From Wielerella bovis (GTDB taxonomy: Bacteria > Pseudomonadota > Gammaproteobacteria > Burkholderiales > Neisseriaceae), in assembly GCF_022354465.1 (NCBI RefSeq), contig NZ_CP092361.1, positions 124,001-188,000 on the forward strand: a stretch of 64,000 nt of DNA. Direction: 5' to 3'. Under the pieces are notes generated by a model, which worked only from the letters and a program-made list of their open reading frames with translations, had not been told where the DNA came from and did no database searches. Below are positions 1 to 64,000 of this stretch, piece after piece (positions within the stretch are counted from its first letter, which is position 1; every line of letters begins with the position of its first letter). The translations under genes and the position numbers were made by a program.

Positions 1-754
1 TATACGCGGCTTCCAACAAATTGACGCGCGGGCAAACTTGCGCGAATGGCAATTGGCTGGCAATGGCTTCGGCGCGTTGTTTTTCGGTGGGATTGCCCCA
101 CGGCAGCAACACGGGTAAGTCATCGGTTTGATGCAATTTGGTGAGCAAATCCAACCATTTTTCCATTGCCCATAATTTGCTGTCGCGGCTGGTGGCGTGT
201 AGTGCAATGTAATATTTTTCGGGTAATTGGTTTTTCAGGCTGCCTATAGCATCGGGTGGCAAAACTACACCAAAATCTGGTGCCGTATCAAATGTGTAAT
301 CAAAGGCTTGGGCAAATAATTGGCGATTGCGCCAAATGGCATCTTTGCCTTTTTTGACGGCATAAGTTTGTTGATAAAAATGTGCAGCAAATGATTCGCG
401 TGCGGATTGGCTATCCAAGCCAACAATCGATGCGTGGGCAAATTTGGCAAATGCGGCGGATTTAATTAATCCTTGACTATCCAAAACTTGCGTATAATTT
501 TCATTGCGTAATGCGGTTTTCAGGCTGCCTATTGCTTGCCATGTGGCAGCCTGAAACAGATTTTTGCGCCATGTACGCCAACTCATCGTGTGTACGCGTT
601 TGACGAATGGATGCAAGCGAGCGATGTCGGCAAAACTGGTTTCGCAGAGCCAATGCAATTCTACATCAGGGTGATGTTGTGCCAAATCGCTGACGGCGGG
701 GAGCGTGTGAATCAGGTCGCCCATGCTGGATAGGCGTACGAGTAGGATTTTCAT
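1..754 (-). CDS. waaC: Lipopolysaccharide heptosyltransferase I (C-terminal end off the window)
   Basis: This is a glycosyltransferase family 9 protein that transfers the first L-glycero-D-manno-heptose from ADP-heptose to Kdo in inner-core lipooligosaccharide, at the cytoplasmic face of the inner membrane. The ATG at 754 begins MKILLVRLSSMGDLIHTLPA, the typical WaaC N-terminus with its Gly-Asp loop. About 251 codons are visible and the frame runs open off the left edge; family members are about 320 residues. The segment ALHATSRDSKLWAMEKW and the following LPWGNPTEKQRAE match the nucleotide-sugar-binding half. Two DUS copies lie inside the gene and are translated in frame (for example as IGSLK). 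WaaF is the main alternative, but the opening sequence fits WaaC better. Confidence 0.9.
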   Translation of the reverse strand, partial: MKILLVRLSSMGDLIHTLPAVSDLAQHHPDVELHWLCETSFADIARLHPFVKRVHTMSWRTWRKNLFQAATWQAIGSLKTALRNENYTQVLDSQGLIKSAAFAKFAHASIVGLDSQSARESFAAHFYQQTYAVKKGKDAIWRNRQLFAQAFDYTFDTAPDFGVVLPPDAIGSLKNQLPEKYYIALHATSRDSKLWAMEKWLDLLTKLHQTDDLPVLLPWGNPTEKQRAEAIASQLPFAQVCPRVNLLEAAY

Positions 755-818
755 GGTATTTTTGAATTGGGAAATAAAGTTGTCAGATTATAATAGGCAG
801 CCTGAAAAAACAAAAATA

Positions 819-893
819 TAGTCGCAGAATTGAAAAAGTACTACGGCGTTGGCTTGTCTCGCCGCCTTGTATGCATTTTCACTTCTGCGACTA
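819..893. repeat. 75-bp inverted-repeat element with TAGTCGCAGAA ends
   Basis: The left end TAGTCGCAGAATTGAAAA and the right end, read in reverse complement as TAGTCGCAGAAGTGAAAA, form near-perfect terminal inverted repeats of about 20 bp. The core (ctacggcgttgg...gccgccttgt) resembles the core of the Correia-like elements elsewhere in the window, but the ends differ. It lies between the start of waaC and the end of the next minus-strand gene. I infer a small non-autonomous element or a decayed relative of the Correia-like family. Confidence 0.55.
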
Positions 894-916
894 GAGCGTT
901 TTCAGGCTGCCTATGT

Positions 917-2920
917 TTATTTTGTGATTTCTTTCGGAGTTTCATTGGCTTCATCCGTAGCCAAACCAATCGGCAATATCAAGCTCAATGGACGTGCCTG
1001 GACAATATCACGCACGCAACGCCAAATGGCTAACCAACTGCCAATTTTGGTTTCTCGCGAACGCAAGGCAACTGCCAATGTCAGCGAAAAACTGACCCAT
1101 AAATTAACACAGCCAATCATTAAAACAAACACGATACTTTGTATAAATAACCATACGCCCACGCCACCCGAAGCGACGGCATAGCCAATATTTGCTGAAG
1201 AAAACGCCACATGCCGAATATCCAATGGCAAACCGAGCGCGTGTCCAACAAAGCCCGTCATACCCAACAGCATACCAAAGCAGATATTACCACCCAATGA
1301 ACCGTAATTTTTGTGGATATAATCAGCCATTTTGCCTCGCCATTTTTCAGGCAGCATTCGGCGCAAAATGGGGTGGTGGCGCAAACGCATCCGCAAATTC
1401 AAATAATCTGCCCGATTATCCAAAAAACCTGAAATAATCCCCGATAAAAACAACCATACACCAGCAATCGTGGCATACCATAAAGTTGCGCCAAATGGAT
1501 TGACGGATTTGAGCTGATATGCCACTTCTTCCGCTGTTAAAATTGGTGTTTTTTGTGTCAGCCAAAAACCTGCGCCCACCAGCATCGCCACCGAAATCGC
1601 TACCAACACATTACCTGCCACTGCCGCCATTTGCGAACGCGCTACGTCCACCAATAATTGTGCCAACTTCATATTAACCGCCGTACCCTTATCGTTGCGT
1701 TCTACAACTTTGGCAAATAAGGATGCGGTCATCGCAGGCTGCTTGGTCGCTACCGTAAAATGCAGCATAAAAATCAAGGCAAAACCCAAGCCGTAATTTA
1801 ATCCAGATGCGATGCCATACATCAAGGGATTATCAATTTGTCGCCCTAAATAAATTTTCAGCAATGCCATCAGCGCAATCAATACGCCGCCGCCAGCCGC
1901 CGACCATACCATACCCATGTATTCTTTTTTATTGCGCGTAATGTAATGCTCGCCATGCCCACTCGTATTTTGCGTGATACTGCGCGACAACATACCCACG
2001 CTGCTTTTCCACAAACGCGAAACGCTGTGTTGTTCCGCAGAAGCATTGGCAAGTGTACCGACTAATTGGAGCAAGCATTTTGCGGACGGTTTTTGCCGTG
2101 AAAATACGCGAAACAACAATATCATACGGTCAAATGTTTGGTCTAAACGCTGCAATAAGTGCGCCACATTCATAGATGAACCAGCACCCACACCTGCACC
2201 TTTTTTGCGCAAACTTTCCACTTGTCGCCGACATTGTCCCAACATCACATGTAAATGACTGTCATCAAATTCCTGTTGATGCTCTTTCGCTGCCAACCAC
2301 ATGGCTACTTCGCGTTTGAGTGCGACAAATGCCGAATCGCGGTCAAGTAATTTATTATCCAAGCGAATCAAATTAGGTTCCAATGCTTCCGCCGCCACCC
2401 AAATAGACAACATTTCAATCGCATGAAATCCTTCACGATGCAAATAGCGTTGTGCGGTTTCACGGTCGTTTTCAGGGGTATTTTTGCGTAATAAATGAAA
2501 GAGTTTTAACCATGTTCGCGGTGGTACGGCTTCTATCCAACTGCGGTCGCTGGCACGAATAAACAAACGCAAAAAAACATCGCGCAAGGCATGGGGGTCT
2601 TTATAGGCGGGATTGAATTTTTCATAAAGACGGTCAATTAATTCGCGTGAAAAACCATCGCGCGAGAAAATTCCTGCGCCAATAAACAGGGGGTACAAAC
2701 GCAAACTACATAACCAGCGACATAATAAAATCGCTGTTTGCTGACACAATGCGGTATCGTTTTGCAAAATCTGTATCAATAAAGCAATACGTTCGGGCGC
2801 ACGTTTGGCTTTGCCTTGTCGCAACCATATAGTCAAACCTTTGAGCAGCGTAAACGCATCTTGTTGGGCGATTTTTTCGGTCAAAAATTCGTGCAAATGG
2901 TTATTTTTGGGTTTCAGCAT
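917..2920 (-). CDS. SpecificRecomb (Gcr-type 'site-specific recombinase') family membrane protein
   Basis: A 667-residue protein of the family named site-specific recombinase after a gonococcal homologue. The N-terminal half is soluble and helical. The C-terminal half has several clear membrane segments, for example around GGGVLIALMALL, GYGLGFALIFMLHF-like and VLVAISVAMLVGAGFW stretches, ending in a hydrophobic VFVLMIGCVNLWVSF region. I see no tyrosine- or serine-recombinase catalytic motif, so the recombinase name may be historical. I chose the ATG at 2920 because AAAGGACAAC lies just upstream; the frame stays open for 65 more codons, but that extension is only translated DUS-rich intergenic DNA. 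The gene stands alone downstream of a DUS-rich gap. Confidence 0.7.
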   Translation of the reverse strand: MLKPKNNHLHEFLTEKIAQQDAFTLLKGLTIWLRQGKAKRAPERIALLIQILQNDTALCQQTAILLCRWLCSLRLYPLFIGAGIFSRDGFSRELIDRLYEKFNPAYKDPHALRDVFLRLFIRASDRSWIEAVPPRTWLKLFHLLRKNTPENDRETAQRYLHREGFHAIEMLSIWVAAEALEPNLIRLDNKLLDRDSAFVALKREVAMWLAAKEHQQEFDDSHLHVMLGQCRRQVESLRKKGAGVGAGSSMNVAHLLQRLDQTFDRMILLFRVFSRQKPSAKCLLQLVGTLANASAEQHSVSRLWKSSVGMLSRSITQNTSGHGEHYITRNKKEYMGMVWSAAGGGVLIALMALLKIYLGRQIDNPLMYGIASGLNYGLGFALIFMLHFTVATKQPAMTASLFAKVVERNDKGTAVNMKLAQLLVDVARSQMAAVAGNVLVAISVAMLVGAGFWLTQKTPILTAEEVAYQLKSVNPFGATLWYATIAGVWLFLSGIISGFLDNRADYLNLRMRLRHHPILRRMLPEKWRGKMADYIHKNYGSLGGNICFGMLLGMTGFVGHALGLPLDIRHVAFSSANIGYAVASGGVGVWLFIQSIVFVLMIGCVNLWVSFSLTLAVALRSRETKIGSWLAIWRCVRDIVQARPLSLILPIGLATDEANETPKEITK

Positions 2921-3128
2921 GATGTTGTCCTTTGGTATAGCTGATGCGCAAAAACAGTTATCGCTAACCTTATTGGCAAGATTTTCAGGCTGCCTTTCAG
3001 TACAGCAAAAAATAACATTTTTTGAATTATAGCATAGTGATTTTTGAGTATTTTCAGGCTGCCTGAAACACAAATGCAGCCTGAAAATGTATTCAAACAC
3101 ATTTTCAGGCTGCATTTTGTTGATTTGA

Positions 3129-3232
3129 TAGTCATGTCAAATAAAAATCATACCGCGTTGCCAGTGCCCTTATGTACTAGGTGTACACGGCAGTCGCTGT
3201 CACCTTGTTTTAATTTCTATTTTAAACGACTA
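3129..3232. repeat. Correia-like MITE (TAGTCGTTT end type)
   Basis: The core (ccgcgttgccagtgcccttatgtac... followed by gtgtacacggcagtcgctgtcaccttg) is shared with other copies in the window. The ends are diverged forms of TAGTCGTTTCAAAT and its complement (right end TTTTAAACGACTA). The element lies between the SpecificRecomb gene start and the mltA stop codon and could form a strong hairpin in transcripts. Confidence 0.7.
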
Positions 3233-3236
3233 TGAT

Positions 3237-4568
3237 TTATGGGCGATAAGTTGGCATCACACCATGTGGCAATAATTGCCATACATAGCCTGTTGCATTT
3301 TGCTTGCCTGCTGTTTGTCCAGCCGCCTCACCGTAGCCCCAGAAATAATCCACACGCACCGCGCCTTTAATTGCTGCACCTGAATCTTGTGCAACCAATA
3401 AACGATTCAAGCCGACTTTGGGATTATCGGGGTGTGTGGTTGCCAAAAATAATGGCGTACCCAATGTAATAAAACGCTTGTCCACCGCACCCGAAAAACC
3501 TGCTGTCAATGGCACGCCCATCGCACCAATCGGACCTTGTTCAGGCGAACCATCCAACACGCGGAAAAACACATAGCGTGGATTTTGTCCCAACACTTCT
3601 GCCAAATGCAAAGGATTAGCGTTTATCCATGTTTTGATACCCTGCATAGACGTTTGCGCCAACGGCAAATAATTTTTACGCGCCATATATTGCCCAATAG
3701 AGCGATACGGCAACCCATTTGCATCAGCAAAACCCAAACGCACCATTTGACCAGTTGGCGTTACCAATCTACCCGAACCTTGCACATGCAAAAAGAATAA
3801 TTCCACAGGGTCATTGGCATAACCCAAAATTGGCGCACGCCCTGTTAAAGCACCGGCGTTAATTTCAGCACGCGTAAAATAAGGCACAAATTGTTTACCA
3901 ACAAATCGCCCTTTTAGCACAGAACCTCGCGTTTCCACGGGAAATTGAGCCAAATTTGCTGTGTATGCACCATTGGATTGAATCGCACCCATATTTGCCG
4001 TAGTTGGATTAATACGAACCACGCCCTTACTATTTCGCAAATTGTTTGGCAATGGCACAGAAACCAAATCCATAGGTATACCATAAATAGGGAAACGCGC
4101 AGTCGTTGTAGACTGAACATTGCCTTGCAACACAGGCTCATAATACCCTGTTACCTTACCACCTAGCTGACCATTTGTACTCACTTGCCATGGAGTAAAA
4201 AATTGTTCAAAGAAGTTTTTTGCTGCCAAATCTGTATCAGGCGTTTGTGCCGCACGAGCGCATACATATTGCCATTGCGCTTGCTCAACCAATTTTAAAC
4301 AACTGTTTTTAAAAGATTTCAGGCTGCCTGAAAAAGGTTGTGCATACCATTCTGGCAATTCCGCAAACGATGCCACACGATATTGCGTATTGCTATTGCT
4401 TGGGGTATGCACCAAACCATAAGGTGCAGGCGTACCTGCTGGCATCGCATTAACAGGCAATGTTGCATAATTAGGAACGGAAGCCACAGGGTCGTTTGCG
4501 CAAGCGGTTAAAGTCAGCAAAGTAGAAAGTATTAAATAAGAGAAACAACGTTTAGACACGCGGCTCAT
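3237..4568 (-). CDS. mltA: Membrane-bound lytic murein transglycosylase A (GNA33-like lipoprotein)
   Basis: A 443-residue lipoprotein that cleaves the MurNAc-GlcNAc bond of peptidoglycan to give 1,6-anhydro products at the inner face of the outer membrane. The signal peptide ends in the lipobox LTAC, with Cys at residue 23. The MltA barrel domain follows (KVTGYYEPVLQG near residue 137), and the C-terminal 3D domain is recognisable from VAQDSGAAIKGAVRVDYFWGYG near residues 390-412, with the conserved Asp residues. Length is close to neisserial MltA (about 441). It is a single-gene unit with its own upstream region (4569-4743). One DUS is translated in frame as the peptide SGSLK. Confidence 0.95.
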   Translation of the reverse strand: MSRVSKRCFSYLILSTLLTLTACANDPVASVPNYATLPVNAMPAGTPAPYGLVHTPSNSNTQYRVASFAELPEWYAQPFSGSLKSFKNSCLKLVEQAQWQYVCARAAQTPDTDLAAKNFFEQFFTPWQVSTNGQLGGKVTGYYEPVLQGNVQSTTTARFPIYGIPMDLVSVPLPNNLRNSKGVVRINPTTANMGAIQSNGAYTANLAQFPVETRGSVLKGRFVGKQFVPYFTRAEINAGALTGRAPILGYANDPVELFFLHVQGSGRLVTPTGQMVRLGFADANGLPYRSIGQYMARKNYLPLAQTSMQGIKTWINANPLHLAEVLGQNPRYVFFRVLDGSPEQGPIGAMGVPLTAGFSGAVDKRFITLGTPLFLATTHPDNPKVGLNRLLVAQDSGAAIKGAVRVDYFWGYGEAAGQTAGKQNATGYVWQLLPHGVMPTYRP

Positions 4569-4743
4569 ACAAAGTTTCCTTCATCAGTAAATTTAAATTT
4601 ATATTTGTAATATTGATGTGTGTTGAATAAAATTTTTTCAATTATCCACTAACTTCCCACTATTTCACAAAGGAAAATTACCAATTTGGATAAAAAATTT
4701 TAATTTGTGTCGCAACTGTGTATGATACAGACATCAAAACAAA

Positions 4744-4779
4744 AAGGCAGCCTGAAAACCATTTTTTCAGGCTGCCTTA
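4744..4779. terminator. DUS inverted-pair hairpin
   Basis: Two DUS copies in opposite orientation (AAGGCAGCCTGAAAA, then TTTTTTCAGGCTGCC) form a roughly 15-bp stem with a 3-base loop, lying beyond the tRNA-Leu terminator. Such DUS pairs are the standard transcription-terminator design in Neisseriaceae. Confidence 0.7.
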
Positions 4780-4793
4780 AAGTTGAATAGGAA

Positions 4794-4820
4794 AAACCCT
4801 GTTCACTTGGAACAGGGTTT
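4794..4820 (-). terminator. Rho-independent terminator of tRNA-Leu
   Basis: On the minus strand AAACCCTGTTC and GAACAGGGTTT form an 11-bp stem around a 5-base loop, followed by T residues, directly after the 3' end of the tRNA. Confidence 0.8.
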
Positions 4821-4827
4821 AAATATT

Positions 4828-4912
4828 TGGTGCCCAGGGTCGGACTCGAACCGACACACCTTGCGGCGGGGGATTTTGAGTCCCCTGCGTCTACCAATTT
4901 CGCCACCTGGGC
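4828..4912 (-). tRNA. tRNA-Leu (CAA)
   Basis: An 85-nt cloverleaf with a long variable arm and encoded CCA. The acceptor stem GCCCAGG pairs with CCTGGGC. The anticodon loop CTCAAAA sits in a GGGGA/TCCCC stem and gives anticodon CAA, which reads the UUG codon. The T loop contains GTTCGAGTC. The long variable arm confirms a class II leucine tRNA. Confidence 0.95.
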
Positions 4913-5066
4913 AGGTGATGAAGAAACACATTATACCGTTTTTTTTATTTGTGTAAACCACATTTTTTTATTTTTCGTTATTTATTTGTTTATAAATTAT
5001 ATTTTATTGTCAAAATACACAAAAAAGCAGCCTGAAAACAACTTTCAGGCTGCCTAAAAATATAAA

Positions 5067-5521
5067 TTATTTAGCCACTTCTTCTACAACATGAACATGG
5101 TATTCACATTGGCTAGCTGTACATGCTACCATTTTTGGACGAATAGTGTATTTGCCAGATGTTGATGGTGTGAACGTAAACAAAGGATAAGTATCCGCTT
5201 CGGTGTCAGACTCAATCACTTTGCCACCGAACAACAAATCCATATCTAAATTTTTGCACGCATTTTCTTTGCAATCAGAATAAATGCCATATTGTTGTCC
5301 TGCTTTCAAATTCACAGCATAATCTTTGCTGCCACCTTGTGCCAATTTACCGCGTTGATAGAACACTTCGGCGCGTGGTGTTGCACCAAATAAATTTAAG
5401 TTTTCGCGGCGTTCTTATGACAAAGCGTCGTTCTCATCAAAAGATGGTGTAGCTATACCAACCGAACCACAAGCAGACAATACGCTTGCCACCAATACGC
5501 CATACACTAATTTTTCAGCAT
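5067..5521 (-). pseudogene. Broken lipoprotein with one four-cysteine repeat domain
   Basis: Only a 99-residue piece from an internal Met is open, but the sequence upstream encodes the rest. From the ATG at 5521 (GGAG at a good distance) the reading gives MLKN then stop; one extra A in the A5 run restores MLKKLVYGVLVASVLSACGS, a lipoprotein signal with lipobox LSAC. A second lesion, TAA in place of an expected Tyr codon (DALS*ERRENL; paralogue repeats read LDYERKRNL), lies about 40 codons in. The remaining domain (EVFYQRGKLAQG ... SDC...C...D.D ... ACTASQCEYHVHV) is plainly homologous to each repeat of the 8365-9624 protein. I infer a decayed outer-membrane lipoprotein paralogue. The A-run could also be a phase-variable or sequencing slip, but the nonsense codon argues for true decay. 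Confidence 0.8.
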
Positions 5522-5533
5522 ACAAATGTCTCC

Positions 5534-5595
5534 AAAAAAGCAGCCTGAATCAATGGATAACGCGGTTTCAGGCTGCTTGTCCACCGCGTTATGAT
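5534..5595. terminator. Nested inverted repeats downstream of hemL
   Basis: A palindrome with arms ATAACGCGG and CCGCGTTAT encloses one DUS of an opposite-facing pair (5537-5550 and 5570-5580). It lies between the hemL stop and the pseudogene on the minus strand. No strong T-run follows, so a terminator role is inferred. Confidence 0.5.
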
Positions 5596-5632
5596 TTAAC
5601 GCAATGTAACATATATTTACATTTCAGAAAAC

Positions 5633-6919
5633 TTATTTTACCATGGTTGCAAATGCTTTTTGTGCCACCGCAATGGTTTCGTCCACCAATTCTGATGTGT
5701 GCGCGGCAGACATAAAACAGGCTTCGTAAGCCGAAGGTCCAAACGCTACGCCGTTTTCCAACATGGCGTGGAAGAATTGTTTGAAACCGTCAATATTGCT
5801 GGCTGCCATGTCCGCGTAAGTATTGGGGAACTGGTCGGCAAAATACAAACCAAACATACCACCAATGCTGTCGGCGCAGAACGTTACGCCCGCATCTTTG
5901 GCGGCTTGATTGAAACCGCGTACCAAGCGTTCAGTCAGCGCGGTCAAGTTTTCATAGAAACCTGCGCGTTGGATAATTTCCAGCGTTTTCAAACCTGCGG
6001 CAACGGCAACGGGATTGCCCGACAATGTCCCTGCTTGATACACGCCGCCCAATGGCGAAATGCAATCCATGATTTCTTTTTTGCCGCCAAATGCCGCCAA
6101 TGGCATACCACCGCCAATCACTTTACCCATTGTGGTCAAATCAGGTTTGATGCCGTGAATGGCTTGTGCGCCGCCCAATGCTACGCGACAACCAGTCATC
6201 ACTTCATCATAAATCAGCACCGTACCGTGTTTTTCGGTAATTTGACGCAATGTTTGGACAAATTCTTGGCTGGGTTTCACCAAATTCATATTGCCTGCAA
6301 TTGGTTCCAAAATCACACAGGCAATTTGTTCGCCCATTTTGTCAAAACATTCTTTCAGGCTGCCTGTATCGTTGTAGGGCAATACGATGGTGTGTTGCGT
6401 GAAATCGGCTGGCACGCCTGCAGAACTTGGATTGCCAAATGTCAGCAAACCTGAACCTGCTTTGACCAGTAAGCTATCGGAATGTCCGTGATAACAGCCT
6501 TCAAATTTGATGATTTTGTCGCGTTTGGTGTAGCCGCGTGCCAAACGAATGGCGGTCATGGTGGCTTCTGTACCAGATGAAACCAAGCGCACGCGTTCTA
6601 CGCTGGGCATAATTTTGGCGATTTCTTCGGCGATGCGGATTTCGGCTTCGGTCGGCGCACCAAAAGACAAACCGTCCAAAGCGGCTTCGCGTACAGCTTC
6701 AATCACTTCGGGGTGGGCGTGTCCGACAATCGCGGGCCCCCATGAACCAACGTAATCAATGTAACGCTGACCGTTTTCGTCCCACACATACGCGCCTTGT
6801 GCTTTTTTGATGAAACGTGGAATGCCGCCCACGCTACCAAATGCGCGTACAGGCGAGTTTACGCCACCAGGGATAATGTTTTTGGCGCGAGTTAAAAGTT
6901 GTTCATTGCGATTAGTCAT
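5633..6919 (-). CDS. hemL: Glutamate-1-semialdehyde 2,1-aminomutase
   Basis: A 428-residue PLP-dependent class III aminotransferase-fold enzyme that converts glutamate-1-semialdehyde to 5-aminolevulinate in the C5 route to heme and other tetrapyrroles; cytoplasmic. Visible marks are the N-terminal [13 protein letters not shown], the PLP phosphate-binding [16 protein letters not shown], the CYHGHSD loop, the IYDEVMTG strand and the PLP lysine near residue 266 in [11 protein letters not shown]. Length is the family norm. The ATG at 6919 has AGGACATC upstream. One DUS is translated in frame (TGSLKE). It is transcribed alone, with a GC-rich repeat and DUS copies upstream. Confidence 0.97.
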
Positions 6920-7004
6920 GATGATGTCCTTTGTTGAGGGTTGAATATTTTTCAGGCAGCCTTACAGTACACGACAAAAATCTTTCAGACTGCCTGACAT
7001 CTGT

Positions 7005-7128
7005 TCCCTCCCACGTTGGCGGGGGTGAGTTAGGGTGGGGGTGGTTCGTTGATTTTCAAGACAACTAAATTTATTCCACAAATTTTCCCCCACCCTAGCC
7101 CTCCCCCATTGGAGATTGAGGAGGGGAC
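7005..7128. repeat. GC-rich palindromic repeat (copy 1 of 3)
   Basis: Two G/C-rich arms (one ending ttagggtgggggtgg, the other beginning ccccaccctagccctccccc) are inverted around an AT-rich centre of about 40 bp. Related copies lie inside mutS (12579-12703) and upstream of prfH (46870-46991). I infer a REP-like intergenic mosaic element. It sits upstream of hemL, between that gene and the divergent DUF924 gene. Confidence 0.7.
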
Positions 7129-7300
7129 AGGTTTGCGGTAACTTCAAAAAATTGTCGTATACTGTAAGGCAGCCTGAAAACCGATAATCTGACATAAAAT
7201 AGTGCAAAAACGAAATTTTAACGTTTTTTCCTATTTTCAGGCAGCCTGAAAACGGTAAAATAATACTTTTGACATAATATATCAGTTGAGAGCAAATAAA

Positions 7301-7843
7301 ATGGTGGAGAACGCACAAAATATTTTGGATTTTTGGTTTGACGAAATTAGCAAACCGTTTTGGTTTAAACAAGAAAATGAGTTTGACAACATTATCCGAC
7401 AAAATTACTGGGATACTTGGACGGCGGCAGTAGCAGGAGAATTATCTGATTGGCGCGAAAGTATTTATGGTCGTTTAGCAGAGATTATTGTGATTGACCA
7501 ATTTTCGCGTAATTTATTCCGTGATGATGCCCGCGCATTTGCGTATGACAGCATGGCGTTGGTATTGGCGCAAGAAGCGGTACGCGACGAAGAATTTCCT
7601 TATATGCTGACCGATTGGAAACATTTTATGTTGATGCCATTTATGCACAGCGAAAGTGCTTTGGTTCATGAACAAGCACGACGTTTATTTTCCAAACATA
7701 CTTCTGCATATGCGTTGGAAGCAGAATTAAAACACAAAGAAATCATTGACCGTTTTGGGCGTTATCCACATCGTAATGCGGTATTGGGACGCACTAACAC
7801 AGCGGAAGAGAATGCTTGGTTAAAGGAAAATAAAGGGTTTTAA
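7301..7843 (+). CDS. DUF924 family protein
   Basis: A protein of about 180 residues of the DUF924 family (helical, TPR-like fold; biochemical role unknown). It starts ENAQNILDFWFDE, the family's characteristic opening, and contains the core segments IIVIDQFSRNLFR and FPYMLTDWKHFMLMPFMHSE, then the C-terminal DRFGRYPHRNAVLGR stretch. I chose ATG 7301 because the family starts just before VLDFWF-like sequence; a TTG five codons earlier is the other option. It is transcribed alone and divergently from hemL, and ends in a DUS hairpin shared with the gene on the other strand. Confidence 0.85.
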   Translation: MVENAQNILDFWFDEISKPFWFKQENEFDNIIRQNYWDTWTAAVAGELSDWRESIYGRLAEIIVIDQFSRNLFRDDARAFAYDSMALVLAQEAVRDEEFPYMLTDWKHFMLMPFMHSESALVHEQARRLFSKHTSAYALEAELKHKEIIDRFGRYPHRNAVLGRTNTAEENAWLKENKGF

Positions 7844-7892
7844 TTTTTTCAGGCTGCCTTAAACTTAATTGTATTTAAGGCAGCCTGAAAAA
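7844..7892. terminator. Bidirectional DUS hairpin terminator
   Basis: TTTTTCAGGCTGCCTTAAA and its exact inverse TTTAAGGCAGCCTGAAAAA form a 19-bp stem between two convergent genes, with T-runs on both strands. It can end transcription of both. Confidence 0.85.
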
Positions 7893-7897
7893 ATTAT

Positions 7898-8200
7898 TTA
7901 CAACACCATATTTACCAAATACCGCACACCATAACCCACGCCATACAAAATCGCTGCCATAATCACCGAACTGATTAATGTAGCAAAATTGCGTACCGCA
8001 GGCATGGCAGCCTGAATTTTATTCAGTTCTTCCGCCTTGCCCTGCGCATTTTGTTCCGCTTTCACATACGCTTGGCGCACCAACAACAAACCAATCGCCA
8101 ATACAAAAATGCTCGCCCAATGCAGTTGCAAAATCCCTACTGCTACACCAACAATCGTCAGCAGCGTTCCCATAAAATTGATTGTTTTTAGATTATTCAT
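7898..8200 (-). CDS. Small inner-membrane protein of unknown function
   Basis: A 100-residue protein starting at the ATG at 8200 behind GGAAAGGAAAATTGG. Membrane segments lie near residues 9-24 and 27-44 (TLLTIVGVAVGILQLHW, ASIFVLAIGLLLV) and near 74-94 (FATLISSVIMAAILYGVGYG). A charged linker (KAEQNAQGKAEELNK) between them would be cytoplasmic or periplasmic. The open frame extends upstream past a DUS, but that part has no better start. I do not recognise a named family. It is divergent from the secreted repeat protein at 8365. Confidence 0.65.
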   Translation of the reverse strand: MNNLKTINFMGTLLTIVGVAVGILQLHWASIFVLAIGLLLVRQAYVKAEQNAQGKAEELNKIQAAMPAVRNFATLISSVIMAAILYGVGYGVRYLVNMVL

Positions 8201-8364
8201 CCAATTTTCCTTTCCTAAATAAATGGCATTATAAACAAACATCGTGTTTTCAGGCTGCCTTAATGCAATCATTCAATATTGTCCACACAAAACAAAAATT
8301 TCTCTCATCTGCCATAAAATCCTTTATGATACGGTTTTTCACAACCACCCATAAAGGAAACAAA

Positions 8365-9624
8365 ATGTCTCGTAAACCCTTATTGCTTGCCTTGGCATTG
8401 TCTGCCGCATTCTCATCAAACACATTCGCCGATACTTTGGACAATGCGCGTTCCGTCAATCAAGGTTTGAGCTCCTTGCACAAAAATCAATCCGAAGTAT
8501 TTTACCAACGCAGCAGCTTGGCAAAAGGCAAAACGGCTGACCACAAAATACGTTTGGAAGCGGGTAAATATTACGCGGTGTACGGCGATTGCGATGACAA
8601 CTGTACCGATTTGAATACCGATTTGCTGCTCAACGGCGCGGTAGTGGACAAAGACCATATGCAAGATTCTGCGCCCATCATCAACGTTTCGCCAGAACGC
8701 AGCGCGGATTATGTGGTACGCGCCAGCATGGTGGAATGTTCCAGCGATAAATGTGATTATCATATCAATGTCATCAATCATGGCGAAGCACCGCAAACCA
8801 GCTACAACAGCGATGAAAATGTATCGCCAACCGAATTTTTGAATCGTGAACGTGAACGCAATTTGGACAGTACGGGCAATACCAAAAATAGCGCAGGCGA
8901 AGTGTTGTACAAACGCAGTAGCATGGCAACAGGCGCACACCAAACCTTTCATGTGAATTTGAAAGCGGGTCAGCCCTATAAATTTTATGCCGATTGCGCC
9001 CCCAATAATTGTGGCGACATCAATTTGAAATTATCACACGGCGGCAAAACGCTGGAAGAAGATACTTTGGACGACCGCTATCCAATATTGCATCATACAC
9101 CTGAAAAATCAGGACGTTATACTTTACGTGCGGATATGAAACAATGTCAGACCAATAAATGTGAATTTCATGTTCACGCGCTGGTGAATAATCACAACTA
9201 TGAAGAAAATGATGACAGCGATGAAGTGCGCGCCGAAAACCTGACACCTGAACAGTATTTGGATTATGAACGTAAACGCAATTTAGAAATGGTGGGACAA
9301 GGCGATAATCAAGATGCGGAAATCTTTTACCAACGCGATAAATTGGCAACGGGCAAATCAGCAGATTTCAGCGTGAATTTGAAAGCCAAACAAAACTACC
9401 GCATTTTTGCAGATTGTTCGCCCAAATCATGTGGCGACATCAATATGGAATTGCTGCACGATGGCAAAGTAGTGGACAAAGACACAGACGCAGATGTGTA
9501 CCCGATGTTGTTTGTTGAGCCAGAGCAAGAAGGCAAATACACCGTGCGCGTGAACATGGAACAATGCAAAGAAGAATCTGCTTGTGAATTTCAAGTTCAA
9601 ATTATTGATTTAAAAAATAATTAA
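8365..9624 (+). CDS. Secreted protein with three four-cysteine repeat domains
   Basis: A 419-residue exported protein. The ATG at 8365 follows AAAGGAAACAAA. A signal peptide (MSRKPLLLALALSAAFSSN, cleavage likely after TFA) precedes three repeats of about 100-120 residues, starting near EVFYQRSSLAKG, EVLYKRSSMATG and EIFYQRDKLATG. Each repeat has the plan: basic/hydrophobic strand, AG-x-Y, a D/A-D-C ... C-x-D-x-N cysteine pair, D/E-x-D ... P, G-x-Y-x-V/L-R, then a second cysteine pair (ECSSDKC, QCQTNKC, QCKEESAC) and E/Y-F-x-V/I. The repeats are joined by acidic linkers ending in ERERNL or ERKRNL. The layout resembles PPC-like beta-sandwich domains, which is an inference. The pseudogene at 5067 is a one-domain lipoprotein paralogue. 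No named family recognised. Confidence 0.75.
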   Translation: MSRKPLLLALALSAAFSSNTFADTLDNARSVNQGLSSLHKNQSEVFYQRSSLAKGKTADHKIRLEAGKYYAVYGDCDDNCTDLNTDLLLNGAVVDKDHMQDSAPIINVSPERSADYVVRASMVECSSDKCDYHINVINHGEAPQTSYNSDENVSPTEFLNRERERNLDSTGNTKNSAGEVLYKRSSMATGAHQTFHVNLKAGQPYKFYADCAPNNCGDINLKLSHGGKTLEEDTLDDRYPILHHTPEKSGRYTLRADMKQCQTNKCEFHVHALVNNHNYEENDDSDEVRAENLTPEQYLDYERKRNLEMVGQGDNQDAEIFYQRDKLATGKSADFSVNLKAKQNYRIFADCSPKSCGDINMELLHDGKVVDKDTDADVYPMLFVEPEQEGKYTVRVNMEQCKEESACEFQVQIIDLKNN

Positions 9625-9629
9625 ATATA

Positions 9630-9667
9630 AAAAGGCAGCCTGAAAAAATATTTTTCAGGCTGCCTAA
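9630..9667. terminator. Bidirectional DUS hairpin terminator
   Basis: AAAAGGCAGCCTGAAAAA and TTTTTCAGGCTGCCT pair with almost no loop between two convergent genes. Confidence 0.8.
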
Positions 9668-9676
9668 AATTCATAC

Positions 9677-10993
9677 TTACAATTTTACTGCTATCGTTCC
9701 TATCTCGCGTTCACCATTTTTCGGCGCATACCATTCAAATTCAATATCTTGCTGTGTCGGGCTTAACCACAATTTCCGATATGGGCTACTCCATTGTTGC
9801 AACACATTTTCCGCCTGATTTTTTCGCTCTGCTTCGGGCAATTTTGCCAAAGTTAAGGCAGCCTGAAACGCACGTAATTTCATATCCGAATCCTGCAAAC
9901 GGCGCGGATACACCGTATAAGATGGCTCTGCCAGATACAATAACACACAACCCGCTACATTCCGCACACACGCAATGTGTTCCCAAACCTTATCTTGCGA
10001 CACGAATTCATCAACCATTTCATCGCTAATCATTTGCTGCTGTACCAATGGGGAACAAGTATACGCCAAAGAAGGGGCGCTTTGTGCAATGGTCATATCT
10101 GCATTGTAAAACAATTTTGTATACCATTTTTCCATACGCTGGAACGTGTTTTTCAGAAACAAAAATTCCCCTTTCATTGCTGCACACATGACTTGCGCAG
10201 TACGTTCCGTTTGTGGCTGCAAATGGCGCACACAACTTTCAGGCAGCCTGTGCGCTAATTCAGGCTGCTGTTGTATAAAATACGCCAAATAATCCGCACT
10301 TTGATTCAACATCACGCTGCTAATCATCGCATCAAGTAACATTTGATGAGTCGTATTTTGCAATTTTCGCGCCAAATCCGCTTGTGTGCACATATTCAAC
10401 ACCGCTTGCTCACGCTGATTATTGTGCCAATTCATTGTGGCTTGAGCTTGTGGAAAACGCACCAAAATCTGAAAAGCAGGCAAACGCATTTGCACCATCA
10501 TGTTTTCATCGCCCCAATTCTTTTCCGCAAAATGCGCCATCTCATAACCATCATATTGATTTAAATCAGCAATATTATTCAATACCGCCTGATATTGATT
10601 GTGCCATTGTTGATACTGTGCCCCATGTTGCGCTACTTTTTCCACACATTTGCTGGGCGTAGCGCATTTCAAAAAATCTGCTTCCCCAATCAAATCCATG
10701 CCCAAATTGCGCTCCGCCAACGCCGCAGGCTCATCGCCGCCCCACAATAAATAATGTTGATGTTTTTCAAATAATTCATAGGCTTGCTGTGCATTTTCCG
10801 TGCGATACGGCAATAAATACAAAGCCGCCGTGCCATCACGCGCAATCAGCGCAAGTGGCTTTGGCTCTTGCAAGATTTTCAGGCTGCTGTTTTGTTTATC
10901 CGCCAACTGATTTTGCGCCAACATCGCCGCCACAAAACACAATAACACCAGCCCCAATATTGCCCATAATCCACGAATAAACCATTGTTTCAT
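9677..10993 (-). CDS. Membrane-anchored protein of unknown function, coupled to mutS
   Basis: A 438-residue protein with one N-terminal membrane segment (about residues 7-27, [18 protein letters not shown]) and a long hydrophilic, mostly helical, presumably periplasmic part. Four or more cysteines fall in patterned spots ([24 protein letters not shown]), suggesting disulfides. The ATG overlaps the TGA of mutS by four bases (ATGA), so translation is coupled to mutS although no shared function is evident. Several DUS-derived bits are translated. I do not recognise the family. Confidence 0.65.
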
Positions 10994-13722
10994 AACAAAC
11001 CTTTCAACTCATACACCAAATCCAAAGCCTGCCGCGCTGTCAATTCATCGGGATTGATTTGTGCCAATTTTGTCGCAATCAGGCTGCCTGAAATATTTTC
11101 CGTTTCATCTTCTGTTTCCACTGGCGCAAACAAATCCAATTGCCTGTCTGCATGTTGATTTTCCAATGATTTCAACTGCTTCTGTGCCGCTTTTAAAGCG
11201 CGTGGCGGCAAACCTGCCAATTTCGCCACCGCAATGCCATAACTTTTCTCCGCCGCACCATCTTGCACATTATGAAGAAAAACAATGTCTTGCCCCTGCT
11301 CCAACGCCGACAAATGCCGATTAAACACAGCTGAATAATTTTCAGGCAGCCTTGTTAATTCAAAATAATGCGTGGCAAACAGCGTGAGTGATTGATTTTT
11401 CTGCAACAAATGTTCCGCAATCGCGTGCGCCAATGCCAAACCGTCAAAAGTGGATGTGCCGCGCCCCACTTCGTCCATTAAAACAAGCGATTGCGGCGTA
11501 GCGTGGTGCAAAATATACGCCGTTTCCGACATTTCCACCATAAACGTGGAACGGTTGCCCGCCAAATCATCGCTTGCGCCAATCCGCGTAAAAATCTGGT
11601 CAATTTTGCCAATAAGTGCTTGTTCTGCTGGCACAAAACAGCCCGTGTGCGCCAACAACACAATCAACGCCACCTGCCGCATATAAGTGGATTTACCGCC
11701 CATATTCGGGCCCGTCAGCAAACACACGCGCTGCGCCGAATCCAGCCGCGTATCATTCGGCGTAAATCGCGTAAGCTGTTGTTCCACCACAGGATGTCGC
11801 CCTGCCACAATGCTCAATTCCGCGCCATCGCTGAATTGCGGCATGGTGTAAGCATACTGCTGCGCCGTGTGCGCGAAACTGCACAACACATCCAAAGTCG
11901 CCGCCGCTTTCGCCGCCTGCTGCAACACATTTAAGGCAGCCTGCAATTGGGTAAGCAATTGTTCATACAATACTTTTTCCAATGCCAATGCTTTATCTTG
12001 CGCCGCCAAAAATTTGTCTTCAAACGCTTTCAATTCGGGCGTGATAAACCGCTCGGCATTTTTCAGCGTTTGGCGACGTTGATAGTCGCTAGGTGCTTGT
12101 TCTGCCTGATTTTTGGATAATTCAATATAAAAACCATGCACGCGGTTAAATTCCACTTTCAGCGTGGACAATTGCGTGCGCTCGCGTTCACGCTGTTCTA
12201 ATTCACGCAAAAAATCATCGCCATGCGTTTGCAAATGGCGTAATTCATCTAACTCATTGTTATAATGATTGTTTATTACGCCACCATCTTTCAGCCACAC
12301 CGATGGTTCGGGCAATAAGGCAGCCTGCAATAATTCGCCCACCGCTTGCGTTTGCGGAAAACATGCCGCCAATGTATCCAATAAACTGCTGTTTGGTAAA
12401 CGAATCTGCTGCAAAATCAGCAAACCATCACGCAACGCCGATAAATCACGCGGTCGCGCCGTTCCCAACGCAATTCGCGCGACAATGCGTTCCATATCCG
12501 CCAGATTTTTCAGGCTGCCTGAAATTTCCTCGCGCGATTGAGGATTGTGTGAATACATTTGAGATTGCGCGACACTTGCCCCCTCCCCCGACTGGCGGGG
12601 GAGGGTTGGGGTGGGGGTGGCACTTTCGGGCGTAGACAAATTTGCATTATCCTCGCTGTTTTGCCCCCACCCTAGCTCTCCCCCGTTAAGGACGGGGGAG
12701 GGAATAGCTTGCAGGCTGCCTGAAAACGAGTTGCCCGAAATCAAGGCTTGCACCGCGTCCAAACGCGCCTGAATATGCTCACGATTTCGCAAAGGATGGT
12801 GCAACCAATGCGCCAACAAACGGCTACCCATGTGCGTCACACATTCATCTAAAACCGAAAACAGCGTAGGCGATTTTTTGCCACTCAAAGTGGCGGTGAT
12901 TTCCAAATTGCGCCGCGTTGCCGCGTCCAGCGCGATAAACTGGTTTTCCGTTTCCAAAGTCAGCGCATCCATATGCGGTGGAAGCTGATTTTGCGTTAAT
13001 TTCAAATAGTTAAGCAATGCACCCGCCGCCGAAATCGCCGCTGAATGCTCGTCTAAATCCAAACCAAAACCGCGCAAATCTTGGCTACCAAAATATTCGG
13101 TTAATAATTTAAACGCGGTATCGGGTGCAAATTGCCATGAATTCAAACGGCTAACGGGGATTTTTGGACAATTTTCAGGCAGCCTGAAATTGGAATCACA
13201 CAATAATTCCGCCACATTCAGCCGCGCCAATTCGTCTACTAATTTATTGATGTCAATGATTTTTACCCGAAACTCGCCGCTTTCCAACGCCGCCCACGCC
13301 AAAGCACTTTGTTTTTTGCCAACAAACAAGGCGGCGACACGGTTGGTTTCCTTGTCTTCCAGCAGCGCAGAATCGGTCAGCGTGCCAGCCGTTACAATGC
13401 GAACGACTTTGCGCTCCACGATTTTTGCCGCGCCCACTTCGCCCACCTGCTCGCAAATCGCCACGCTGCAACCGAGTTTGACCAATTTCGCCAAATGCTG
13501 CTCCACCGCGTGATACGGAACGCCCGCCATTTTGATGGCTTCGCCATTGTGTTGCCCGCGTGTGGTGAGCGTGATGTCCAATAATTTCGCTGCCTGCACC
13601 GCGTCATCAAAAAACAATTCGTAAAAATCGCCCATGCGGTAAAACACCAGCTTGTCGGCGTGTTCGGCTTTGATGGTTAGGTATTGTTGCATCATGGGCG
13701 ATGGCGGTTTGGTGGCGGTCAT
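10990..13722 (-). CDS. mutS: DNA mismatch repair protein MutS
   Basis: A 910-residue protein that binds base mismatches and small loops as a clamp and, with MutL, starts repair. The N-terminal mismatch-binding domain carries the Phe-x-Glu element in [13 protein letters not shown]. The connector, lever and clamp domains follow, then the ATPase with Walker [10 protein letters not shown], the [12 protein letters not shown] segment and a C-terminal HTH. It is about 45-60 residues longer than the usual 850-865. The extra sequence lies at about residues 333-390, just before [14 protein letters not shown], and is a translated GC-rich repeat flanked by DUS (see separate entry). The catalytic parts look intact. 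It is upstream of, and overlaps by four bases, the unknown membrane-anchored gene. Confidence 0.96.
12579..12703. repeat. GC-rich palindromic repeat inside mutS (copy 2 of 3)
   Basis: The sequence has the same two-arm design as the 7005 and 46870 copies (ccctcccccgactggcgggggagggt ... cccccaccctagctctccccc in order, quoted here in part). It is inserted in frame in mutS, read as the peptide [13 protein letters not shown] and neighbours, and flanked by DUS copies that encode SGSL-type peptides. Confidence 0.75.
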
Positions 13723-14035
13723 GGTGTGTTCCTGTGAATGAAAATGCGCGGATTTTACGAGATTTCAGGCTGCCTGAATATGTTTGGAATGTATTTTCCA
13801 GCATATTTAGGCAGCCTGAAAAGCTAAAATCGTGAATGGTATGTGGATTAGATACAATCATTCCATTCACGATAAAAATACAAAAAGCAGCCTGAAACAA
13901 TATTTTCAGGCTGCCTTATTTGTATAGTCGTTTCAAATTAAAATAGGACAAGGCAACAACGACCGCCGTGTACGAGTAGTACATAAGGGCGTTGGCAACG
14001 CTGTACTATTTGTATTTGAAACGACTATAAAACAT
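13723..14035. other. Intergenic region mutS-ftsX: DUS cluster and MITE
   Basis: This 313-bp gap holds four DUS copies (including an inverted pair at 13886-13918 that can end ftsX-proximal transcription) and a Correia-like element at 13923-14029. No gene is seen. Confidence 0.7.
13923..14029. repeat. Correia-like MITE (TAGTCGTTTCAAAT end type)
   Basis: Perfect ends TATAGTCGTTTCAAAT and ATTTGAAACGACTATA enclose the shared core (aggacaaggcaacaacgacc ... gtacataagggcgttggcaacgctgtact). The length is 107 bp and the ends begin and finish in TATA, as expected for TA-target MITEs. This is the cleanest copy of the TAGTCG end type and lies 6 bp past the ftsX stop. Confidence 0.85.
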
Positions 14036-14953
14036 CTAATTGCGTTTTGCACGGAAATGATACAAATGCTGCGTAACCGCCAACCATGCACCACCCATAC
14101 CCAACGCACACGTTACCAACAACACCAGCACAATTTCCCACACATTAAACGTGCGCCATTGCAAACTAATCCCGTATGGCGAAAAAATCTGTGTAACCAA
14201 AGGCTGACTTGCTTTCATAATCCAAGTACACAACGCCAAACTAATCCCAGCCGACAGCAAACTTTGCCACGCTGCCTGATACAAAAACGGGCGACGCACA
14301 AACGAAGACGGCGCACCCAATAATTTCGTGATTTCAATTTCTTCCTTGTGGCTCAAAATTTGCAAGCGAATTGTGTTATGCGCGACTAACACAAACGCCA
14401 AACCCAAAGTAATCGCCAAGAACCAGAAAATTTTGTCCACCAATTTATTGAATTGATACAAAGTTTGCATCCATTCTTTGTCCATTTGCGTACTTTCCAC
14501 CATCGGATAATGCGACAATTCATCTTGCAAAGCCGCAATGGATTCAGGATTATTTTCCGCTGGCGTAACCACAAAAGCATCAGGCAAAGGATTTTCATCT
14601 AACATAGACACAATATCCTGCGTGCCCATTGCCTGCTGCATTTCCGCCAAACCATCGTCTTTGCTGACAAATTTACTCTCTTTCACGCGACGGTCGCCCG
14701 ACAACAAATTGCGTACATTTTCATTATCCGCCTCGTTGGCTTCCTGCTCCATGTACAACGTGATTTGTGGCACTTCGCTCAATTTATCCAACACATCTTT
14801 GCCACTTTGTACACTCAAATACAAAGTCAGTGGCAAAGTCATCGCAATCGCCAACATCGCCAAAATCAGCAACATCGCCACAGGTTGTTTGAAAAAATAC
14901 TGCGCCGCACGTTTCGCACTTTCCGCGTGCAACGAAAGATAATTACTGTTCAT
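14036..14953 (-). CDS. ftsX: Cell division protein FtsX
   Basis: A 305-residue inner-membrane subunit of the FtsEX ABC-like complex, which transmits ATP hydrolysis to periplasmic peptidoglycan hydrolases at the septum. It has an N-terminal membrane segment (about residues 28-49, AMLLILAMLAIAMTLPLTLYL), a periplasmic domain with SGDRRVKESKFVSKDDGL, and three C-terminal membrane segments (FWFLAITLGLAFVLV, LLSAGISLALCTWIM, IVLVLLVTCALGMGGAWL). Length is typical. It overlaps the 3' end of ftsE by four bases and is co-transcribed with it. Confidence 0.96.
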   Translation of the reverse strand: MNSNYLSLHAESAKRAAQYFFKQPVAMLLILAMLAIAMTLPLTLYLSVQSGKDVLDKLSEVPQITLYMEQEANEADNENVRNLLSGDRRVKESKFVSKDDGLAEMQQAMGTQDIVSMLDENPLPDAFVVTPAENNPESIAALQDELSHYPMVESTQMDKEWMQTLYQFNKLVDKIFWFLAITLGLAFVLVAHNTIRLQILSHKEEIEITKLLGAPSSFVRRPFLYQAAWQSLLSAGISLALCTWIMKASQPLVTQIFSPYGISLQWRTFNVWEIVLVLLVTCALGMGGAWLAVTQHLYHFRAKRN

Positions 14954-15603
14954 GATGCAAATCTACCTTCCTGCAAACGCAAAATACGATGCCCATAATC
15001 CTGCATCAAAGTTTCATCGTGCGCTGACACAATTACCGTTGTACCCACCTCGTGGAAAGTTTTGAACAATTCCATAATATCCAGTGCATAAGCACGGTCA
15101 AGGTTGGCAGAAGGTTCGTCCGCAATCAGCAAACTGGGTTGATGCACCACCGCACGCGCAATACACAAGCGTTGTTGCTCACCGCCTGATAAACCATTGG
15201 GGTCATCTTTTTCACGTCCACTCAAACCCACTTTTTCAATTGCCACACGCGCCCGTTTTTCGGCAGATTTATTGTCGTAACCAATAATTCGCAAGGGTAA
15301 CATCACATTTTGCAACACATTGCGGTCGTACAAAATTTTGTGGTCTTGGAACACGATGCCAATGTGTTGGCGCAAATAGCACAGTTGGTTATCGGTCAGC
15401 GAACCCAAATCATGTTTGTTAATCAACACCTTGCCCGTAGTCGGCTTGGTAATCCCAGCAATTAAACGCAAAATGGTGGATTTGCCCGCACCCGAATGTC
15501 CAGCCACGAAAATCATTTCGCCTTTGCCAATATTGAAGCTGACATTTTTCAGGGCTTGAAAACCTCCAGGGTAAGTTTTGGAAACAGATTCAAAACGTAT
15601 CAT
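14950..15603 (-). CDS. ftsE: Cell division ATP-binding protein FtsE
   Basis: A 217-residue ABC ATPase that partners FtsX at the division ring. Walker A GHSGAGKST is near residue 35, the Q-loop lies at IGIVFQDHKIL, the signature LSGGEQQR is near 140, and Walker B is LLIADEPSANLD. The N-terminus MIRFESVSKTYPGG is typical. It is the first gene of the ftsEX operon, overlapping ftsX by four bases (ATGA). Confidence 0.97.
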   Translation of the reverse strand: MIRFESVSKTYPGGFQALKNVSFNIGKGEMIFVAGHSGAGKSTILRLIAGITKPTTGKVLINKHDLGSLTDNQLCYLRQHIGIVFQDHKILYDRNVLQNVMLPLRIIGYDNKSAEKRARVAIEKVGLSGREKDDPNGLSGGEQQRLCIARAVVHQPSLLIADEPSANLDRAYALDIMELFKTFHEVGTTVIVSAHDETLMQDYGHRILRLQEGRFAS

Positions 15604-15992
15604 TTTCTTATGCTTGTGTAAAAAAATCAGGCTGATTATACGCGATTTTGTATTTTCAGGCAGCCTGAAACAATATGTGGATAAAATTGTGAATTATCTG
15701 TGTGGTTTTTGTGTAAATAAGGCAGATAAGTTGTGTATATTTCAGGCTGCTTTGTAGATAAATTTGGGGATAAGGTGTGATTTATACACAATGATGTTTA
15801 AAATAATGCGTTTGTATCAAGGTAGCCTGAAAAACCATTAGCTGCTACACATCGAAAACCGCTATCTTGTTATATATTATGATAAAATACGTCAATTTTA
15901 ACATTTTTTATTTTTCAGGCAGCCTTTGATTGTCTATTTCATATAGGTAGCCTGAAACCCAACTGTATATTAATCTTATTTTAGAGAACATC
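15604..15992. other. Divergent promoter region ftsE / ffh
   Basis: This 389-bp AT-rich gap between divergent genes contains several DUS or near-DUS copies (including AGGTAGCCTGAA variants at about 15822 and 15946), one TTATCCACA 9-mer at 15676-15684, and the ffh ribosome-binding region (TTTTAGAGAACATC before ATG). No gene is seen. Confidence 0.6.
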
Positions 15993-17357
15993 ATGTTAGA
16001 TAATTTAACCCAACGATTTGGCAAAGTATTCAAAAACATACGCGGACAATCCAAATTAAGCGAAGACAATATTAAAGAAGCCTTGCGCGAAGTACGCTTG
16101 GCGTTGCTGGAAGCGGACGTGGCTTTGCCGATTGTGAAAGATTTTGTGAACCAAGTGAAAGAACGCGCTTTGGGACACGAATTTGCTAATCATTTAACGC
16201 CAGACCAAGCCTTTTTCGGCATCGTGAACGAAGCTTTGGTTGAACTGATGGGCAAGGAAAACAGCGGTTTGAATTTGGCTGCTGTGCCACCTGCCACGGT
16301 CTTGATGGCAGGTTTGCAAGGTGCGGGTAAAACCACAACCGTTGGTAAATTGGCGCGTTTAATCAAGGAACAAGATGCGAAGAAAAAAATCTTGCTCGTG
16401 TCTGCTGACGTGTATCGCCCTGCCGCGATTGAACAATTAAAATTGTTAGCGGAACAAGTTCATGTGGATTTTTTCCCATCAGATGTGTCGCAAAATCCCG
16501 TGCAAATTGCGCGTGAAGCGCAGGAATATGCCAAAAAACATTTTTATGATGTGTTGATGGTGGATACGGCGGGTCGTTTGGCGATTGATTCGGAAATGAT
16601 GGCGGAAATTCGTGCCATTCATGTGGCGATTAAGCCTGTGGAAACCTTGTTTGTGGTGGATGCGATGCTGGGTCAAGATGCGGTCAATACGGCAAAAGCG
16701 TTTGACGAAGCTTTACCGCTGACAGGCGTGATTTTGACCAAAATGGACGGCGATTCGCGCGGTGGTGCGGCGTTGTCGGTGCGTCAAGTTACAGGCAAAC
16801 CGATTAAATTTATTGGTATCGGCGAAAAAATCAATGGTTTAGAGCCATTTTATCCTGACCGCATTGCCAGCCGCATTTTGGGCATGGGCGATGTGATGAC
16901 GCTGATTGAAGATGTGCAAAAAGGCATTGATGAAGATGTTGCCAAAGAAATGGCGCAGAAATTAAATCGCGGCAAAAACTTTGATTTGAATGACTTTAAA
17001 GCGCAAATTCAGCAAATGCGTAATATGGGTGGTTTTGAGAATTTGCTGTCTAAAATGCCGGGGGAATTGGGGCAGTTGTCCAAACAAATCCCCGAAGGTA
17101 CGGCGGAAAAGGCGATGGGTCATGTGGAAGCCATCATCAATTCTATGACGCCAAAAGAACGTGCCAATCCTGCTATCATCAAGGCGAGCCGCAAAAAACG
17201 CATCGCAGCGGGTTCGGGTACAACGGTGCAAGAAGTAAACAAAATGCTGAAACAATTTGAGCAGTCGCAACAAATGATGAAGATGTTTAGTGGTAAAAAC
17301 ATTCAAAAATTGATGCGTATGGCGAAGGGAATGAAAGGAATGTTCCCTGGTATGTAA
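15993..17357 (+). CDS. ffh: Signal recognition particle protein Ffh
   Basis: A 454-residue GTPase that binds 4.5S RNA and signal sequences of nascent membrane proteins and delivers ribosomes to FtsY. The N domain is at residues 1-90. The NG domain carries GLQGAGKTTTVGKLA near 108-122, the DTAGR motif near 190 and TKMDGDSRGG near 250. The methionine-rich M domain ends in MMKMFSGKNIQKLMRMAKG. Length is normal. It is transcribed alone; codon use is as in its neighbours. Confidence 0.98.
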   Translation: MLDNLTQRFGKVFKNIRGQSKLSEDNIKEALREVRLALLEADVALPIVKDFVNQVKERALGHEFANHLTPDQAFFGIVNEALVELMGKENSGLNLAAVPPATVLMAGLQGAGKTTTVGKLARLIKEQDAKKKILLVSADVYRPAAIEQLKLLAEQVHVDFFPSDVSQNPVQIAREAQEYAKKHFYDVLMVDTAGRLAIDSEMMAEIRAIHVAIKPVETLFVVDAMLGQDAVNTAKAFDEALPLTGVILTKMDGDSRGGAALSVRQVTGKPIKFIGIGEKINGLEPFYPDRIASRILGMGDVMTLIEDVQKGIDEDVAKEMAQKLNRGKNFDLNDFKAQIQQMRNMGGFENLLSKMPGELGQLSKQIPEGTAEKAMGHVEAIINSMTPKERANPAIIKASRKKRIAAGSGTTVQEVNKMLKQFEQSQQMMKMFSGKNIQKLMRMAKGMKGMFPGM

Positions 17358-17483
17358 CAGAATTCTTCAGGCTGCTTTTATGTGGAACTTTTACACATAG
17401 GCAGCCTGAAAACTGTGTGTATCATTTGTGGATAAGTTCATTATCTGACTGAATCATATTCATATTTTTAAATTGCACAAAAA

Positions 17484-17525
17484 ATAGGCAGCCTGAAAAG
17501 ATTTTGCGTTTTTCAGGCTGCCTAT
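17484..17525. terminator. DUS inverted-pair hairpin
   Basis: ATAGGCAGCCTGAAAA and TTTTCAGGCTGCCTAT pair exactly between the convergent ffh and creD-like genes. A second DUS pair lies just upstream (17366-17412). Confidence 0.8.
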
Positions 17526-17535
17526 TTTGTTGTAA

Positions 17536-18153
17536 TTACAATTCCATGTATCGGTCTTCTCGTATCATACGTCCTTTTCTTTTTGGTTTGCTGTGTTTTT
17601 CGCTTTCGGCATACCAATCTACATAGCGCGTGCTGTACATCACGCCAAATAAAGTGGCAAACAATAAGCATGAACCCACCAATAAATTATATTGCTGCAT
17701 TCTCAACAAGATAAACATGGTTGCGTATGCCAAACACAATAATCCAACCATAATCAACACGCCGCTTGCGTTGGCAAGCACAAACCGCAAATACCAAAAG
17801 AGCAAGCCAATACAAGCAATTGCGCCAAGCAGATATGCCATCTCAAAACCAATGTGTTCCGCAAACGATAGCAACAGCAAATAAAATATGGACAATGCCG
17901 CGCCCACCAAAACATATTGAATTGGATGAATGCGCCAATCTTGCAAAATTTCGCTCAAAAAGAAAGCGGCAAACACCATAATCACCAACACCATGCCATA
18001 TTTCACGCTGCGAATAATCATGCGGTAATCTTCCACGCTCAATAATTCGCTGGAATGATAATAGCCGCGTTGCACCGCCAATGCATGAATAATTTGCAAA
18101 ACCAGTGCAAACACCACGCATAAACCCAGTATGCTCCATAATTTTTTTGTCAT
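17536..18153 (-). CDS. creD: CreD-like inner-membrane protein lacking the periplasmic domain
   Basis: A 205-residue protein whose C-terminal 150 residues match the CreD family core: the region around RIHPIQYVLVGAALSIFYLL, then LSFAEHIGFEMAYL and the end MYSTRYVDWY. CreD proteins are about 450 residues with a large periplasmic domain after the first membrane segment. Here the first segment (about 5-27) is followed by only some 25 residues before the second (52-70), so the periplasmic domain is missing. Six membrane segments remain. The ATG at 18153 has GAGG upstream, so the short form looks like a real gene start, not a fragment. It is divergent from a creB-creC pair, which supports the assignment. 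The CreD role itself (envelope integrity, beta-lactam and colicin tolerance) is poorly defined. Confidence 0.8.
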   Translation of the reverse strand: MTKKLWSILGLCVVFALVLQIIHALAVQRGYYHSSELLSVEDYRMIIRSVKYGMVLVIMVFAAFFLSEILQDWRIHPIQYVLVGAALSIFYLLLLSFAEHIGFEMAYLLGAIACIGLLFWYLRFVLANASGVLIMVGLLCLAYATMFILLRMQQYNLLVGSCLLFATLFGVMYSTRYVDWYAESEKHSKPKRKGRMIREDRYMEL

Positions 18154-18238
18154 TTTAAACCTCGTTTCTGTTTATTTCAGGCAGCCTGAAAAATATGTTT
18201 TTCTTGCAAAATAATCTTTTTCAGGCTGCCTACTGAAT

Positions 18239-18342
18239 TAGTGGATTCAATTTAAATCAGGACAAGGCGACAGCGACCGCCGTGTACACCTAGTACATAA
18301 GGGAGCTGGCAACGCTGTACTGGTTTAAATTGAATTCACTAT
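18239..18342. repeat. Correia-like MITE (TAGTGGATT end type)
   Basis: Ends TAGTGGATTCAATTTAAAT and ATTTAAATTGAATTCACTA enclose the shared core (aggacaaggcgacagcgacc ... gtacataagggagctggcaacgctgtact). The length is 104 bp. It lies in the divergent gap between the creD-like gene and creB. Confidence 0.85.
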
Positions 18343-18381
18343 ACAACGGTACGCATTATGCAAAATAAACATAAAACTTCT

Positions 18382-18408
18382 GTGAGCAAATTATGAAGAA
18401 TTGATGAA
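18382..18408 (+). promoter_or_regulatory. Candidate CreB binding repeats (TGA at 11-bp spacing)
   Basis: GTGAG, ATGAA and ATGAA occur with TGA at 18383, 18394 and 18405, exactly 11 bp apart; a fourth position (18416) reads TGC. The E. coli cre-tag is TTCAC-N6-TTCAC, i.e. GTGAA repeated every 11 bp on the other strand, and OmpR-family regulators generally bind 11-bp direct repeats. The site lies 63-89 bp upstream of creB, so autoregulation is plausible. The individual matches are imperfect. Confidence 0.45.
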
Positions 18409-18470
18409 GATTGAATGCACGACACACGGTTCAGATTGCGAGAGCTTGCCGATTCATGCACAATAAGCAC

Positions 18471-19148
18471 ATGAATCCACATATCCTTATTCTTGAAGAC
18501 GAACGCGAAATTGCCGAATTGGTGGAAATGGCGTTATCACGCGCCCATTGTTCCGCGCGCATCGCCGTTACCGCACACCAAGCCCAACAATTATTGGCGC
18601 AAGAAACATTTGATTTATTGCTGCTTGATGTGGGATTGCCCGACATCAACGGCTTTGATTTTCTCAAAATCGTACGCGCACAATACGATTTACCCGTGAT
18701 GATGCTGACCGCGCAAGACGAAGAAACCGACCGCATTTTGGGTTTAGAATTAGGCGCAGATGATTATTTAGGTAAACCATTTAGTCCACGCGAATTGGTG
18801 GCACGCATCAAAGCCATATTGCGCCGCACACACATTCAAAAGCAGCCTGAAAACGACAACACAACGCTGTGGCAAGATGATATCCAAGCGCATTGCATTC
18901 GGTATCGTGGACAAGCGTTGCCGCTTACTGTCGGCGAATACCGTTTATTGCGTACCTTGTTGCAACGCCGCGAACGAGTGTTCAGCCGCGAAGAATTGCT
19001 CACCGCCATGTTTGGCGACCATCATCCGTCCGACCCCACTACAATCAATACCCATATCCGCGCCCTGCGTCAAAAATTACGCGCCGCCAATATTGACGAA
19101 AGCTGTATTCGGACACATCACGGTTTGGGATACAGTTTCACATGTTGA
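18471..19148 (+). CDS. creB: CreB-like response regulator (OmpR family)
   Basis: A 225-residue transcription factor. The receiver domain starts HILILEDEREIAELV and has the phospho-acceptor Asp near residue 53 (LLLLDVGLPD), the Thr of MLTAQDE and the Lys of LGKPFSPREL. The C-terminal winged-helix DNA-binding domain has LTVGEYRLLRTLL, INTHIRALRQKL and GLGYSF. Its assignment as CreB rests on the adjacent CreC-type kinase and CreD-like protein. I chose ATG 18471 because the fold begins right after it; ATG 18456 is possible. It overlaps creC by 7 bp. A DUS is translated in the interdomain linker (KQPEND). Confidence 0.85.
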   Translation: MNPHILILEDEREIAELVEMALSRAHCSARIAVTAHQAQQLLAQETFDLLLLDVGLPDINGFDFLKIVRAQYDLPVMMLTAQDEETDRILGLELGADDYLGKPFSPRELVARIKAILRRTHIQKQPENDNTTLWQDDIQAHCIRYRGQALPLTVGEYRLLRTLLQRRERVFSREELLTAMFGDHHPSDPTTINTHIRALRQKLRAANIDESCIRTHHGLGYSFTC

Positions 19149-20110
19149 AATATTTTAAACACATCAGCTTACGTTTATTTTTTATCTTACTCGGCATATC
19201 CACGCTGCTGACCGCATGGGCATGGTTTAATCATCAAGCCTATATTCACTGGCTCATTGGCTTGAATTTATTGGTATTGGCAACACTCGCATGGTGGCTG
19301 GCACGCAGCATCAATCGCATTCGGGATTATGCAGAAGCAATGGCAGCCAACCGCATCGCCCAAAAACCACAATTTGGCGACAGTTATTTGTATCGGCTCG
19401 TCAATGCCATTGCCCATTTGCGCGATGAACTGAATCATCGGCAACACATTGAAAACTATGTTTTGGGTTTAACGCACGAACTTAAAACCCCACTTACCGC
19501 ACAACAAGCCGCATTAGAATTGCTGCAAGACAGCGAACTTTCCGCCGAACAACAACAATTAGTCAGCAGAATTTTGCGTAATAGCCAAAAACAACAACAA
19601 TTGATTACGCAATTATTAGAATTGGCACGTTTGGAAAATTGCGACAGCTTGCAAACCATGCAAACCGTTGATTTATTAGCCATCAGCCAGCAAGCCGCGC
19701 AAGATTGCGAAACCAATTGTCAAGCCAAACAATTGCAGATTAGCGTGGCGAGTGAACAAATTTATTATTTACAAGGCGACCCCGTTTTGTTGCGGCAAGC
19801 GGTGGATAATTTGCTGTATAACGCGCTGGATTTTGCAACCGCCCACAGCCAAATCCACATTGGTTTACTGGATACGCCAGAAAAAATCCATTTGTATGTG
19901 GATAATCAAGGCGAACACATTCCCGATTACGCGCTAAACAAAATCCCACAACGATTTTATTCTTTACCGCGCGCCAATGGTCGGCGCAGTAGTGGCTTGG
20001 GTTTAAATTTTGTTTCCGAAATCATGCGTTTGCATCATGGCGATTTGATTTTAAGCAATCAGCAAAATGGTGTGCGTGCCACTTTGGTTTTCACAAAAAA
20101 TACAGATTAG
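19142..20110 (+). CDS. creC: CreC-like sensor histidine kinase with a reduced sensor region
   Basis: A 322-residue kinase. Two membrane segments (about residues 11-27 and 34-53) are separated by only a few residues, so there is almost no periplasmic sensor. A short HAMP-like stretch follows, then the H-box LTHELKTPLTA with His112, the N-box DNLLYNALDFA and the G-box. The stretch RFYSLPRANGRRSSGLGLNFVSE closely follows the E. coli CreC sequence (RFYSLPRPNGQKSTGLGLAF), which is the main reason for the name. E. coli CreC is about 474 residues with a periplasmic sensor region, so this is a compact version. Start overlaps the creB stop. Confidence 0.85.
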   Translation: MLKYFKHISLRLFFILLGISTLLTAWAWFNHQAYIHWLIGLNLLVLATLAWWLARSINRIRDYAEAMAANRIAQKPQFGDSYLYRLVNAIAHLRDELNHRQHIENYVLGLTHELKTPLTAQQAALELLQDSELSAEQQQLVSRILRNSQKQQQLITQLLELARLENCDSLQTMQTVDLLAISQQAAQDCETNCQAKQLQISVASEQIYYLQGDPVLLRQAVDNLLYNALDFATAHSQIHIGLLDTPEKIHLYVDNQGEHIPDYALNKIPQRFYSLPRANGRRSSGLGLNFVSEIMRLHHGDLILSNQQNGVRATLVFTKNTD

Positions 20111-20230
20111 TGTTGCTGAGAAACAGAAGAATTGGATACTAATATTGGTTTAACCATATTTTCAGGCTGCCGATTGCGTTTTACAGAAAATTTAATCAAC
20201 AAAATTTGAAAGATAAATAAAGGAACATAC

Positions 20231-21433
20231 ATGACTGAATCCGAACGCTACGCATGGTTGCAACTGGCTTTCACACCCTATGTTGGTGCGGAAACTTTTG
20301 CGCAGTTGCTGGCAACATTTGGCACACCGCAAGCAGCTTTGAGTGCCCCAGCCGATGCCATCGCCCAGCAAGGCAAACACGCCAAACAAGCAGCAGCAAA
20401 ATGGCACGACACCACATTAGCACGACAAGCAACTGATGCCGCGCTGACTTGGGCACAACAAGATGGCTGCCGTTTGATGCTGTCTTGCGATGACGATTAT
20501 CCTGCGCTATTGGCAGAAGGCATCACCGCACCACCCGTATTATTTTTGCGTGGCAATACGGCATTGTTACATCAAACATCGGTTGGCATAGTCGGTAGTC
20601 GCCACGCGACACCACAAGCCATGCGGATTGCCCAAGATTTTGGTAGGGCATTGAGTGAACATAATATTACGGTTATTTCAGGCATGGCAGCAGGCATTGA
20701 TACCGCCGCGCATATTGGCGCATTGTGTGGCGCAGGCAGCACGATTGCCGTATGGGGAACAGGCATTGACCGCATTTATCCCGCATCCAACCAAAAATTG
20801 GCACGCGATATTGCCGACAAAGGCTTGATTATTTCCGAATTTCCCTTGGAGACCCGTCCATTGGCAGGCAATTTTCCGCGCCGCAACCGCATCATCGCCG
20901 CGCAAAGCCACGCCGTTTTGGTGGTGGAAGCCGCATTGGAAAGTGGTTCGTTGATTACTGCCAGACAAGCCGCCGAAATGGGGCGCGATGTGATGGCAAT
21001 ACCTGGTTCCATAGACAATCCGCACAGCAAAGGCTGCCACAAACTCATCAAAGAAGGGGCAAAATTAGTAGAATGTTTGGACGATATTTTGAGTGAATTG
21101 GGACATATTTTGCCTGATAAGGCTTATCCACAATTTTCAGGCAGCCTGAAAACATCTGTTAAAGCACATACCAAACACAATTTATCCACAAAAACATCCA
21201 CAAATCCTGTGATGATAAATAATGCCAGTTTTCAGGCTGCCTCTACGCCCATTACAACAATAGATACGGCTCATTCCTTGTTGCAACAAATGGGCTACGA
21301 CCCTGTTCATCCCGATACTTTGGCAGCAAATAGCTCATTATCTGCCAGCGATATTTATGCCTTGCTGACAGAATGGGAATTGGAAGGAATTGTGGCAAGT
21401 TTAGCAGGTGGACGCTATCAACGAATTAAATAA
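20231..21433 (+). CDS. dprA: DNA processing protein DprA (natural transformation)
   Basis: A 400-residue protein that loads RecA on incoming single-stranded DNA during transformation. The N-terminal SAM-like domain (about residues 1-75) is followed by the Rossmann-like DprA core: VGIVGSRHATPQAMRIA, VISGMAAGIDTAAHIGAL, VWGTGIDRIYPASN, ISEFPLETRPLAGNFPRRNRIIA and VVEAALESGSLITARQA. A C-terminal winged-helix part (SLLQQMGYDPVHPDTLA ...) completes it. The linker between core and C-terminal domain contains two translated DUS copies and two TTATCCACA 9-mers. AAAGGAACATAC precedes the ATG. Confidence 0.97.
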   Translation: MTESERYAWLQLAFTPYVGAETFAQLLATFGTPQAALSAPADAIAQQGKHAKQAAAKWHDTTLARQATDAALTWAQQDGCRLMLSCDDDYPALLAEGITAPPVLFLRGNTALLHQTSVGIVGSRHATPQAMRIAQDFGRALSEHNITVISGMAAGIDTAAHIGALCGAGSTIAVWGTGIDRIYPASNQKLARDIADKGLIISEFPLETRPLAGNFPRRNRIIAAQSHAVLVVEAALESGSLITARQAAEMGRDVMAIPGSIDNPHSKGCHKLIKEGAKLVECLDDILSELGHILPDKAYPQFSGSLKTSVKAHTKHNLSTKTSTNPVMINNASFQAASTPITTIDTAHSLLQQMGYDPVHPDTLAANSSLSASDIYALLTEWELEGIVASLAGGRYQRIK

Positions 21434-21460
21434 TCCACATTTTATCCACAGAATAATTTA

Positions 21461-21563
21461 TAGTGGATTCAATTTAAACCAGTACAGCGTTGCCAGCTCC
21501 CTTATGTACTATGTGTACACGGTGGTCGCTGTTGCCTTGTCCTGATTTAAATTGAATCCACTA
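21461..21563. repeat. Correia-like MITE (TAGTGGATT end type)
   Basis: Clean copy with ends TAGTGGATTCAATTTAAA and TTTAAATTGAATCCACTA and the shared core in the orientation opposite to the 18239 copy. It lies directly beside the IS630 remnant. Confidence 0.85.
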
Positions 21564-21566
21564 TAT

Positions 21567-22456
21567 AGATAAAGAAATTAAAATTCGGTACACAACCAAG
21601 TAAAATAAAAAAACAAAGAGTGAATGCAATCCAATAACCAATCTTGACGTAAATGTTTAATCCAAGCCCAAGTGTGCTCAATTAAATTCAAATCAGGACA
21701 GTATGGCGGTAACCATAAAATCACATGCCCTTATAAAACAATAAGCTCTTGAATGTCCTGACGTTTGTGAAAAGTCGCATTATCCATTACCAAAACACTG
21801 TTGGGCGGTAATTGTGGCAGTAAAACGTTTTGAACCCATGAATAAAACACATCTGAATTGATGCTGAATTCATACAAACCCACTGCAATCAATTGATTTT
21901 GGTACAGTGCGCCAATGGCATTGGTTGTGTTTTTGATTTGCCAGTTGTGATTGCCATGACAAACTTGTCCTCTTGGCGCATAGGCATAAGGACGATAAGT
22001 TTGGTTTTTAAAACCACTTTCATCAATATAAACAATAGGACGTTTCTCTTGCTCATACTGTTGTTTTAATGAGAGAAATTGTTCAATTGTTTCGGGTTGA
22101 GCTTTGGGGTGTTTAAGAATCTTTTTTTTGAGTGATTTTTAGCCGTTTAAGTGCCACACCAATGGCTCTTTGTGAACAGTTAAAGCGAACAGCGCGTTCT
22201 CTTTGAAAATCATCAGGAAATTGTTCTACGTCTTTTCGCAATAATTCATCATTGATTTTATTGGTTCTTTTGGGGTAGGGTTTACGTTCAATGCATTTTT
22301 TCCATAGTTGAATGGTACTGCGACTGATGCCATATTCCGCTGCCAATTCACGGTAGCTGTAACCCGAATTTAATTTTTCTAAAATCATTTGGCGATAATC
22401 TTGTGAATAAGCCATAACTGTTCTCCTGTGTGTACCGTTTATTTAATTCTACACCT
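21567..22456 (-). mobile_element. IS630-family insertion sequence (inactive)
   Basis: An element of about 890 bp. The ends carry imperfect inverted repeats that share ATTAAA and CGGTACACA (left copy at 21578-21594, right copy at 22429-22450 on the other strand), and the left repeat runs into the 3' end of the transposase reading frame. It abuts a Correia-like MITE on the left. The boundaries are estimates. Confidence 0.65.
21578..22415 (-). pseudogene. IS630-family transposase, two frames plus a nonsense codon
   Basis: The first frame (22113-22415, 100 codons, start MAYSQDYRQMILEKL) is an IS630-type N-terminal HTH region with YRELAAEYGISRSTIQLW. It ends after an A8 run. In another frame the sequence continues as KKILKHPKAQPETIEQF and on to the DDE domain: first Asp in IVYIDESGF, second in VLVMDNATFHK, Glu in CPDLNLIEHTW. 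The shift at the A8 run could be a programmed frameshift, as in some IS630 relatives. A TAA between the second Asp and the LWLPPYCPDL motif is a true nonsense codon, so the copy is dead unless supplied in trans. Confidence 0.85.
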
Positions 22457-22733
22457 ATATTTGATATTCATAGTCGGAAACATTTGCAAATGCAAAACCT
22501 ATTCAAGCAGCCTGACAACTCGTAGGTCAGATACTCGTATCCGATATTTTTAAATTATAGTTATTCCAAATTAACACAGACAAGGCGATAGCGACCGTCG
22601 TGTACAATGAGTACATAAGGGAGCTGGTTAAATTGAATTCACTATATTTTTATTTCAACCGACTATAAAATACAAAAGGCAGCCTGAAAACTTTGTCCAA
22701 ATTTTCAGGCTGCCTATTATATTAAATAACAGA
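22416..22733. other. Intergenic region IS630-tsf: MITE remnant and DUS
   Basis: Holds the right end of the IS, one degenerate DUS, a hybrid MITE (22556-22667) and a DUS inverted pair at about 22676-22714, which is the probable terminator of tsf. No gene is seen. Confidence 0.6.
22556..22667. repeat. Hybrid or nested Correia-like MITE
   Basis: The left end is TATAGTTATTCCAAATTAA (TAGTCGTTT type). The core then runs to gtacataagggagctgg and jumps directly to TTAAATTGAATTCACTATA (TAGTGGATT type), followed by a second TAGTCG-type end (TTTCAACCGACTATA). This looks like one element inserted into, or recombined with, another. Confidence 0.6.
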
Positions 22734-23588
22734 TTAAACTTTTGCTGCTGCTGCAACTTCAGCTGCGTAATCCACAACGGCTTTCTCAATGCCATCACCC
22801 ACTTTGTAGCGTGCGAATGACAAGATTTCTGTGCCGTTTTCTTTTGCAAATTGAGCCACAGTTTGGTCTGGGTTCATCACGAATGCTTGACCGTTCAAAG
22901 ACACTTCTGCCAAGAATTTTTTAATGCGACCTTCAACCATTTTCGCTGCAATTTCAGCAGGTTTACCAGATTCAATCGCTTGTTGCGTGTAGATGTGGCG
23001 TTCTTTTTCAACGGTTTCAGCATCCACTTGATCTTCGCGCACGCATTGAGGTTTAGAAGCAACGATGTGCATACCAATTTTACGCGCCACTTCTTCGCTG
23101 CCGGTGTACTCAACCAATACGCCTTCGGTCGCCAAAGCACCGTGAATGTAAGCCACCAATTCGCCAGAAGTTTCAATTACTTGGAAACGGCGTACAGACA
23201 TGTTTTCGCCCAATTTAGCGATAACGGCTTTGCGCTCTTCTTCTACCAAAGCAGACAATTCTTCAACAGTCGCAGGTTTTTTCTCAAGCGCAGTTTTCGC
23301 AACAGAGTTTGCAAATGCCACAAAACCCGCGTCTTTTGCCACGAAGTCAGTTTCGCAGTTTACTTCCACCAACGCACCTACTTTGCCTTCAATCGCAAAT
23401 GCCAACACGCCTTCAGCAGCCGTACGACCAGCCAATTTACCAGCTTTAGCACCTGATTTAATACGCAAAATTTCTTCGGCTTTTTCAAAATTGCCTTCGG
23501 CTTCTACCAGCGCTTTTTTGCATTCCATCATGCCCAAACCAGTCGCAGCACGCAAATCAGCAACCATTTTTGCAGTAATTTCTGCCAT
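22734..23588 (-). CDS. tsf: Translation elongation factor Ts
   Basis: A 284-residue nucleotide-exchange factor that releases GDP from EF-Tu. The N-terminal domain [21 protein letters not shown] with the MMECKKAL motif, then the core [11 protein letters not shown], and the late segment [20 protein letters not shown] are all family marks. The start is the ATG at 23588 behind GGAGAACAAC; the frame reads open 12 codons further without a better site. It follows rpsB by about 85 bp containing two DUS copies. The pyrH gene often found next is absent; an IS and MITEs lie there instead. Confidence 0.98.
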
Positions 23589-23672
23589 GTTGTTCTCCAA
23601 TATATTGAAATTAATTAAATTCAAAATAGGCTGCCTGAAACGGTTTTCAGGCAGCCTGAAAAAACAAAAGCC

Positions 23673-24401
23673 TTATTCAGCCGCTTGTTGAGCAGCTGCT
23701 ACAGTTTCTGCAACCGCTTGATTTTTGCCTTCCAATACCGCGTCAGCAATACCACGACAGTATAAACGAATAGCTTTAGCAGAGTCATCGTTACCAGGAA
23801 TAACGTGTTTTACCAAATCAGGGCTATTGTTAGTATCCACAACAGCAATCACAGGAATACCTAATTTAGCAGCTTCAACCAAAGTACCGTGTTGGTAACC
23901 TGTATCAATCACGAAAATTGCATCAGGTAAACCTTTCATACCTTTGATACCACCCAAAGAGCGTTCCAATTTTTCCACTTCGCGGGTCATGTCCAACAAT
24001 TCTTTTTTATTGTAGCCACTACTTTCCGCGTTTGCCAACAAAGCAGCTTTTTCTTCCAAGCGTTTGATGGATTGTTTCACAGTTTTGTAGTTGGTCAACA
24101 TACCACCCAACCAGCGATAATCAACGTAAGGCATACCAGCGCGTTGTGCTTCTTCTTTAATAATTTCACGAGCTTGGCGTTTTGTACCTACAAACAAGAT
24201 AGTACCTTTATTGGCAACCAAACGGCGTACCACTTCTTGCGCTTCGTTAAACAAAGGCAAGGTTTTTTCCAAGTTGATGATGTGGATTTTGTTGCGCGCA
24301 CCAAAAATGTATTGCGCCATTTTTGGATTCCAGTAACGAGTTTGGTGACCGAAATGTACGCCAGCTTCAATCATTTGGCGCATAGTAACTTGAGAAGACA
24401 T
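23673..24401 (-). CDS. rpsB: 30S ribosomal protein S2
   Basis: A 242-residue protein of the small-subunit head-body junction, needed for S1 binding. It begins [21 protein letters not shown] and contains [21 protein letters not shown], the [11 protein letters not shown] loop and [22 protein letters not shown]. Length is typical. First gene of the rpsB-tsf operon; its leader (24402-24620) may carry the S2-sensing site known in other bacteria, but I cannot identify the fold by eye. Confidence 0.98.
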
Positions 24402-24623
24402 TGAATTTCCTAAAAAATATAAGGGTTAAAAAGCATACACATTTCTGCCAGAATTCTCAAACATCTGAAAACACCCTTAACGCGAAATGTGCTGTGCATA
24501 AAATTTTCAAAAAGAAAACTTTTCTATTATATTCCTTTTAATTTATTTATACAAGTAGTTAACACTATAATTGATATTCTAACACTACCACTCTGACAAA
24601 TTACTTCATACTGATAAAAAGAT

Positions 24624-24655
24624 AAACCCCCTAGCACTATGTGAGCTAGGGGGTT
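24624..24655 (-). terminator. rRNA operon terminator
   Basis: AACCCCCTAGC and GCTAGGGGGTT form an 11-bp G/C-rich stem around a 9-base loop, followed on the minus strand by TTTATC. It lies about 10 bp past the 5S gene. Confidence 0.9.
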
Positions 24656-24666
24656 AGGATTAAGAG

Positions 24667-24779
24667 TTTGGCGATGACCTACTTTCGCATAGGGACTATA
24701 CTATCATCGGCGCTAGTTCGTTTCACTGTCCTGTTCGAGATGGGAAGGAGTGGTGCCAAACCGCTATGGTCGCCAAACA
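24667..24779 (-). rRNA. rrf: 5S ribosomal RNA
   Basis: Minus-strand sequence starts TTTGGCGACCATAGCGGTTT, contains CCATCTCGAACAGGACAGTG and ends GGTCATCGCCAAAC, which closes the terminal stem. Ends are estimated from the terminal helix. Confidence 0.95.
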
Positions 24780-24911
24780 TAAACTGTCAAACTGGAAAGC
24801 CTTTATCTTTGGTATTTGTTTTTGGTGATGACTGAGTCATCAGTAAGCTTTATTTTCATTTTTGTTTACTTTGATTTCAGTTTTTCTATTTTCAAAGTCC
24901 TTCAAATGATA

Positions 24912-27796
<2,885 letters not shown>

Positions 27797-28131
27797 CTAT
27801 CATTTGAAGAACCTCTGACTTTGCAAAAACTGGCGTTGACTACCAATCTTTACTTAAATTCTCAAACAATAAAGCTTACTGCTTTGTTGTGAGTAGTTTG
27901 TGCCTTTTGTGTTTCACAAACTACTTGATACAATCATCACCCAAATTCGCACAATCTTTCATTTCTATATTTAAAGATTGCTTTGTCTTTGTTTGTTGAT
28001 TTCGGCTTTCCAATTTGTTAAAGATCGATGCAATCATTTCCCGACTTTGTCAGGAAATTGCAAATTAAAACAAGCAAACTATTCATTCTACACAAACTCG
28101 CTTTAATTTGCAATTTCATTTTATTTAATCT

Positions 28132-28207
28132 TGGTGGAGGCAAACGGGATCGAACCGATGACCCCCTGCTTGCAAAGCAGGTGCTCTACCAACTGAGCTA
28201 TGCCCCC
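28132..28207 (-). tRNA. tRNA-Ala (TGC)
   Basis: A 76-nt cloverleaf with encoded CCA between 16S and 23S. The acceptor GGGGGCA pairs with TGCCTCC (one wobble). Anticodon TGC sits in the stem CCTGC/GCAGG. Standard spacer tRNA of the rRNA operon. Confidence 0.97.
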
Positions 28208-28226
28208 AGTATTCCTGTGCTGCAAC

Positions 28227-28303
<77 letters not shown>

Positions 28304-28351
28304 ATGTACTTTTGACTCTTAAACTTCTGTTTAATCATCCTTGCATCTTCT

Positions 28352-28370
28352 GATTACCGATAAGTGTGAG
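28352..28370 (-). other. 16S processing stem, 3' arm
   Basis: GATTACCGATAAGTGTGAG (plus strand) is the exact inverse complement of 30047-30065 on the other side of 16S. The 19-bp duplex brackets the whole gene and is the expected RNase III cleavage stem of pre-16S. Confidence 0.85.
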
Positions 28371-28394
28371 TACCTAATAATCTCTTCTTTTCTC

Positions 28395-29936
<1,542 letters not shown>

Positions 29937-30174
29937 TCTCTAACTTATTTAACTTCTGGTCTGCTTCAAAGAAATTAACAAAAACTTAATAGGAAAATTC
30001 CAAATCAAATCTTGTATCTCTCAAAACAGTGTGAGACCATCAGGCACTCACACTTATCGGTAATCTTGCTTTTAAAGAACTCTTCTCAATCAAAATCTTG
30101 AAATATCTAACCATATGCCTTACAATCAAATATTTCTCTCTTTTAACCTCACCGCCGTAGCAGCGAAAGTCAGA

Positions 30175-30203
30175 ACTATACGCCTACTACCCAAAACTGT
30201 CAA
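30175..30203 (-). promoter_or_regulatory. rRNA operon promoter
   Basis: On the minus strand TTGACA (30203-30198) and TATAGT (30180-30175) are separated by exactly 17 bp, a near-consensus sigma-70 promoter. The predicted start is near 30168, about 230 bp ahead of 16S. The sequence just upstream is AT-rich. Confidence 0.85.
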
Positions 30204-30331
30204 ATCAACCTCAAATTTATGAGAGAAATCTATTAACATTATGAAACATTAATGAATTTTCTATTCATTATTTTTAACACAACTATAACTTTGAACTAAA
30301 TAATTAGCACCTCCATTTACAAAACATACAA

Positions 30332-30365
30332 AATGCAGCCTGAAAATTGTTTTTCAGACTGCATT
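30332..30365. terminator. DUS-like inverted-pair hairpin
   Basis: AATGCAGCCTGAAAA and TTTTCAGACTGCATT pair at the 3' end of the secreted protein gene, using the variant uptake sequence with TGCAGCCTGAA. Confidence 0.7.
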
Positions 30366-30373
30366 ATTTTGCC

Positions 30374-30811
30374 TTAATGCACTAATTGAAATTGATTGGG
30401 TTCAAATTCTTTGCCATTTAATTGTACTTTGTGCTGATACAATCCAACTGGGTCGCTATTTCCGAATCCCCAACATGCCATGTAATGTCCTTCTTCATTT
30501 GTATGAATTGGATAGGCAAGAATATGTTCTGTTGCATTTTCATTAATCTGTGTAACTGTTGCTACTCGTTCAAATACGCTACCTGCTGGGCTATTAAATG
30601 TTTCTACAACTTTATATGGTGTTTTAGCAGGTAGCTCTTTAACTAACCAACAAACAAGCTCCCCTTTGCTGCGCGATACTTCTGATACAGCATTCAAAAC
30701 TGGGCTGCCTGATGAATTATCCAAAACGCCAAAATAAATTTGGCTTTCATCGTTCGCCATTGCACTTGAAAAACTACTTGCCAATAAGATAGCCATTAAT
30801 GTTTTTTTCAT
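30374..30811 (-). CDS. Secreted protein of unknown function
   Basis: A 145-residue protein with a clear Sec signal peptide (MKKTLMAILLASSFSSAMA, cleavage before NDESQ). The mature part is about 126 residues and has two cysteines (ELVCWLV and YMACWGF) likely to form a disulfide in the periplasm, and looks beta-rich. Its alternating hydrophobic pattern (for example VATVTQINENATEHILAYPI) suggests an Ig-like or lipocalin-like fold, but I recognise no family. It has its own leader and DUS terminators on both sides. Confidence 0.65.
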   Translation of the reverse strand: MKKTLMAILLASSFSSAMANDESQIYFGVLDNSSGSPVLNAVSEVSRSKGELVCWLVKELPAKTPYKVVETFNSPAGSVFERVATVTQINENATEHILAYPIHTNEEGHYMACWGFGNSDPVGLYQHKVQLNGKEFEPNQFQLVH

Positions 30812-30882
30812 TTTATTTCCTTATTTATTCAATGAATTTAAACGTAATAATGGTAAGACAATCAACTGATTTTTGTCAAAGA

Positions 30883-30917
30883 AAAGGCAGCCTGAAACAA
30901 TTTTTCAGGCTGCCTTT
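30883..30917. terminator. DUS inverted-pair hairpin
   Basis: AAAAGGCAGCCTGAAACA and TTTTTCAGGCTGCCTTT pair upstream of the secreted protein gene and downstream of tsaC on the minus strand. Confidence 0.7.
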
Positions 30918-31044
30918 GTGGTTTATTTGTCCGCTTTATAACTTTTTGCAGAAAAAACAAACGCTGTACTCAATCTAAAATAACTACTTCAGATTAATTT
31001 ACAAACCAGAACCTTTACCAAATTCATTCAGGCAGCCTGAAAAA

Positions 31045-31611
31045 CTATCGCAATCGCATCTTACTGCTCCAATCAATAATCTCACTAGGCTGACGGCGTT
31101 TGCCCACACGTCCACCAATGACCCATACTTGTCGACCAAATTGGCGTCGCACTTCACGTTCATTGCGACATGGTCGCCCACCCGAACGATTGCACGATGT
31201 AGATACTAAGGGCGATTGCACCACGCGACACAATCGTCGCGCAATTTCATGGTCTGGCACACGCACCGCTAATTTATTGCGTCCACGCCCGCGCAGTTGT
31301 GGCAAAATATTTTTTCGTGCAGGCAAAATAAAAGTTTTTGGGGCGGGATAAATATCGTTTAATGTTTGTAGTACGGGTTCAGGCAGCCTGAAAAGTAAGG
31401 TTTGCAAGCGACTTACATCATCGCCAATCACAATTAAACCCTTGTGTTGTGGTCGTTTTTTCACGCGCAAAATTTGGCGTAATGCTTGTGCATGCGTTGG
31501 CAATGCACCGATGCCATAACAAGATTCGGTGGGATATGCAATCAACCCGCCACGTTGCAAATGTGTACGTAATCGGCGCAAGGAATAAGATGATGAAATT
31601 CGGGAAAACAT
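31045..31611 (-). CDS. tsaC: L-threonylcarbamoyladenylate synthase (YrdC/Sua5 family)
   Basis: A 188-residue enzyme that makes threonylcarbamoyl-AMP from threonine, bicarbonate and ATP, for t6A37 modification of ANN-decoding tRNAs. Family marks are GGLIAYPTESCYGIG near residues 21-35, the RVKKRPQHKGLIVI lysine-arginine segment near 49-62 and VSTSCNRSGGRP near 136-147. Length matches TsaC, without the extra Sua5 domain. It works with the downstream-pathway enzyme TrmO, whose gene is also in this window (43948). DUS copies are translated in frame (FRLPEP). Confidence 0.93.
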   Translation of the reverse strand: MFSRISSSYSLRRLRTHLQRGGLIAYPTESCYGIGALPTHAQALRQILRVKKRPQHKGLIVIGDDVSRLQTLLFRLPEPVLQTLNDIYPAPKTFILPARKNILPQLRGRGRNKLAVRVPDHEIARRLCRVVQSPLVSTSCNRSGGRPCRNEREVRRQFGRQVWVIGGRVGKRRQPSEIIDWSSKMRLR

Positions 31612-31751
31612 CGGTTAAGGCAGCCTGAAAAAAGTAAGCATCGTACACAATTTTCAGGCTGCCTTTCAAATTTTTATTAAAAATGCAGCCTGAAAAACAA
31701 AAAAACCGCATTCAAAAGAATGCGGTTTGGTTTATTTCATCATAGCTGCAT

Positions 31752-32192
31752 CTACACGATTTCCAGTACAAAATACTGTTTCAGTTTTGTGTACACATCA
31801 TCATTAACGTTGATGCAACCATTTGTCATGATACGGTCAGCAACATTTTTTGATGCAATACGCTCCAATCGGCGTTCAGAAGGTTTGCCCAGCCACACGC
31901 GATGCAGCGCGAACAAAAAATCACCTTCTTTCTTAAATCCAATCACATCGCCGTCATAATAGGGTTTATCCGTAGCGAAAATGCGCAAAGGGAAAGTACC
32001 TTTTGGTGTAGTTTTACCAATCAAAACAGGATGGCAATCTTTGGTATCCGCAAAACATAACTCTGCTTTTTGCGTATCCACAATCACTTTTTTGCTTTGC
32101 ATATAGGCTTGTACCACATCGTTTGCATAGGCATGGCTACTCAACATCATGAATGTACCGAGTAATGCCGCAGCTATATTGCGTTTTATCAT
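31752..32192 (-). CDS. L,D-transpeptidase (YkuD) family exported protein
   Basis: A 146-residue protein with a signal peptide (residues 1-23, ending SHAYA). The YkuD fold is seen in VIVDTQKAELCFAD, the PVLIGKTTPKGTFPL segment and the active-site region ADRIMTNGCINVNDDVY, in which Cys is the catalytic residue of the family motif; the usual HGC is NGC here. FALHRVWLG supplies a candidate His. YkuD enzymes cross-link peptidoglycan or attach proteins to it. The ATG overlaps the stop of the preceding lipoprotein gene by one base (TAATG), so the two form an operon. Confidence 0.75.
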   Translation of the reverse strand: MIKRNIAAALLGTFMMLSSHAYANDVVQAYMQSKKVIVDTQKAELCFADTKDCHPVLIGKTTPKGTFPLRIFATDKPYYDGDVIGFKKEGDFLFALHRVWLGKPSERRLERIASKNVADRIMTNGCINVNDDVYTKLKQYFVLEIV

Positions 32193-32686
32193 TACTGACG
32201 AACCTTCATTGGTGTATTCATAATCTCACGAATGATGATTTGTGGTTCTGCTTTTGGTGTAGCAGGTGGAGGTGGTGGGCAAGCCGCACCAACTGGGTCA
32301 ACCGCACGCCAATGGAAACTACGCGCAAATTTTTTGTTATCAAACAAAATTTTGTATTGGCAAGTCGTTACACCTTCTGTACCGACTCCAGGTGTATTGA
32401 AATGGAATAAATAATCCCACTCGCGTACACGGAAACCTTCATCAAAGTGTGGGCGACCAATCAAATCATACAACTGGTCTTTGCTCATCCCTGGACGAAT
32501 GCTGCGTAAGCTATCCAAATTTGGGAATGTACCACGGTCTTTGTTGAATGTGGTGCTAACAGGGTCTGGCCAACGCAAAGTTTCCGCAGTGCCTTCGCTG
32601 CTCACTTTTGTACCTGAAGTAGTACACGCACCCAACGTTGCAACTGCTGCCAGCATCAGGGCAACACTTTTCATTTGTTTCAACAT
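32192..32686 (-). CDS. BamE/SmpA-OmlA-like outer-membrane lipoprotein
   Basis: A 164-residue lipoprotein. The signal peptide ends in lipobox LGAC (Cys21). The mature part has the SmpA/OmlA-type core: LRSIRPGMSKDQLYDLIGRP and HFDEGFRVREWDYLFHF, followed by a strand with TCQYKILFDN and a Pro-rich tail (ACPPPPPATP). This layout matches lipoproteins that combine a BamE-like fold with a role at the outer membrane or peptidoglycan. It is first in a two-gene operon with the YkuD-family gene, which fits an envelope function. The classical BamE is shorter, so I give no symbol. Confidence 0.75.
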   Translation of the reverse strand: MLKQMKSVALMLAAVATLGACTTSGTKVSSEGTAETLRWPDPVSTTFNKDRGTFPNLDSLRSIRPGMSKDQLYDLIGRPHFDEGFRVREWDYLFHFNTPGVGTEGVTTCQYKILFDNKKFARSFHWRAVDPVGAACPPPPPATPKAEPQIIIREIMNTPMKVRQ

Positions 32687-32754
32687 ATTTTTTCCTTAAA
32701 GTATTCCTTTCAGGCTGCCTGCCCGAAGATAGGCAGCCTGAAAAAGGAAGTTAA

Positions 32755-35700
32755 TTACCACTGATAACCAGCACCAACGGTTGCACCAAAATGACCTTTG
32801 CTGTTACCGCTCGCAGTACCTTTGATAATCCAGTTACCGCCGTCAGTAATTGCAGAGAAGCCAACTGCGTAACCTTGTTTACCACGGTAGGTACTACCTG
32901 CCACAGCTACCATGCTCTTACCAGCTTCAAACACTTGTGGTAAGCCTGCGGTTGCCATTGCACTTGCTGTACCTGCATCGGCATCGTCTGCTACGTTATC
33001 AATCTTATTATTCAAGTTGTTAGCAAATTGTTTCAACTGACTTACATTTACAGCATCAGTGTCTTTTTTACCTGCCGCAACATTGTGAATGGTTACATTG
33101 TTGTGAACAGTTTTACCGTTTTGGTCAACAACGGTCTTGCCATTCGCATCTGTTTTCGGTGTACCGATGAATGTTACTTCATTGGTTGTGTTATGCATTA
33201 CATTACCAGCTTCATCCACATACGTCATTGGTGTATTGATAGTAATGTTATTACCATCGTGAACCACAGTCGTACCATTACCATTGCTGAAGTTAATGTT
33301 ACCGCCTGCCACACTAGTCGGATTTCCACCATTTGTAGAAATCGTCAATGAAGATTTAGCAGTAAACTCTTGCAATGAGTGGTACAACTGACTACCGTTA
33401 ATCGCATCAGTAGAGTTGCTGGAAATCACACCTGCTGCCACGCCTTGAATTTGACGAGTAGCATTGTCATTACCTACACTCACTACACCTACAACATTAT
33501 GCACACCTTTCGCTTTCTCTGAACTATTGTTCAAGTTTTGGTATGTGTATGCACTCGCAGCTGTATTCAGAGCTTCGTGTACACCTGTCGTACCATTCAG
33601 CGTAGAGCTGTTTTGTGCAAATTTGCCAGATTCATCACCCAAGAATACAGAGTTATCAGTTGTATTGGTAATGTTGCTACCCAATGCATAAGTGCTATTG
33701 GTACTTACATTGTTGTGATTACCAACGCTGTAAGAACTATTACCGGTTACATTAGATGGGTCACCAAATGCACCAGAGTTATTACCTGTAACCTTATTTT
33801 TATAACCAATACTGATTGATTGATTGCCAGTTACAGTTACATTCTGACCAATCGCAATGGCTTGTTCACCTGATATGGTATTTGCATAACCAATACCAAT
33901 TGCTTGCGTTGCTGTTGCGGTTACATTCACACCATGACCAAATGCAATGCTGCTTTCAGCTTCTGCCACAGTATCTTGTTTAGAGGTGTAGTTAGTGCTA
34001 TTAGGCAATCGACTGATACCAATCGCAGAACCAATCGCCAAGCTGTGATTACCTTTTGCTTGTGCACGTGCACCAATAGCAGTTGAGTAAGCACCTGCTG
34101 CACTAGAGTCCACTGTGTTATTAGCTTGAATGAGTGATTTACCCACATCATCATCGTTGGTATGGAAGAATTTAATACCTTCTTCATTCATACGACCAAT
34201 TGCTTCAATCACGTCATTGGTCAAGTACTCTGTTTGGTCTTTCACGTTGTAGGTCTTCATGGTGTGGTTATTAGATACTGCAACGCTTACATTTTTACCA
34301 TTATTCAATGTTACATTGGTAGTTGAAACGTTTTGTGTATTACCACCCACAACTTGGTAGATTTGATACAACTGACTACCATTAACCGCATCAGTAGAAT
34401 TTGCTGACACATTACCTGCTGCTACGTTGGTAATTTGTACAGGTCCACCTGTGCTGTTGTTCAATGTCAAAGCAGGGCTACCATTAGTACCGTTGGTTAC
34501 TGTCATATTAACAGTATTGCCAGTAGTCGTATTACCAATGCTTACGCTGTTATTAGCATGAACATTTGTAAAGGTAACGTTTTCTTTGGTTGCAACGGTT
34601 ACATTGTTACCATCTTGCGTTACTTCCATGTTCGAACCAGCATTAATGCTTACAGTTTTACCTGGGTTAATCAAGGTTTCATTGCTTGCATTGTTGTTAG
34701 TTGTCAAATTCCAGCCTGAATTATTAATGGCGTTAATAACGTCTGTGTTAGTTACCAAACCTGTGCCATTGTTCACCACAGTACCATTCGGATTAGCATC
34801 AATCTGACCTGACACTACTTCAAATGTTACGTCTGCTGCACCTGTTGTTGCATTAGGCGTTACTTTTGAAACCAAAGTGCTGCTGTTCACAAAGTTCACT
34901 TGTTCACCAGGTGTTACATTTGCAACTTCCGTACCTGTGCTATCGCCAACTTTCCAACCTTCATTTACATATTTATTCAGGTTAGTAATTGCATCACCTA
35001 TTGTTGTAGATGGGCTGCCATAAGTTGTGCCATTTGCATAAGTGGTATTCAGTGTAAAGCCATCAATACCGCCAGTTGTTGTATTGAATGTGCTATTGCC
35101 ACCAATAATGTTTGCAGTGGTATCACCCAACGCATACAGCTGACTGCCATTAATTGCATCAGTACTTGTGTTGCTGATTGTACCATTTGCAACATTAGTC
35201 AAACTCATTGGTGTAGTGGTGCTGTTGTCTCCATTATTCATGGAGGCAATCACATCACCGTTATTCACAGTTGTGCCATTTGCATAAACAAAGCCACCTT
35301 TACCATCTGAATATACTTTATTACCATCTTTGTCCGTGTACACAACTGGGCTGTTATCTGATACCAGTTTTGTACCATTCACATTGAAGGTTACATTGCT
35401 CACATTACCATCGCTGGAAATGTTCGCTGTTGTGTAAGTACCATCTACAAAGTTCACAGTATCGCCTGGCTGTACAGCATCTTTATTTACACCGTTTTCA
35501 GACAAGTTCCAAGAAGCATTGTTAATTGCGTCCACTACTGTGCTGGCGTTAACTAAACTGTCGCCGTTTACGTTATCGCCTAATTTCACTGTGCCATCTG
35601 TGGTGGTGGTGATGTCGCCTGTTTTGGCTGTAATTTCACCTGCATCGTTGATGGTTACTGTGTTGCCATCCACTTTGGCTGACACGTTGTAAACCGTTGT

Positions 35701-38700
35701 GCCGTTGTCGTTTTTAGTAGTGTTGTCTACTTCTACGCCGTTACCTGCTACTACGGTTACTTGGGTATCGCCATCTGCACCTTCGCCTGCTTTGGCATTC
35801 ACTGTGTAGGTAATGCTGCCATCGCTGTTGGTTACGCTGTTTACAACTACGTTGTCGCCTGCTTCTACTATTGATTTGCTGGCGTTCAGTTGATCTAAAT
35901 TAACTGCGTCTGTGCCGTTTGTACCGTTCGATACGTTGGTAATGGTGTTACCTGCGGCATCAATACCTGTGGTGCTGATGCTTGGACCTGTGTCGCCAAT
36001 GCGAATGGTGTCGGTTGCCGTTACGTTGGTTACGTTAATGGATTCGGTTAAACCGAAGGCAATTACGTCTCCTTCTTGGTTCACAACTAAGTTCTTACCT
36101 GCTTGGTAAGTGATGTTACTACCTGCTTTAACGGTGGTATTGCCGTCTTTCGCTACAACTTGGTCTTCTGTGTTTTGGCTGTTTACAGCAAAGGAGGCAT
36201 TGTTAATTGCGTCCACTACTGTGCTGGCGTTAACTAAACTGTCGCCGTTTACGTTATCGCCTAATTTCACTGTGCCATCTGTGGTGGTGGTGATGTCGCC
36301 TGTTTTGGCTGTAATTTCACCTGCATCGTTGATGGTTACTGTGTTGCCATCCACTTTGGCTGATACGTTGTAAACCGTTGTGCCGTTGTCGTTTTTAGTA
36401 GTGTTGTCTACTTCTACGCCGTTACCTGCTACTACGGTTACTTGGGTATCGCCATCTGCACCTTCGCCTGCTTTGGCATTCACTGTGTAGGTAATGCTGC
36501 CATCGCTGTTGGTTACGCTGTTTACAACTACGTTGTCGCCTGCTTCTACTATTGATTTGCTGGCGTTCAGTTGATCTAAATTAACTGCGTCTGTGCCGTT
36601 TGTACCGTTCGATACGTTGGTAATGGTGTTACCTGCGGCATCAATACCTGTGGTGCTGATGCTTGGACCTGTGTCGCCAATGCGAATGGTGTCGGTTGCC
36701 GTTACGTTGGTTACGTTAATGGATTCGGTTAAACCGAAGGCAATTACGTCTCCTTCTTGGTTCACAACTAAGTTCTTACCTGCTTGGTAAGTGATGTTAC
36801 TACCTGCTTTAACGGTGGTATTGCCGTCTTTCGCTACAACTTGGTCTTCTGTGTTTTGGCTGTTTACAGCAAAGGAGGCATTGTTAATTGCGTCCACTAC
36901 TGTGCTGGCGTTAACTAAACTGTCGCCGTTTACGTTATCGCCTAATTTCACTGTGCCATCTGTGGTGGTGGTGATGTCGCCTGTTTTGGCTGTAATTTCA
37001 CCTGCATCGTTGATGGTTACTGTGTTGTCATCCACTTTGGCTGATACGTTGTAAACCGTTGTGCCGTTGTCGTTTTTAGTAGTGTTGTCTACTTCTACGC
37101 CGTTACCTGCTACTACGGTTACTTGGGTATCGCCATCTGCACCTTCGCCTGCTTTGGCATTCACTGTGTAGGTAATGCTGCCATCGCTGTTGGTTACGCT
37201 GTTTACAACTACGTTGTCGCCTGCTTCTACTATTGATTTGCTGGCGTTCAGTTGATCTAAATTAACTGCGTCTGTGCCGTTTGTACCGTTCGATACGTTG
37301 GTAATGGTGTTACCTGCGGCATCAATACCTGTGGTGCTGATGCTTGGACCTGTGTCGCCAATGCGAATGGTGTCGGTTGCCGTTACGTTGGTTACGTTAA
37401 TGGATTCGGTTAAACCGAAGGCAATTACGTCTCCTTCTTGGTTCACAACTAAGTTCTTACCTGCTTGGTAAGTGATGTTACTACCTGCTTTAACGGTGGT
37501 ATTGCCGTCTTTCGCTACAACTTGGTCTTCTGTGTTTTGGCTGTTTACAGCAAAGGAGGCATTGTTAATTGCGTCCACTACTGTGCTGGCGTTAACTAAA
37601 CTGTCGCCGTTTACGTTATCGCCTAATTTCACTGTGCCATCTGTGGTGGTGGTGATGTCGCCTGTTTTGGCTGTAATTTCACCTGCATCGTTGATGGTTA
37701 CTGTGTTGTCATCCACTTTGGCTGATACGTTGTAAACCGTTGTGCCGTTGTCGTTTTTAGTAGTGTTGTCTACTTCTACGCCGTTACCTGCTACTACGGT
37801 TACTTGGGTATTATCGTTTTTTGCATCTACTGTGTAAGTAACACTACCATTAGCGTGAGTGGTGCTGGTAATAGTCGTGTTTTCGCCTGCCGCTGTTACT
37901 GTTGGCATTGCATCTTTTAAGCCATTAGCAACCAAATACAATTGCGAACCATTGATGGCTTCGGTAGAGGTTGCAGAAATATTACCTGCTGCTACATTAA
38001 TGATTTTGCGCTCATCGCCTACTGCGCCAACGCTAACAAAACGACCTTTATCTTTTACCGTACCTGCAAAATCGCCATAAGTAATACCATTTACAGTCGC
38101 ATTTGTTACGTTCGCAATTTCATGAGAACCTGCTGTGCTGGCGTTTTGACCCAAAATTACTGAGCCACCTAATTCTTTATTTGCATCAACCGTGATATTG
38201 TTACCCAATACCATCACATCATCGGCATTAACTGTGTTATTGAAACCGATAACCATTGAATAGTTAGCACCTGCTGCTGCATTTTCAATAGCAGTAATAT
38301 CCTTACTACCATCTACTATACCTGAGCCACGAGGTGCATCACCACCAAGTTTATTTTGCCCACCAATAGCAATGGCATTATTAGTATTATTAGCAATAAC
38401 ATGGTTATTACCAAGCGAGTAAGAATCGTTACCAGCGATAAACGATGGATCACCAAATGCACCTGCTCTATCACCTGACACCTTATTACCTGTACCAATA
38501 GCAATAGACTGGTTACCAGAAACCGTAGCATTAGAACCAAACGCAATCGCATCAACGGCACTAGCATTAGCATAGTAACCAATAGCAGTTGCGCGTTCTA
38601 CACTTTCATCTTGTACATCCAATACATAAGTACTTGCATTAGTTGGATTACCTTGAGCATCAAGATTAGTAATAGAACCTTCCTGTGTCAATTTACCTGC

Positions 38701-40335
38701 ACGAGCATGCGAACCAAATGCAATAGAGTTATTACCAGCGGCAATTACGCGACCATCATAATCATAATGCTCATCTTGAGTAGACATACCAATTGCAATA
38801 GAACGAGTACCCAAAGAAGTAGCAGAATGTCCCATTGCCAATGCACCTTGTCCCACCGCGGCCGATGATGCACCATAAGCTTGAGCAGAAGCATTTGCAG
38901 CAGTTGCTTGACGACCGACAGCAATAGCATTTACACCAGAAGTTGAAGCTGATGCCCCAATAACCACACCACCACCTGCAGACAAGGCATTTGCACCAAT
39001 AGCGATACCCAATGCACGCGCAGCACCACCAGCATTATTGGTTCTGGTTACAGTTGCATCAGAACCAATTGCTACACCACTGTTATCTGCTTTGGCATTG
39101 TAACCAACCGCAACAGCAGAAGACATAACAACCTGATACCCGTTGTTACTGATTGCCGTATCACCAGTATAACCTTCACGGGGTGCAACACCACCCACAA
39201 CGCGCGTATTGGTTACGACATTATAAGGATTGCGGTATTGCGCATGCACAGAACCATTTTGAGCCCAATCGGAAGTAGCAGTTTCTGCTTTCGCACCAAT
39301 TGCAACAGCATTATGGAAATTATTAGAAGTAGCACCTTGACCAATAATTACAGAATTAATAGTAGAAGCATTAGCTGCTGTACCAATAGCAATAGAATCC
39401 TGTCCATTAGCAATCGATTGAGCACCAATTGAATTGGAATGTAAACCTACTGCATTAGCAGCAGGACCTACTGCAATTGAACCTTCACCTTGAGAGTTCG
39501 CTGCAATACCAATTGCAGTAGAAGCTAAACCTATCGCCTTAGTTTTTGTACCAAATGCAGTAGATAAATGACCTAGTGACTCTGCTTGCACACCTACTGC
39601 AACAGATGCAGTACCTGATGCTGTTGTACCCACATATTGTCTATTTGTATCTACCAAATCTTGACCAGAAATTTCTTTATATCGCTCATTCACCTTACCT
39701 CCATTAACCCCTCCAGATGAATAAGTGCTGTCAAAATTCTTTTTAGATGCTTCATCTAAATCATCACCACCAATAGCAATAGAAGAATCCCCTGATACTA
39801 TTGTATTCGCACCCAAGGCAACCGATTGATTACCTGTCCCCTGTGCCAACATACCAATCGCGATCGTTTGATTACCAGAAACATTTGTATTAGCACCTAA
39901 AGCAATAGCTTCATTGTTTGTAACAGTTGCATTAGAACCTATCGCGACTGTATTTTCTCCTGCTAGTGCACGACTATTATTACCAATAGCGATACCAAAT
40001 TTACCACTTACTTCTGCATCTTTACCAACCGCTACCGAAGTTTGACTTCTAGCAGAAGCATTAGAACCTATTGCAATAGCATTCTCACCAGTTGCAGTAG
40101 CACCTTGTGTTGAACCTAATAAGTAGGTACGTCCACCTGTTGTATAACTGCCTGTTGTGCTATCAATAGCTATCGCTGCCTGCACTGTTAATGGCACCAA
40201 CTGCAAAGCAACCATGATCGCTGCTGCAATGACTTTTTTAGATTTTGAAGATTTACCTTTGGCAGTTGCAATCTCAGCAACCGCCGTATATGTATTGGTC
40301 GTTTCATTGTAAACGACTCGATAGGTATGATTCAT
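32755..40335 (-). CDS. Trimeric autotransporter adhesin (YadA/NhhA type)
   Basis: A 2,526-residue type Vc adhesin. An extended signal peptide (MNHTYRVVYNETTNTYTAVA; Ala-rich core VIAAAIMVALQLVPLTVQA) precedes a long YadA-like head region (residues about 60-800) full of SxAxGxxAxAxG-type repeats (AIAIGSNA, SVAVGKDA, AIAFGSHA). HIN-type neck segments (GSQLY, AVNLDQL) alternate with Ile/Val-Asn-Thr-rich stalk. Residues about 843-1607 contain a 227-residue unit repeated 3.4 times (separate entry). More YadA-like head repeats recur near residues 2050-2280. The C-terminal anchor (about 2450-2526; ends VGAGYQW) forms the 12-strand pore as a trimer. Kingella Knh and meningococcal NhhA are the likely relatives. 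The RBS is weak (GGAATACGCAA). Confidence 0.95.
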   Translation of the reverse strand: MNHTYRVVYNETTNTYTAVAEIATAKGKSSKSKKVIAAAIMVALQLVPLTVQAAIAIDSTTGSYTTGGRTYLLGSTQGATATGENAIAIGSNASARSQTSVAVGKDAEVSGKFGIAIGNNSRALAGENTVAIGSNATVTNNEAIALGANTNVSGNQTIAIGMLAQGTGNQSVALGANTIVSGDSSIAIGGDDLDEASKKNFDSTYSSGGVNGGKVNERYKEISGQDLVDTNRQYVGTTASGTASVAVGVQAESLGHLSTAFGTKTKAIGLASTAIGIAANSQGEGSIAVGPAANAVGLHSNSIGAQSIANGQDSIAIGTAANASTINSVIIGQGATSNNFHNAVAIGAKAETATSDWAQNGSVHAQYRNPYNVVTNTRVVGGVAPREGYTGDTAISNNGYQVVMSSAVAVGYNAKADNSGVAIGSDATVTRTNNAGGAARALGIAIGANALSAGGGVVIGASASTSGVNAIAVGRQATAANASAQAYGASSAAVGQGALAMGHSATSLGTRSIAIGMSTQDEHYDYDGRVIAAGNNSIAFGSHARAGKLTQEGSITNLDAQGNPTNASTYVLDVQDESVERATAIGYYANASAVDAIAFGSNATVSGNQSIAIGTGNKVSGDRAGAFGDPSFIAGNDSYSLGNNHVIANNTNNAIAIGGQNKLGGDAPRGSGIVDGSKDITAIENAAAGANYSMVIGFNNTVNADDVMVLGNNITVDANKELGGSVILGQNASTAGSHEIANVTNATVNGITYGDFAGTVKDKGRFVSVGAVGDERKIINVAAGNISATSTEAINGSQLYLVANGLKDAMPTVTAAGENTTITSTTHANGSVTYTVDAKNDNTQVTVVAGNGVEVDNTTKNDNGTTVYNVSAKVDDNTVTINDAGEITAKTGDITTTTDGTVKLGDNVNGDSLVNASTVVDAINNASFAVNSQNTEDQVVAKDGNTTVKAGSNITYQAGKNLVVNQEGDVIAFGLTESINVTNVTATDTIRIGDTGPSISTTGIDAAGNTITNVSNGTNGTDAVNLDQLNASKSIVEAGDNVVVNSVTNSDGSITYTVNAKAGEGADGDTQVTVVAGNGVEVDNTTKNDNGTTVYNVSAKVDDNTVTINDAGEITAKTGDITTTTDGTVKLGDNVNGDSLVNASTVVDAINNASFAVNSQNTEDQVVAKDGNTTVKAGSNITYQAGKNLVVNQEGDVIAFGLTESINVTNVTATDTIRIGDTGPSISTTGIDAAGNTITNVSNGTNGTDAVNLDQLNASKSIVEAGDNVVVNSVTNSDGSITYTVNAKAGEGADGDTQVTVVAGNGVEVDNTTKNDNGTTVYNVSAKVDGNTVTINDAGEITAKTGDITTTTDGTVKLGDNVNGDSLVNASTVVDAINNASFAVNSQNTEDQVVAKDGNTTVKAGSNITYQAGKNLVVNQEGDVIAFGLTESINVTNVTATDTIRIGDTGPSISTTGIDAAGNTITNVSNGTNGTDAVNLDQLNASKSIVEAGDNVVVNSVTNSDGSITYTVNAKAGEGADGDTQVTVVAGNGVEVDNTTKNDNGTTVYNVSAKVDGNTVTINDAGEITAKTGDITTTTDGTVKLGDNVNGDSLVNASTVVDAINNASWNLSENGVNKDAVQPGDTVNFVDGTYTTANISSDGNVSNVTFNVNGTKLVSDNSPVVYTDKDGNKVYSDGKGGFVYANGTTVNNGDVIASMNNGDNSTTTPMSLTNVANGTISNTSTDAINGSQLYALGDTTANIIGGNSTFNTTTGGIDGFTLNTTYANGTTYGSPSTTIGDAITNLNKYVNEGWKVGDSTGTEVANVTPGEQVNFVNSSTLVSKVTPNATTGAADVTFEVVSGQIDANPNGTVVNNGTGLVTNTDVINAINNSGWNLTTNNNASNETLINPGKTVSINAGSNMEVTQDGNNVTVATKENVTFTNVHANNSVSIGNTTTGNTVNMTVTNGTNGSPALTLNNSTGGPVQITNVAAGNVSANSTDAVNGSQLYQIYQVVGGNTQNVSTTNVTLNNGKNVSVAVSNNHTMKTYNVKDQTEYLTNDVIEAIGRMNEEGIKFFHTNDDDVGKSLIQANNTVDSSAAGAYSTAIGARAQAKGNHSLAIGSAIGISRLPNSTNYTSKQDTVAEAESSIAFGHGVNVTATATQAIGIGYANTISGEQAIAIGQNVTVTGNQSISIGYKNKVTGNNSGAFGDPSNVTGNSSYSVGNHNNVSTNSTYALGSNITNTTDNSVFLGDESGKFAQNSSTLNGTTGVHEALNTAASAYTYQNLNNSSEKAKGVHNVVGVVSVGNDNATRQIQGVAAGVISSNSTDAINGSQLYHSLQEFTAKSSLTISTNGGNPTSVAGGNINFSNGNGTTVVHDGNNITINTPMTYVDEAGNVMHNTTNEVTFIGTPKTDANGKTVVDQNGKTVHNNVTIHNVAAGKKDTDAVNVSQLKQFANNLNNKIDNVADDADAGTASAMATAGLPQVFEAGKSMVAVAGSTYRGKQGYAVGFSAITDGGNWIIKGTASGNSKGHFGATVGAGYQW
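35515..37808 (-). repeat. 681-bp tandem repeat array in the adhesin (3.4 copies)
   Basis: The sequence starting gcattgttaattgcgtccac recurs at about 35515, 36196, 36877 and 37558, always 681 bp (227 codons) apart; the last copy stops at about 37808. Copies are almost identical. Visible differences are ttgccatcc in the two copies nearest the 3' end against ttgtcatcc in the other two, and one silent gaca/gata. Unequal crossing over would change adhesin length in whole 227-residue steps. Confidence 0.95.
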
Positions 40336-41123
40336 TTGCGTATTCCTAAATTAATTTTATGTGAATCAATTGCATGACAATTTTTGTAACTTTTTAACTG
40401 CCATACTCACTTATTTCAATTAATCCAATTTTCTGGATTACCTCTATTTCTCTTTTAATTTGATTTTAGAACTTGTATTCACGATATTGTTTTTTGTTTT
40501 ATTGCTTTTTGTGTGCTTACTTCATTGGTTCTTCATGCTAATCATATTGTCATTAGTATAAAAAACTGCTTGGTATTCACATAATTAGGCAATAAAATCA
40601 AATTATCCATATGATGAATATTGATTCTTAATTTTTATTACTTATATCGGTTAAACACTTGTTGTGTGATTGCGATATAGCTTACCAAATCCAAATGATT
40701 TGTAGCAACTTTTATGCCACCAATCGTGAAAATAAATGCTTGTATGCTTTTTTTGACTAAAAAATGATACAGAATTTTTTATTAAATATAGATAATTTAT
40801 TGATTTATCTTGTTTGATTTAATTCAAAAATTAAAGTTGAGTATTTAGGTGTATCTAATGATATTTTGAAACTTTTGTATAGTGAATTCAATTTAAACCA
40901 GTACAACGTTGCCAGCTCCCTTATGTACTAGGTGTACATGGCGGTCGCTGTCGCCTTGCCCTGATTTAAATTGAATCCACATACATATTACCTAATCACA
41001 CACTAATGCGTTGATTTTTTTCATGTTTTTTCTATAAAATTCATCTATCAATCTTACGAATACAGGTTCTTAAAACTTTCCATAATTTTGCAAAGTTTTC
41101 AGGCTGCCTTTTTTATGGATAAT
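40336..41123. other. AT-rich intergenic region upstream of the adhesin, with one MITE
   Basis: This 788-bp gap holds the adhesin promoter area (AT-rich, no obvious consensus), a Correia-like element at 40880-40983 and one DUS just past mnmE. No reading frame looks like a gene and no homopolymer tract long enough for phase variation is visible. Confidence 0.6.
40880..40983. repeat. Correia-like MITE (TAGTGGATT end type)
   Basis: Ends TAGTGAATTCAATTTAAA and TTTAAATTGAATCCAC (last bases changed to ATA) enclose the shared core, about 545 bp upstream of the adhesin start. Confidence 0.85.
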
Positions 41124-42506
41124 TTATTTCCCAATACAAAAACGGGAGAAAATCACACCCAGCAAATCATCAGCCGTAAATTCGCCCGTGATTTGGCTGC
41201 ACGCCACTTGCGCCAAACGCAAATGTTCCGCCAACAATTCCAATTGATGATTGCCACACATCGCCGCATTGTCCAATTCCGTTTGCGCAGCTTGTAAGGC
41301 GTGAATATGGCGCGTGCGTGCCAGAAACAAACCTTCGCTTTCGCCTTGCCAACCAATTTGTTGCAGCAACGCAGTTTTCAGCAAATCCAAACCAGCCCCT
41401 GTTTTGGCGGACAATTTGATTAAAGTGTCCGCACCGCTTTTCAGGCTGCCTGAAAGATTATCCAAACGTTGCGCGGTTTCATTTTTTAAATCAATTTTGT
41501 TTTGGATTTCAATGCGTTTTAAATTTTCAGGCAGCCTGAATAAAATATCGCGCGTGGTATCGTTCAAGCCTTCGTCTGGGTCAATCAGCACAAGGGCAAC
41601 ATCGGCGTTTTGCACGGCTTTTTCGCTGCGTTCAATGCCGATTTTTTCCACAATATCATCGGTTTGGCGCAATCCTGCGGTGTCGGTAATGTGAATGGGC
41701 ACGCCGTCTAGCGTGATGTGTTCGCGCACCGTATCGCGCGTTGTGCCTGCGATGTCGGTTACAATCGCCACGTCATCGCCCGCCAAAGCATTGAGCAGAC
41801 TGGATTTGCCCACATTTGGCGCGCCCACCAAAACGACATTCATGCCTTCGCGCAAAATCGCGCCCTGTTGGGCATTGGCTAAAATGTGCGCCAATTGGGT
41901 TTGCAGGCTGCCCAGTTTGCCTTTGGCGTCGGCGGCTTGCAGAAAATCAATTTCTTCTTCGGGAAAATCCAGCGTGGCTTCCACCAGCATACGCAGGGTG
42001 ATTAAATCGTCCACAAGCTGATGAATTTGTTGTGAAAAAACGCCTTTGAGTGAACGCAAAGCCATACGCGCAGCAGATTGGCTGGACGCGTCAATCAAAT
42101 CCGCCACGCTTTCGGCTTGCGCCAAGTCCATCTTATTATTGAGAAAAGCGCGTTTGGTGAATTCGCCTGCTTCGGCAATGCGCGCGCCCAATTCCAAACA
42201 GCGTTGCAACAGCATTTGCAGGACGATTTGTCCGCCATGTCCTTGTAATTCAATCACATCTTCGCCTGTGAAACTGGCTGGCGCGGCAAAATACAGCAGC
42301 AAGCCGTTGTCAATCGCGCTGCCGTCTGCGGCGAGAAAATCGGTGTAGAGTGCGGTGCGCGGTTTGGGCGTTTTGCCGCCCGAAATGGCTTGGGCGAAAG
42401 GCAGTAAGTCCTTGCCTGATATGCGAATAACGCCTACGCCGCCGCGCCCGTTGGCGGTGGCGATGGCGGCAATGGTGGGGGATTTTGCGGTGTTTGTGGA
42501 TAACAT
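41124..42506 (-). CDS. mnmE: tRNA uridine-5-carboxymethylaminomethyl modification GTPase MnmE
   Basis: A 460-residue GTPase that with MnmG makes cmnm5U34 in tRNAs. The N-terminal tetrahydrofolate-binding domain starts TIAAIATANGRGGVGVIRISG. The inserted Ras-like G domain has GAPNVGKSSLLNAL near residue 228, the DTAG motif in HITDTAGLRQTDD and NKIDL. The C-terminal helical domain ends in the essential FCIGK motif. Length is typical. DUS copies are translated in frame in the G domain (RLPENLK, SGSLKSG). It stands alone and ends in a DUS. Confidence 0.98.
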   Translation of the reverse strand: MLSTNTAKSPTIAAIATANGRGGVGVIRISGKDLLPFAQAISGGKTPKPRTALYTDFLAADGSAIDNGLLLYFAAPASFTGEDVIELQGHGGQIVLQMLLQRCLELGARIAEAGEFTKRAFLNNKMDLAQAESVADLIDASSQSAARMALRSLKGVFSQQIHQLVDDLITLRMLVEATLDFPEEEIDFLQAADAKGKLGSLQTQLAHILANAQQGAILREGMNVVLVGAPNVGKSSLLNALAGDDVAIVTDIAGTTRDTVREHITLDGVPIHITDTAGLRQTDDIVEKIGIERSEKAVQNADVALVLIDPDEGLNDTTRDILFRLPENLKRIEIQNKIDLKNETAQRLDNLSGSLKSGADTLIKLSAKTGAGLDLLKTALLQQIGWQGESEGLFLARTRHIHALQAAQTELDNAAMCGNHQLELLAEHLRLAQVACSQITGEFTADDLLGVIFSRFCIGK

Positions 42507-42591
42507 AAAGGCAGCCTGAAAAAATAAATGGATGATACGTGATTATAACAAAGGCAGCCTGAAAAGAGATTCAGGTTGCCTAGTTTAAGCA

Positions 42592-43737
42592 TTATTCTAA
42601 TCCACCAATAAATCCATTATGACGCAATGATTCTATGACACCACGAATTAAGTAGGATTGTGTGAAATTAGGCATGTAAATTCGAGCATTCTTCTCAATG
42701 GGTGTAATGAAGTTTTGTTCCAATAACTTTTTGATTTGGTATGTTCGTTGACTACTATTCATATTAGGAAATAGAGGCTCCAAATCTTTTGCTTTGAATT
42801 CTCCTTTTTGTACTGCCATCAGAAGTATTTTGCTTTCATCTGATGTGATTAATTGACGTTCTTGAGAGTATTTAATAGCAGGTTGTAAAATCTTCTCATA
42901 TAGAAAATCTTGTTTAGTTAAGTTATCTACTTTTTTTAGTTCAGTGGAAATTCCAGATAAAACATAAGTACACCATTGTTCTAAACCTTTATTTGTTCCT
43001 TGGTCAGCTACGGAAAGCATCTCATAATAGCGATTACGGTCGCTGCAAAAAACAGCAGTTGGATTAAGTACACGCCCACCTGCTTGTACATTAAACCCAT
43101 ATTTCACTAATAATGCATAAGTTAATAAACGAACTGTTCTTCCATTACCATTACCAAATGGATGAATCCAACCAAATCTATGATGTGCGAGGGCTATTTT
43201 CATCAAATCATATTTAGGTTTATCTGCATGATTGATAAAAGCTACGAGTTCTTGCATATATTGAGGAACAAGGATTGCATTGGGAGGTAAATGTGTGGAC
43301 TGTGCAATCGCTACCGAGTGTTGACGATATTGTCCAAGTGTTTTATCGCCCTCTTGATGAAGATTTAGTACGGTTAATTGATGTAATTCTCGAATAAAAT
43401 GTTCGGTAATTTCACTATGTTGCTTAATAGATTCATCAATGTAGTGCATAGCGTTTTCAATATTTTTGATTTCATCTAATTGTTCATCATGCGAATCTGT
43501 GGATAACTGAATTTCTACGTAATCTGCTAATGTTGCATGATTGCCTTCAATACGCGCAGAACCTAAACTTTCTAACATATGGAATAATGTTTTTAATTGC
43601 ATGAAAATGTGCGGATGTACATCGCCTTGTAATTGAAGATGACGCAATACTTCTAATTCTGTCAAAACATCTAATAATTCTGAATCAAAATTTGGATTAA
43701 GTAATTTAAGTGGAAAATCTTGAAACGTTGCTTTCAT
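42592..43737 (-). CDS. Fic-domain protein (probable AMP transferase), class II
   Basis: A 381-residue protein with the Fic catalytic motif HPFGNGNGRT at residues 192-201, expected to transfer AMP to a protein hydroxyl. An N-terminal inhibitory helix motif SARIEGN at residues 60-66 (with Glu64) makes it a class II, self-inhibited Fic protein. The C-terminal 100 residues (around FKAKDLEPLFPNMNSSQRTYQIKKLLEQN) look like a winged helix. The gene is richer in A/T than its neighbours and contains no complete DUS, so it may have been acquired. No antitoxin-type partner gene is adjacent. Target unknown. Confidence 0.88.
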   Translation of the reverse strand: MKATFQDFPLKLLNPNFDSELLDVLTELEVLRHLQLQGDVHPHIFMQLKTLFHMLESLGSARIEGNHATLADYVEIQLSTDSHDEQLDEIKNIENAMHYIDESIKQHSEITEHFIRELHQLTVLNLHQEGDKTLGQYRQHSVAIAQSTHLPPNAILVPQYMQELVAFINHADKPKYDLMKIALAHHRFGWIHPFGNGNGRTVRLLTYALLVKYGFNVQAGGRVLNPTAVFCSDRNRYYEMLSVADQGTNKGLEQWCTYVLSGISTELKKVDNLTKQDFLYEKILQPAIKYSQERQLITSDESKILLMAVQKGEFKAKDLEPLFPNMNSSQRTYQIKKLLEQNFITPIEKNARIYMPNFTQSYLIRGVIESLRHNGFIGGLE

Positions 43738-43947
43738 TATCTGTAATTTTAATTTTTTAAAAAAACAGATTTTAAATATTATTATTTGAATTTATAAAAT
43801 AATTTTTAAAAATTAAGTAAATTAAATTTGTATAAAAAATTAAAATTATCTTTAAAAAGAAAATAAATTATCTTTAAAAAAATGCTAAAAATCAGTTTGT
43901 GGATAAATGTTATAATCACGCCATAATTATTTTTCAGGCTGCCTATT
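43738..43947. other. Very AT-rich intergenic region with repeats and DnaA-box-like sites
   Basis: Extremely AT-rich. The direct repeat AAATTATCTTTAAAAA occurs at about 43845 and 43865, followed by a TTATCCACA 9-mer (as TGTGGATAA) at 43898-43906 and a second at 43958-43966 just inside trmO. One DUS lies at 43934. The AT-rich direct repeats followed by DnaA boxes resemble the layout of a replication unwinding element, which is only an inference. Confidence 0.45.
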
Positions 43948-44619
43948 ATGCAACATCTTATCCACAGTATCGGCATCGTTTCATCGCCTTATACGCAAAA
44001 ATTTGGTATTCCGCGCCAACCGCAACTTGTGCCAGCCGCCAAAATTTGTATTACATTAAATCCTGAATTTTCAATGGATTGTGTACGCGGTTTGGACGGA
44101 TTTGACTATATTTGGGTGCAATTTTTGTTTCATGATGCGATTAGCGAAGGCTGGTCGGAAATGGTGCGTCCCCCACGTTTGGGCGGCAAAAAGAAAATGG
44201 GGGTGTTTGCGACACGCAGTCCGCATCGTCCGAATCATATTGGGTTGTCGCTGTTACAATTGGAATATGTGGATAACTTGAACGGGCGCGTGCAAATTTG
44301 GTGCAATGGCGGAGATTTATTGGACGGTACACCCGTGTTGGACATCAAGCCCTATATTCCATTTGTGGAAGCCAAACCCGATGCACAAGCAGGATTTGTG
44401 AGCGGCGCACCTGAACAATTGGCGATTGAATGGCAGCCTGAAAGTGGCGTAACAAACTTATCCACAGAAATCCGCAATTTGATTGAACAAAGTTTGGCGC
44501 AAGACCCACGACCAGCCTATCAAAATATACCCGAACGCGTGTATGGCATGGAAATTGCAGGCTTGGATGTCAAATTTAGGATTGTGGATAACACAGTATT
44601 GGTTTTATCATGCAAATAG
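43948..44619 (+). CDS. trmO: tRNA (N6-threonylcarbamoyladenosine37-N6)-methyltransferase TrmO
   Basis: A 223-residue SAM-dependent enzyme that methylates t6A37 to m6t6A37 in threonine tRNAs. It starts IHSIGIVSSPYTQKFGIPRQ and carries SMDCVRGLDGFDYIWVQFLF, the RPPRLGGKKKMGVFATRSPHRPNHIGLS signature (given here in two parts: RPPRLGGKK and ATRSPHRPNHIG) and LDIKPYIPF. This is the bacterial TsaA-type beta-barrel family. Four TTATCCACA 9-mers fall within or beside it. It is alone, upstream of the small frame at 44755. Confidence 0.94.
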   Translation: MQHLIHSIGIVSSPYTQKFGIPRQPQLVPAAKICITLNPEFSMDCVRGLDGFDYIWVQFLFHDAISEGWSEMVRPPRLGGKKKMGVFATRSPHRPNHIGLSLLQLEYVDNLNGRVQIWCNGGDLLDGTPVLDIKPYIPFVEAKPDAQAGFVSGAPEQLAIEWQPESGVTNLSTEIRNLIEQSLAQDPRPAYQNIPERVYGMEIAGLDVKFRIVDNTVLVLSCK

Positions 44620-44953
44620 TTTTCAGGCTGCATTGTGGTATTTTTGATGCAAAAAGGCAGCCTGAAAACATAATTTATTTGCCAATAAACAAGATTATAT
44701 TCATAATCCGCTCTTCATTATTTTTCAATTCTGCGTTATAGAAAGGATAATATCATGCAAAATCAACCATCTATCCACATTCAAACACGCAGCTCAAACG
44801 CGGACAACGCCGTTTAAACCTTTCTGATTGTCCGTTTTGGGACTGCTTTCTTTTCACTTATCCACAATTTATGTTTTTCAATCATGATGCCGTTATTTTG
44901 TTTTTCAGGCAGCCTGAAACACGTCTTGTGGAAAAAACAGAAAGTTATTCACA
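44620..44953. other. Intergenic region trmO-rtcB2: DUS pair, tiny frame and hairpin
   Basis: A 334-bp gap that holds a DUS inverted pair (about 44620-44670, terminator of trmO), a 20-codon frame with a good RBS (44755), a hairpin with arms CGGACAA/TTGTCCG (about 44800-44840) followed by TTTT, a TTATCCACA 9-mer at 44858 and another DUS at 44906. It may form a leader of the rtcB2 transcript. Confidence 0.5.
44755..44817 (+). CDS. Possible 20-residue leader peptide
   Basis: ATG at 44755, preceded by GAAAGGATAATATC, encodes MQNQPSIHIQTRSSNADNAV and stop. A hairpin that overlaps its end (arms CGGACAA/TTGTCCG) is followed by TTTT, an arrangement seen in attenuators. No run of a single regulatory codon is present, so the attenuation idea is weak. 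It could also be chance. Confidence 0.25.
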   Translation: MQNQPSIHIQTRSSNADNAV

Positions 44954-46069
44954 ATGGGCAATTCCATTACAATCATCAAAAATTCAAATACTTGGATTGA
45001 AGGCAACGCCATTCAACAATTAGAACGCACCGCCACGTTGCCAAATATGCAGCGCGTGGCAGGCATGCCCGATTTGCACGCTGGGCGCGGTTATCCTGTG
45101 GGCGCGGCATTTTTCAGCGTGGGGCGGTTTTACCCCGCTTTGATTGGCAACGACATCGGTTGCGGCATGGCGTTTTGGCAGACCGATTTGCCTGTGCATC
45201 AATCCAAAAAACACAAATTAGCCAAACAATTAGGCAGCATTGACGCGCCATTGGATGACACTTGGGCGGAACGCATTGCCGAACTTTTGCCAAATTGCAC
45301 TTATCCACAAGCGTTGGGGACAATCGGTGGCGGCAACCATTTTGCCGAATTGCAAGCGGTGGACAAAATCTACGCACCCGAAAAGCTGCCTGAAAACTTT
45401 AATCCCAAATATTTACAATTACTTGTTCATAGCGGTTCGCGCGGATTGGGGCAAGCCATTTTGCGCGAACATGTGGATAAGTTCAGCCACGCAGGTTTAG
45501 CGGAAAACACACCCGAAGCCCTTGATTATTTGGCAAAACACGATGCCGCTTTGCAATTTGCCAAAGCCAATCGCCAACTGATTGCAGAACGCATGTTGGC
45601 AAAATGGGGCGCGGAAGGCGCAATGTTGTTGGACGTGCATCACAATTTTTTGCAACAAGTTCAACTGGATAATGAAACAGGCTGGCTGCACCGCAAAGGC
45701 GCAACGCCTTCGGATTGCGGTTTAGTGGTCATTCCAGGCTCACGGGGAGATTACAGTTATTGGGTGCAGCCGATTGTGGATAATGCCGCCAACGCGCTGT
45801 TTTCATTGGCACACGGTGCAGGGCGAAAATGGCAACGCAGCGAATGCAAAGGGCGTTTGTCGCACAAATATTCTGTGGATAAGCTGCGCCAAACCGATTT
45901 GGGCAGCGTGGTCATTTGCGAAGACAAGGCTTTGATTTACGAAGAAGCACCGCAAGCCTACAAAAACATTGACGATGTGATTGCGGCGATGTTGGATTTT
46001 GGTTTGATTGAATTGGTGGCGCGTTTCAAGCCCGTTTTGACGTATAAAACGGCTGGGGAATGCTGCTAG
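44954..46069 (+). CDS. rtcB2: RtcB-family RNA ligase of the PrfH-linked type
   Basis: A 371-residue 3'-phosphate/5'-OH RNA ligase that uses GTP and Mn2+. The RtcB active-site pieces are all seen: MPDLHAGRGYPVG, the catalytic Cys70 in GNDIGCGMAF, GTIGGGNHFAEL, VHSGSRGLG, LDVHHNFL and the guanylylated His in LAHGAGRKWQR near residue 290. It is shorter than the housekeeping RtcB (about 408) and lacks its RtcA partner. Instead a prfH-type release-factor gene lies downstream, as in the RtcB2-PrfH pair known to repair ribosomes cut in the 16S decoding centre. An unknown gene and repeats separate the two here. Confidence 0.85.
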   Translation: MGNSITIIKNSNTWIEGNAIQQLERTATLPNMQRVAGMPDLHAGRGYPVGAAFFSVGRFYPALIGNDIGCGMAFWQTDLPVHQSKKHKLAKQLGSIDAPLDDTWAERIAELLPNCTYPQALGTIGGGNHFAELQAVDKIYAPEKLPENFNPKYLQLLVHSGSRGLGQAILREHVDKFSHAGLAENTPEALDYLAKHDAALQFAKANRQLIAERMLAKWGAEGAMLLDVHHNFLQQVQLDNETGWLHRKGATPSDCGLVVIPGSRGDYSYWVQPIVDNAANALFSLAHGAGRKWQRSECKGRLSHKYSVDKLRQTDLGSVVICEDKALIYEEAPQAYKNIDDVIAAMLDFGLIELVARFKPVLTYKTAGECC

Positions 46070-46080
46070 TTATCCACATT

Positions 46081-46147
46081 GTAGGGTGCAACTTGTTGCA
46101 CCATTTTCCGAATGATGTTGAATTTGGTGCAACAAGTTGCACCCTAC
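46081..46147. repeat. Perfect 23-bp inverted repeat between rtcB2 and the unknown gene
   Basis: GTAGGGTGCAACTTGTTGCACC(A) and its exact inverse enclose a 21-bp AT-rich loop. Each arm is itself a palindrome (GGTGCAACTTGTTGCACC). It begins 11 bp after the rtcB2 stop. I infer a small mobile or extragenic element that could act as a terminator or RNA-processing site. Confidence 0.7.
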
Positions 46148-46175
46148 GTTTCAGGCAGCCTGAAAGGAAAAAAAC

Positions 46176-46829
46176 ATGAAAATCATCAGTAAATTCAAAG
46201 ATTATTATGATTATTTGGTTGGGATTTATAGCGAAGACCCTTTGTTGGTATTTGACCGCCGTAGTCAAAACGGCACAGTTATCCACAAATTTTCTGCCTT
46301 GCCTGAAGAATGGCAGGCTGAATATGGCGATTGCGTGGGTCTGGCACATTTATTTGTCGGAAATTGGCATACTTGGCTTTTTTATACAGGGCAGGAAGTT
46401 TATACAACATCGGATATAGAAACTGTCTACAGCCATGTTCGCCATAATAAAAAATACGCGCCTATTGTACGTTTTAAGAATGGCAAAGAATATGCCATTC
46501 CATCAGAAAGTCGATGGCATATACCACATGATTATTTTCTTGCAACGGTTACACGTTCGCATTATGAAATGGCGGCTTATCGTCATGTACCACTTGTGCT
46601 TATTATAAAAAAACATTATTGGAACGAATCGGATAGCTACTATGCCAATCCACAACTGGTTTCATTGGGCATTTATGTGGACGAGAATGTGGTTTGGCAA
46701 GAAATTTCCGCCTATTTGGGACAACTTCGTAGCGAGCAGGAAACCAGTCCGCCTGTTCCCGACAAAAACAAAATTGAAAACAAAGGCTTTGACGTGAAAC
46801 ATTCGTTTTGTCCCGAAATGAAAAAATGA
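46176..46829 (+). CDS. Unknown protein between rtcB2 and prfH
   Basis: A 217-residue soluble protein starting MKIISKFKDYYDYLVGIYS, with AAAGGAAAAAAAC just upstream of the ATG. It is rich in Tyr, Trp and His, with no signal peptide or membrane segment, and a charged, likely disordered C-terminus (about 185-217). It contains one mid-protein Cys (YGDCVGLAH) and one near the end (HSFCPEMKK). The N-terminal KFKDYYD looks like a conserved-hypothetical signature, but I cannot name the family or infer a reaction. Its position between rtcB2 and prfH on the same strand suggests, but does not prove, a link to RNA repair; insertion by chance is equally possible. Confidence 0.65.
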   Translation: MKIISKFKDYYDYLVGIYSEDPLLVFDRRSQNGTVIHKFSALPEEWQAEYGDCVGLAHLFVGNWHTWLFYTGQEVYTTSDIETVYSHVRHNKKYAPIVRFKNGKEYAIPSESRWHIPHDYFLATVTRSHYEMAAYRHVPLVLIIKKHYWNESDSYYANPQLVSLGIYVDENVVWQEISAYLGQLRSEQETSPPVPDKNKIENKGFDVKHSFCPEMKK

Positions 46830-46869
46830 TTTTTCAGGCAGCCTGCAACATTCAATACGCCAGTAAGCT

Positions 46870-46991
46870 GCCCCCTCTCCCGCTCGCGGGGGAGGGTTGG
46901 GGTGGGGGTGGCTCTGCCTACCAAACAAATTGGACTTCATGCCCCATATTTATCCCCCACCTAGCCCTCCCCCGCAAGCAGGGGAGGGGAC
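46870..46991. repeat. GC-rich palindromic repeat (copy 3 of 3)
   Basis: The arms ccccctctcccgctcgcggg (followed by ggagggttggggtggggg) and ccccacctagccctcccccgc are inverted around an AT-rich middle, the same layout as at 7005 and 12579. It sits between the unknown gene and prfH. Confidence 0.75.
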
Positions 46992-47051
46992 AGCGTGGTG
47001 GCAAGCATTTTCACTTTCAGGCTGCCTGAAAAACAAAAACAGGAATATTTG

Positions 47052-47590
47052 ATGATTTATTTACAATTATCCACAGGGCAATCGCCAGCCGAATGCCAAT
47101 TTTTCGCCAAACACATTTTCCACAAAATCTTGAAAGAAACAGAAAAATACGATTTATCCACCGATATCATCAGCGAAACGCCCAGCAAATATGGACTGTT
47201 ATCGGCGGTCGTGGCGGTTTCAGGCAGCCGCGAAACGGAATTTGCGGCACGTTGGCTCGGTTCTTTGCAATGGATTGCGAAAAGCCCGTTTCGTCCCAAT
47301 CATTTACGCAAAAATTGGTTTATTGCGGTTTCGCGGCTGCCTGAATTGCCCGCCTTGCCCGAAAACCATGAAATCCGTGTAGAAACCTGTCGTTCGGGCG
47401 GCAAAGGCGGTCAGCACGTCAATAAAACGGAAAGCGCAGTGCGAGCCGTACATTTATCCACAGGTGTGGCGGTGCGCGTGGAAAGCGAACGCAGCCAACA
47501 TGCCAACAAAATCAGCACAGCCAACTTTACCAACTGGAACGCGGTAATGCGGTTCGTGTGTTTCACGGTATGGATTTTGTGGAAAAATAA
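47052..47590 (+). pseudogene. prfH: Peptide chain release factor H, frameshifted near its C-terminus
   Basis: A release-factor-like protein that hydrolyses peptidyl-tRNA on damaged ribosomes, partner of RtcB2. It starts MIYLQLSTGQSPAECQFF and has the GGQ motif at residues 119-121 (SGGKGGQHVNKTESAVRAVH) followed by SERSQHANK. After that codon (about 47511) the frame goes wrong. The family ending is found in another frame as NQHSQLYQLERGNAVRVFHG then MDFVEK and stop at 47590. About 25 residues of the helix usually between HANK and this end are missing, so a deletion with frameshift has occurred. As read, the frame continues with unrelated residues to 47615. The GGQ domain is complete but the C-terminal helix is lost, so activity is doubtful. 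Confidence 0.85.
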
Positions 47591-47671
47591 ATTAATTTAT
47601 TGTTTATTGATATGATTAAGGCAGCCTGAAAACTTATTTTCTAGTTTCAGGCTGCCTTTTATTGAATATGT

Positions 47672-48565
47672 TTAATTTTTTCGCACTATTACAAATTCCG
47701 CCAATGCGCGTAATCGTTCCGCTTTGTCGCCAAATGGTTCAAGTGCTGCAATCGCTTGTGTAACCAAATCTTCCGCATAATGTCGCGCTGTGGATAATCC
47801 CAGCAATTTCACATAAGTTGGTTTGTCCGCATCGGCATCTTTCCCCGCCGTTTTGCCTAGTGTTGCTGTGTCTGCTTCACAATCCAATACGTCATCAATC
47901 ACTTGAAATGCCAAGCCTAATCGGCGTGCATACACATCTAAATGCGCCAACTGTTCTTCGCTAATATCAGGGCAAGATAAACCGCCTAATTGTACCGCAG
48001 CATGAATCAGCGCACCTGTTTTCAGGCTGTGCATTTGTTCCAATGCGGTTTGCGATAAGTGTCGTCCTACATTTGCCAAATCAATCGCTTGTCCGCCTGC
48101 CATGCCTGTGCTGCCCGATGCTTTTGCCAACACTTGAATCATGCGTAATTGTCGCGCTGGGGATAAATCAGTCGGTGTGGATAACACATCAAACGCCAAA
48201 GTTTGTAGTGCATCGCCTACCAATAATGCGGTTGCTTCGCCAAATTGCACATGACAAGTCGGTTTACCGCGCCGCAAACTATCGTTGTCCATCGCTGGCA
48301 TATCATCGTGTACCAATGAATAAACGTGAATGCACTCAATCGCCACCATTGCCAATTCGCAGGCAGCCTGAACACTATTGCCCAATTCTGCCGCCGCCAA
48401 AACCAATAATGGGCGCAATCGTTTGCCGCCGTCCAATGCGCTATAACGCATTGCTTCGTGTAAATCATGTGGTATGACTTGGCTTTCAGGCAGCATTTTT
48501 TGTAAGAGTAATTCAGTTTGCGCTGCCGCACGCATTTGCCATTGTGCCAATTCATTCGCTTTCAA
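47672..48565 (-). CDS. ispA: Farnesyl diphosphate synthase (short-chain prenyl transferase)
   Basis: A 297-residue enzyme making farnesyl diphosphate from IPP and DMAPP/GPP, precursor of quinones, undecaprenyl phosphate and heme O. The first Asp-rich motif is [10 protein letters not shown] near residue 92, the second DDVLDCEAD near 220, with [13 protein letters not shown] earlier. Length is normal. It overlaps the 3' end of xseB by 14 bp, giving an xseB-ispA operon. Confidence 0.96.
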
Positions 48566-48776
48566 GATTCAACTCCTTCAATTCATCGTTATCCAATACC
48601 TGAATCGCTTGTTCTACTGCGGACAAACGTTGCTGACAAAAACGCACCAATTCCACACCTTCTTGATACGTTGCCAATGCTTCTTCCAAAGGTAACACAC
48701 TGGTTTGCATGGTTTGCGTAATCGCTTCCAAACGCGAAAGCGCATCTTCAAAATTTTTAGGGGGTTTACGAGCCAT
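48552..48776 (-). CDS. xseB: Exodeoxyribonuclease VII small subunit
   Basis: A 74-residue helical subunit that joins XseA to degrade single-stranded DNA. It contains the family pattern [38 protein letters not shown] and the [12 protein letters not shown] end. It starts at the ATG at 48776 and overlaps ispA. Confidence 0.94.
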
Positions 48777-48968
48777 AATCTGTTTACTTATTTTTTAAGA
48801 TAGAGTGAGTGAATTATACCGTTTTCAGGCTGCCTTCGCATAAACAAGCAATAGGCAGCCTGAAAAATATTTTGACAAAACAAAATAATACTGTAATAAT
48901 CCCATATTTCTCGTTTCGCGCCTTGCGAAACATTTTTGTAAAACCATAAAATTCTCATGGAGTTGAGT

Positions 48969-49274
48969 ATGTACGCGGTCGTAAAAACTGGCGGTAAACA
49001 ATACAAAGTTACCGTTGGCGAAAAATTAAACGTAGAACAGATACCTGCCGAACTCGACAGCCAAATCGAACTTGAAGTTCTGATGATTGCTGACGGCGAA
49101 AATGTCAAAGTAGGTGCGCCTACTGTTGCAGGTGCAAAAGTAGTAGCGAAAGTGGTAGCGCATGGTCGTGGCGAAAAAGTACGCATTTTCAAAATGCGCC
49201 GTCGTAAACACTATCAAAAACGTCAAGGTCATCGCCAAAATTTCACGCGCATTGAAATTTTGTCTATCGCCTAA
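48969..49274 (+). CDS. rplU: 50S ribosomal protein L21
   Basis: A 101-residue protein of the large subunit that contacts 23S rRNA domain V and L20. It begins [20 protein letters not shown] and ends in the basic [18 protein letters not shown] chose ATG 48969 (GGAGTTGAGT upstream) over a Met four codons earlier. Operon with rpmA 25 bp downstream. Confidence 0.98.
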
Positions 49275-49299
49275 TCCAAATTAATCAGGAGTATAAATC

Positions 49300-49572
49300 A
49301 TGGCAAGTAAAAAAGCTGGCGGTAGCACCCGCAACGGTCGCGATTCAGAAGCAAAACGCTTGGGCGTGAAAGCCTTTGGTAACGAGTTGATTCCTGCTGG
49401 TTCAATTATCGTTCGCCAACGCGGCACCAAATTCCACGCTGGTAACAACGTGGGTATGGGCAAAGACCACACTTTGTTTGCAAAAGTTGATGGTTATGTT
49501 GAATTTTCGGTTAAAGGCGCATTAAATCGCAAAACCGTAAGTATTCGTCCATACGAAGGTGCAGAAAACTAA
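49300..49572 (+). CDS. rpmA: 50S ribosomal protein L27
   Basis: A 90-residue protein whose N-terminal tail reaches the peptidyl-transferase centre. It begins [20 protein letters not shown] and contains [30 protein letters not shown] precedes the ATG. Followed by a strong terminator. Confidence 0.98.
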
Positions 49573-49585
49573 TTTTTGCATTTTT

Positions 49586-49625
49586 AATAAAAAACGGATT
49601 CTGGTGAAGAATCCGTTTTTTTTTA
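49586..49625 (+). terminator. Rho-independent terminator of rplU-rpmA
   Basis: AAAAACGGATTCT and AGAATCCGTTTTT form a 13-bp stem around GGTGA, followed by a T9 run. Confidence 0.92.
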
Positions 49626-49705
49626 TTGATAGCTATTTCAAATTAACACAGCCAACGTTGTATGATTTTAATTTGAAACCATAAATAATGAATAAACATT
49701 CGGGA

Positions 49706-49912
49706 CTAATGGCCAAATACAGTCAAGCGACCAGCTACCATAATCAAAAATACGCCCAAAATAGCATAAAACCATCGTGCGCCCTCTCTGCCGAATAAAG
49801 CAACGAATGGGCGAGCGCGAAAATTGTCAAAGAACCAATCCCAATCATAAATAGCAGCAGCAATACACAATATCCCACCACCAAACGCAAAAAAATAAGT
49901 GAAGACATCCAT
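49706..49912 (-). CDS. Imm17-family-like small membrane protein (orphan immunity protein)
   Basis: A 68-residue protein with two membrane segments (about 6-23 and 47-64). The stretch AIYDWDWFFDNFRARPF, then ALFGREGARWFYAILGVFLI, follows the pattern of Imm17 immunity proteins, which protect against polymorphic toxins. ATG 49912 has AAGGAGT 6 bp upstream. No toxin gene, Rhs or two-partner system is in view, so it would be an orphan. The family call is from pattern memory and not confirmed by search. Confidence 0.6.
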   Translation of the reverse strand: MDVFTYFFAFGGGILCIAAAIYDWDWFFDNFRARPFVALFGREGARWFYAILGVFLIMVAGRLTVFGH

Positions 49913-49957
49913 TTCATTACTCCTTGCAATCAATCAAAATAGGGTAAAAATCATTTT

Positions 49958-50025
49958 ATAGCCAGTTCTCTTATGTAGGCAATCGCTGCCTCCTTGTTTT
50001 GTTTTTATTTTAAACGACTTATAGG
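49958..50025. repeat. Decayed Correia-like MITE remnant
   Basis: Fragments ttatgtaggcaatcgctgcc, then ctccttgttttg, then TTTTAAACGACTTATAG match the core and right end of the TAGTCG-type element, with deletions. A second short remnant lies at 49628-49685. Confidence 0.5.
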
Positions 50026-50268
50026 ATTGATTAAAGGTTTCAGGCTGCCAAGAGAGGAACATGGTAAATTATATTTGTGTTGAAAATATGCGACAAGAAA
50101 CATCTATTTTGAAATGGCTATACATCTACAACTTTTTGAGTATTACTTTGAATCATGTGCTAATCTAGGATTTTGCACAGGTTTAAGCTGCCTGAAAAAT
50201 ATAAATTTGCTATAATTCCCAGCCTTTGCTCTATTTTTAACTGAATTTGAATCACACACGAGAAGTTC

Positions 50269-51243
50269 ATGCTGACCGCCATTCCCTATTTTCAACAACA
50301 TTTGGAACACGATTTAAACCGAGTAAATGCGGTTGTGAATCAAGCCGTGCAATCGGATGTTGCGCTAATTTCCCAAATTGGCACTTACATTATTGGCGCA
50401 GGCGGCAAACGTTTACGCCCCATTTTGACTATTTTGTCGGGAAAATGCTTGGGCTACGATGATGACAAGCTCTATTCATTGGCGGCGATGGTGGAATTTA
50501 TCCACACTTCCACGCTGCTACACGACGATGTGGTGGACGAAAGCGAATTGCGACGCGGCAGAAAAACCGCCAACAATCTGTTTGGCAATGCGGCGGCGGT
50601 GTTGGTAGGCGACTTTTTGTACACACGCGCATTTCAACTTATGGTGGGTTCAGGCAGCCTGAAAATCTTGGAAGTAATGGCAGACGCGACCAACATCATT
50701 GCCGAAGGCGAAGTGATGCAGCTGATGAACATTGGCAATGTGGACATCACCGAAGCACAATATCTGCAAGTCATTCAATACAAAACCGCGAAATTGTTTG
50801 AAGCTGCCGCGCAAGTGGGCGCAATCTTGGCAGGTGCCACGCCCGAACAAGAACGCGCATTAAAAGATTTCGGCATGTATATGGGTACGGCATTTCAGAT
50901 TATTGATGATGTGCTGGACTATTCAGGCAGCGTGGAACAAATCGGCAAAAATGTGGGCGATGATTTGGCAGAAGGCAAACCCACTTTGCCACTCATTTAT
51001 TTGATGCAGCAGGGTTCAGAGCAAGCCGCGCAAGACGTGCGTACCGCCTTACAAAATGCCGACCGCGAATATTTCAGCAAAATTCATCAACACGTTACTC
51101 AATCCGATGCGTTAAATTATTGCATGAAACAAGCGCAACAAGCGGTAGATAAAGCAATAGGCAGCCTGAAAGCATTACCCAACAATGAAATTACCCAAAC
51201 TATGCAACAAATGGCACAAAAATCCATAGAAAGAGCAGCCTGA
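50269..51243 (+). CDS. ispB: Octaprenyl (polyprenyl) diphosphate synthase
   Basis: A 324-residue long-chain trans-prenyltransferase that makes the ubiquinone side chain. The first Asp-rich motif is [15 protein letters not shown] near residue 84, the second [10 protein letters not shown] near 212, with GGKRLRPIL at 45. Long-chain synthases are about 320 residues. One internal DUS is translated as SGSLKILE. It lies 2 bp ahead of the DUF441 gene (operon). Confidence 0.96.
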
Positions 51244-51245
51244 AA

Positions 51246-51692
51246 ATGAGCGTTAATCCCATCGCCTTATTTTTAGTCATGTTAATTTTATTGGGCGTAT
51301 TGAGCAATAATGGCGCGATTACTCTATCAGCAACCATTTTGCTATTAATACAACAAACCATGTTGGCAAAATACCTCCCAATTTTAGATAAATATGCACT
51401 TAATGCAGGGATTGTATTATTAATGATTGGTGTACTCAGTCCAATTGTTTCAGGTAAAACAAAATTGCCAGAATTATCCACTTTTCTCAACGTTAAAATG
51501 ATGGCAGCCGTCATCATTGGTATAGGGGTGGCATGGATAGCAGGGCGGGGAGTGCCATTGATGAGTACCCAGCCACTTTTAGTAGTAGGCTTGTTGATTG
51601 GTACAATCATAGGCGTTGCATTTTTAGGTGGCATTCCCGTAGGTCCACTCATTGCCGCAGGTATTTTGTCGTTATTAATTGAAAAAGTTTAA
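51246..51692 (+). CDS. DUF441 (UPF0756) membrane protein
   Basis: A 148-residue protein of the DUF441 family with about four membrane segments (5-25, 42-65, 82-100, 113-140; for example [19 protein letters not shown] and [25 protein letters not shown]). Function unknown. The ATG is 2 bp after the ispB stop, so the two are co-transcribed. Confidence 0.85.
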
Positions 51693-51730
51693 GAATCTGT
51701 ATTCACTATATAATGAATACAAATGAATAT

Positions 51731-51802
51731 CTCGCCATAGTTCAACGGATAGAACGCATGCCTCCTAAGCGTGAAATACAGGTTCGACTCCTGTTGGCGG
51801 GG
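51731..51802 (+). tRNA. tRNA-Arg (CCT)
   Basis: A 72-nt cloverleaf without encoded CCA. The acceptor CTCGCCA pairs with TGGCGGG (one G-U). The anticodon loop CTCCTAA between CATGC and GCGTG gives anticodon CCT, reading AGG. T loop TTCGACT. Short variable loop. Confidence 0.9.
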
Positions 51803-51805
51803 CAA

Positions 51806-51855
51806 AATAAAGAAAATGCAGCCTGAAAATGTTTTCAGGCTGCATTTTCTTTATT
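51806..51855. terminator. Long DUS palindrome, terminator between two tRNA genes
   Basis: AATAAAGAAAATGCAGCCTG (plus AAAA) and its exact inverse form a stem of over 20 bp with a 2-base loop between convergent tRNA-Arg and tRNA-Ser. Confidence 0.85.
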
Positions 51856-51946
51856 TGGCAGAGAGGAAGGGATTCGAACCCTCGATACGCTATTCACGTA
51901 TACACGCTTTCCAGGCGTGCGACTTAAACCACTCATCCACCTCTCT
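51856..51946 (-). tRNA. tRNA-Ser (GGA)
   Basis: A 91-nt class II tRNA with long variable arm and encoded CCA. Acceptor AGAGAGG pairs with CCTCTCT. Anticodon loop CTGGAAA between ACGC/GCGT stems gives GGA, reading UCC/UCU. T loop GTTCGAATC. Confidence 0.95.
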
Positions 51947-52098
51947 AAAAATAGGGATAGCAATTTGAATTGCGTATTTTAGCGTTTTTTTACCCCAAAG
52001 CGCAAATTATCTTGTAAAAATATTAGTAGTATACGAAATTGAAAAAGGAAATATTGTATTATCAAATTGTTTTTAAAATATAATTTATGCATTTTGCC

Positions 52099-52192
52099 TA
52101 TAGTTGTTTCAAATTAACACGGCAGGGAAACAACACCACAGCGTACACGGCGGTCACTGTCTCCTTACTCTGATTTAAATTAAATCCACTAT
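52099..52192. repeat. Hybrid Correia-like MITE (one end of each type)
   Basis: The left end TATAGTTGTTTCAAATTAA is of the TAGTCG type; the right end TTTAAATTAAATCCACTATA is of the TAGTGG type. The core is shortened and diverged. Confidence 0.65.
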
Positions 52193-52197
52193 ATCAT

Positions 52198-52240
52198 AAA
52201 AAACACGCAAATAATAAATTATTATTTGCGTGTTTTTTTT
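52198..52240. terminator. Bidirectional terminator palindrome
   Basis: AAAAACACGCAAATAATA and TATTATTTGCGTGTTTTT (18-bp arms, A-T-rich tip) with T-runs on both sides. Confidence 0.85.
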
Positions 52241-52284
52241 AATTTTTCATCTGCATAGGCAGCCTGAAAACTAATTTATGTGAT

Positions 52285-53601
52285 TTATGCGTTCAAATTT
52301 TGTCCTTGTTTGGTTTGAATACGCAATGTGAAGAATGCAGCTAAACCAAGTAGAACACCTGCAAACATCATAGCATTCGTTGGATTAGCACCCAAAACAT
52401 AATTGAATATTGAACCAAATGTTACGGTTTGAATCAACATCGGTATCACAATCATCATGTTAATTACACCCATGTACACGCCATAGCGTTCTTTGGGAAT
52501 TTCGGCGGTGGCAATCAAGAATGGTACGCCCATAATAGATGCCCATGCAATACCAAAACCAATCATTGGGACAAACAGCAAGTATTTATCGGTAATGTGT
52601 GGGAACACCAGCAAAGCAATCGCTGCCAATGAAACGGCACCTGCGTGTACTACTTTGGCTGGATATTTTCTCGCTAATGTCATCAAGCCAAATGCGGAAA
52701 TAAAGGTTACAACGTTGTACCAGCCATTTACCCAACCTGTCCAACCAACGGCTTGGGCGAATAATTCTTTATTTTCTGGTGTGGCATTCCAAACAGATTT
52801 GGCGATACTTGGTGTAACAAATTGCCAGTAAATAAACAATGCGTACCATTGAAACAAATAGACAACAGCTAATTGGCGCAAGGCTTTTGGCATATCTTTA
52901 ATGGCATCAAAGATGTCTTTAATAGCAACACCCAAACCGCGTGGTTTTGCGCGTAATGCAGCAAGTTCTGCATCAGTTGGACGATGTTCTGTGGTAGAAA
53001 ATACGGAAATCAACACAGTACCAATAGAACAGAATGCACCAATATAGAATGAACCATATACCCAGTAAGGAATACCTGCGGCTGATTCACCTGTAATCAG
53101 ATGTTGGAAAATAGGTAGTGAAACATTTGCTAGTGTAATACCCAAACCTGTGAATACCGATTGCATCAAAAAGCCTGTACCTTGTTGTTTTTCAGGCAGC
53201 GTATCAGCGATAAATGCACGATAGGGTTCCATCGCGGTGTTGTTGCTGATGTCTAGCAACCATAACATTAATACTGCCATCCACAGCGCGGTAACATGTG
53301 GGAAGAAGAATAAACAAATGGAGCAACCAATCGCACCAATCAGGAAATAAGGACGACGGCGACCTAAACCATTGACCCATGTTCGGTCAGATAATGCACC
53401 AATAATGGGTTGAACAATCAAGCCTGTTACTGGACCTGCCATATTCAGTAAGGGGAGACTGCCGTAGTCTGCACCTAAAAAACTGTAAATTGGATTAATC
53501 GCGGTTTGTTGAAGACCAAAGCTGTATTGAATCCCGAAGAACCCGAAATTCATCAGAATAATCTGTCGAAAAGTCATCATTAACTGCTGTTGCTGTGTCA
53601 T
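52285..53601 (-). CDS. MFS sugar permease (SLC45/GPH-like sugar:H+ symporter)
   Basis: A 438-residue inner-membrane transporter with 12 predicted membrane segments. It starts QIILMNFGFFGIQYSFGLQQ and carries the loop 2-3 motif SDRTWVNGLGRRRPYFLIG typical of disaccharide and sucrose symporters of the SLC45-like branch, plus DISNNTAMEPYRAFIAD in helix 4. I infer uptake of a glucoside such as maltose or sucrose, coupled to protons. Substrate cannot be told from sequence alone. The ATG at 53601 follows AGGAGCTTAAAATC. It is directly downstream of the LacI regulator with an operator-like palindrome between them. Confidence 0.85.
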   Translation of the reverse strand: MTQQQQLMMTFRQIILMNFGFFGIQYSFGLQQTAINPIYSFLGADYGSLPLLNMAGPVTGLIVQPIIGALSDRTWVNGLGRRRPYFLIGAIGCSICLFFFPHVTALWMAVLMLWLLDISNNTAMEPYRAFIADTLPEKQQGTGFLMQSVFTGLGITLANVSLPIFQHLITGESAAGIPYWVYGSFYIGAFCSIGTVLISVFSTTEHRPTDAELAALRAKPRGLGVAIKDIFDAIKDMPKALRQLAVVYLFQWYALFIYWQFVTPSIAKSVWNATPENKELFAQAVGWTGWVNGWYNVVTFISAFGLMTLARKYPAKVVHAGAVSLAAIALLVFPHITDKYLLFVPMIGFGIAWASIMGVPFLIATAEIPKERYGVYMGVINMMIVIPMLIQTVTFGSIFNYVLGANPTNAMMFAGVLLGLAAFFTLRIQTKQGQNLNA

Positions 53602-53719
53602 GATTTTAAGCTCCTAAACATTTATGAGGGGATAAATTTTATTTTTCAGGCTGCCTATGTTTATGGGTAGCTGAAATAGGCAGCCTGAAAAATATTTTCT
53701 CCTGCGAAACAAAAGTAGC

Positions 53720-53737
53720 TTGGATACTGGTATCCAA
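53720..53737. promoter_or_regulatory. Operator-like palindrome ahead of the permease
   Basis: TTGGATACTGGTATCCAA has perfect 8-bp arms (TTGGATAC/GTATCCAA) around TG. It lies about 120 bp upstream of the permease start and near the 3' end of the LacI gene. Size and centre fit a LacI-family operator; the arms differ from the other palindrome at 54875, so a second regulator is possible. Confidence 0.6.
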
Positions 53738-53790
53738 TTCTGCTTATTTTCAGATTAGCCATTCAGTTTCACAGAAAATCTTTATTTACA

Positions 53791-54846
53791 TTAGGGTAAT
53801 ATTGCTCGCGTTAATACAGATTCACGCCATGCTACTTCGCCCATTATGCGTTCGGCTTGTAAAGGCATATTTTCAGGCTGCTTGTTGTGGATAAGTTGCA
53901 ATAATAATTCCGCCGCCCGTTTGCCCATTTTGACATAAGGTAATTCCACCGTTGTCAGTGCGGGATAGAGCGTTTCCGCAATTTGACGATGGTCATCAAA
54001 TCCTGCGATTGACATTTCTTCGGGGATTTTTACCCCCTGTACTCGCAACATACCATACACACGCATCGCCATTTCATCGTTCCCACAACAAATAACCGTT
54101 GGTTTTTCAGGCTGCCTCATGATGTAATTTAATGCAGCCCATAAATCATCAATTTTATTGCTACGGTCTGTGTAGCCTGTGGCAATGAGTGCATTATCCA
54201 CAACCAAACCTGCATTCCACAAAGCGGCTCGATAACCTTGTAAGCGTTGTTGTGTCGCTACAATATGAGTAGGCAACGTGATATACGCAATACGCTGGTG
54301 CCCATGCGCAATCAATCGTTCAGTTAATCTGCGCTGATTATTTTCATCATCGGGTAAAATCGCTGGCGTTCCTGCATCATCAAAACAATTCAACAACACC
54401 ACAGGACAATTTGGCTGAAAGGGTAACCGAATTTTTTGATGCGACTCCGACACACAAATCATTCCTTCAGCACGATATTGCTGAAATTGGCGTATCAAAT
54501 CGGGAACACGTTTACTATCGCCACCACAATCGGCAATCATCAACGTTTTACCCATTTGCGCTGCAATTTGTTGCGCACCTTGCGTCAAAAACATTTCGGG
54601 CAAGCCACCGTGTACATCAGTTTGCTGCATATTCTCATCTGCAACACCCATAATGACACCAATTAAACCCGACCTTTGCGAACGTAATGCGCGAGCAGCG
54701 CTAGACGGAATGTAACCCAATGTTTGTATTGCCTGCTCTACCGCTTCACGCGTGGTTTCTTTCACAGGCACGTCATTGTTCAATACGCGGCTAACTGTTT
54801 TGGGCGAAACACCTGCAAGGCGGGCAACGTCATAAATAGTAGTCAT
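53791..54846 (-). CDS. LacI-family transcriptional repressor
   Basis: A 351-residue regulator. The N-terminal HTH is TTIYDVARLAGVSPKTVSRV with the hinge helix SSAARALRSQRSG, followed by a periplasmic-binding-type sugar domain (LIGVIMGVADENMQQTDV, then NDEMAMRVYGML and IAGFDDHRQIAETLYPALTTVELP). The start is ATG 54846 by homology; the frame extends 15 codons further. It likely represses itself and the permease downstream. Effector not deducible. Confidence 0.93.
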   Translation of the reverse strand: MTTIYDVARLAGVSPKTVSRVLNNDVPVKETTREAVEQAIQTLGYIPSSAARALRSQRSGLIGVIMGVADENMQQTDVHGGLPEMFLTQGAQQIAAQMGKTLMIADCGGDSKRVPDLIRQFQQYRAEGMICVSESHQKIRLPFQPNCPVVLLNCFDDAGTPAILPDDENNQRRLTERLIAHGHQRIAYITLPTHIVATQQRLQGYRAALWNAGLVVDNALIATGYTDRSNKIDDLWAALNYIMRQPEKPTVICCGNDEMAMRVYGMLRVQGVKIPEEMSIAGFDDHRQIAETLYPALTTVELPYVKMGKRAAELLLQLIHNKQPENMPLQAERIMGEVAWRESVLTRAILP

Positions 54847-54874
54847 ATCAAACAAATATTTTGGTTGCACATAA

Positions 54875-54902
54875 AATGACATCGGTGTCATTTTTTATGA
54901 CA
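54875..54902. promoter_or_regulatory. Operator-like palindromes ahead of the LacI gene
   Basis: AATGACATCGGTGTCATT (arms AATGACA/TGTCATT, central CG) overlaps a second inverted repeat TGTCAT-TTTTT-ATGACA. They start 29 bp upstream of the repressor start, a position suited to autorepression. Confidence 0.6.
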
Positions 54903-54952
54903 TTGTAAAATAGCCATACATAAAGTACAAGTAAAATTTCTGTGGAAAAACA

Positions 54953-54988
54953 AAAATGCAGCCTGAAACGGTTTTCAGGCTGCATTTT
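54953..54988. terminator. DUS inverted-pair hairpin at the gap 3' end
   Basis: AAAATGCAGCCTGAAAC and its inverse GTTTTCAGGCTGCATTTT form a strong stem with almost no loop. Confidence 0.8.
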
Positions 54989-55002
54989 ATATAAAAAATT
55001 AA

Positions 55003-56007
55003 TTAAATTTTTTCAGCAAAATATTTCAATACGCGTACCAACTGCGCAGTATAAGACATTTCATTGTCATACCAAGCAACGGTTTTAACTAGTTGGTTTT
55101 CGCCAACAGTTTGTACACGAGTTTGTGTTGCATCAAACAAAGAACCAAAGCTCATGCCAATTACGTCAGAAGACACAATTTCATCTTCAGTGTAACCAAA
55201 AGATTCATTTGCCGCAGCTTTCATAGCAGCATTCACTTCTTCTTTGCTAACTTTTTTCTCTAAAATGCACACCAATTCAGTCAAAGAGCCTGTTGGCACA
55301 GGAACACGTTGTGCAGTACCGTCCAATTTGCCATTTAATTCAGGAATTACCAAACCAATCGCTTTAGCTGCACCAGTGCTATTTGGCACAATATTTGCCG
55401 CAGCAGCACGCGCACGACGTTTATCACCTTTGCGATGTGGAGCATCCAATGTATTTTGGTCGCCTGTGTAGCCGTGAATAGTTGTCATCAAACCTTGTAC
55501 CACGCCAAATTGTTTTTGCAACACAGCTGCCATAGGTGCCAAACAGTTGGTGGTGCAAGATGCAGCAGAAATAACTGTTTCACTGCCGTCCAAAATGTCA
55601 TGGTTCACATTGAATACAACGGTTTTCACATCGTTGCCACCTGGGGCAGAAATCACCACTTTACGCGCGCCCGCACGAATGTGCGCTTGGCATTTTTCAT
55701 TGCTGGTAAAGAAACCAGTACATTCCAATACCACATCAACACCCAAATCTTTCCAAGGCAATTCTTCTGGATTTGGGTTAGCAAATACTTTGATTTCTTT
55801 GCCATTAACAATCATCGCATCATCTTTTAATTCTACTGAACCGTCAAAACGACCTTGCGTGGTGTCATATTTAAACAAATGCACCAGCATATCAGCAGGA
55901 GTTAAATCGTTTACTGCAACCACTTCAATACCTTGTGTTTGCAAAATACGACGCAATGCCAAGCGACCAATACGACCGAAGCCATTAATTGCAACTTTAA
56001 CGCTCAT
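55003..56007 (-). CDS. gap: Glyceraldehyde-3-phosphate dehydrogenase
   Basis: A 334-residue glycolytic enzyme that oxidises glyceraldehyde-3-phosphate with NAD+ (or, in neisserial GapB-type forms, NADP+). N-terminal [17 protein letters not shown], catalytic Cys151 in [26 protein letters not shown] and the conserved WYDNEMSY end are all present. I chose the ATG at 56007 (AAGGAAAATAAC upstream), a few codons inside a longer frame. Residue 33-34 (VNDL) suggests NAD+ preference. It is a single gene next to, but not in, the sugar-permease operon. Confidence 0.96.
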
Positions 56008-56654
56008 GTTATTTTCCTTCATGTTGTTAGAGGGGTTTGGACAAAATACCTTTTTATTTTACTGCACTTTTGCGGTACTGTGTTGTTATTTTGGATACTC
56101 AAACTTATGTAAAATGTATTCAGGCAGCCTGAAAACTCGTAGGTAGTATACAAAAATCTGACAAATTTTAAATAAAAATAAATAGTTGTTAAATTTAGAA
56201 AATGTCAGCTTTTTGTATTTGACCGACAATTTTGAGTTTTGAAAAAATTGCAAACTATTTTTGTTGCAAAATAACATACGCAATAAATAAAAAAACAAAA
56301 TATTAAAATATAAAAAGATGATTTTTATGATGCTACTACTATTTTGTGGATAAGTATACTAAATTTTTGAAAAATAATAGAGATAATGTGTGATTGTTTT
56401 TGTGATTGTTTCCCATAAGAAAAAAAGAATAATTGTGGATAAAAAGGCAGCCTGAAATATATTTTGTGGATAAATTAGCGTTATCACGATTGTATCGTTG
56501 TTTTAAATAGAAATAGCACATCAATGAACTAGCAAAGCGATATTATTTTTATTTAAAACGACTATAAATTGACTTAAACATACTTTCAGGCAGCCTGAAA
56601 ACCTGTATAGTTCGCTTAAATTTTATTTTCAGGCTGCATTTAGGATAAAAAACG
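56008..56654. other. Long AT-rich intergenic region gap / lpxC with three DnaA-box-like sites
   Basis: A 647-bp gap between divergent genes. Three TTATCCACA 9-mers, all in the TGTGGATAA orientation, lie at 56345, 56434 and 56465 (within 130 bp), in AT-rich DNA. Several DUS copies, and a MITE end (AAAACGACTATA at about 56559) are also seen. No gene is evident. Confidence 0.55.
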
Positions 56655-57581
56655 ATGAAACAAAGAACTCTGAAACAAATAGTAACTGCCACAGGCGTAG
56701 GCTTGCATTCAGGTGAACGCGTGGCTTTGACATTGCATCCTGCTGAGGAAAACACAGGCATTCAATTTCGCCGCACCGATTTATCAGGCGAACAAGGCGA
56801 AATCATCAAACTGTCGCCCTATTTGATTAACGACACTCGCCTATCTTCCACCGTGGTTACCGAACACGGTACACGCGTGGGTACGATTGAACACATTATG
56901 TCGGCATTGGCAGCGTATGGTGTGGATAACGCACTGATTGAATTGAATGCGCCCGAAATCCCAATTATGGACGGTTCCAGTTTGCCATTTATCTTTTTAT
57001 TGCAAGATGCGGGTATTGTGGAACAAAATGCGCCCAAACGTTTCTTGCGAATTTTAAAAGAAGTGGAAGTCAAAGAGCCAAGCAAATGGGTCAAATTTAT
57101 GCCTTACGATGGCTTTAAAGTGGGCTTGACCATTGAGTTTGACCATCCTGTTTTTAACCGTAGTTCGCCGCGTTTTGAGATTGATTTTGCAGGAAAATCT
57201 TACGTTGAAGAAATTGCTCGCGCCCGCACATTTGGTTTTATGCAAGAAGTGGAATTGATGCGCTCAAATAATTTAGGTTTGGGTGGGAATTTGTCCAATG
57301 CGATTGTGATTGATGATACCGATGTGCTCAATCCCGAAGGTTTGCGCTATCCCGATGAATTTGTGCGCCACAAAATTTTGGATGCGATTGGCGATTTGTA
57401 TATTGTTGGGCATCCGATTATTGGCGCATTTGAAGGTTATAAATCGGGGCACGCTATTAATAATGCCTTGTTGCGTGCGGTTTTGGCAGATGAAAGTAGT
57501 TATGAATGGGTAGAATTTGGCGAAGATGATGAAACGTTGCCAAATGCGTTTTTCGGTGTGGATACTTTACGCGCTGCGTAA
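56655..57581 (+). CDS. lpxC: UDP-3-O-acyl-N-acetylglucosamine deacetylase
   Basis: A 308-residue zinc enzyme for the committed step of lipid A synthesis. N-terminal TLKQIVTATGVGLHSGERV, zinc ligand His80 in GTIEHIMSALAA, and the HKILDAIGDL stretch that supplies the second His and the Asp are all present, as is the active-site region ELNAPEIPIMDGSS. Length is typical (about 305). TAGGATAAAAACG precedes the ATG. It is transcribed alone with a DUS terminator. Confidence 0.97.
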   Translation: MKQRTLKQIVTATGVGLHSGERVALTLHPAEENTGIQFRRTDLSGEQGEIIKLSPYLINDTRLSSTVVTEHGTRVGTIEHIMSALAAYGVDNALIELNAPEIPIMDGSSLPFIFLLQDAGIVEQNAPKRFLRILKEVEVKEPSKWVKFMPYDGFKVGLTIEFDHPVFNRSSPRFEIDFAGKSYVEEIARARTFGFMQEVELMRSNNLGLGGNLSNAIVIDDTDVLNPEGLRYPDEFVRHKILDAIGDLYIVGHPIIGAFEGYKSGHAINNALLRAVLADESSYEWVEFGEDDETLPNAFFGVDTLRAA

Positions 57582-57595
57582 TTATCCTAAGTAAC

Positions 57596-57645
57596 AAAAG
57601 GCAGCCTGAAAACATGTTATTCACAGTTTTCAGGCTGCCTTTTTA
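57596..57645. terminator. DUS inverted-pair hairpin after lpxC
   Basis: AAAAGGCAGCCTGAAAAC and GTTTTCAGGCTGCCTTTTT pair around a 14-base loop, 15 bp past the lpxC stop. Confidence 0.8.
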
Positions 57646-58130
57646 TTTAAGTTATACCATATATTTTTAATATAAAACAACGTTTTACTCCCTTATTCAC
57701 AAAGTTATACACAATTTTAACCAACTATAATAGATTTGTATTTCGCAAAATAATCTGTCAAAGGTATAGATTCTGTAAAGGTTTGTTATTTTATCAAATT
57801 TATTCAATTATTCTTTATTTTAATTTTAAGTTGATTAAATTGTCAAAAAAACAACTTAAAATTGGATTTATGTCAAAAAATATGCATAAATTGAAATTTA
57901 ATGGTGCTTGAATTGATTTGTATCAAAAAAATAATGTAAAAAAATGATAATGTTCATTTCATAAATGTTGGGTACATGCTATGTGTTTTTTAGCATTTTT
58001 TTAGAAAGCTACTCGATATTTGTGTTCTTTAAAATAATTCATTTGATTATTAGACTTCCTATTAAACGTTAAACTGGTTTAGAAATAAATCAATGGTTTG
58101 ATAGGCGGTTTATTCATTTTGGAGATTGTC
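57646..58130. promoter_or_regulatory. Long AT-rich upstream region of the phosphate-ester antiporter
   Basis: A region of about 485 bp without genes, containing an FNR box (separate entry) and the RBS GGAGATTGTC before the ATG at 58131. No riboswitch or second gene is evident. Confidence 0.6.
57913..57926. promoter_or_regulatory. Perfect FNR/ANR box
   Basis: TTGATTTGTATCAA matches the FNR consensus TTGAT-N4-ATCAA exactly. A -10-like GATAAT lies 20 bp downstream (57946-57951), near the spacing expected for a class II FNR-activated promoter. It is about 205 bp upstream of the antiporter start. Confidence 0.7.
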
Positions 58131-59489
58131 ATGTTGTCATTTTTAGCTTCAAAACCTGGAAAACCTGTTCCTGATGCCGAAGTGCTTCAACGGTATAACC
58201 GCTTACGTTGGCAAGCCTTATTTGGAATTTTCATTGGTTACGCGGCGTACTATATTCTGCGTAATAACTTTTTATTATCCTCTCCTGACTTAATCCGTGA
58301 TTTTGGTTTTACCAAAAAAGATATTGGTTTTGTATCAGGCACAATGTTAATTGTGTATGGTGTTGGTAAGGGGGTTATGTCGGCATTGGCAGATAAATCT
58401 AATCCAAAACATTTTATGATTTTTGGTCTAGTGATGTCTGCATTAGTCAATTTGATGATGGGGTTTACTACTGCATTTTGGATTTTTTTCTGCTTGTGCA
58501 TGCTTAATGGTATTTTTCAAGGCATGGGTGCAGGTCCTGCTTATGTTGTATTGGCAAGTTGGTTTCCTCGTAAATCGCGTGGTGTAACAACCGCTGTATT
58601 CAATATTTCGCATAATGTGGGTGGTGGTCTGGTTGCTCCAATTGCAGGTGGTGCGGTTGCTTGGTTAGGAGAAACACATTGGCAAGCAGCACACTTTGTT
58701 GTACCTGCGGCAATTGCGGCAATTGTGGCAGCAATTTTCTTCATTTTTGGTGCAGGACGTACTTATAATGAAGGCTTGCCACCAATGAATCAAATTCTAA
58801 ATAATGCGGATGAAGAATTAATTGCAACCAAGCAAGAAAACGTGGATATGAGTACTTGGGAAATTTTCCGCGAATATATTATGAAAGATATTAACGTATG
58901 GTTTGTATCATTTATTGATGTATTCACTTATATGATTCGCTTTGGTGTTTTGACTTGGTTGCCATTATATTTACTGGAAACAAAAGGCTTTTCCAAAAAA
59001 GATATGCATATTGCATTTGCGATTTTTGAGTGGGCTGCCATTCCATCCACATTATTAGCAGGCTGGGTAACAGATACTTACTTCAAAGGTAAACGGATGC
59101 CATTGTCTATGATTACATTAGTGGGTGTAGGTTTATCTATCTTGCTCTACCGTAATGGAACGAGCTTGACTACTGTAACCATTGGTGCAGGTCTGGTAGG
59201 TTGTTTGATTTATGTACCGATGTTCTTATCATCACTACAAACAATTGAATTAGTACCATCATTTGCGGCAGGTTCTGCGACTGGTTTACGCGGTTTGTTA
59301 AGCTATGTATTGGGTAGTGCAGGTGGTACAGCATTATTCGGTATTTTGGCAGACAGATTTGGTTGGGATGCTGGCTTTTATTTATTATTGTTCGCTGTAG
59401 TGGGTTGTATTTTCTGCTGTGCGATGGTGCATCGTGGTGTGCTTAAATTAGAAGCGAAGAAATTAGCTGCAGCACAAAATAATCAATAA
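58131..59489 (+). CDS. Organophosphate:phosphate antiporter (UhpT/GlpT-like MFS)
   Basis: A 452-residue inner-membrane transporter that exchanges phosphate for a sugar phosphate or glycerol-3-phosphate. It has 12 membrane segments, RYNRLRWQALFGIFIGYAAYYILR (quoted as RYNRLRWQALF and GYAAYYILRNNF) at the N-terminus, the family segment GMGAGPAYVVLASWFPRKSRG, and conserved Arg residues in helices 1 and 7 (MIRFGVLTWLPLYL). UhpT-like substrates are more likely than GlpT, but I cannot decide. ATG 58131 by RBS; the frame runs 11 codons further. It is alone, with a long regulatory region. Confidence 0.88.
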   Translation: MLSFLASKPGKPVPDAEVLQRYNRLRWQALFGIFIGYAAYYILRNNFLLSSPDLIRDFGFTKKDIGFVSGTMLIVYGVGKGVMSALADKSNPKHFMIFGLVMSALVNLMMGFTTAFWIFFCLCMLNGIFQGMGAGPAYVVLASWFPRKSRGVTTAVFNISHNVGGGLVAPIAGGAVAWLGETHWQAAHFVVPAAIAAIVAAIFFIFGAGRTYNEGLPPMNQILNNADEELIATKQENVDMSTWEIFREYIMKDINVWFVSFIDVFTYMIRFGVLTWLPLYLLETKGFSKKDMHIAFAIFEWAAIPSTLLAGWVTDTYFKGKRMPLSMITLVGVGLSILLYRNGTSLTTVTIGAGLVGCLIYVPMFLSSLQTIELVPSFAAGSATGLRGLLSYVLGSAGGTALFGILADRFGWDAGFYLLLFAVVGCIFCCAMVHRGVLKLEAKKLAAAQNNQ

Positions 59490-59502
59490 AAAATACAATA
59501 TA

Positions 59503-59538
59503 ATGCAGCCTGAAAAAAGTTTCAGGCTGCTTTTTTTA
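59503..59538. terminator. DUS-variant hairpin
   Basis: AATGCAGCCTGAAAA and TTTCAGGCTGC plus a T7 run, directly after the antiporter gene. Confidence 0.8.
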
Positions 59539-59717
59539 TAGTTAGATTAAAGGTTTCAGACTGAAATCTTTACAAAATTCAAAATTATAGGTCAGCTTTT
59601 TGAATCTGGCATTTCTTATATTTCACAATAATTGTTTTTATGTAGAAACTGTTGGATGCAAGTATCTAATCTACAAATTTTCAGGCTGCCTGAATACATT
59701 TTGCAAAATGTTTCAAA

Positions 59718-60071
59718 TTATGTCGCAATTTTAACTGCCGTACCGCTGACTGTAACCATCATCATACCATTGGTTTCGCCCAATACTTCATAGTCAAAAT
59801 CCACACCAATCACACCATTCGCACCCATTTCTATTGCCGCCGCTTTCATTTCTTCCAACGCTGCATCGCGTGCACCTGCTAATGCGCGTTCGTATCCCCC
59901 AGCGCGTCCGCCTACTACATCACGAATGGAGGCAAACATATCACGAAAAATGTTTGCACCAATAATCGCTTCTCCATTGACTACGCCCAAATATGCTTGA
60001 ATAGGTACATCTTTGGGTTCAATGGTGGCAATGAAAAATCCTTTTTCTTTATTAGATGAAAACCAACCCAT
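59718..60071 (-). CDS. YbjQ/UPF0145 family protein
   Basis: A 117-residue protein of the YbjQ family (a small barrel that forms pentamers; exact role unknown). Core segments are [37 protein letters not shown] and [17 protein letters not shown] soluble cytoplasmic protein with no signal peptide. It is 82 bp upstream of gnd on the same strand direction but separated by a DUS hairpin, so probably not co-transcribed. Confidence 0.88.
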
Positions 60072-60102
60072 TTTAGTACTCCTGTGGATAAATAATGTGA
60101 TT

Positions 60103-60144
60103 AAGGCAGCCTGAAATATTAAAAATAATCTTTCAGGCTGCCTT
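60103..60144. terminator. DUS inverted-pair hairpin after gnd
   Basis: AAGGCAGCCTGAAA and TTTCAGGCTGCCTT pair around a 14-base AT-rich loop just past the gnd stop on the minus strand. Confidence 0.75.
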
Positions 60145-60152
60145 GTGGATAA

Positions 60153-61601
60153 TTAAACTTGGTAGGTACTAGAAGCGGTGTCGCCGCCACGACCTGTCCA
60201 GTTGGTGTGGAAAAACTCACCACGTGGTTTGTCGGTACGTTCGTAAGTGTGCGCACCGAAGTAATCGCGTTGTGCTTGCAACAAATTGGCTGGCAAACGT
60301 GCGCTGGTGTAGCCATCTAAGAAAGTAATGGCAGCAGTCATACACGGCATAGGAATTGCCGCTTCTACCGATTTGGCTACGACTTTGCGCCAAGATGGTA
60401 AGGCATTTTGCAAAATATTGCGGAAATATTCATCTTCTGCCAACCAAGTCAGTTGTGGATTATTGATATAAGCATCGCGAATATTACCCAAGAATACGCT
60501 ACGAATAATACAGCCTTCACGCCACAACAAAGCGGTATTGCCGTAGTTCAAATTCCAGTTAAACGTTTTGCTGGCTTCGTGCATTAACATAAATCCTTGT
60601 GTGTAAGAAATAATTTTTGATGCCAATAAAGATAAACGCAAGGCTTCCAGCCATTCTGCACGGTCGCCTGAAATTTTTTCAGCAGTATGAGTGAATAATT
60701 TAGATGCGGCAACGCGCTGCTCTTTGAATGATGAAACGCAACGCGCAAATACCGATTCTGAAATCAAAGTCAATGGAATACCCATATCCAGCGCATTGAT
60801 GCCTGTCCATTTACCCGTGCCTTTTTGACCAGCGGTATCCAAGATTTTTTCTACCAATGGAGTGCCATCCGTGTCTTTAAATGCCAGAATATCGGTGCTA
60901 ATGTCTATTAAATAAGAATTTAACTCGGTTTTTTTCCACGCTTTAAATGCTTCGTGCATTTCATCGTAGCTCATACCCAAGCCATCTTTCATAAATTGGT
61001 AGGCTTCACAAATCAACTGCATATCGCCATATTCAATACCATTGTGTACCATTTTGACAAAATGACCTGCACCATTGTCGCCAACCCAATCGCAACATGG
61101 TTCGCCATCGGGTGTTTTAGCAGAAATGGCTTGAAAAATCGGTTTAACGTGTTCCCATGCGGAAAAATGTCCACCTGGCATGATAGAAGGACCATGACGC
61201 GCACCTTCTTCACCACCTGATACGCCTGCGCCGATAAAACGCAAACCTTTTGCCGCCAATTCTTCGCAACGACGATTGGTGTCGGGGTAATTTGAGTTAC
61301 CACCGTCAATAATAATGTCGCCTTCTTCCAAATAAGGCACCAGTTGTGCGATAAATTCATCTACTACGCTACCTGCACGAACCATTAGCATAATTTTGCG
61401 TGGTTTTTCCAATTTATCCACAAGTTCTTGCAAACTGTGCGCGCCAATAATATTCGTGCCTTTGGCTGCTCCATTCAAAAATTCATCTACTTTACTGGTA
61501 GTACGGTTAAATGCTACTACTTTAAAACCTTTGTCATTCATGTTCAAAATCAAATTTTGACCCATTACTGCCAAACCAATAACGCCAATATCGCCTTTCA
61601 T
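60153..61601 (-). CDS. gnd: 6-phosphogluconate dehydrogenase (decarboxylating)
   Basis: A 482-residue enzyme of the oxidative pentose phosphate pathway: 6-phosphogluconate + NADP+ to ribulose-5-phosphate + CO2 + NADPH. The Rossmann start IGVIGLAVMGQNLILN, the DGGNSNYPDTNRRC loop, GAGVSGGEEGARHGPSIMPG and the catalytic Lys region GAGHFVKMVHNGIEYGDMQ are present, and it has the long C-terminal half with TGKWTGINALDMGIPLTLI. Long-form 6PGDH, normal length. The upstream region has a G7 run (separate finding). Confidence 0.97.
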   Translation of the reverse strand: MKGDIGVIGLAVMGQNLILNMNDKGFKVVAFNRTTSKVDEFLNGAAKGTNIIGAHSLQELVDKLEKPRKIMLMVRAGSVVDEFIAQLVPYLEEGDIIIDGGNSNYPDTNRRCEELAAKGLRFIGAGVSGGEEGARHGPSIMPGGHFSAWEHVKPIFQAISAKTPDGEPCCDWVGDNGAGHFVKMVHNGIEYGDMQLICEAYQFMKDGLGMSYDEMHEAFKAWKKTELNSYLIDISTDILAFKDTDGTPLVEKILDTAGQKGTGKWTGINALDMGIPLTLISESVFARCVSSFKEQRVAASKLFTHTAEKISGDRAEWLEALRLSLLASKIISYTQGFMLMHEASKTFNWNLNYGNTALLWREGCIIRSVFLGNIRDAYINNPQLTWLAEDEYFRNILQNALPSWRKVVAKSVEAAIPMPCMTAAITFLDGYTSARLPANLLQAQRDYFGAHTYERTDKPRGEFFHTNWTGRGGDTASSTYQV

Positions 61602-62058
61602 TTGAGTATCCTTGAAGTGAAGTCAATAAACTTTGAAACTTTACCTTATTGCAGGGGGGGAAGACAATATTTTACTGCTAAATAAAAATACTTAATTTAA
61701 AAAATAAAAAGATTATGATAATAAAGAAGTTCTAATTGTTTTGTGGATAAGTTTAAAAATATAGAATTTTCATTTAGTTGTGTTAATTTTTTCGTTAAGG
61801 ATAAATTCACATAAGCAGTTTGAATAAAATGTGTATGATTGTGGATAAAATAAACAATAAAAAATTAGATTGTGGATAAGTGAAACTTAATTCTGTTTTC
61901 AGGCTGCCTTATGTATTGAATTTATACTCTAAAACTATTCAATCGCGTAACTTTCCTTTAAAATAACGTGTTAAACTTTTCAGGATGCCTGAAAACAATT
62001 ATTTGATTATTATACTAAATCCCATTTTTTAGGATTGGTAAAACCAGCGGGAGCAAAT
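61602..62058. other. AT-rich intergenic region gnd / etfB with three DnaA-box-like sites
   Basis: A 457-bp gap between divergent genes with a poly-G tract (61654-61660), three TTATCCACA 9-mers all in the TGTGGATAA orientation (61742, 61840, 61871), AT-rich DNA, and two DUS (61898 and a diverged copy near 61980). No gene is seen. Confidence 0.55.
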
Positions 62059-62805
62059 ATGAAAGCATTGGTTGCAGTAAAACGTGTGGTGGATTTCAAC
62101 GTGAAAGTACGCGTGAAAGCAGATGGTTCAGGTTTGGATATCGGCAATGTCAAAATGTCCATGAATCCATTTGATGAGTGTGCGATTGAAGAGGCGGTAC
62201 GCTTGAAAGAAGCAGGTAAAATCAACGAGATTGTGGCTGTTTCATTGGGTGAGAAAAAATGTGAAGATGTATTGCGTACCGCTTTGGCGATGGGTGCAGA
62301 CCGTGCCATTCATGTGGAAACAGATGAGGAATTAGATAGTCGTGCGGTGTCAAAAATTTTGCAAAAAATTGTAGAAAAAGAACAACCTCAAATTATTTTA
62401 TTGGGAAAACAAGCGATTGATGATGATGCAAACCAAACCGCACAACGTTTGGCAGCTTTGTTGAATGCGCCACAGGCAACGTTTGCCAGCAAAGTAGAAG
62501 TGAATAATGATGAAATAGTGGTTACGCGAGAAATTGATGGTGGTGTTGAAACATTGGCGTTGAAATTGCCTGCGGTCATTAGTGCGGACTTGCGTTTAAA
62601 TGAGCCACGTTTTGTGAAATTACCTAATTTAATGGCTGCAAAGAAAAAAACTTTGGAAAAACAATCTATTGAAGATTTAAACGTGGATATTTCAGGCAGC
62701 CTGAAAATGGTTAGTGTTGCTGAACCAAAAGCACGTCAAGCGGGCGTTAGAGTAGCAAATGTATCTGAATTAATTGAAAAATTGGCAGCTGCCAACGCAA
62801 TTTAA
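62059..62805 (+). CDS. etfB: Electron transfer flavoprotein beta subunit
   Basis: A 248-residue subunit of the EtfAB heterodimer, which carries electrons from acyl-CoA and other dehydrogenases to the quinone pool via an ETF oxidoreductase. It begins [19 protein letters not shown] and contains [18 protein letters not shown] and [27 protein letters not shown] (in part). ATG 62059 follows GCGGGAGC. One internal DUS is translated as SGSLK near residue 215. It is 11 bp from etfA. Confidence 0.96.
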
Positions 62806-62816
62806 GGGAGTGGAAA

Positions 62817-63755
62817 ATGACAGTTTTAATTGTAGCGGAACACAATGGTAAGCAGTTGGCTACCGCAACTTTGAATGCGATTACCGCTGCACAAAAATTG
62901 GGCGAAGTACATGTGTTGGTAGCAGGTTCAGACTGCCTGAATTTAGTAGAACAAGTTAGTAAAATCAATGGAGTAGCAAAAGTTTTACATGCAGATGCCC
63001 CTCATTTTGCTGAATTGTTAGCAGAAGAAATTGCGCCTTTGGTGGTATCGTTGGCTGCACCCTATACTCATTTGGTGGCGGCAGCGAGCGCGTTTGGTAA
63101 AAATATCATGCCACGCGTGGCAGCATTGTTGGATTGTTCGCAAGTATCTGATTTAACAGAGATTGTGGATGAAAAAACTTTTGTACGTCCAATTTATGCA
63201 GGTAATGCGTTTGTTACTGTGCAAAGCGATGAACCAAAATTGGTGCTAACGATTCGTGCTAGCGCATTTTCTGCGGCAGTTTCAGGCAGCCAAAATGCGC
63301 CGATTGAAGCGGTAATGGCAACGCCTGCACAGGACTTGAGTCGCTTTGTGGGACGCGAATTAACCGCATCTGACCGTCCTGAATTGACACAGGCGCGCGT
63401 GGTAGTATCGGGCGGTCGCGCATTTGGTAGTGCAGAGCAGTTTGATGCATTGCTTACACCATTGGCGGATACATTGGGTGCTGCGATTGGTGCCAGTCGT
63501 GCAGCAGTTGATGCAGAATACGCGCCTAATGATATGCAAGTAGGACAAACAGGCAAAATTGTTGCACCTGAACTGTATTTTGCGATTGGTATTTCGGGTG
63601 CGATTCAGCATACTGCTGGTATGCAAGATAGTAAAATTATCGTGGCAATTAACAAAGACCCTGATGCGCAAATTTTCAATGTAGCAGATTTTGGCATAGT
63701 AGGTGATTTGTTTGAAATTGTGCCCGAATTGACCAAACAGTTACAAAATCGTTAA
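62817..63755 (+). CDS. etfA: Electron transfer flavoprotein alpha subunit
   Basis: A 312-residue FAD-binding partner of EtfB. The C-terminal FAD domain has VVSGGRAFGSAEQFD, GAAIGASRAAVDAEYAPND and VGQTGKIVAPELYFAIGISG, then a typical NKDPDAQIFNVADFGIVGD. Second gene of the etfBA operon; its stop is 3 bp ahead of the parS site. Confidence 0.97.
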   Translation: MTVLIVAEHNGKQLATATLNAITAAQKLGEVHVLVAGSDCLNLVEQVSKINGVAKVLHADAPHFAELLAEEIAPLVVSLAAPYTHLVAAASAFGKNIMPRVAALLDCSQVSDLTEIVDEKTFVRPIYAGNAFVTVQSDEPKLVLTIRASAFSAAVSGSQNAPIEAVMATPAQDLSRFVGRELTASDRPELTQARVVVSGGRAFGSAEQFDALLTPLADTLGAAIGASRAAVDAEYAPNDMQVGQTGKIVAPELYFAIGISGAIQHTAGMQDSKIIVAINKDPDAQIFNVADFGIVGDLFEIVPELTKQLQNR

Positions 63756-63758
63756 ATA

Positions 63759-63774
63759 TGTTTCACGTGAAACA
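63759..63774. promoter_or_regulatory. parS: parS-type ParB binding site
   Basis: TGTTTCACGTGAAACA is a perfect 16-bp palindrome identical to the bacterial parS consensus. It lies in the gap between etfA and fabZ. parS sites nucleate ParB loading for chromosome segregation and normally lie near oriC. Confidence 0.9.
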
Positions 63775-63775
63775 T

Positions 63776-63805
63776 AAGGCAGCCTGAAATATTTTCAGGC
63801 TGCCT
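63776..63805. terminator. DUS inverted-pair hairpin after etfBA
   Basis: AAGGCAGCCTGAAATATTTTCAGGCTGCCT (given in full order as AAGGCAGCCTGAAA and TTTTCAGGCTGCCT) forms a stem, directly after the parS site. Confidence 0.75.
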
Positions 63806-63838
63806 GTATGAATAACAATATATTTATAGATAAACAAA

Positions 63839-64000
63839 ATGAACATTACCTTACCTATTGAAGCAAAAGATATTCAAAAATTGATTCCTCATCGTTATCC
63901 TTTTATGTTGCTTGACCGAATCACGGCATTTGAGAGTGGTAAAAGTTTAACAGCGTTGAAAAATATTAGCATGAATGAGCCACAATTTCAGGGGCATTTT
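63839..64000 (+). CDS. fabZ: 3-hydroxyacyl-ACP dehydratase FabZ (C-terminal end off the window)
   Basis: The first 54 codons of a hot-dog-fold enzyme that dehydrates beta-hydroxyacyl-ACP in fatty acid and lipid A precursor synthesis. The catalytic His motif [16 protein letters not shown] near residues 17-32, and NEPQFQGHF at the window edge, identify it. Family length is about 150. The frame is open at the right edge. In many relatives fabZ sits in an lpxD-fabZ-lpxA group, which may follow. Confidence 0.93.

Follow-up and report, generated by a model that had tools for sequence, protein, structure and literature searches.

An in-frame REPIN-like element in mutS of Wielerella bovis and its association with DNA uptake sequences

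How does a repeat that recurs across a genome come to be read as protein within a core DNA repair gene, and what becomes of the enzyme that carries it? We examine this for mutS of the Neisseriaceae genome of Wielerella bovis (G000), in comparison with its closest relative (G019) and a further relative (G010), starting from a window of 64,000 nucleotides, the whole stretch of DNA that was analysed. The initial annotation had described a repeat with flanking DNA uptake sequences (DUS) as translated in mutS, a description borne out by the hairpins, the DUS 17-mers, the open frame and the genome-wide matches given below.

The insert in MutS and the element within it

The mutS frame (window positions 10990-13722, minus strand) runs without interruption for 910 codons and encodes 910 amino acids, and was identified by the open frame, five Pfam MutS domains and comparison of its model with solved MutS structures, of which 5x9w and 5yk4 are closest, followed by E. 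coli 1e3m. Domains I-V are present with their conserved motifs intact, and the catalytic and mismatch-binding motifs are conserved. Relative to MutS of related genomes the protein has an additional stretch at residues ~333-398 (positions ~12529-12726, minus strand; delimited by protein alignment with relatives of the family and order and by DNA alignment with G010), with a high content of Pro, Thr, Ser and Gly. About 50 added residues had been estimated initially, a figure that falls short of the whole insert of ~66 residues, of which the repeat-derived share alone is ~45 and the remainder comes from DUS-flanking sequence. The insert is in frame, as first reported, and lies in the core of domain III between the helix at 314-333 and the helix at 397-404, not in the clamp; the initial annotation had placed it just before the lever/clamp segment LADMERI. 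In an AlphaFold model (29-sequence alignment), residues 334-391 have pLDDT below 50 and are without secondary structure, the helices flanking the insert have pLDDT above 90, and the rest of MutS is confident. The insert is probably a disordered surface loop with the fold otherwise intact, as judged from the model, and the surface loop expected earlier is in keeping with this predicted unstructured segment between two domain III helices.

The MutS stretch could be read in 28 other family and order genomes (one further row, L052, was unreadable), and residues 333-398 are absent from all of these except G019, whose MutS is 95% identical. Within the family, one of 23 relatives with readable alignments (the same closest relative) has the 66-residue insert, and the alignment of relatives that had been suggested as a check thus finds nearly all of them without it. 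The G010 allele retains one DUS at the site (ISGSLK), with the remainder of the insert absent.

Within the insert lies a REPIN-like element of two inverted hairpin REPs and a spacer (12576-12712, minus strand), recognized by own-genome matches and by its fold; as single-stranded DNA it folds at -37.5 kcal/mol (z = -4.9), and 0 of 200 shuffles were equally stable. The interval first marked, 12579-12715, contains both hairpins in inverted order. In the coding sense, the REP hairpin nearer the 5' end spans 12676-12702 (minus strand; from the sequence and its inverted arms) and that nearer the 3' end spans 12581-12605 (minus strand), with 10-nt perfect arms, CCCTCCCCCG/CGGGGGAGGG; inverted arms of 22 nt are found at 12596-12617 and 12664-12685. 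The spacer (12618-12663, minus strand) encodes ~14 residues and is common to the copies in hrpA and copA, not to intergenic copies. No GTAG or CGTC tag was seen at the hairpin base among the copies listed. DUS-containing 17-mers (TTTCAGGCTGCCTGAAA and a near copy) stand on both sides, 201 nt or 67 codons apart. One DUS-type palindrome (12709-12725, minus strand) abuts the 5' end of the element in the coding sense, 12 nt from the REP arm, and is translated FSGSLQ; the other (12508-12524, minus strand), on the 3' side of the insert, is translated ISGSLK and is also found in the insert-free MutS of G010 and G006. A further element of ~107 nt with inverted ends (TATAGTCGTTTCAAAT...), possibly another MITE, lies directly upstream of mutS at 13924-14030.

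Copies of the element elsewhere and the fate of MutS

A search of G000 placed the repeat family at ~40 distinct sites, the best with 84% identity over the full length, and two other near-full-length matches to the mutS copy (83-84%) are within hrpA and copA. Ordinary drift of a low-complexity loop unrelated to other repeats would suit the residue composition of the segment, but this reading is ruled out for practical purposes: the DNA matches other sites of the genome along its full length, hairpins and spacer included, and nearly all relatives lack it. Most full-length intergenic copies sit within a larger element whose inverted ends centre on TACAGTACACGACA. Two intergenic-type copies are found in the window, at 6984-7133 (plus strand; G000:C1:130984-131133) and at 46869-46997 (plus strand; G000:C1:170869-170997), and in intergenic copies such as the first, the inverted ends of the larger element (TTACAGTACACGACA) are capped by DUS-like palindromes.

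In G000 six open frames contain the element, always in one orientation and one reading frame: mutS, hrpA, copA (whose product reads as a copper-type P-type ATPase), ligA, mfd and, as a half copy, mutL (host gene names other than mutS were read by eye from the protein sequences). Like a Rickettsia-type element, the repeat thus occupies one compatible frame in several unrelated genes, and orthologues of relatives without the insert exist for mutS and copA. G019 has the element in mutS, hrpA and mfd, and mutL with a decayed trace. A shorter REP variant, VPSP.GRGLGRG, is in frame at matching sites in ligA (G019 and G010) and in mfd and hrpA (G010), and in G010 additionally inside recJ, uvrC and pepN; many small-REP matches at the very start of G010 open reading frames were inspected and discarded as probably non-coding. 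The G010 ligA (L252) contains two tandem REP-derived inserts, one short-type and one long-type, with a DUS between them. The occurrence in a core repair gene, initially called unusual, is accompanied by further in-frame copies in G000 itself and has published precedents (PMC3733652).

Repair genes make up six of the nine host genes (mutS, mutL, mfd, ligA, recJ and uvrC) and four of the six in G000. If repair genes are assumed to be 5-15% of coding DNA, the probability of at least six of nine repair hosts is 1e-6 to 6e-4, a range that serves as a guide only since copies across genomes are not fully independent.

At the hrpA locus (L254; G000:C1:807500-812500), the gene seems to be without its 5' part, the frame starting only downstream of a gene for a REP-associated tyrosine transposase (RAYT) and its REPs, and HrpA is 1202 aa in G000 and 1406 in G019. 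The G000 hrpA also contains that RAYT's own REP in frame (VGRALMPD..SGINARPTLP), and among frames >300 aa the RAYT1-type REP is in frame only there. In another genus (L205; G023:C1:2204537 region), the corresponding linker of hrpA has REP-derived and acetyltransferase-like segments in frame, so that the linker looks like a recurrent landing site.

A tree built from the full-length elements places the copies in mutS, hrpA, copA and mfd (G000 and G019) in one clade, separate from all intergenic copies. This clade takes in four of the five in-frame copies of full length; the fifth, in ligA, falls among intergenic-like copies. The spacers measure 43 nt in four in-frame copies and 13 nt in a fifth, lengths that are all 1 modulo 3, and those of intergenic copies vary. 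The coding frame is open in all in-frame copies and has a stop in 12 of the 16 scorable intergenic copies of G000. The coding copies most likely descend from a copy that was already inside a gene, judging from these sequence comparisons.

Between G000 and G019, the mutS insert has dN 0.107 and dS 0.103 and the rest of the gene dN 0.021 and dS 0.191; the corresponding values are 0.039 and 0.111 versus 0.018 and 0.178 for hrpA, and 0.064 and 0.071 versus 0.079 and 0.513 for mfd. The dN/dS of insert versus outside is therefore ~1.0 versus 0.11 in mutS, 0.35 versus 0.10 in hrpA and 0.9 versus 0.15 in mfd, with small counts of substitutions in the inserts (in mutS, 16 nonsynonymous and 5 synonymous). 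A drifting insert in a constrained MutS suggests a loop tolerated by a working enzyme, and MutS most likely keeps working despite the read-through loop.

The initial annotation had raised the idea that the insert damages MutS and yields a mutator strain, a speculation already made by Di Nocera et al. about other REP-tagged repair genes (PMC3733652). Both this earlier speculation and the share of repair genes among the G000 hosts speak for it; the purifying selection on MutS outside the insert in two insert-bearing genomes, the conserved motifs and the confinement of the insert to a predicted disordered loop that leaves the fold intact all weigh against it. Given a dN/dS of ~1 in the insert and the constraint on the remainder of MutS, the mutator reading is not supported, and we consider it very unlikely. 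Similarly unlikely is that MutS and the other hosts have recruited the insert as a functional disordered segment, for example to bind a partner. Its presence in frame in two genomes would agree with such a role, as would the similar inserts, of a different REP variant, that recur at matching sites when hrpA, ligA and mfd are compared with those of relatives; the near-neutral dN/dS of the inserts of mutS and mfd and the unrelated folds of the host proteins do not.

DNA uptake sequences and the spread of the element

The window contains 76 copies of AGGCAGCCTGAA and 30 copies of AGGCTGCCTGAA, which we take to be kingDUS and simDUS. These are the DUS dialects of the Kingella-Simonsiella part of Neisseriaceae (PMC3630211). 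By an automatic rule, 12 of 16 in-frame copies have a DUS within 25 nt of the element, versus four of 39 intergenic copies (1/20 of the small REP of G010 within 25 nt and 3/19 of those in G000 under a 30-nt limit) and 8.9% of random window positions. By Fisher's test, the excess of in-frame over intergenic copies has p = 5e-6 (1.3e-4 with the nine loci as units), with distances that are imperfect in places: ligA (G000 and G010), mutL and uvrC were scored negative owing to element ends mis-set by the arm finder or to a DUS mismatch, and were left as negatives in the count. In several copies the DUS is directly at the element end (AGGCAGCCTG-CAATCTGTCCCC or its mirror), and the spacing of 12 nt between DUS and element recurs in mutS, hrpA and mfd. 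The copA allele of G019 is empty, and its difference from the G000 allele starts and stops at DUS, a change in which ~28 nt are replaced by ~205 nt with no clean insertion. A search of three genomes for a donor of the non-repeat part of the mutS insert (17 residues) and of the copA insert returned only short DUS-centred matches.

G000 has two RAYT genes (L061 and L062), each with a cognate REP of its own (GTAGGTCGGGCATTGATGCCCGAC and GTAGGGTGGGCAACTCGTTGCCCACG). Both lie between GTAG-type REPs that differ in sequence from the mutS-type repeat, and the RAYTs of G019 likewise carry other REPs. Among RAYT family members of nine genomes whose flanks were scanned, none has the mutS-type repeat on both sides, as a cognate RAYT of a REPIN would; a single copy occurs in the surroundings of one RAYT locus (L214). 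In G010, RAYT was not detected despite very many copies of the repeat.

A rival account would be a REPIN-like element that transposes in the ordinary way and at random, of which only copies with the one open frame in permissive loops survive; DUS would share those loops and transformation would be uninvolved. The element is palindromic and multicopy and the genome has two RAYTs, as this account would have it. DUS are known to sit at permissive sites of the core genome and to be enriched in genome-maintenance genes, and recombination gives rise to many new ones (PMC2397512); a shared preference for loops is therefore a real alternative, and the adjacency may reflect a shared niche. Against random transposition stand the GTAG-type REPs of the RAYTs inspected here and in relatives, the abundance of copies in G010, where no RAYT was detected, the DUS abutting the element end at a repeated spacing, and the apparent derivation of four of the five full-length in-frame copies from one ancestor and not from the intergenic pool. 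We regard this account as possible, if somewhat unlikely.

The explanation that we favour overall, and hold to be reasonably probable, is a non-autonomous REPIN-like element with a gene-adapted lineage, a tolerated loop and DUS-linked spread. The palindromic element, free of stops in one reading frame through both hairpins and the spacer, would depend on other functions for its movement, and its mutS copy would be read through as a disordered loop of ~66 residues at the helix-helix turn of domain III. Copies may pass between genes and establish themselves in permissive loops where DUS are already present, probably when transforming DNA recombines with breakpoints at or close to DUS. Genome-maintenance genes would then be over-represented on account of their many DUS and of the long proteins with tolerant loops that they encode. 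A stronger form of this explanation, in which the coding-adapted palindromic lineage carries the host DUS at its ends and transformation moves copies between genes in frame, with repair genes as their main home, is put forward tentatively and is, in our estimate, decidedly on the unlikely side.

To our knowledge, DUS are not known in bacteria such as Rickettsia and Opitutus. REPs favour repair genes there as well (PMC3733652), so DUS cannot be the general cause of this preference.

Known systems and biological meaning

The REPs reported by Di Nocera et al. in 2013 (PMC3733652) are translated inside genes, many of them for replication and repair, and the phenomenon is thus known in kind. Like those GTAG/CGTC REPs, the present repeats are palindromes, often inverted dimers, in frame; hosts there include uvrABC, DNA ligase, polymerases and RNA helicases, whereas mutS, mutL and mfd are names absent from the main text of that paper. 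The unit described here is also longer (~45 residues and flanks) and shows no GTAG/CGTC tag at the hairpin base, and its coding copies form their own lineage and adjoin DUS. In REPIN/RAYT systems (Bertels and Rainey, 2011; PMC3116915), two inverted REPs and a spacer likewise make a multicopy, hairpin-forming unit, but REPINs lie outside genes and depend on a RAYT that they flank, whereas several copies here are coding and none of the RAYTs examined is flanked by the repeat. Correia/NEMIS (compared by description) and dRS3 are, like the present repeat, small interspersed repeats of Neisseriaceae; unlike dRS3, a CGTC-type REP, the intergenic copies here lie within a larger element with GTACACGACA inverted ends.

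Rickettsia palindromic elements (RPE) are the classic case of in-frame palindromes. RPE and their Wolbachia equivalent, likened here by description, are palindromes of similar size in frame in unrelated and essential genes (PMC3733652); the present element differs in its bacterial class, in belonging to a naturally transformable family and in the DUS at its ends. A search of open-access full texts turned up no description of mutS, mutL or mfd as hosts, of a lineage adapted to coding sequence, or of an association with DUS.

The recurrence of mobile palindromes in DNA repair genes has been a puzzle since at least 2013. The in-frame copies described here lie beside DUS, which show a bias of their own towards genome-maintenance genes and permissive sites (PMC2397512). 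They offer a testable route to this pattern, at least in Neisseriaceae, and point to a repeat lineage adapted to being translated. For annotation, they carry the warning that a loop-like insert in an essential protein may be a piece of mobile DNA rather than a new domain.
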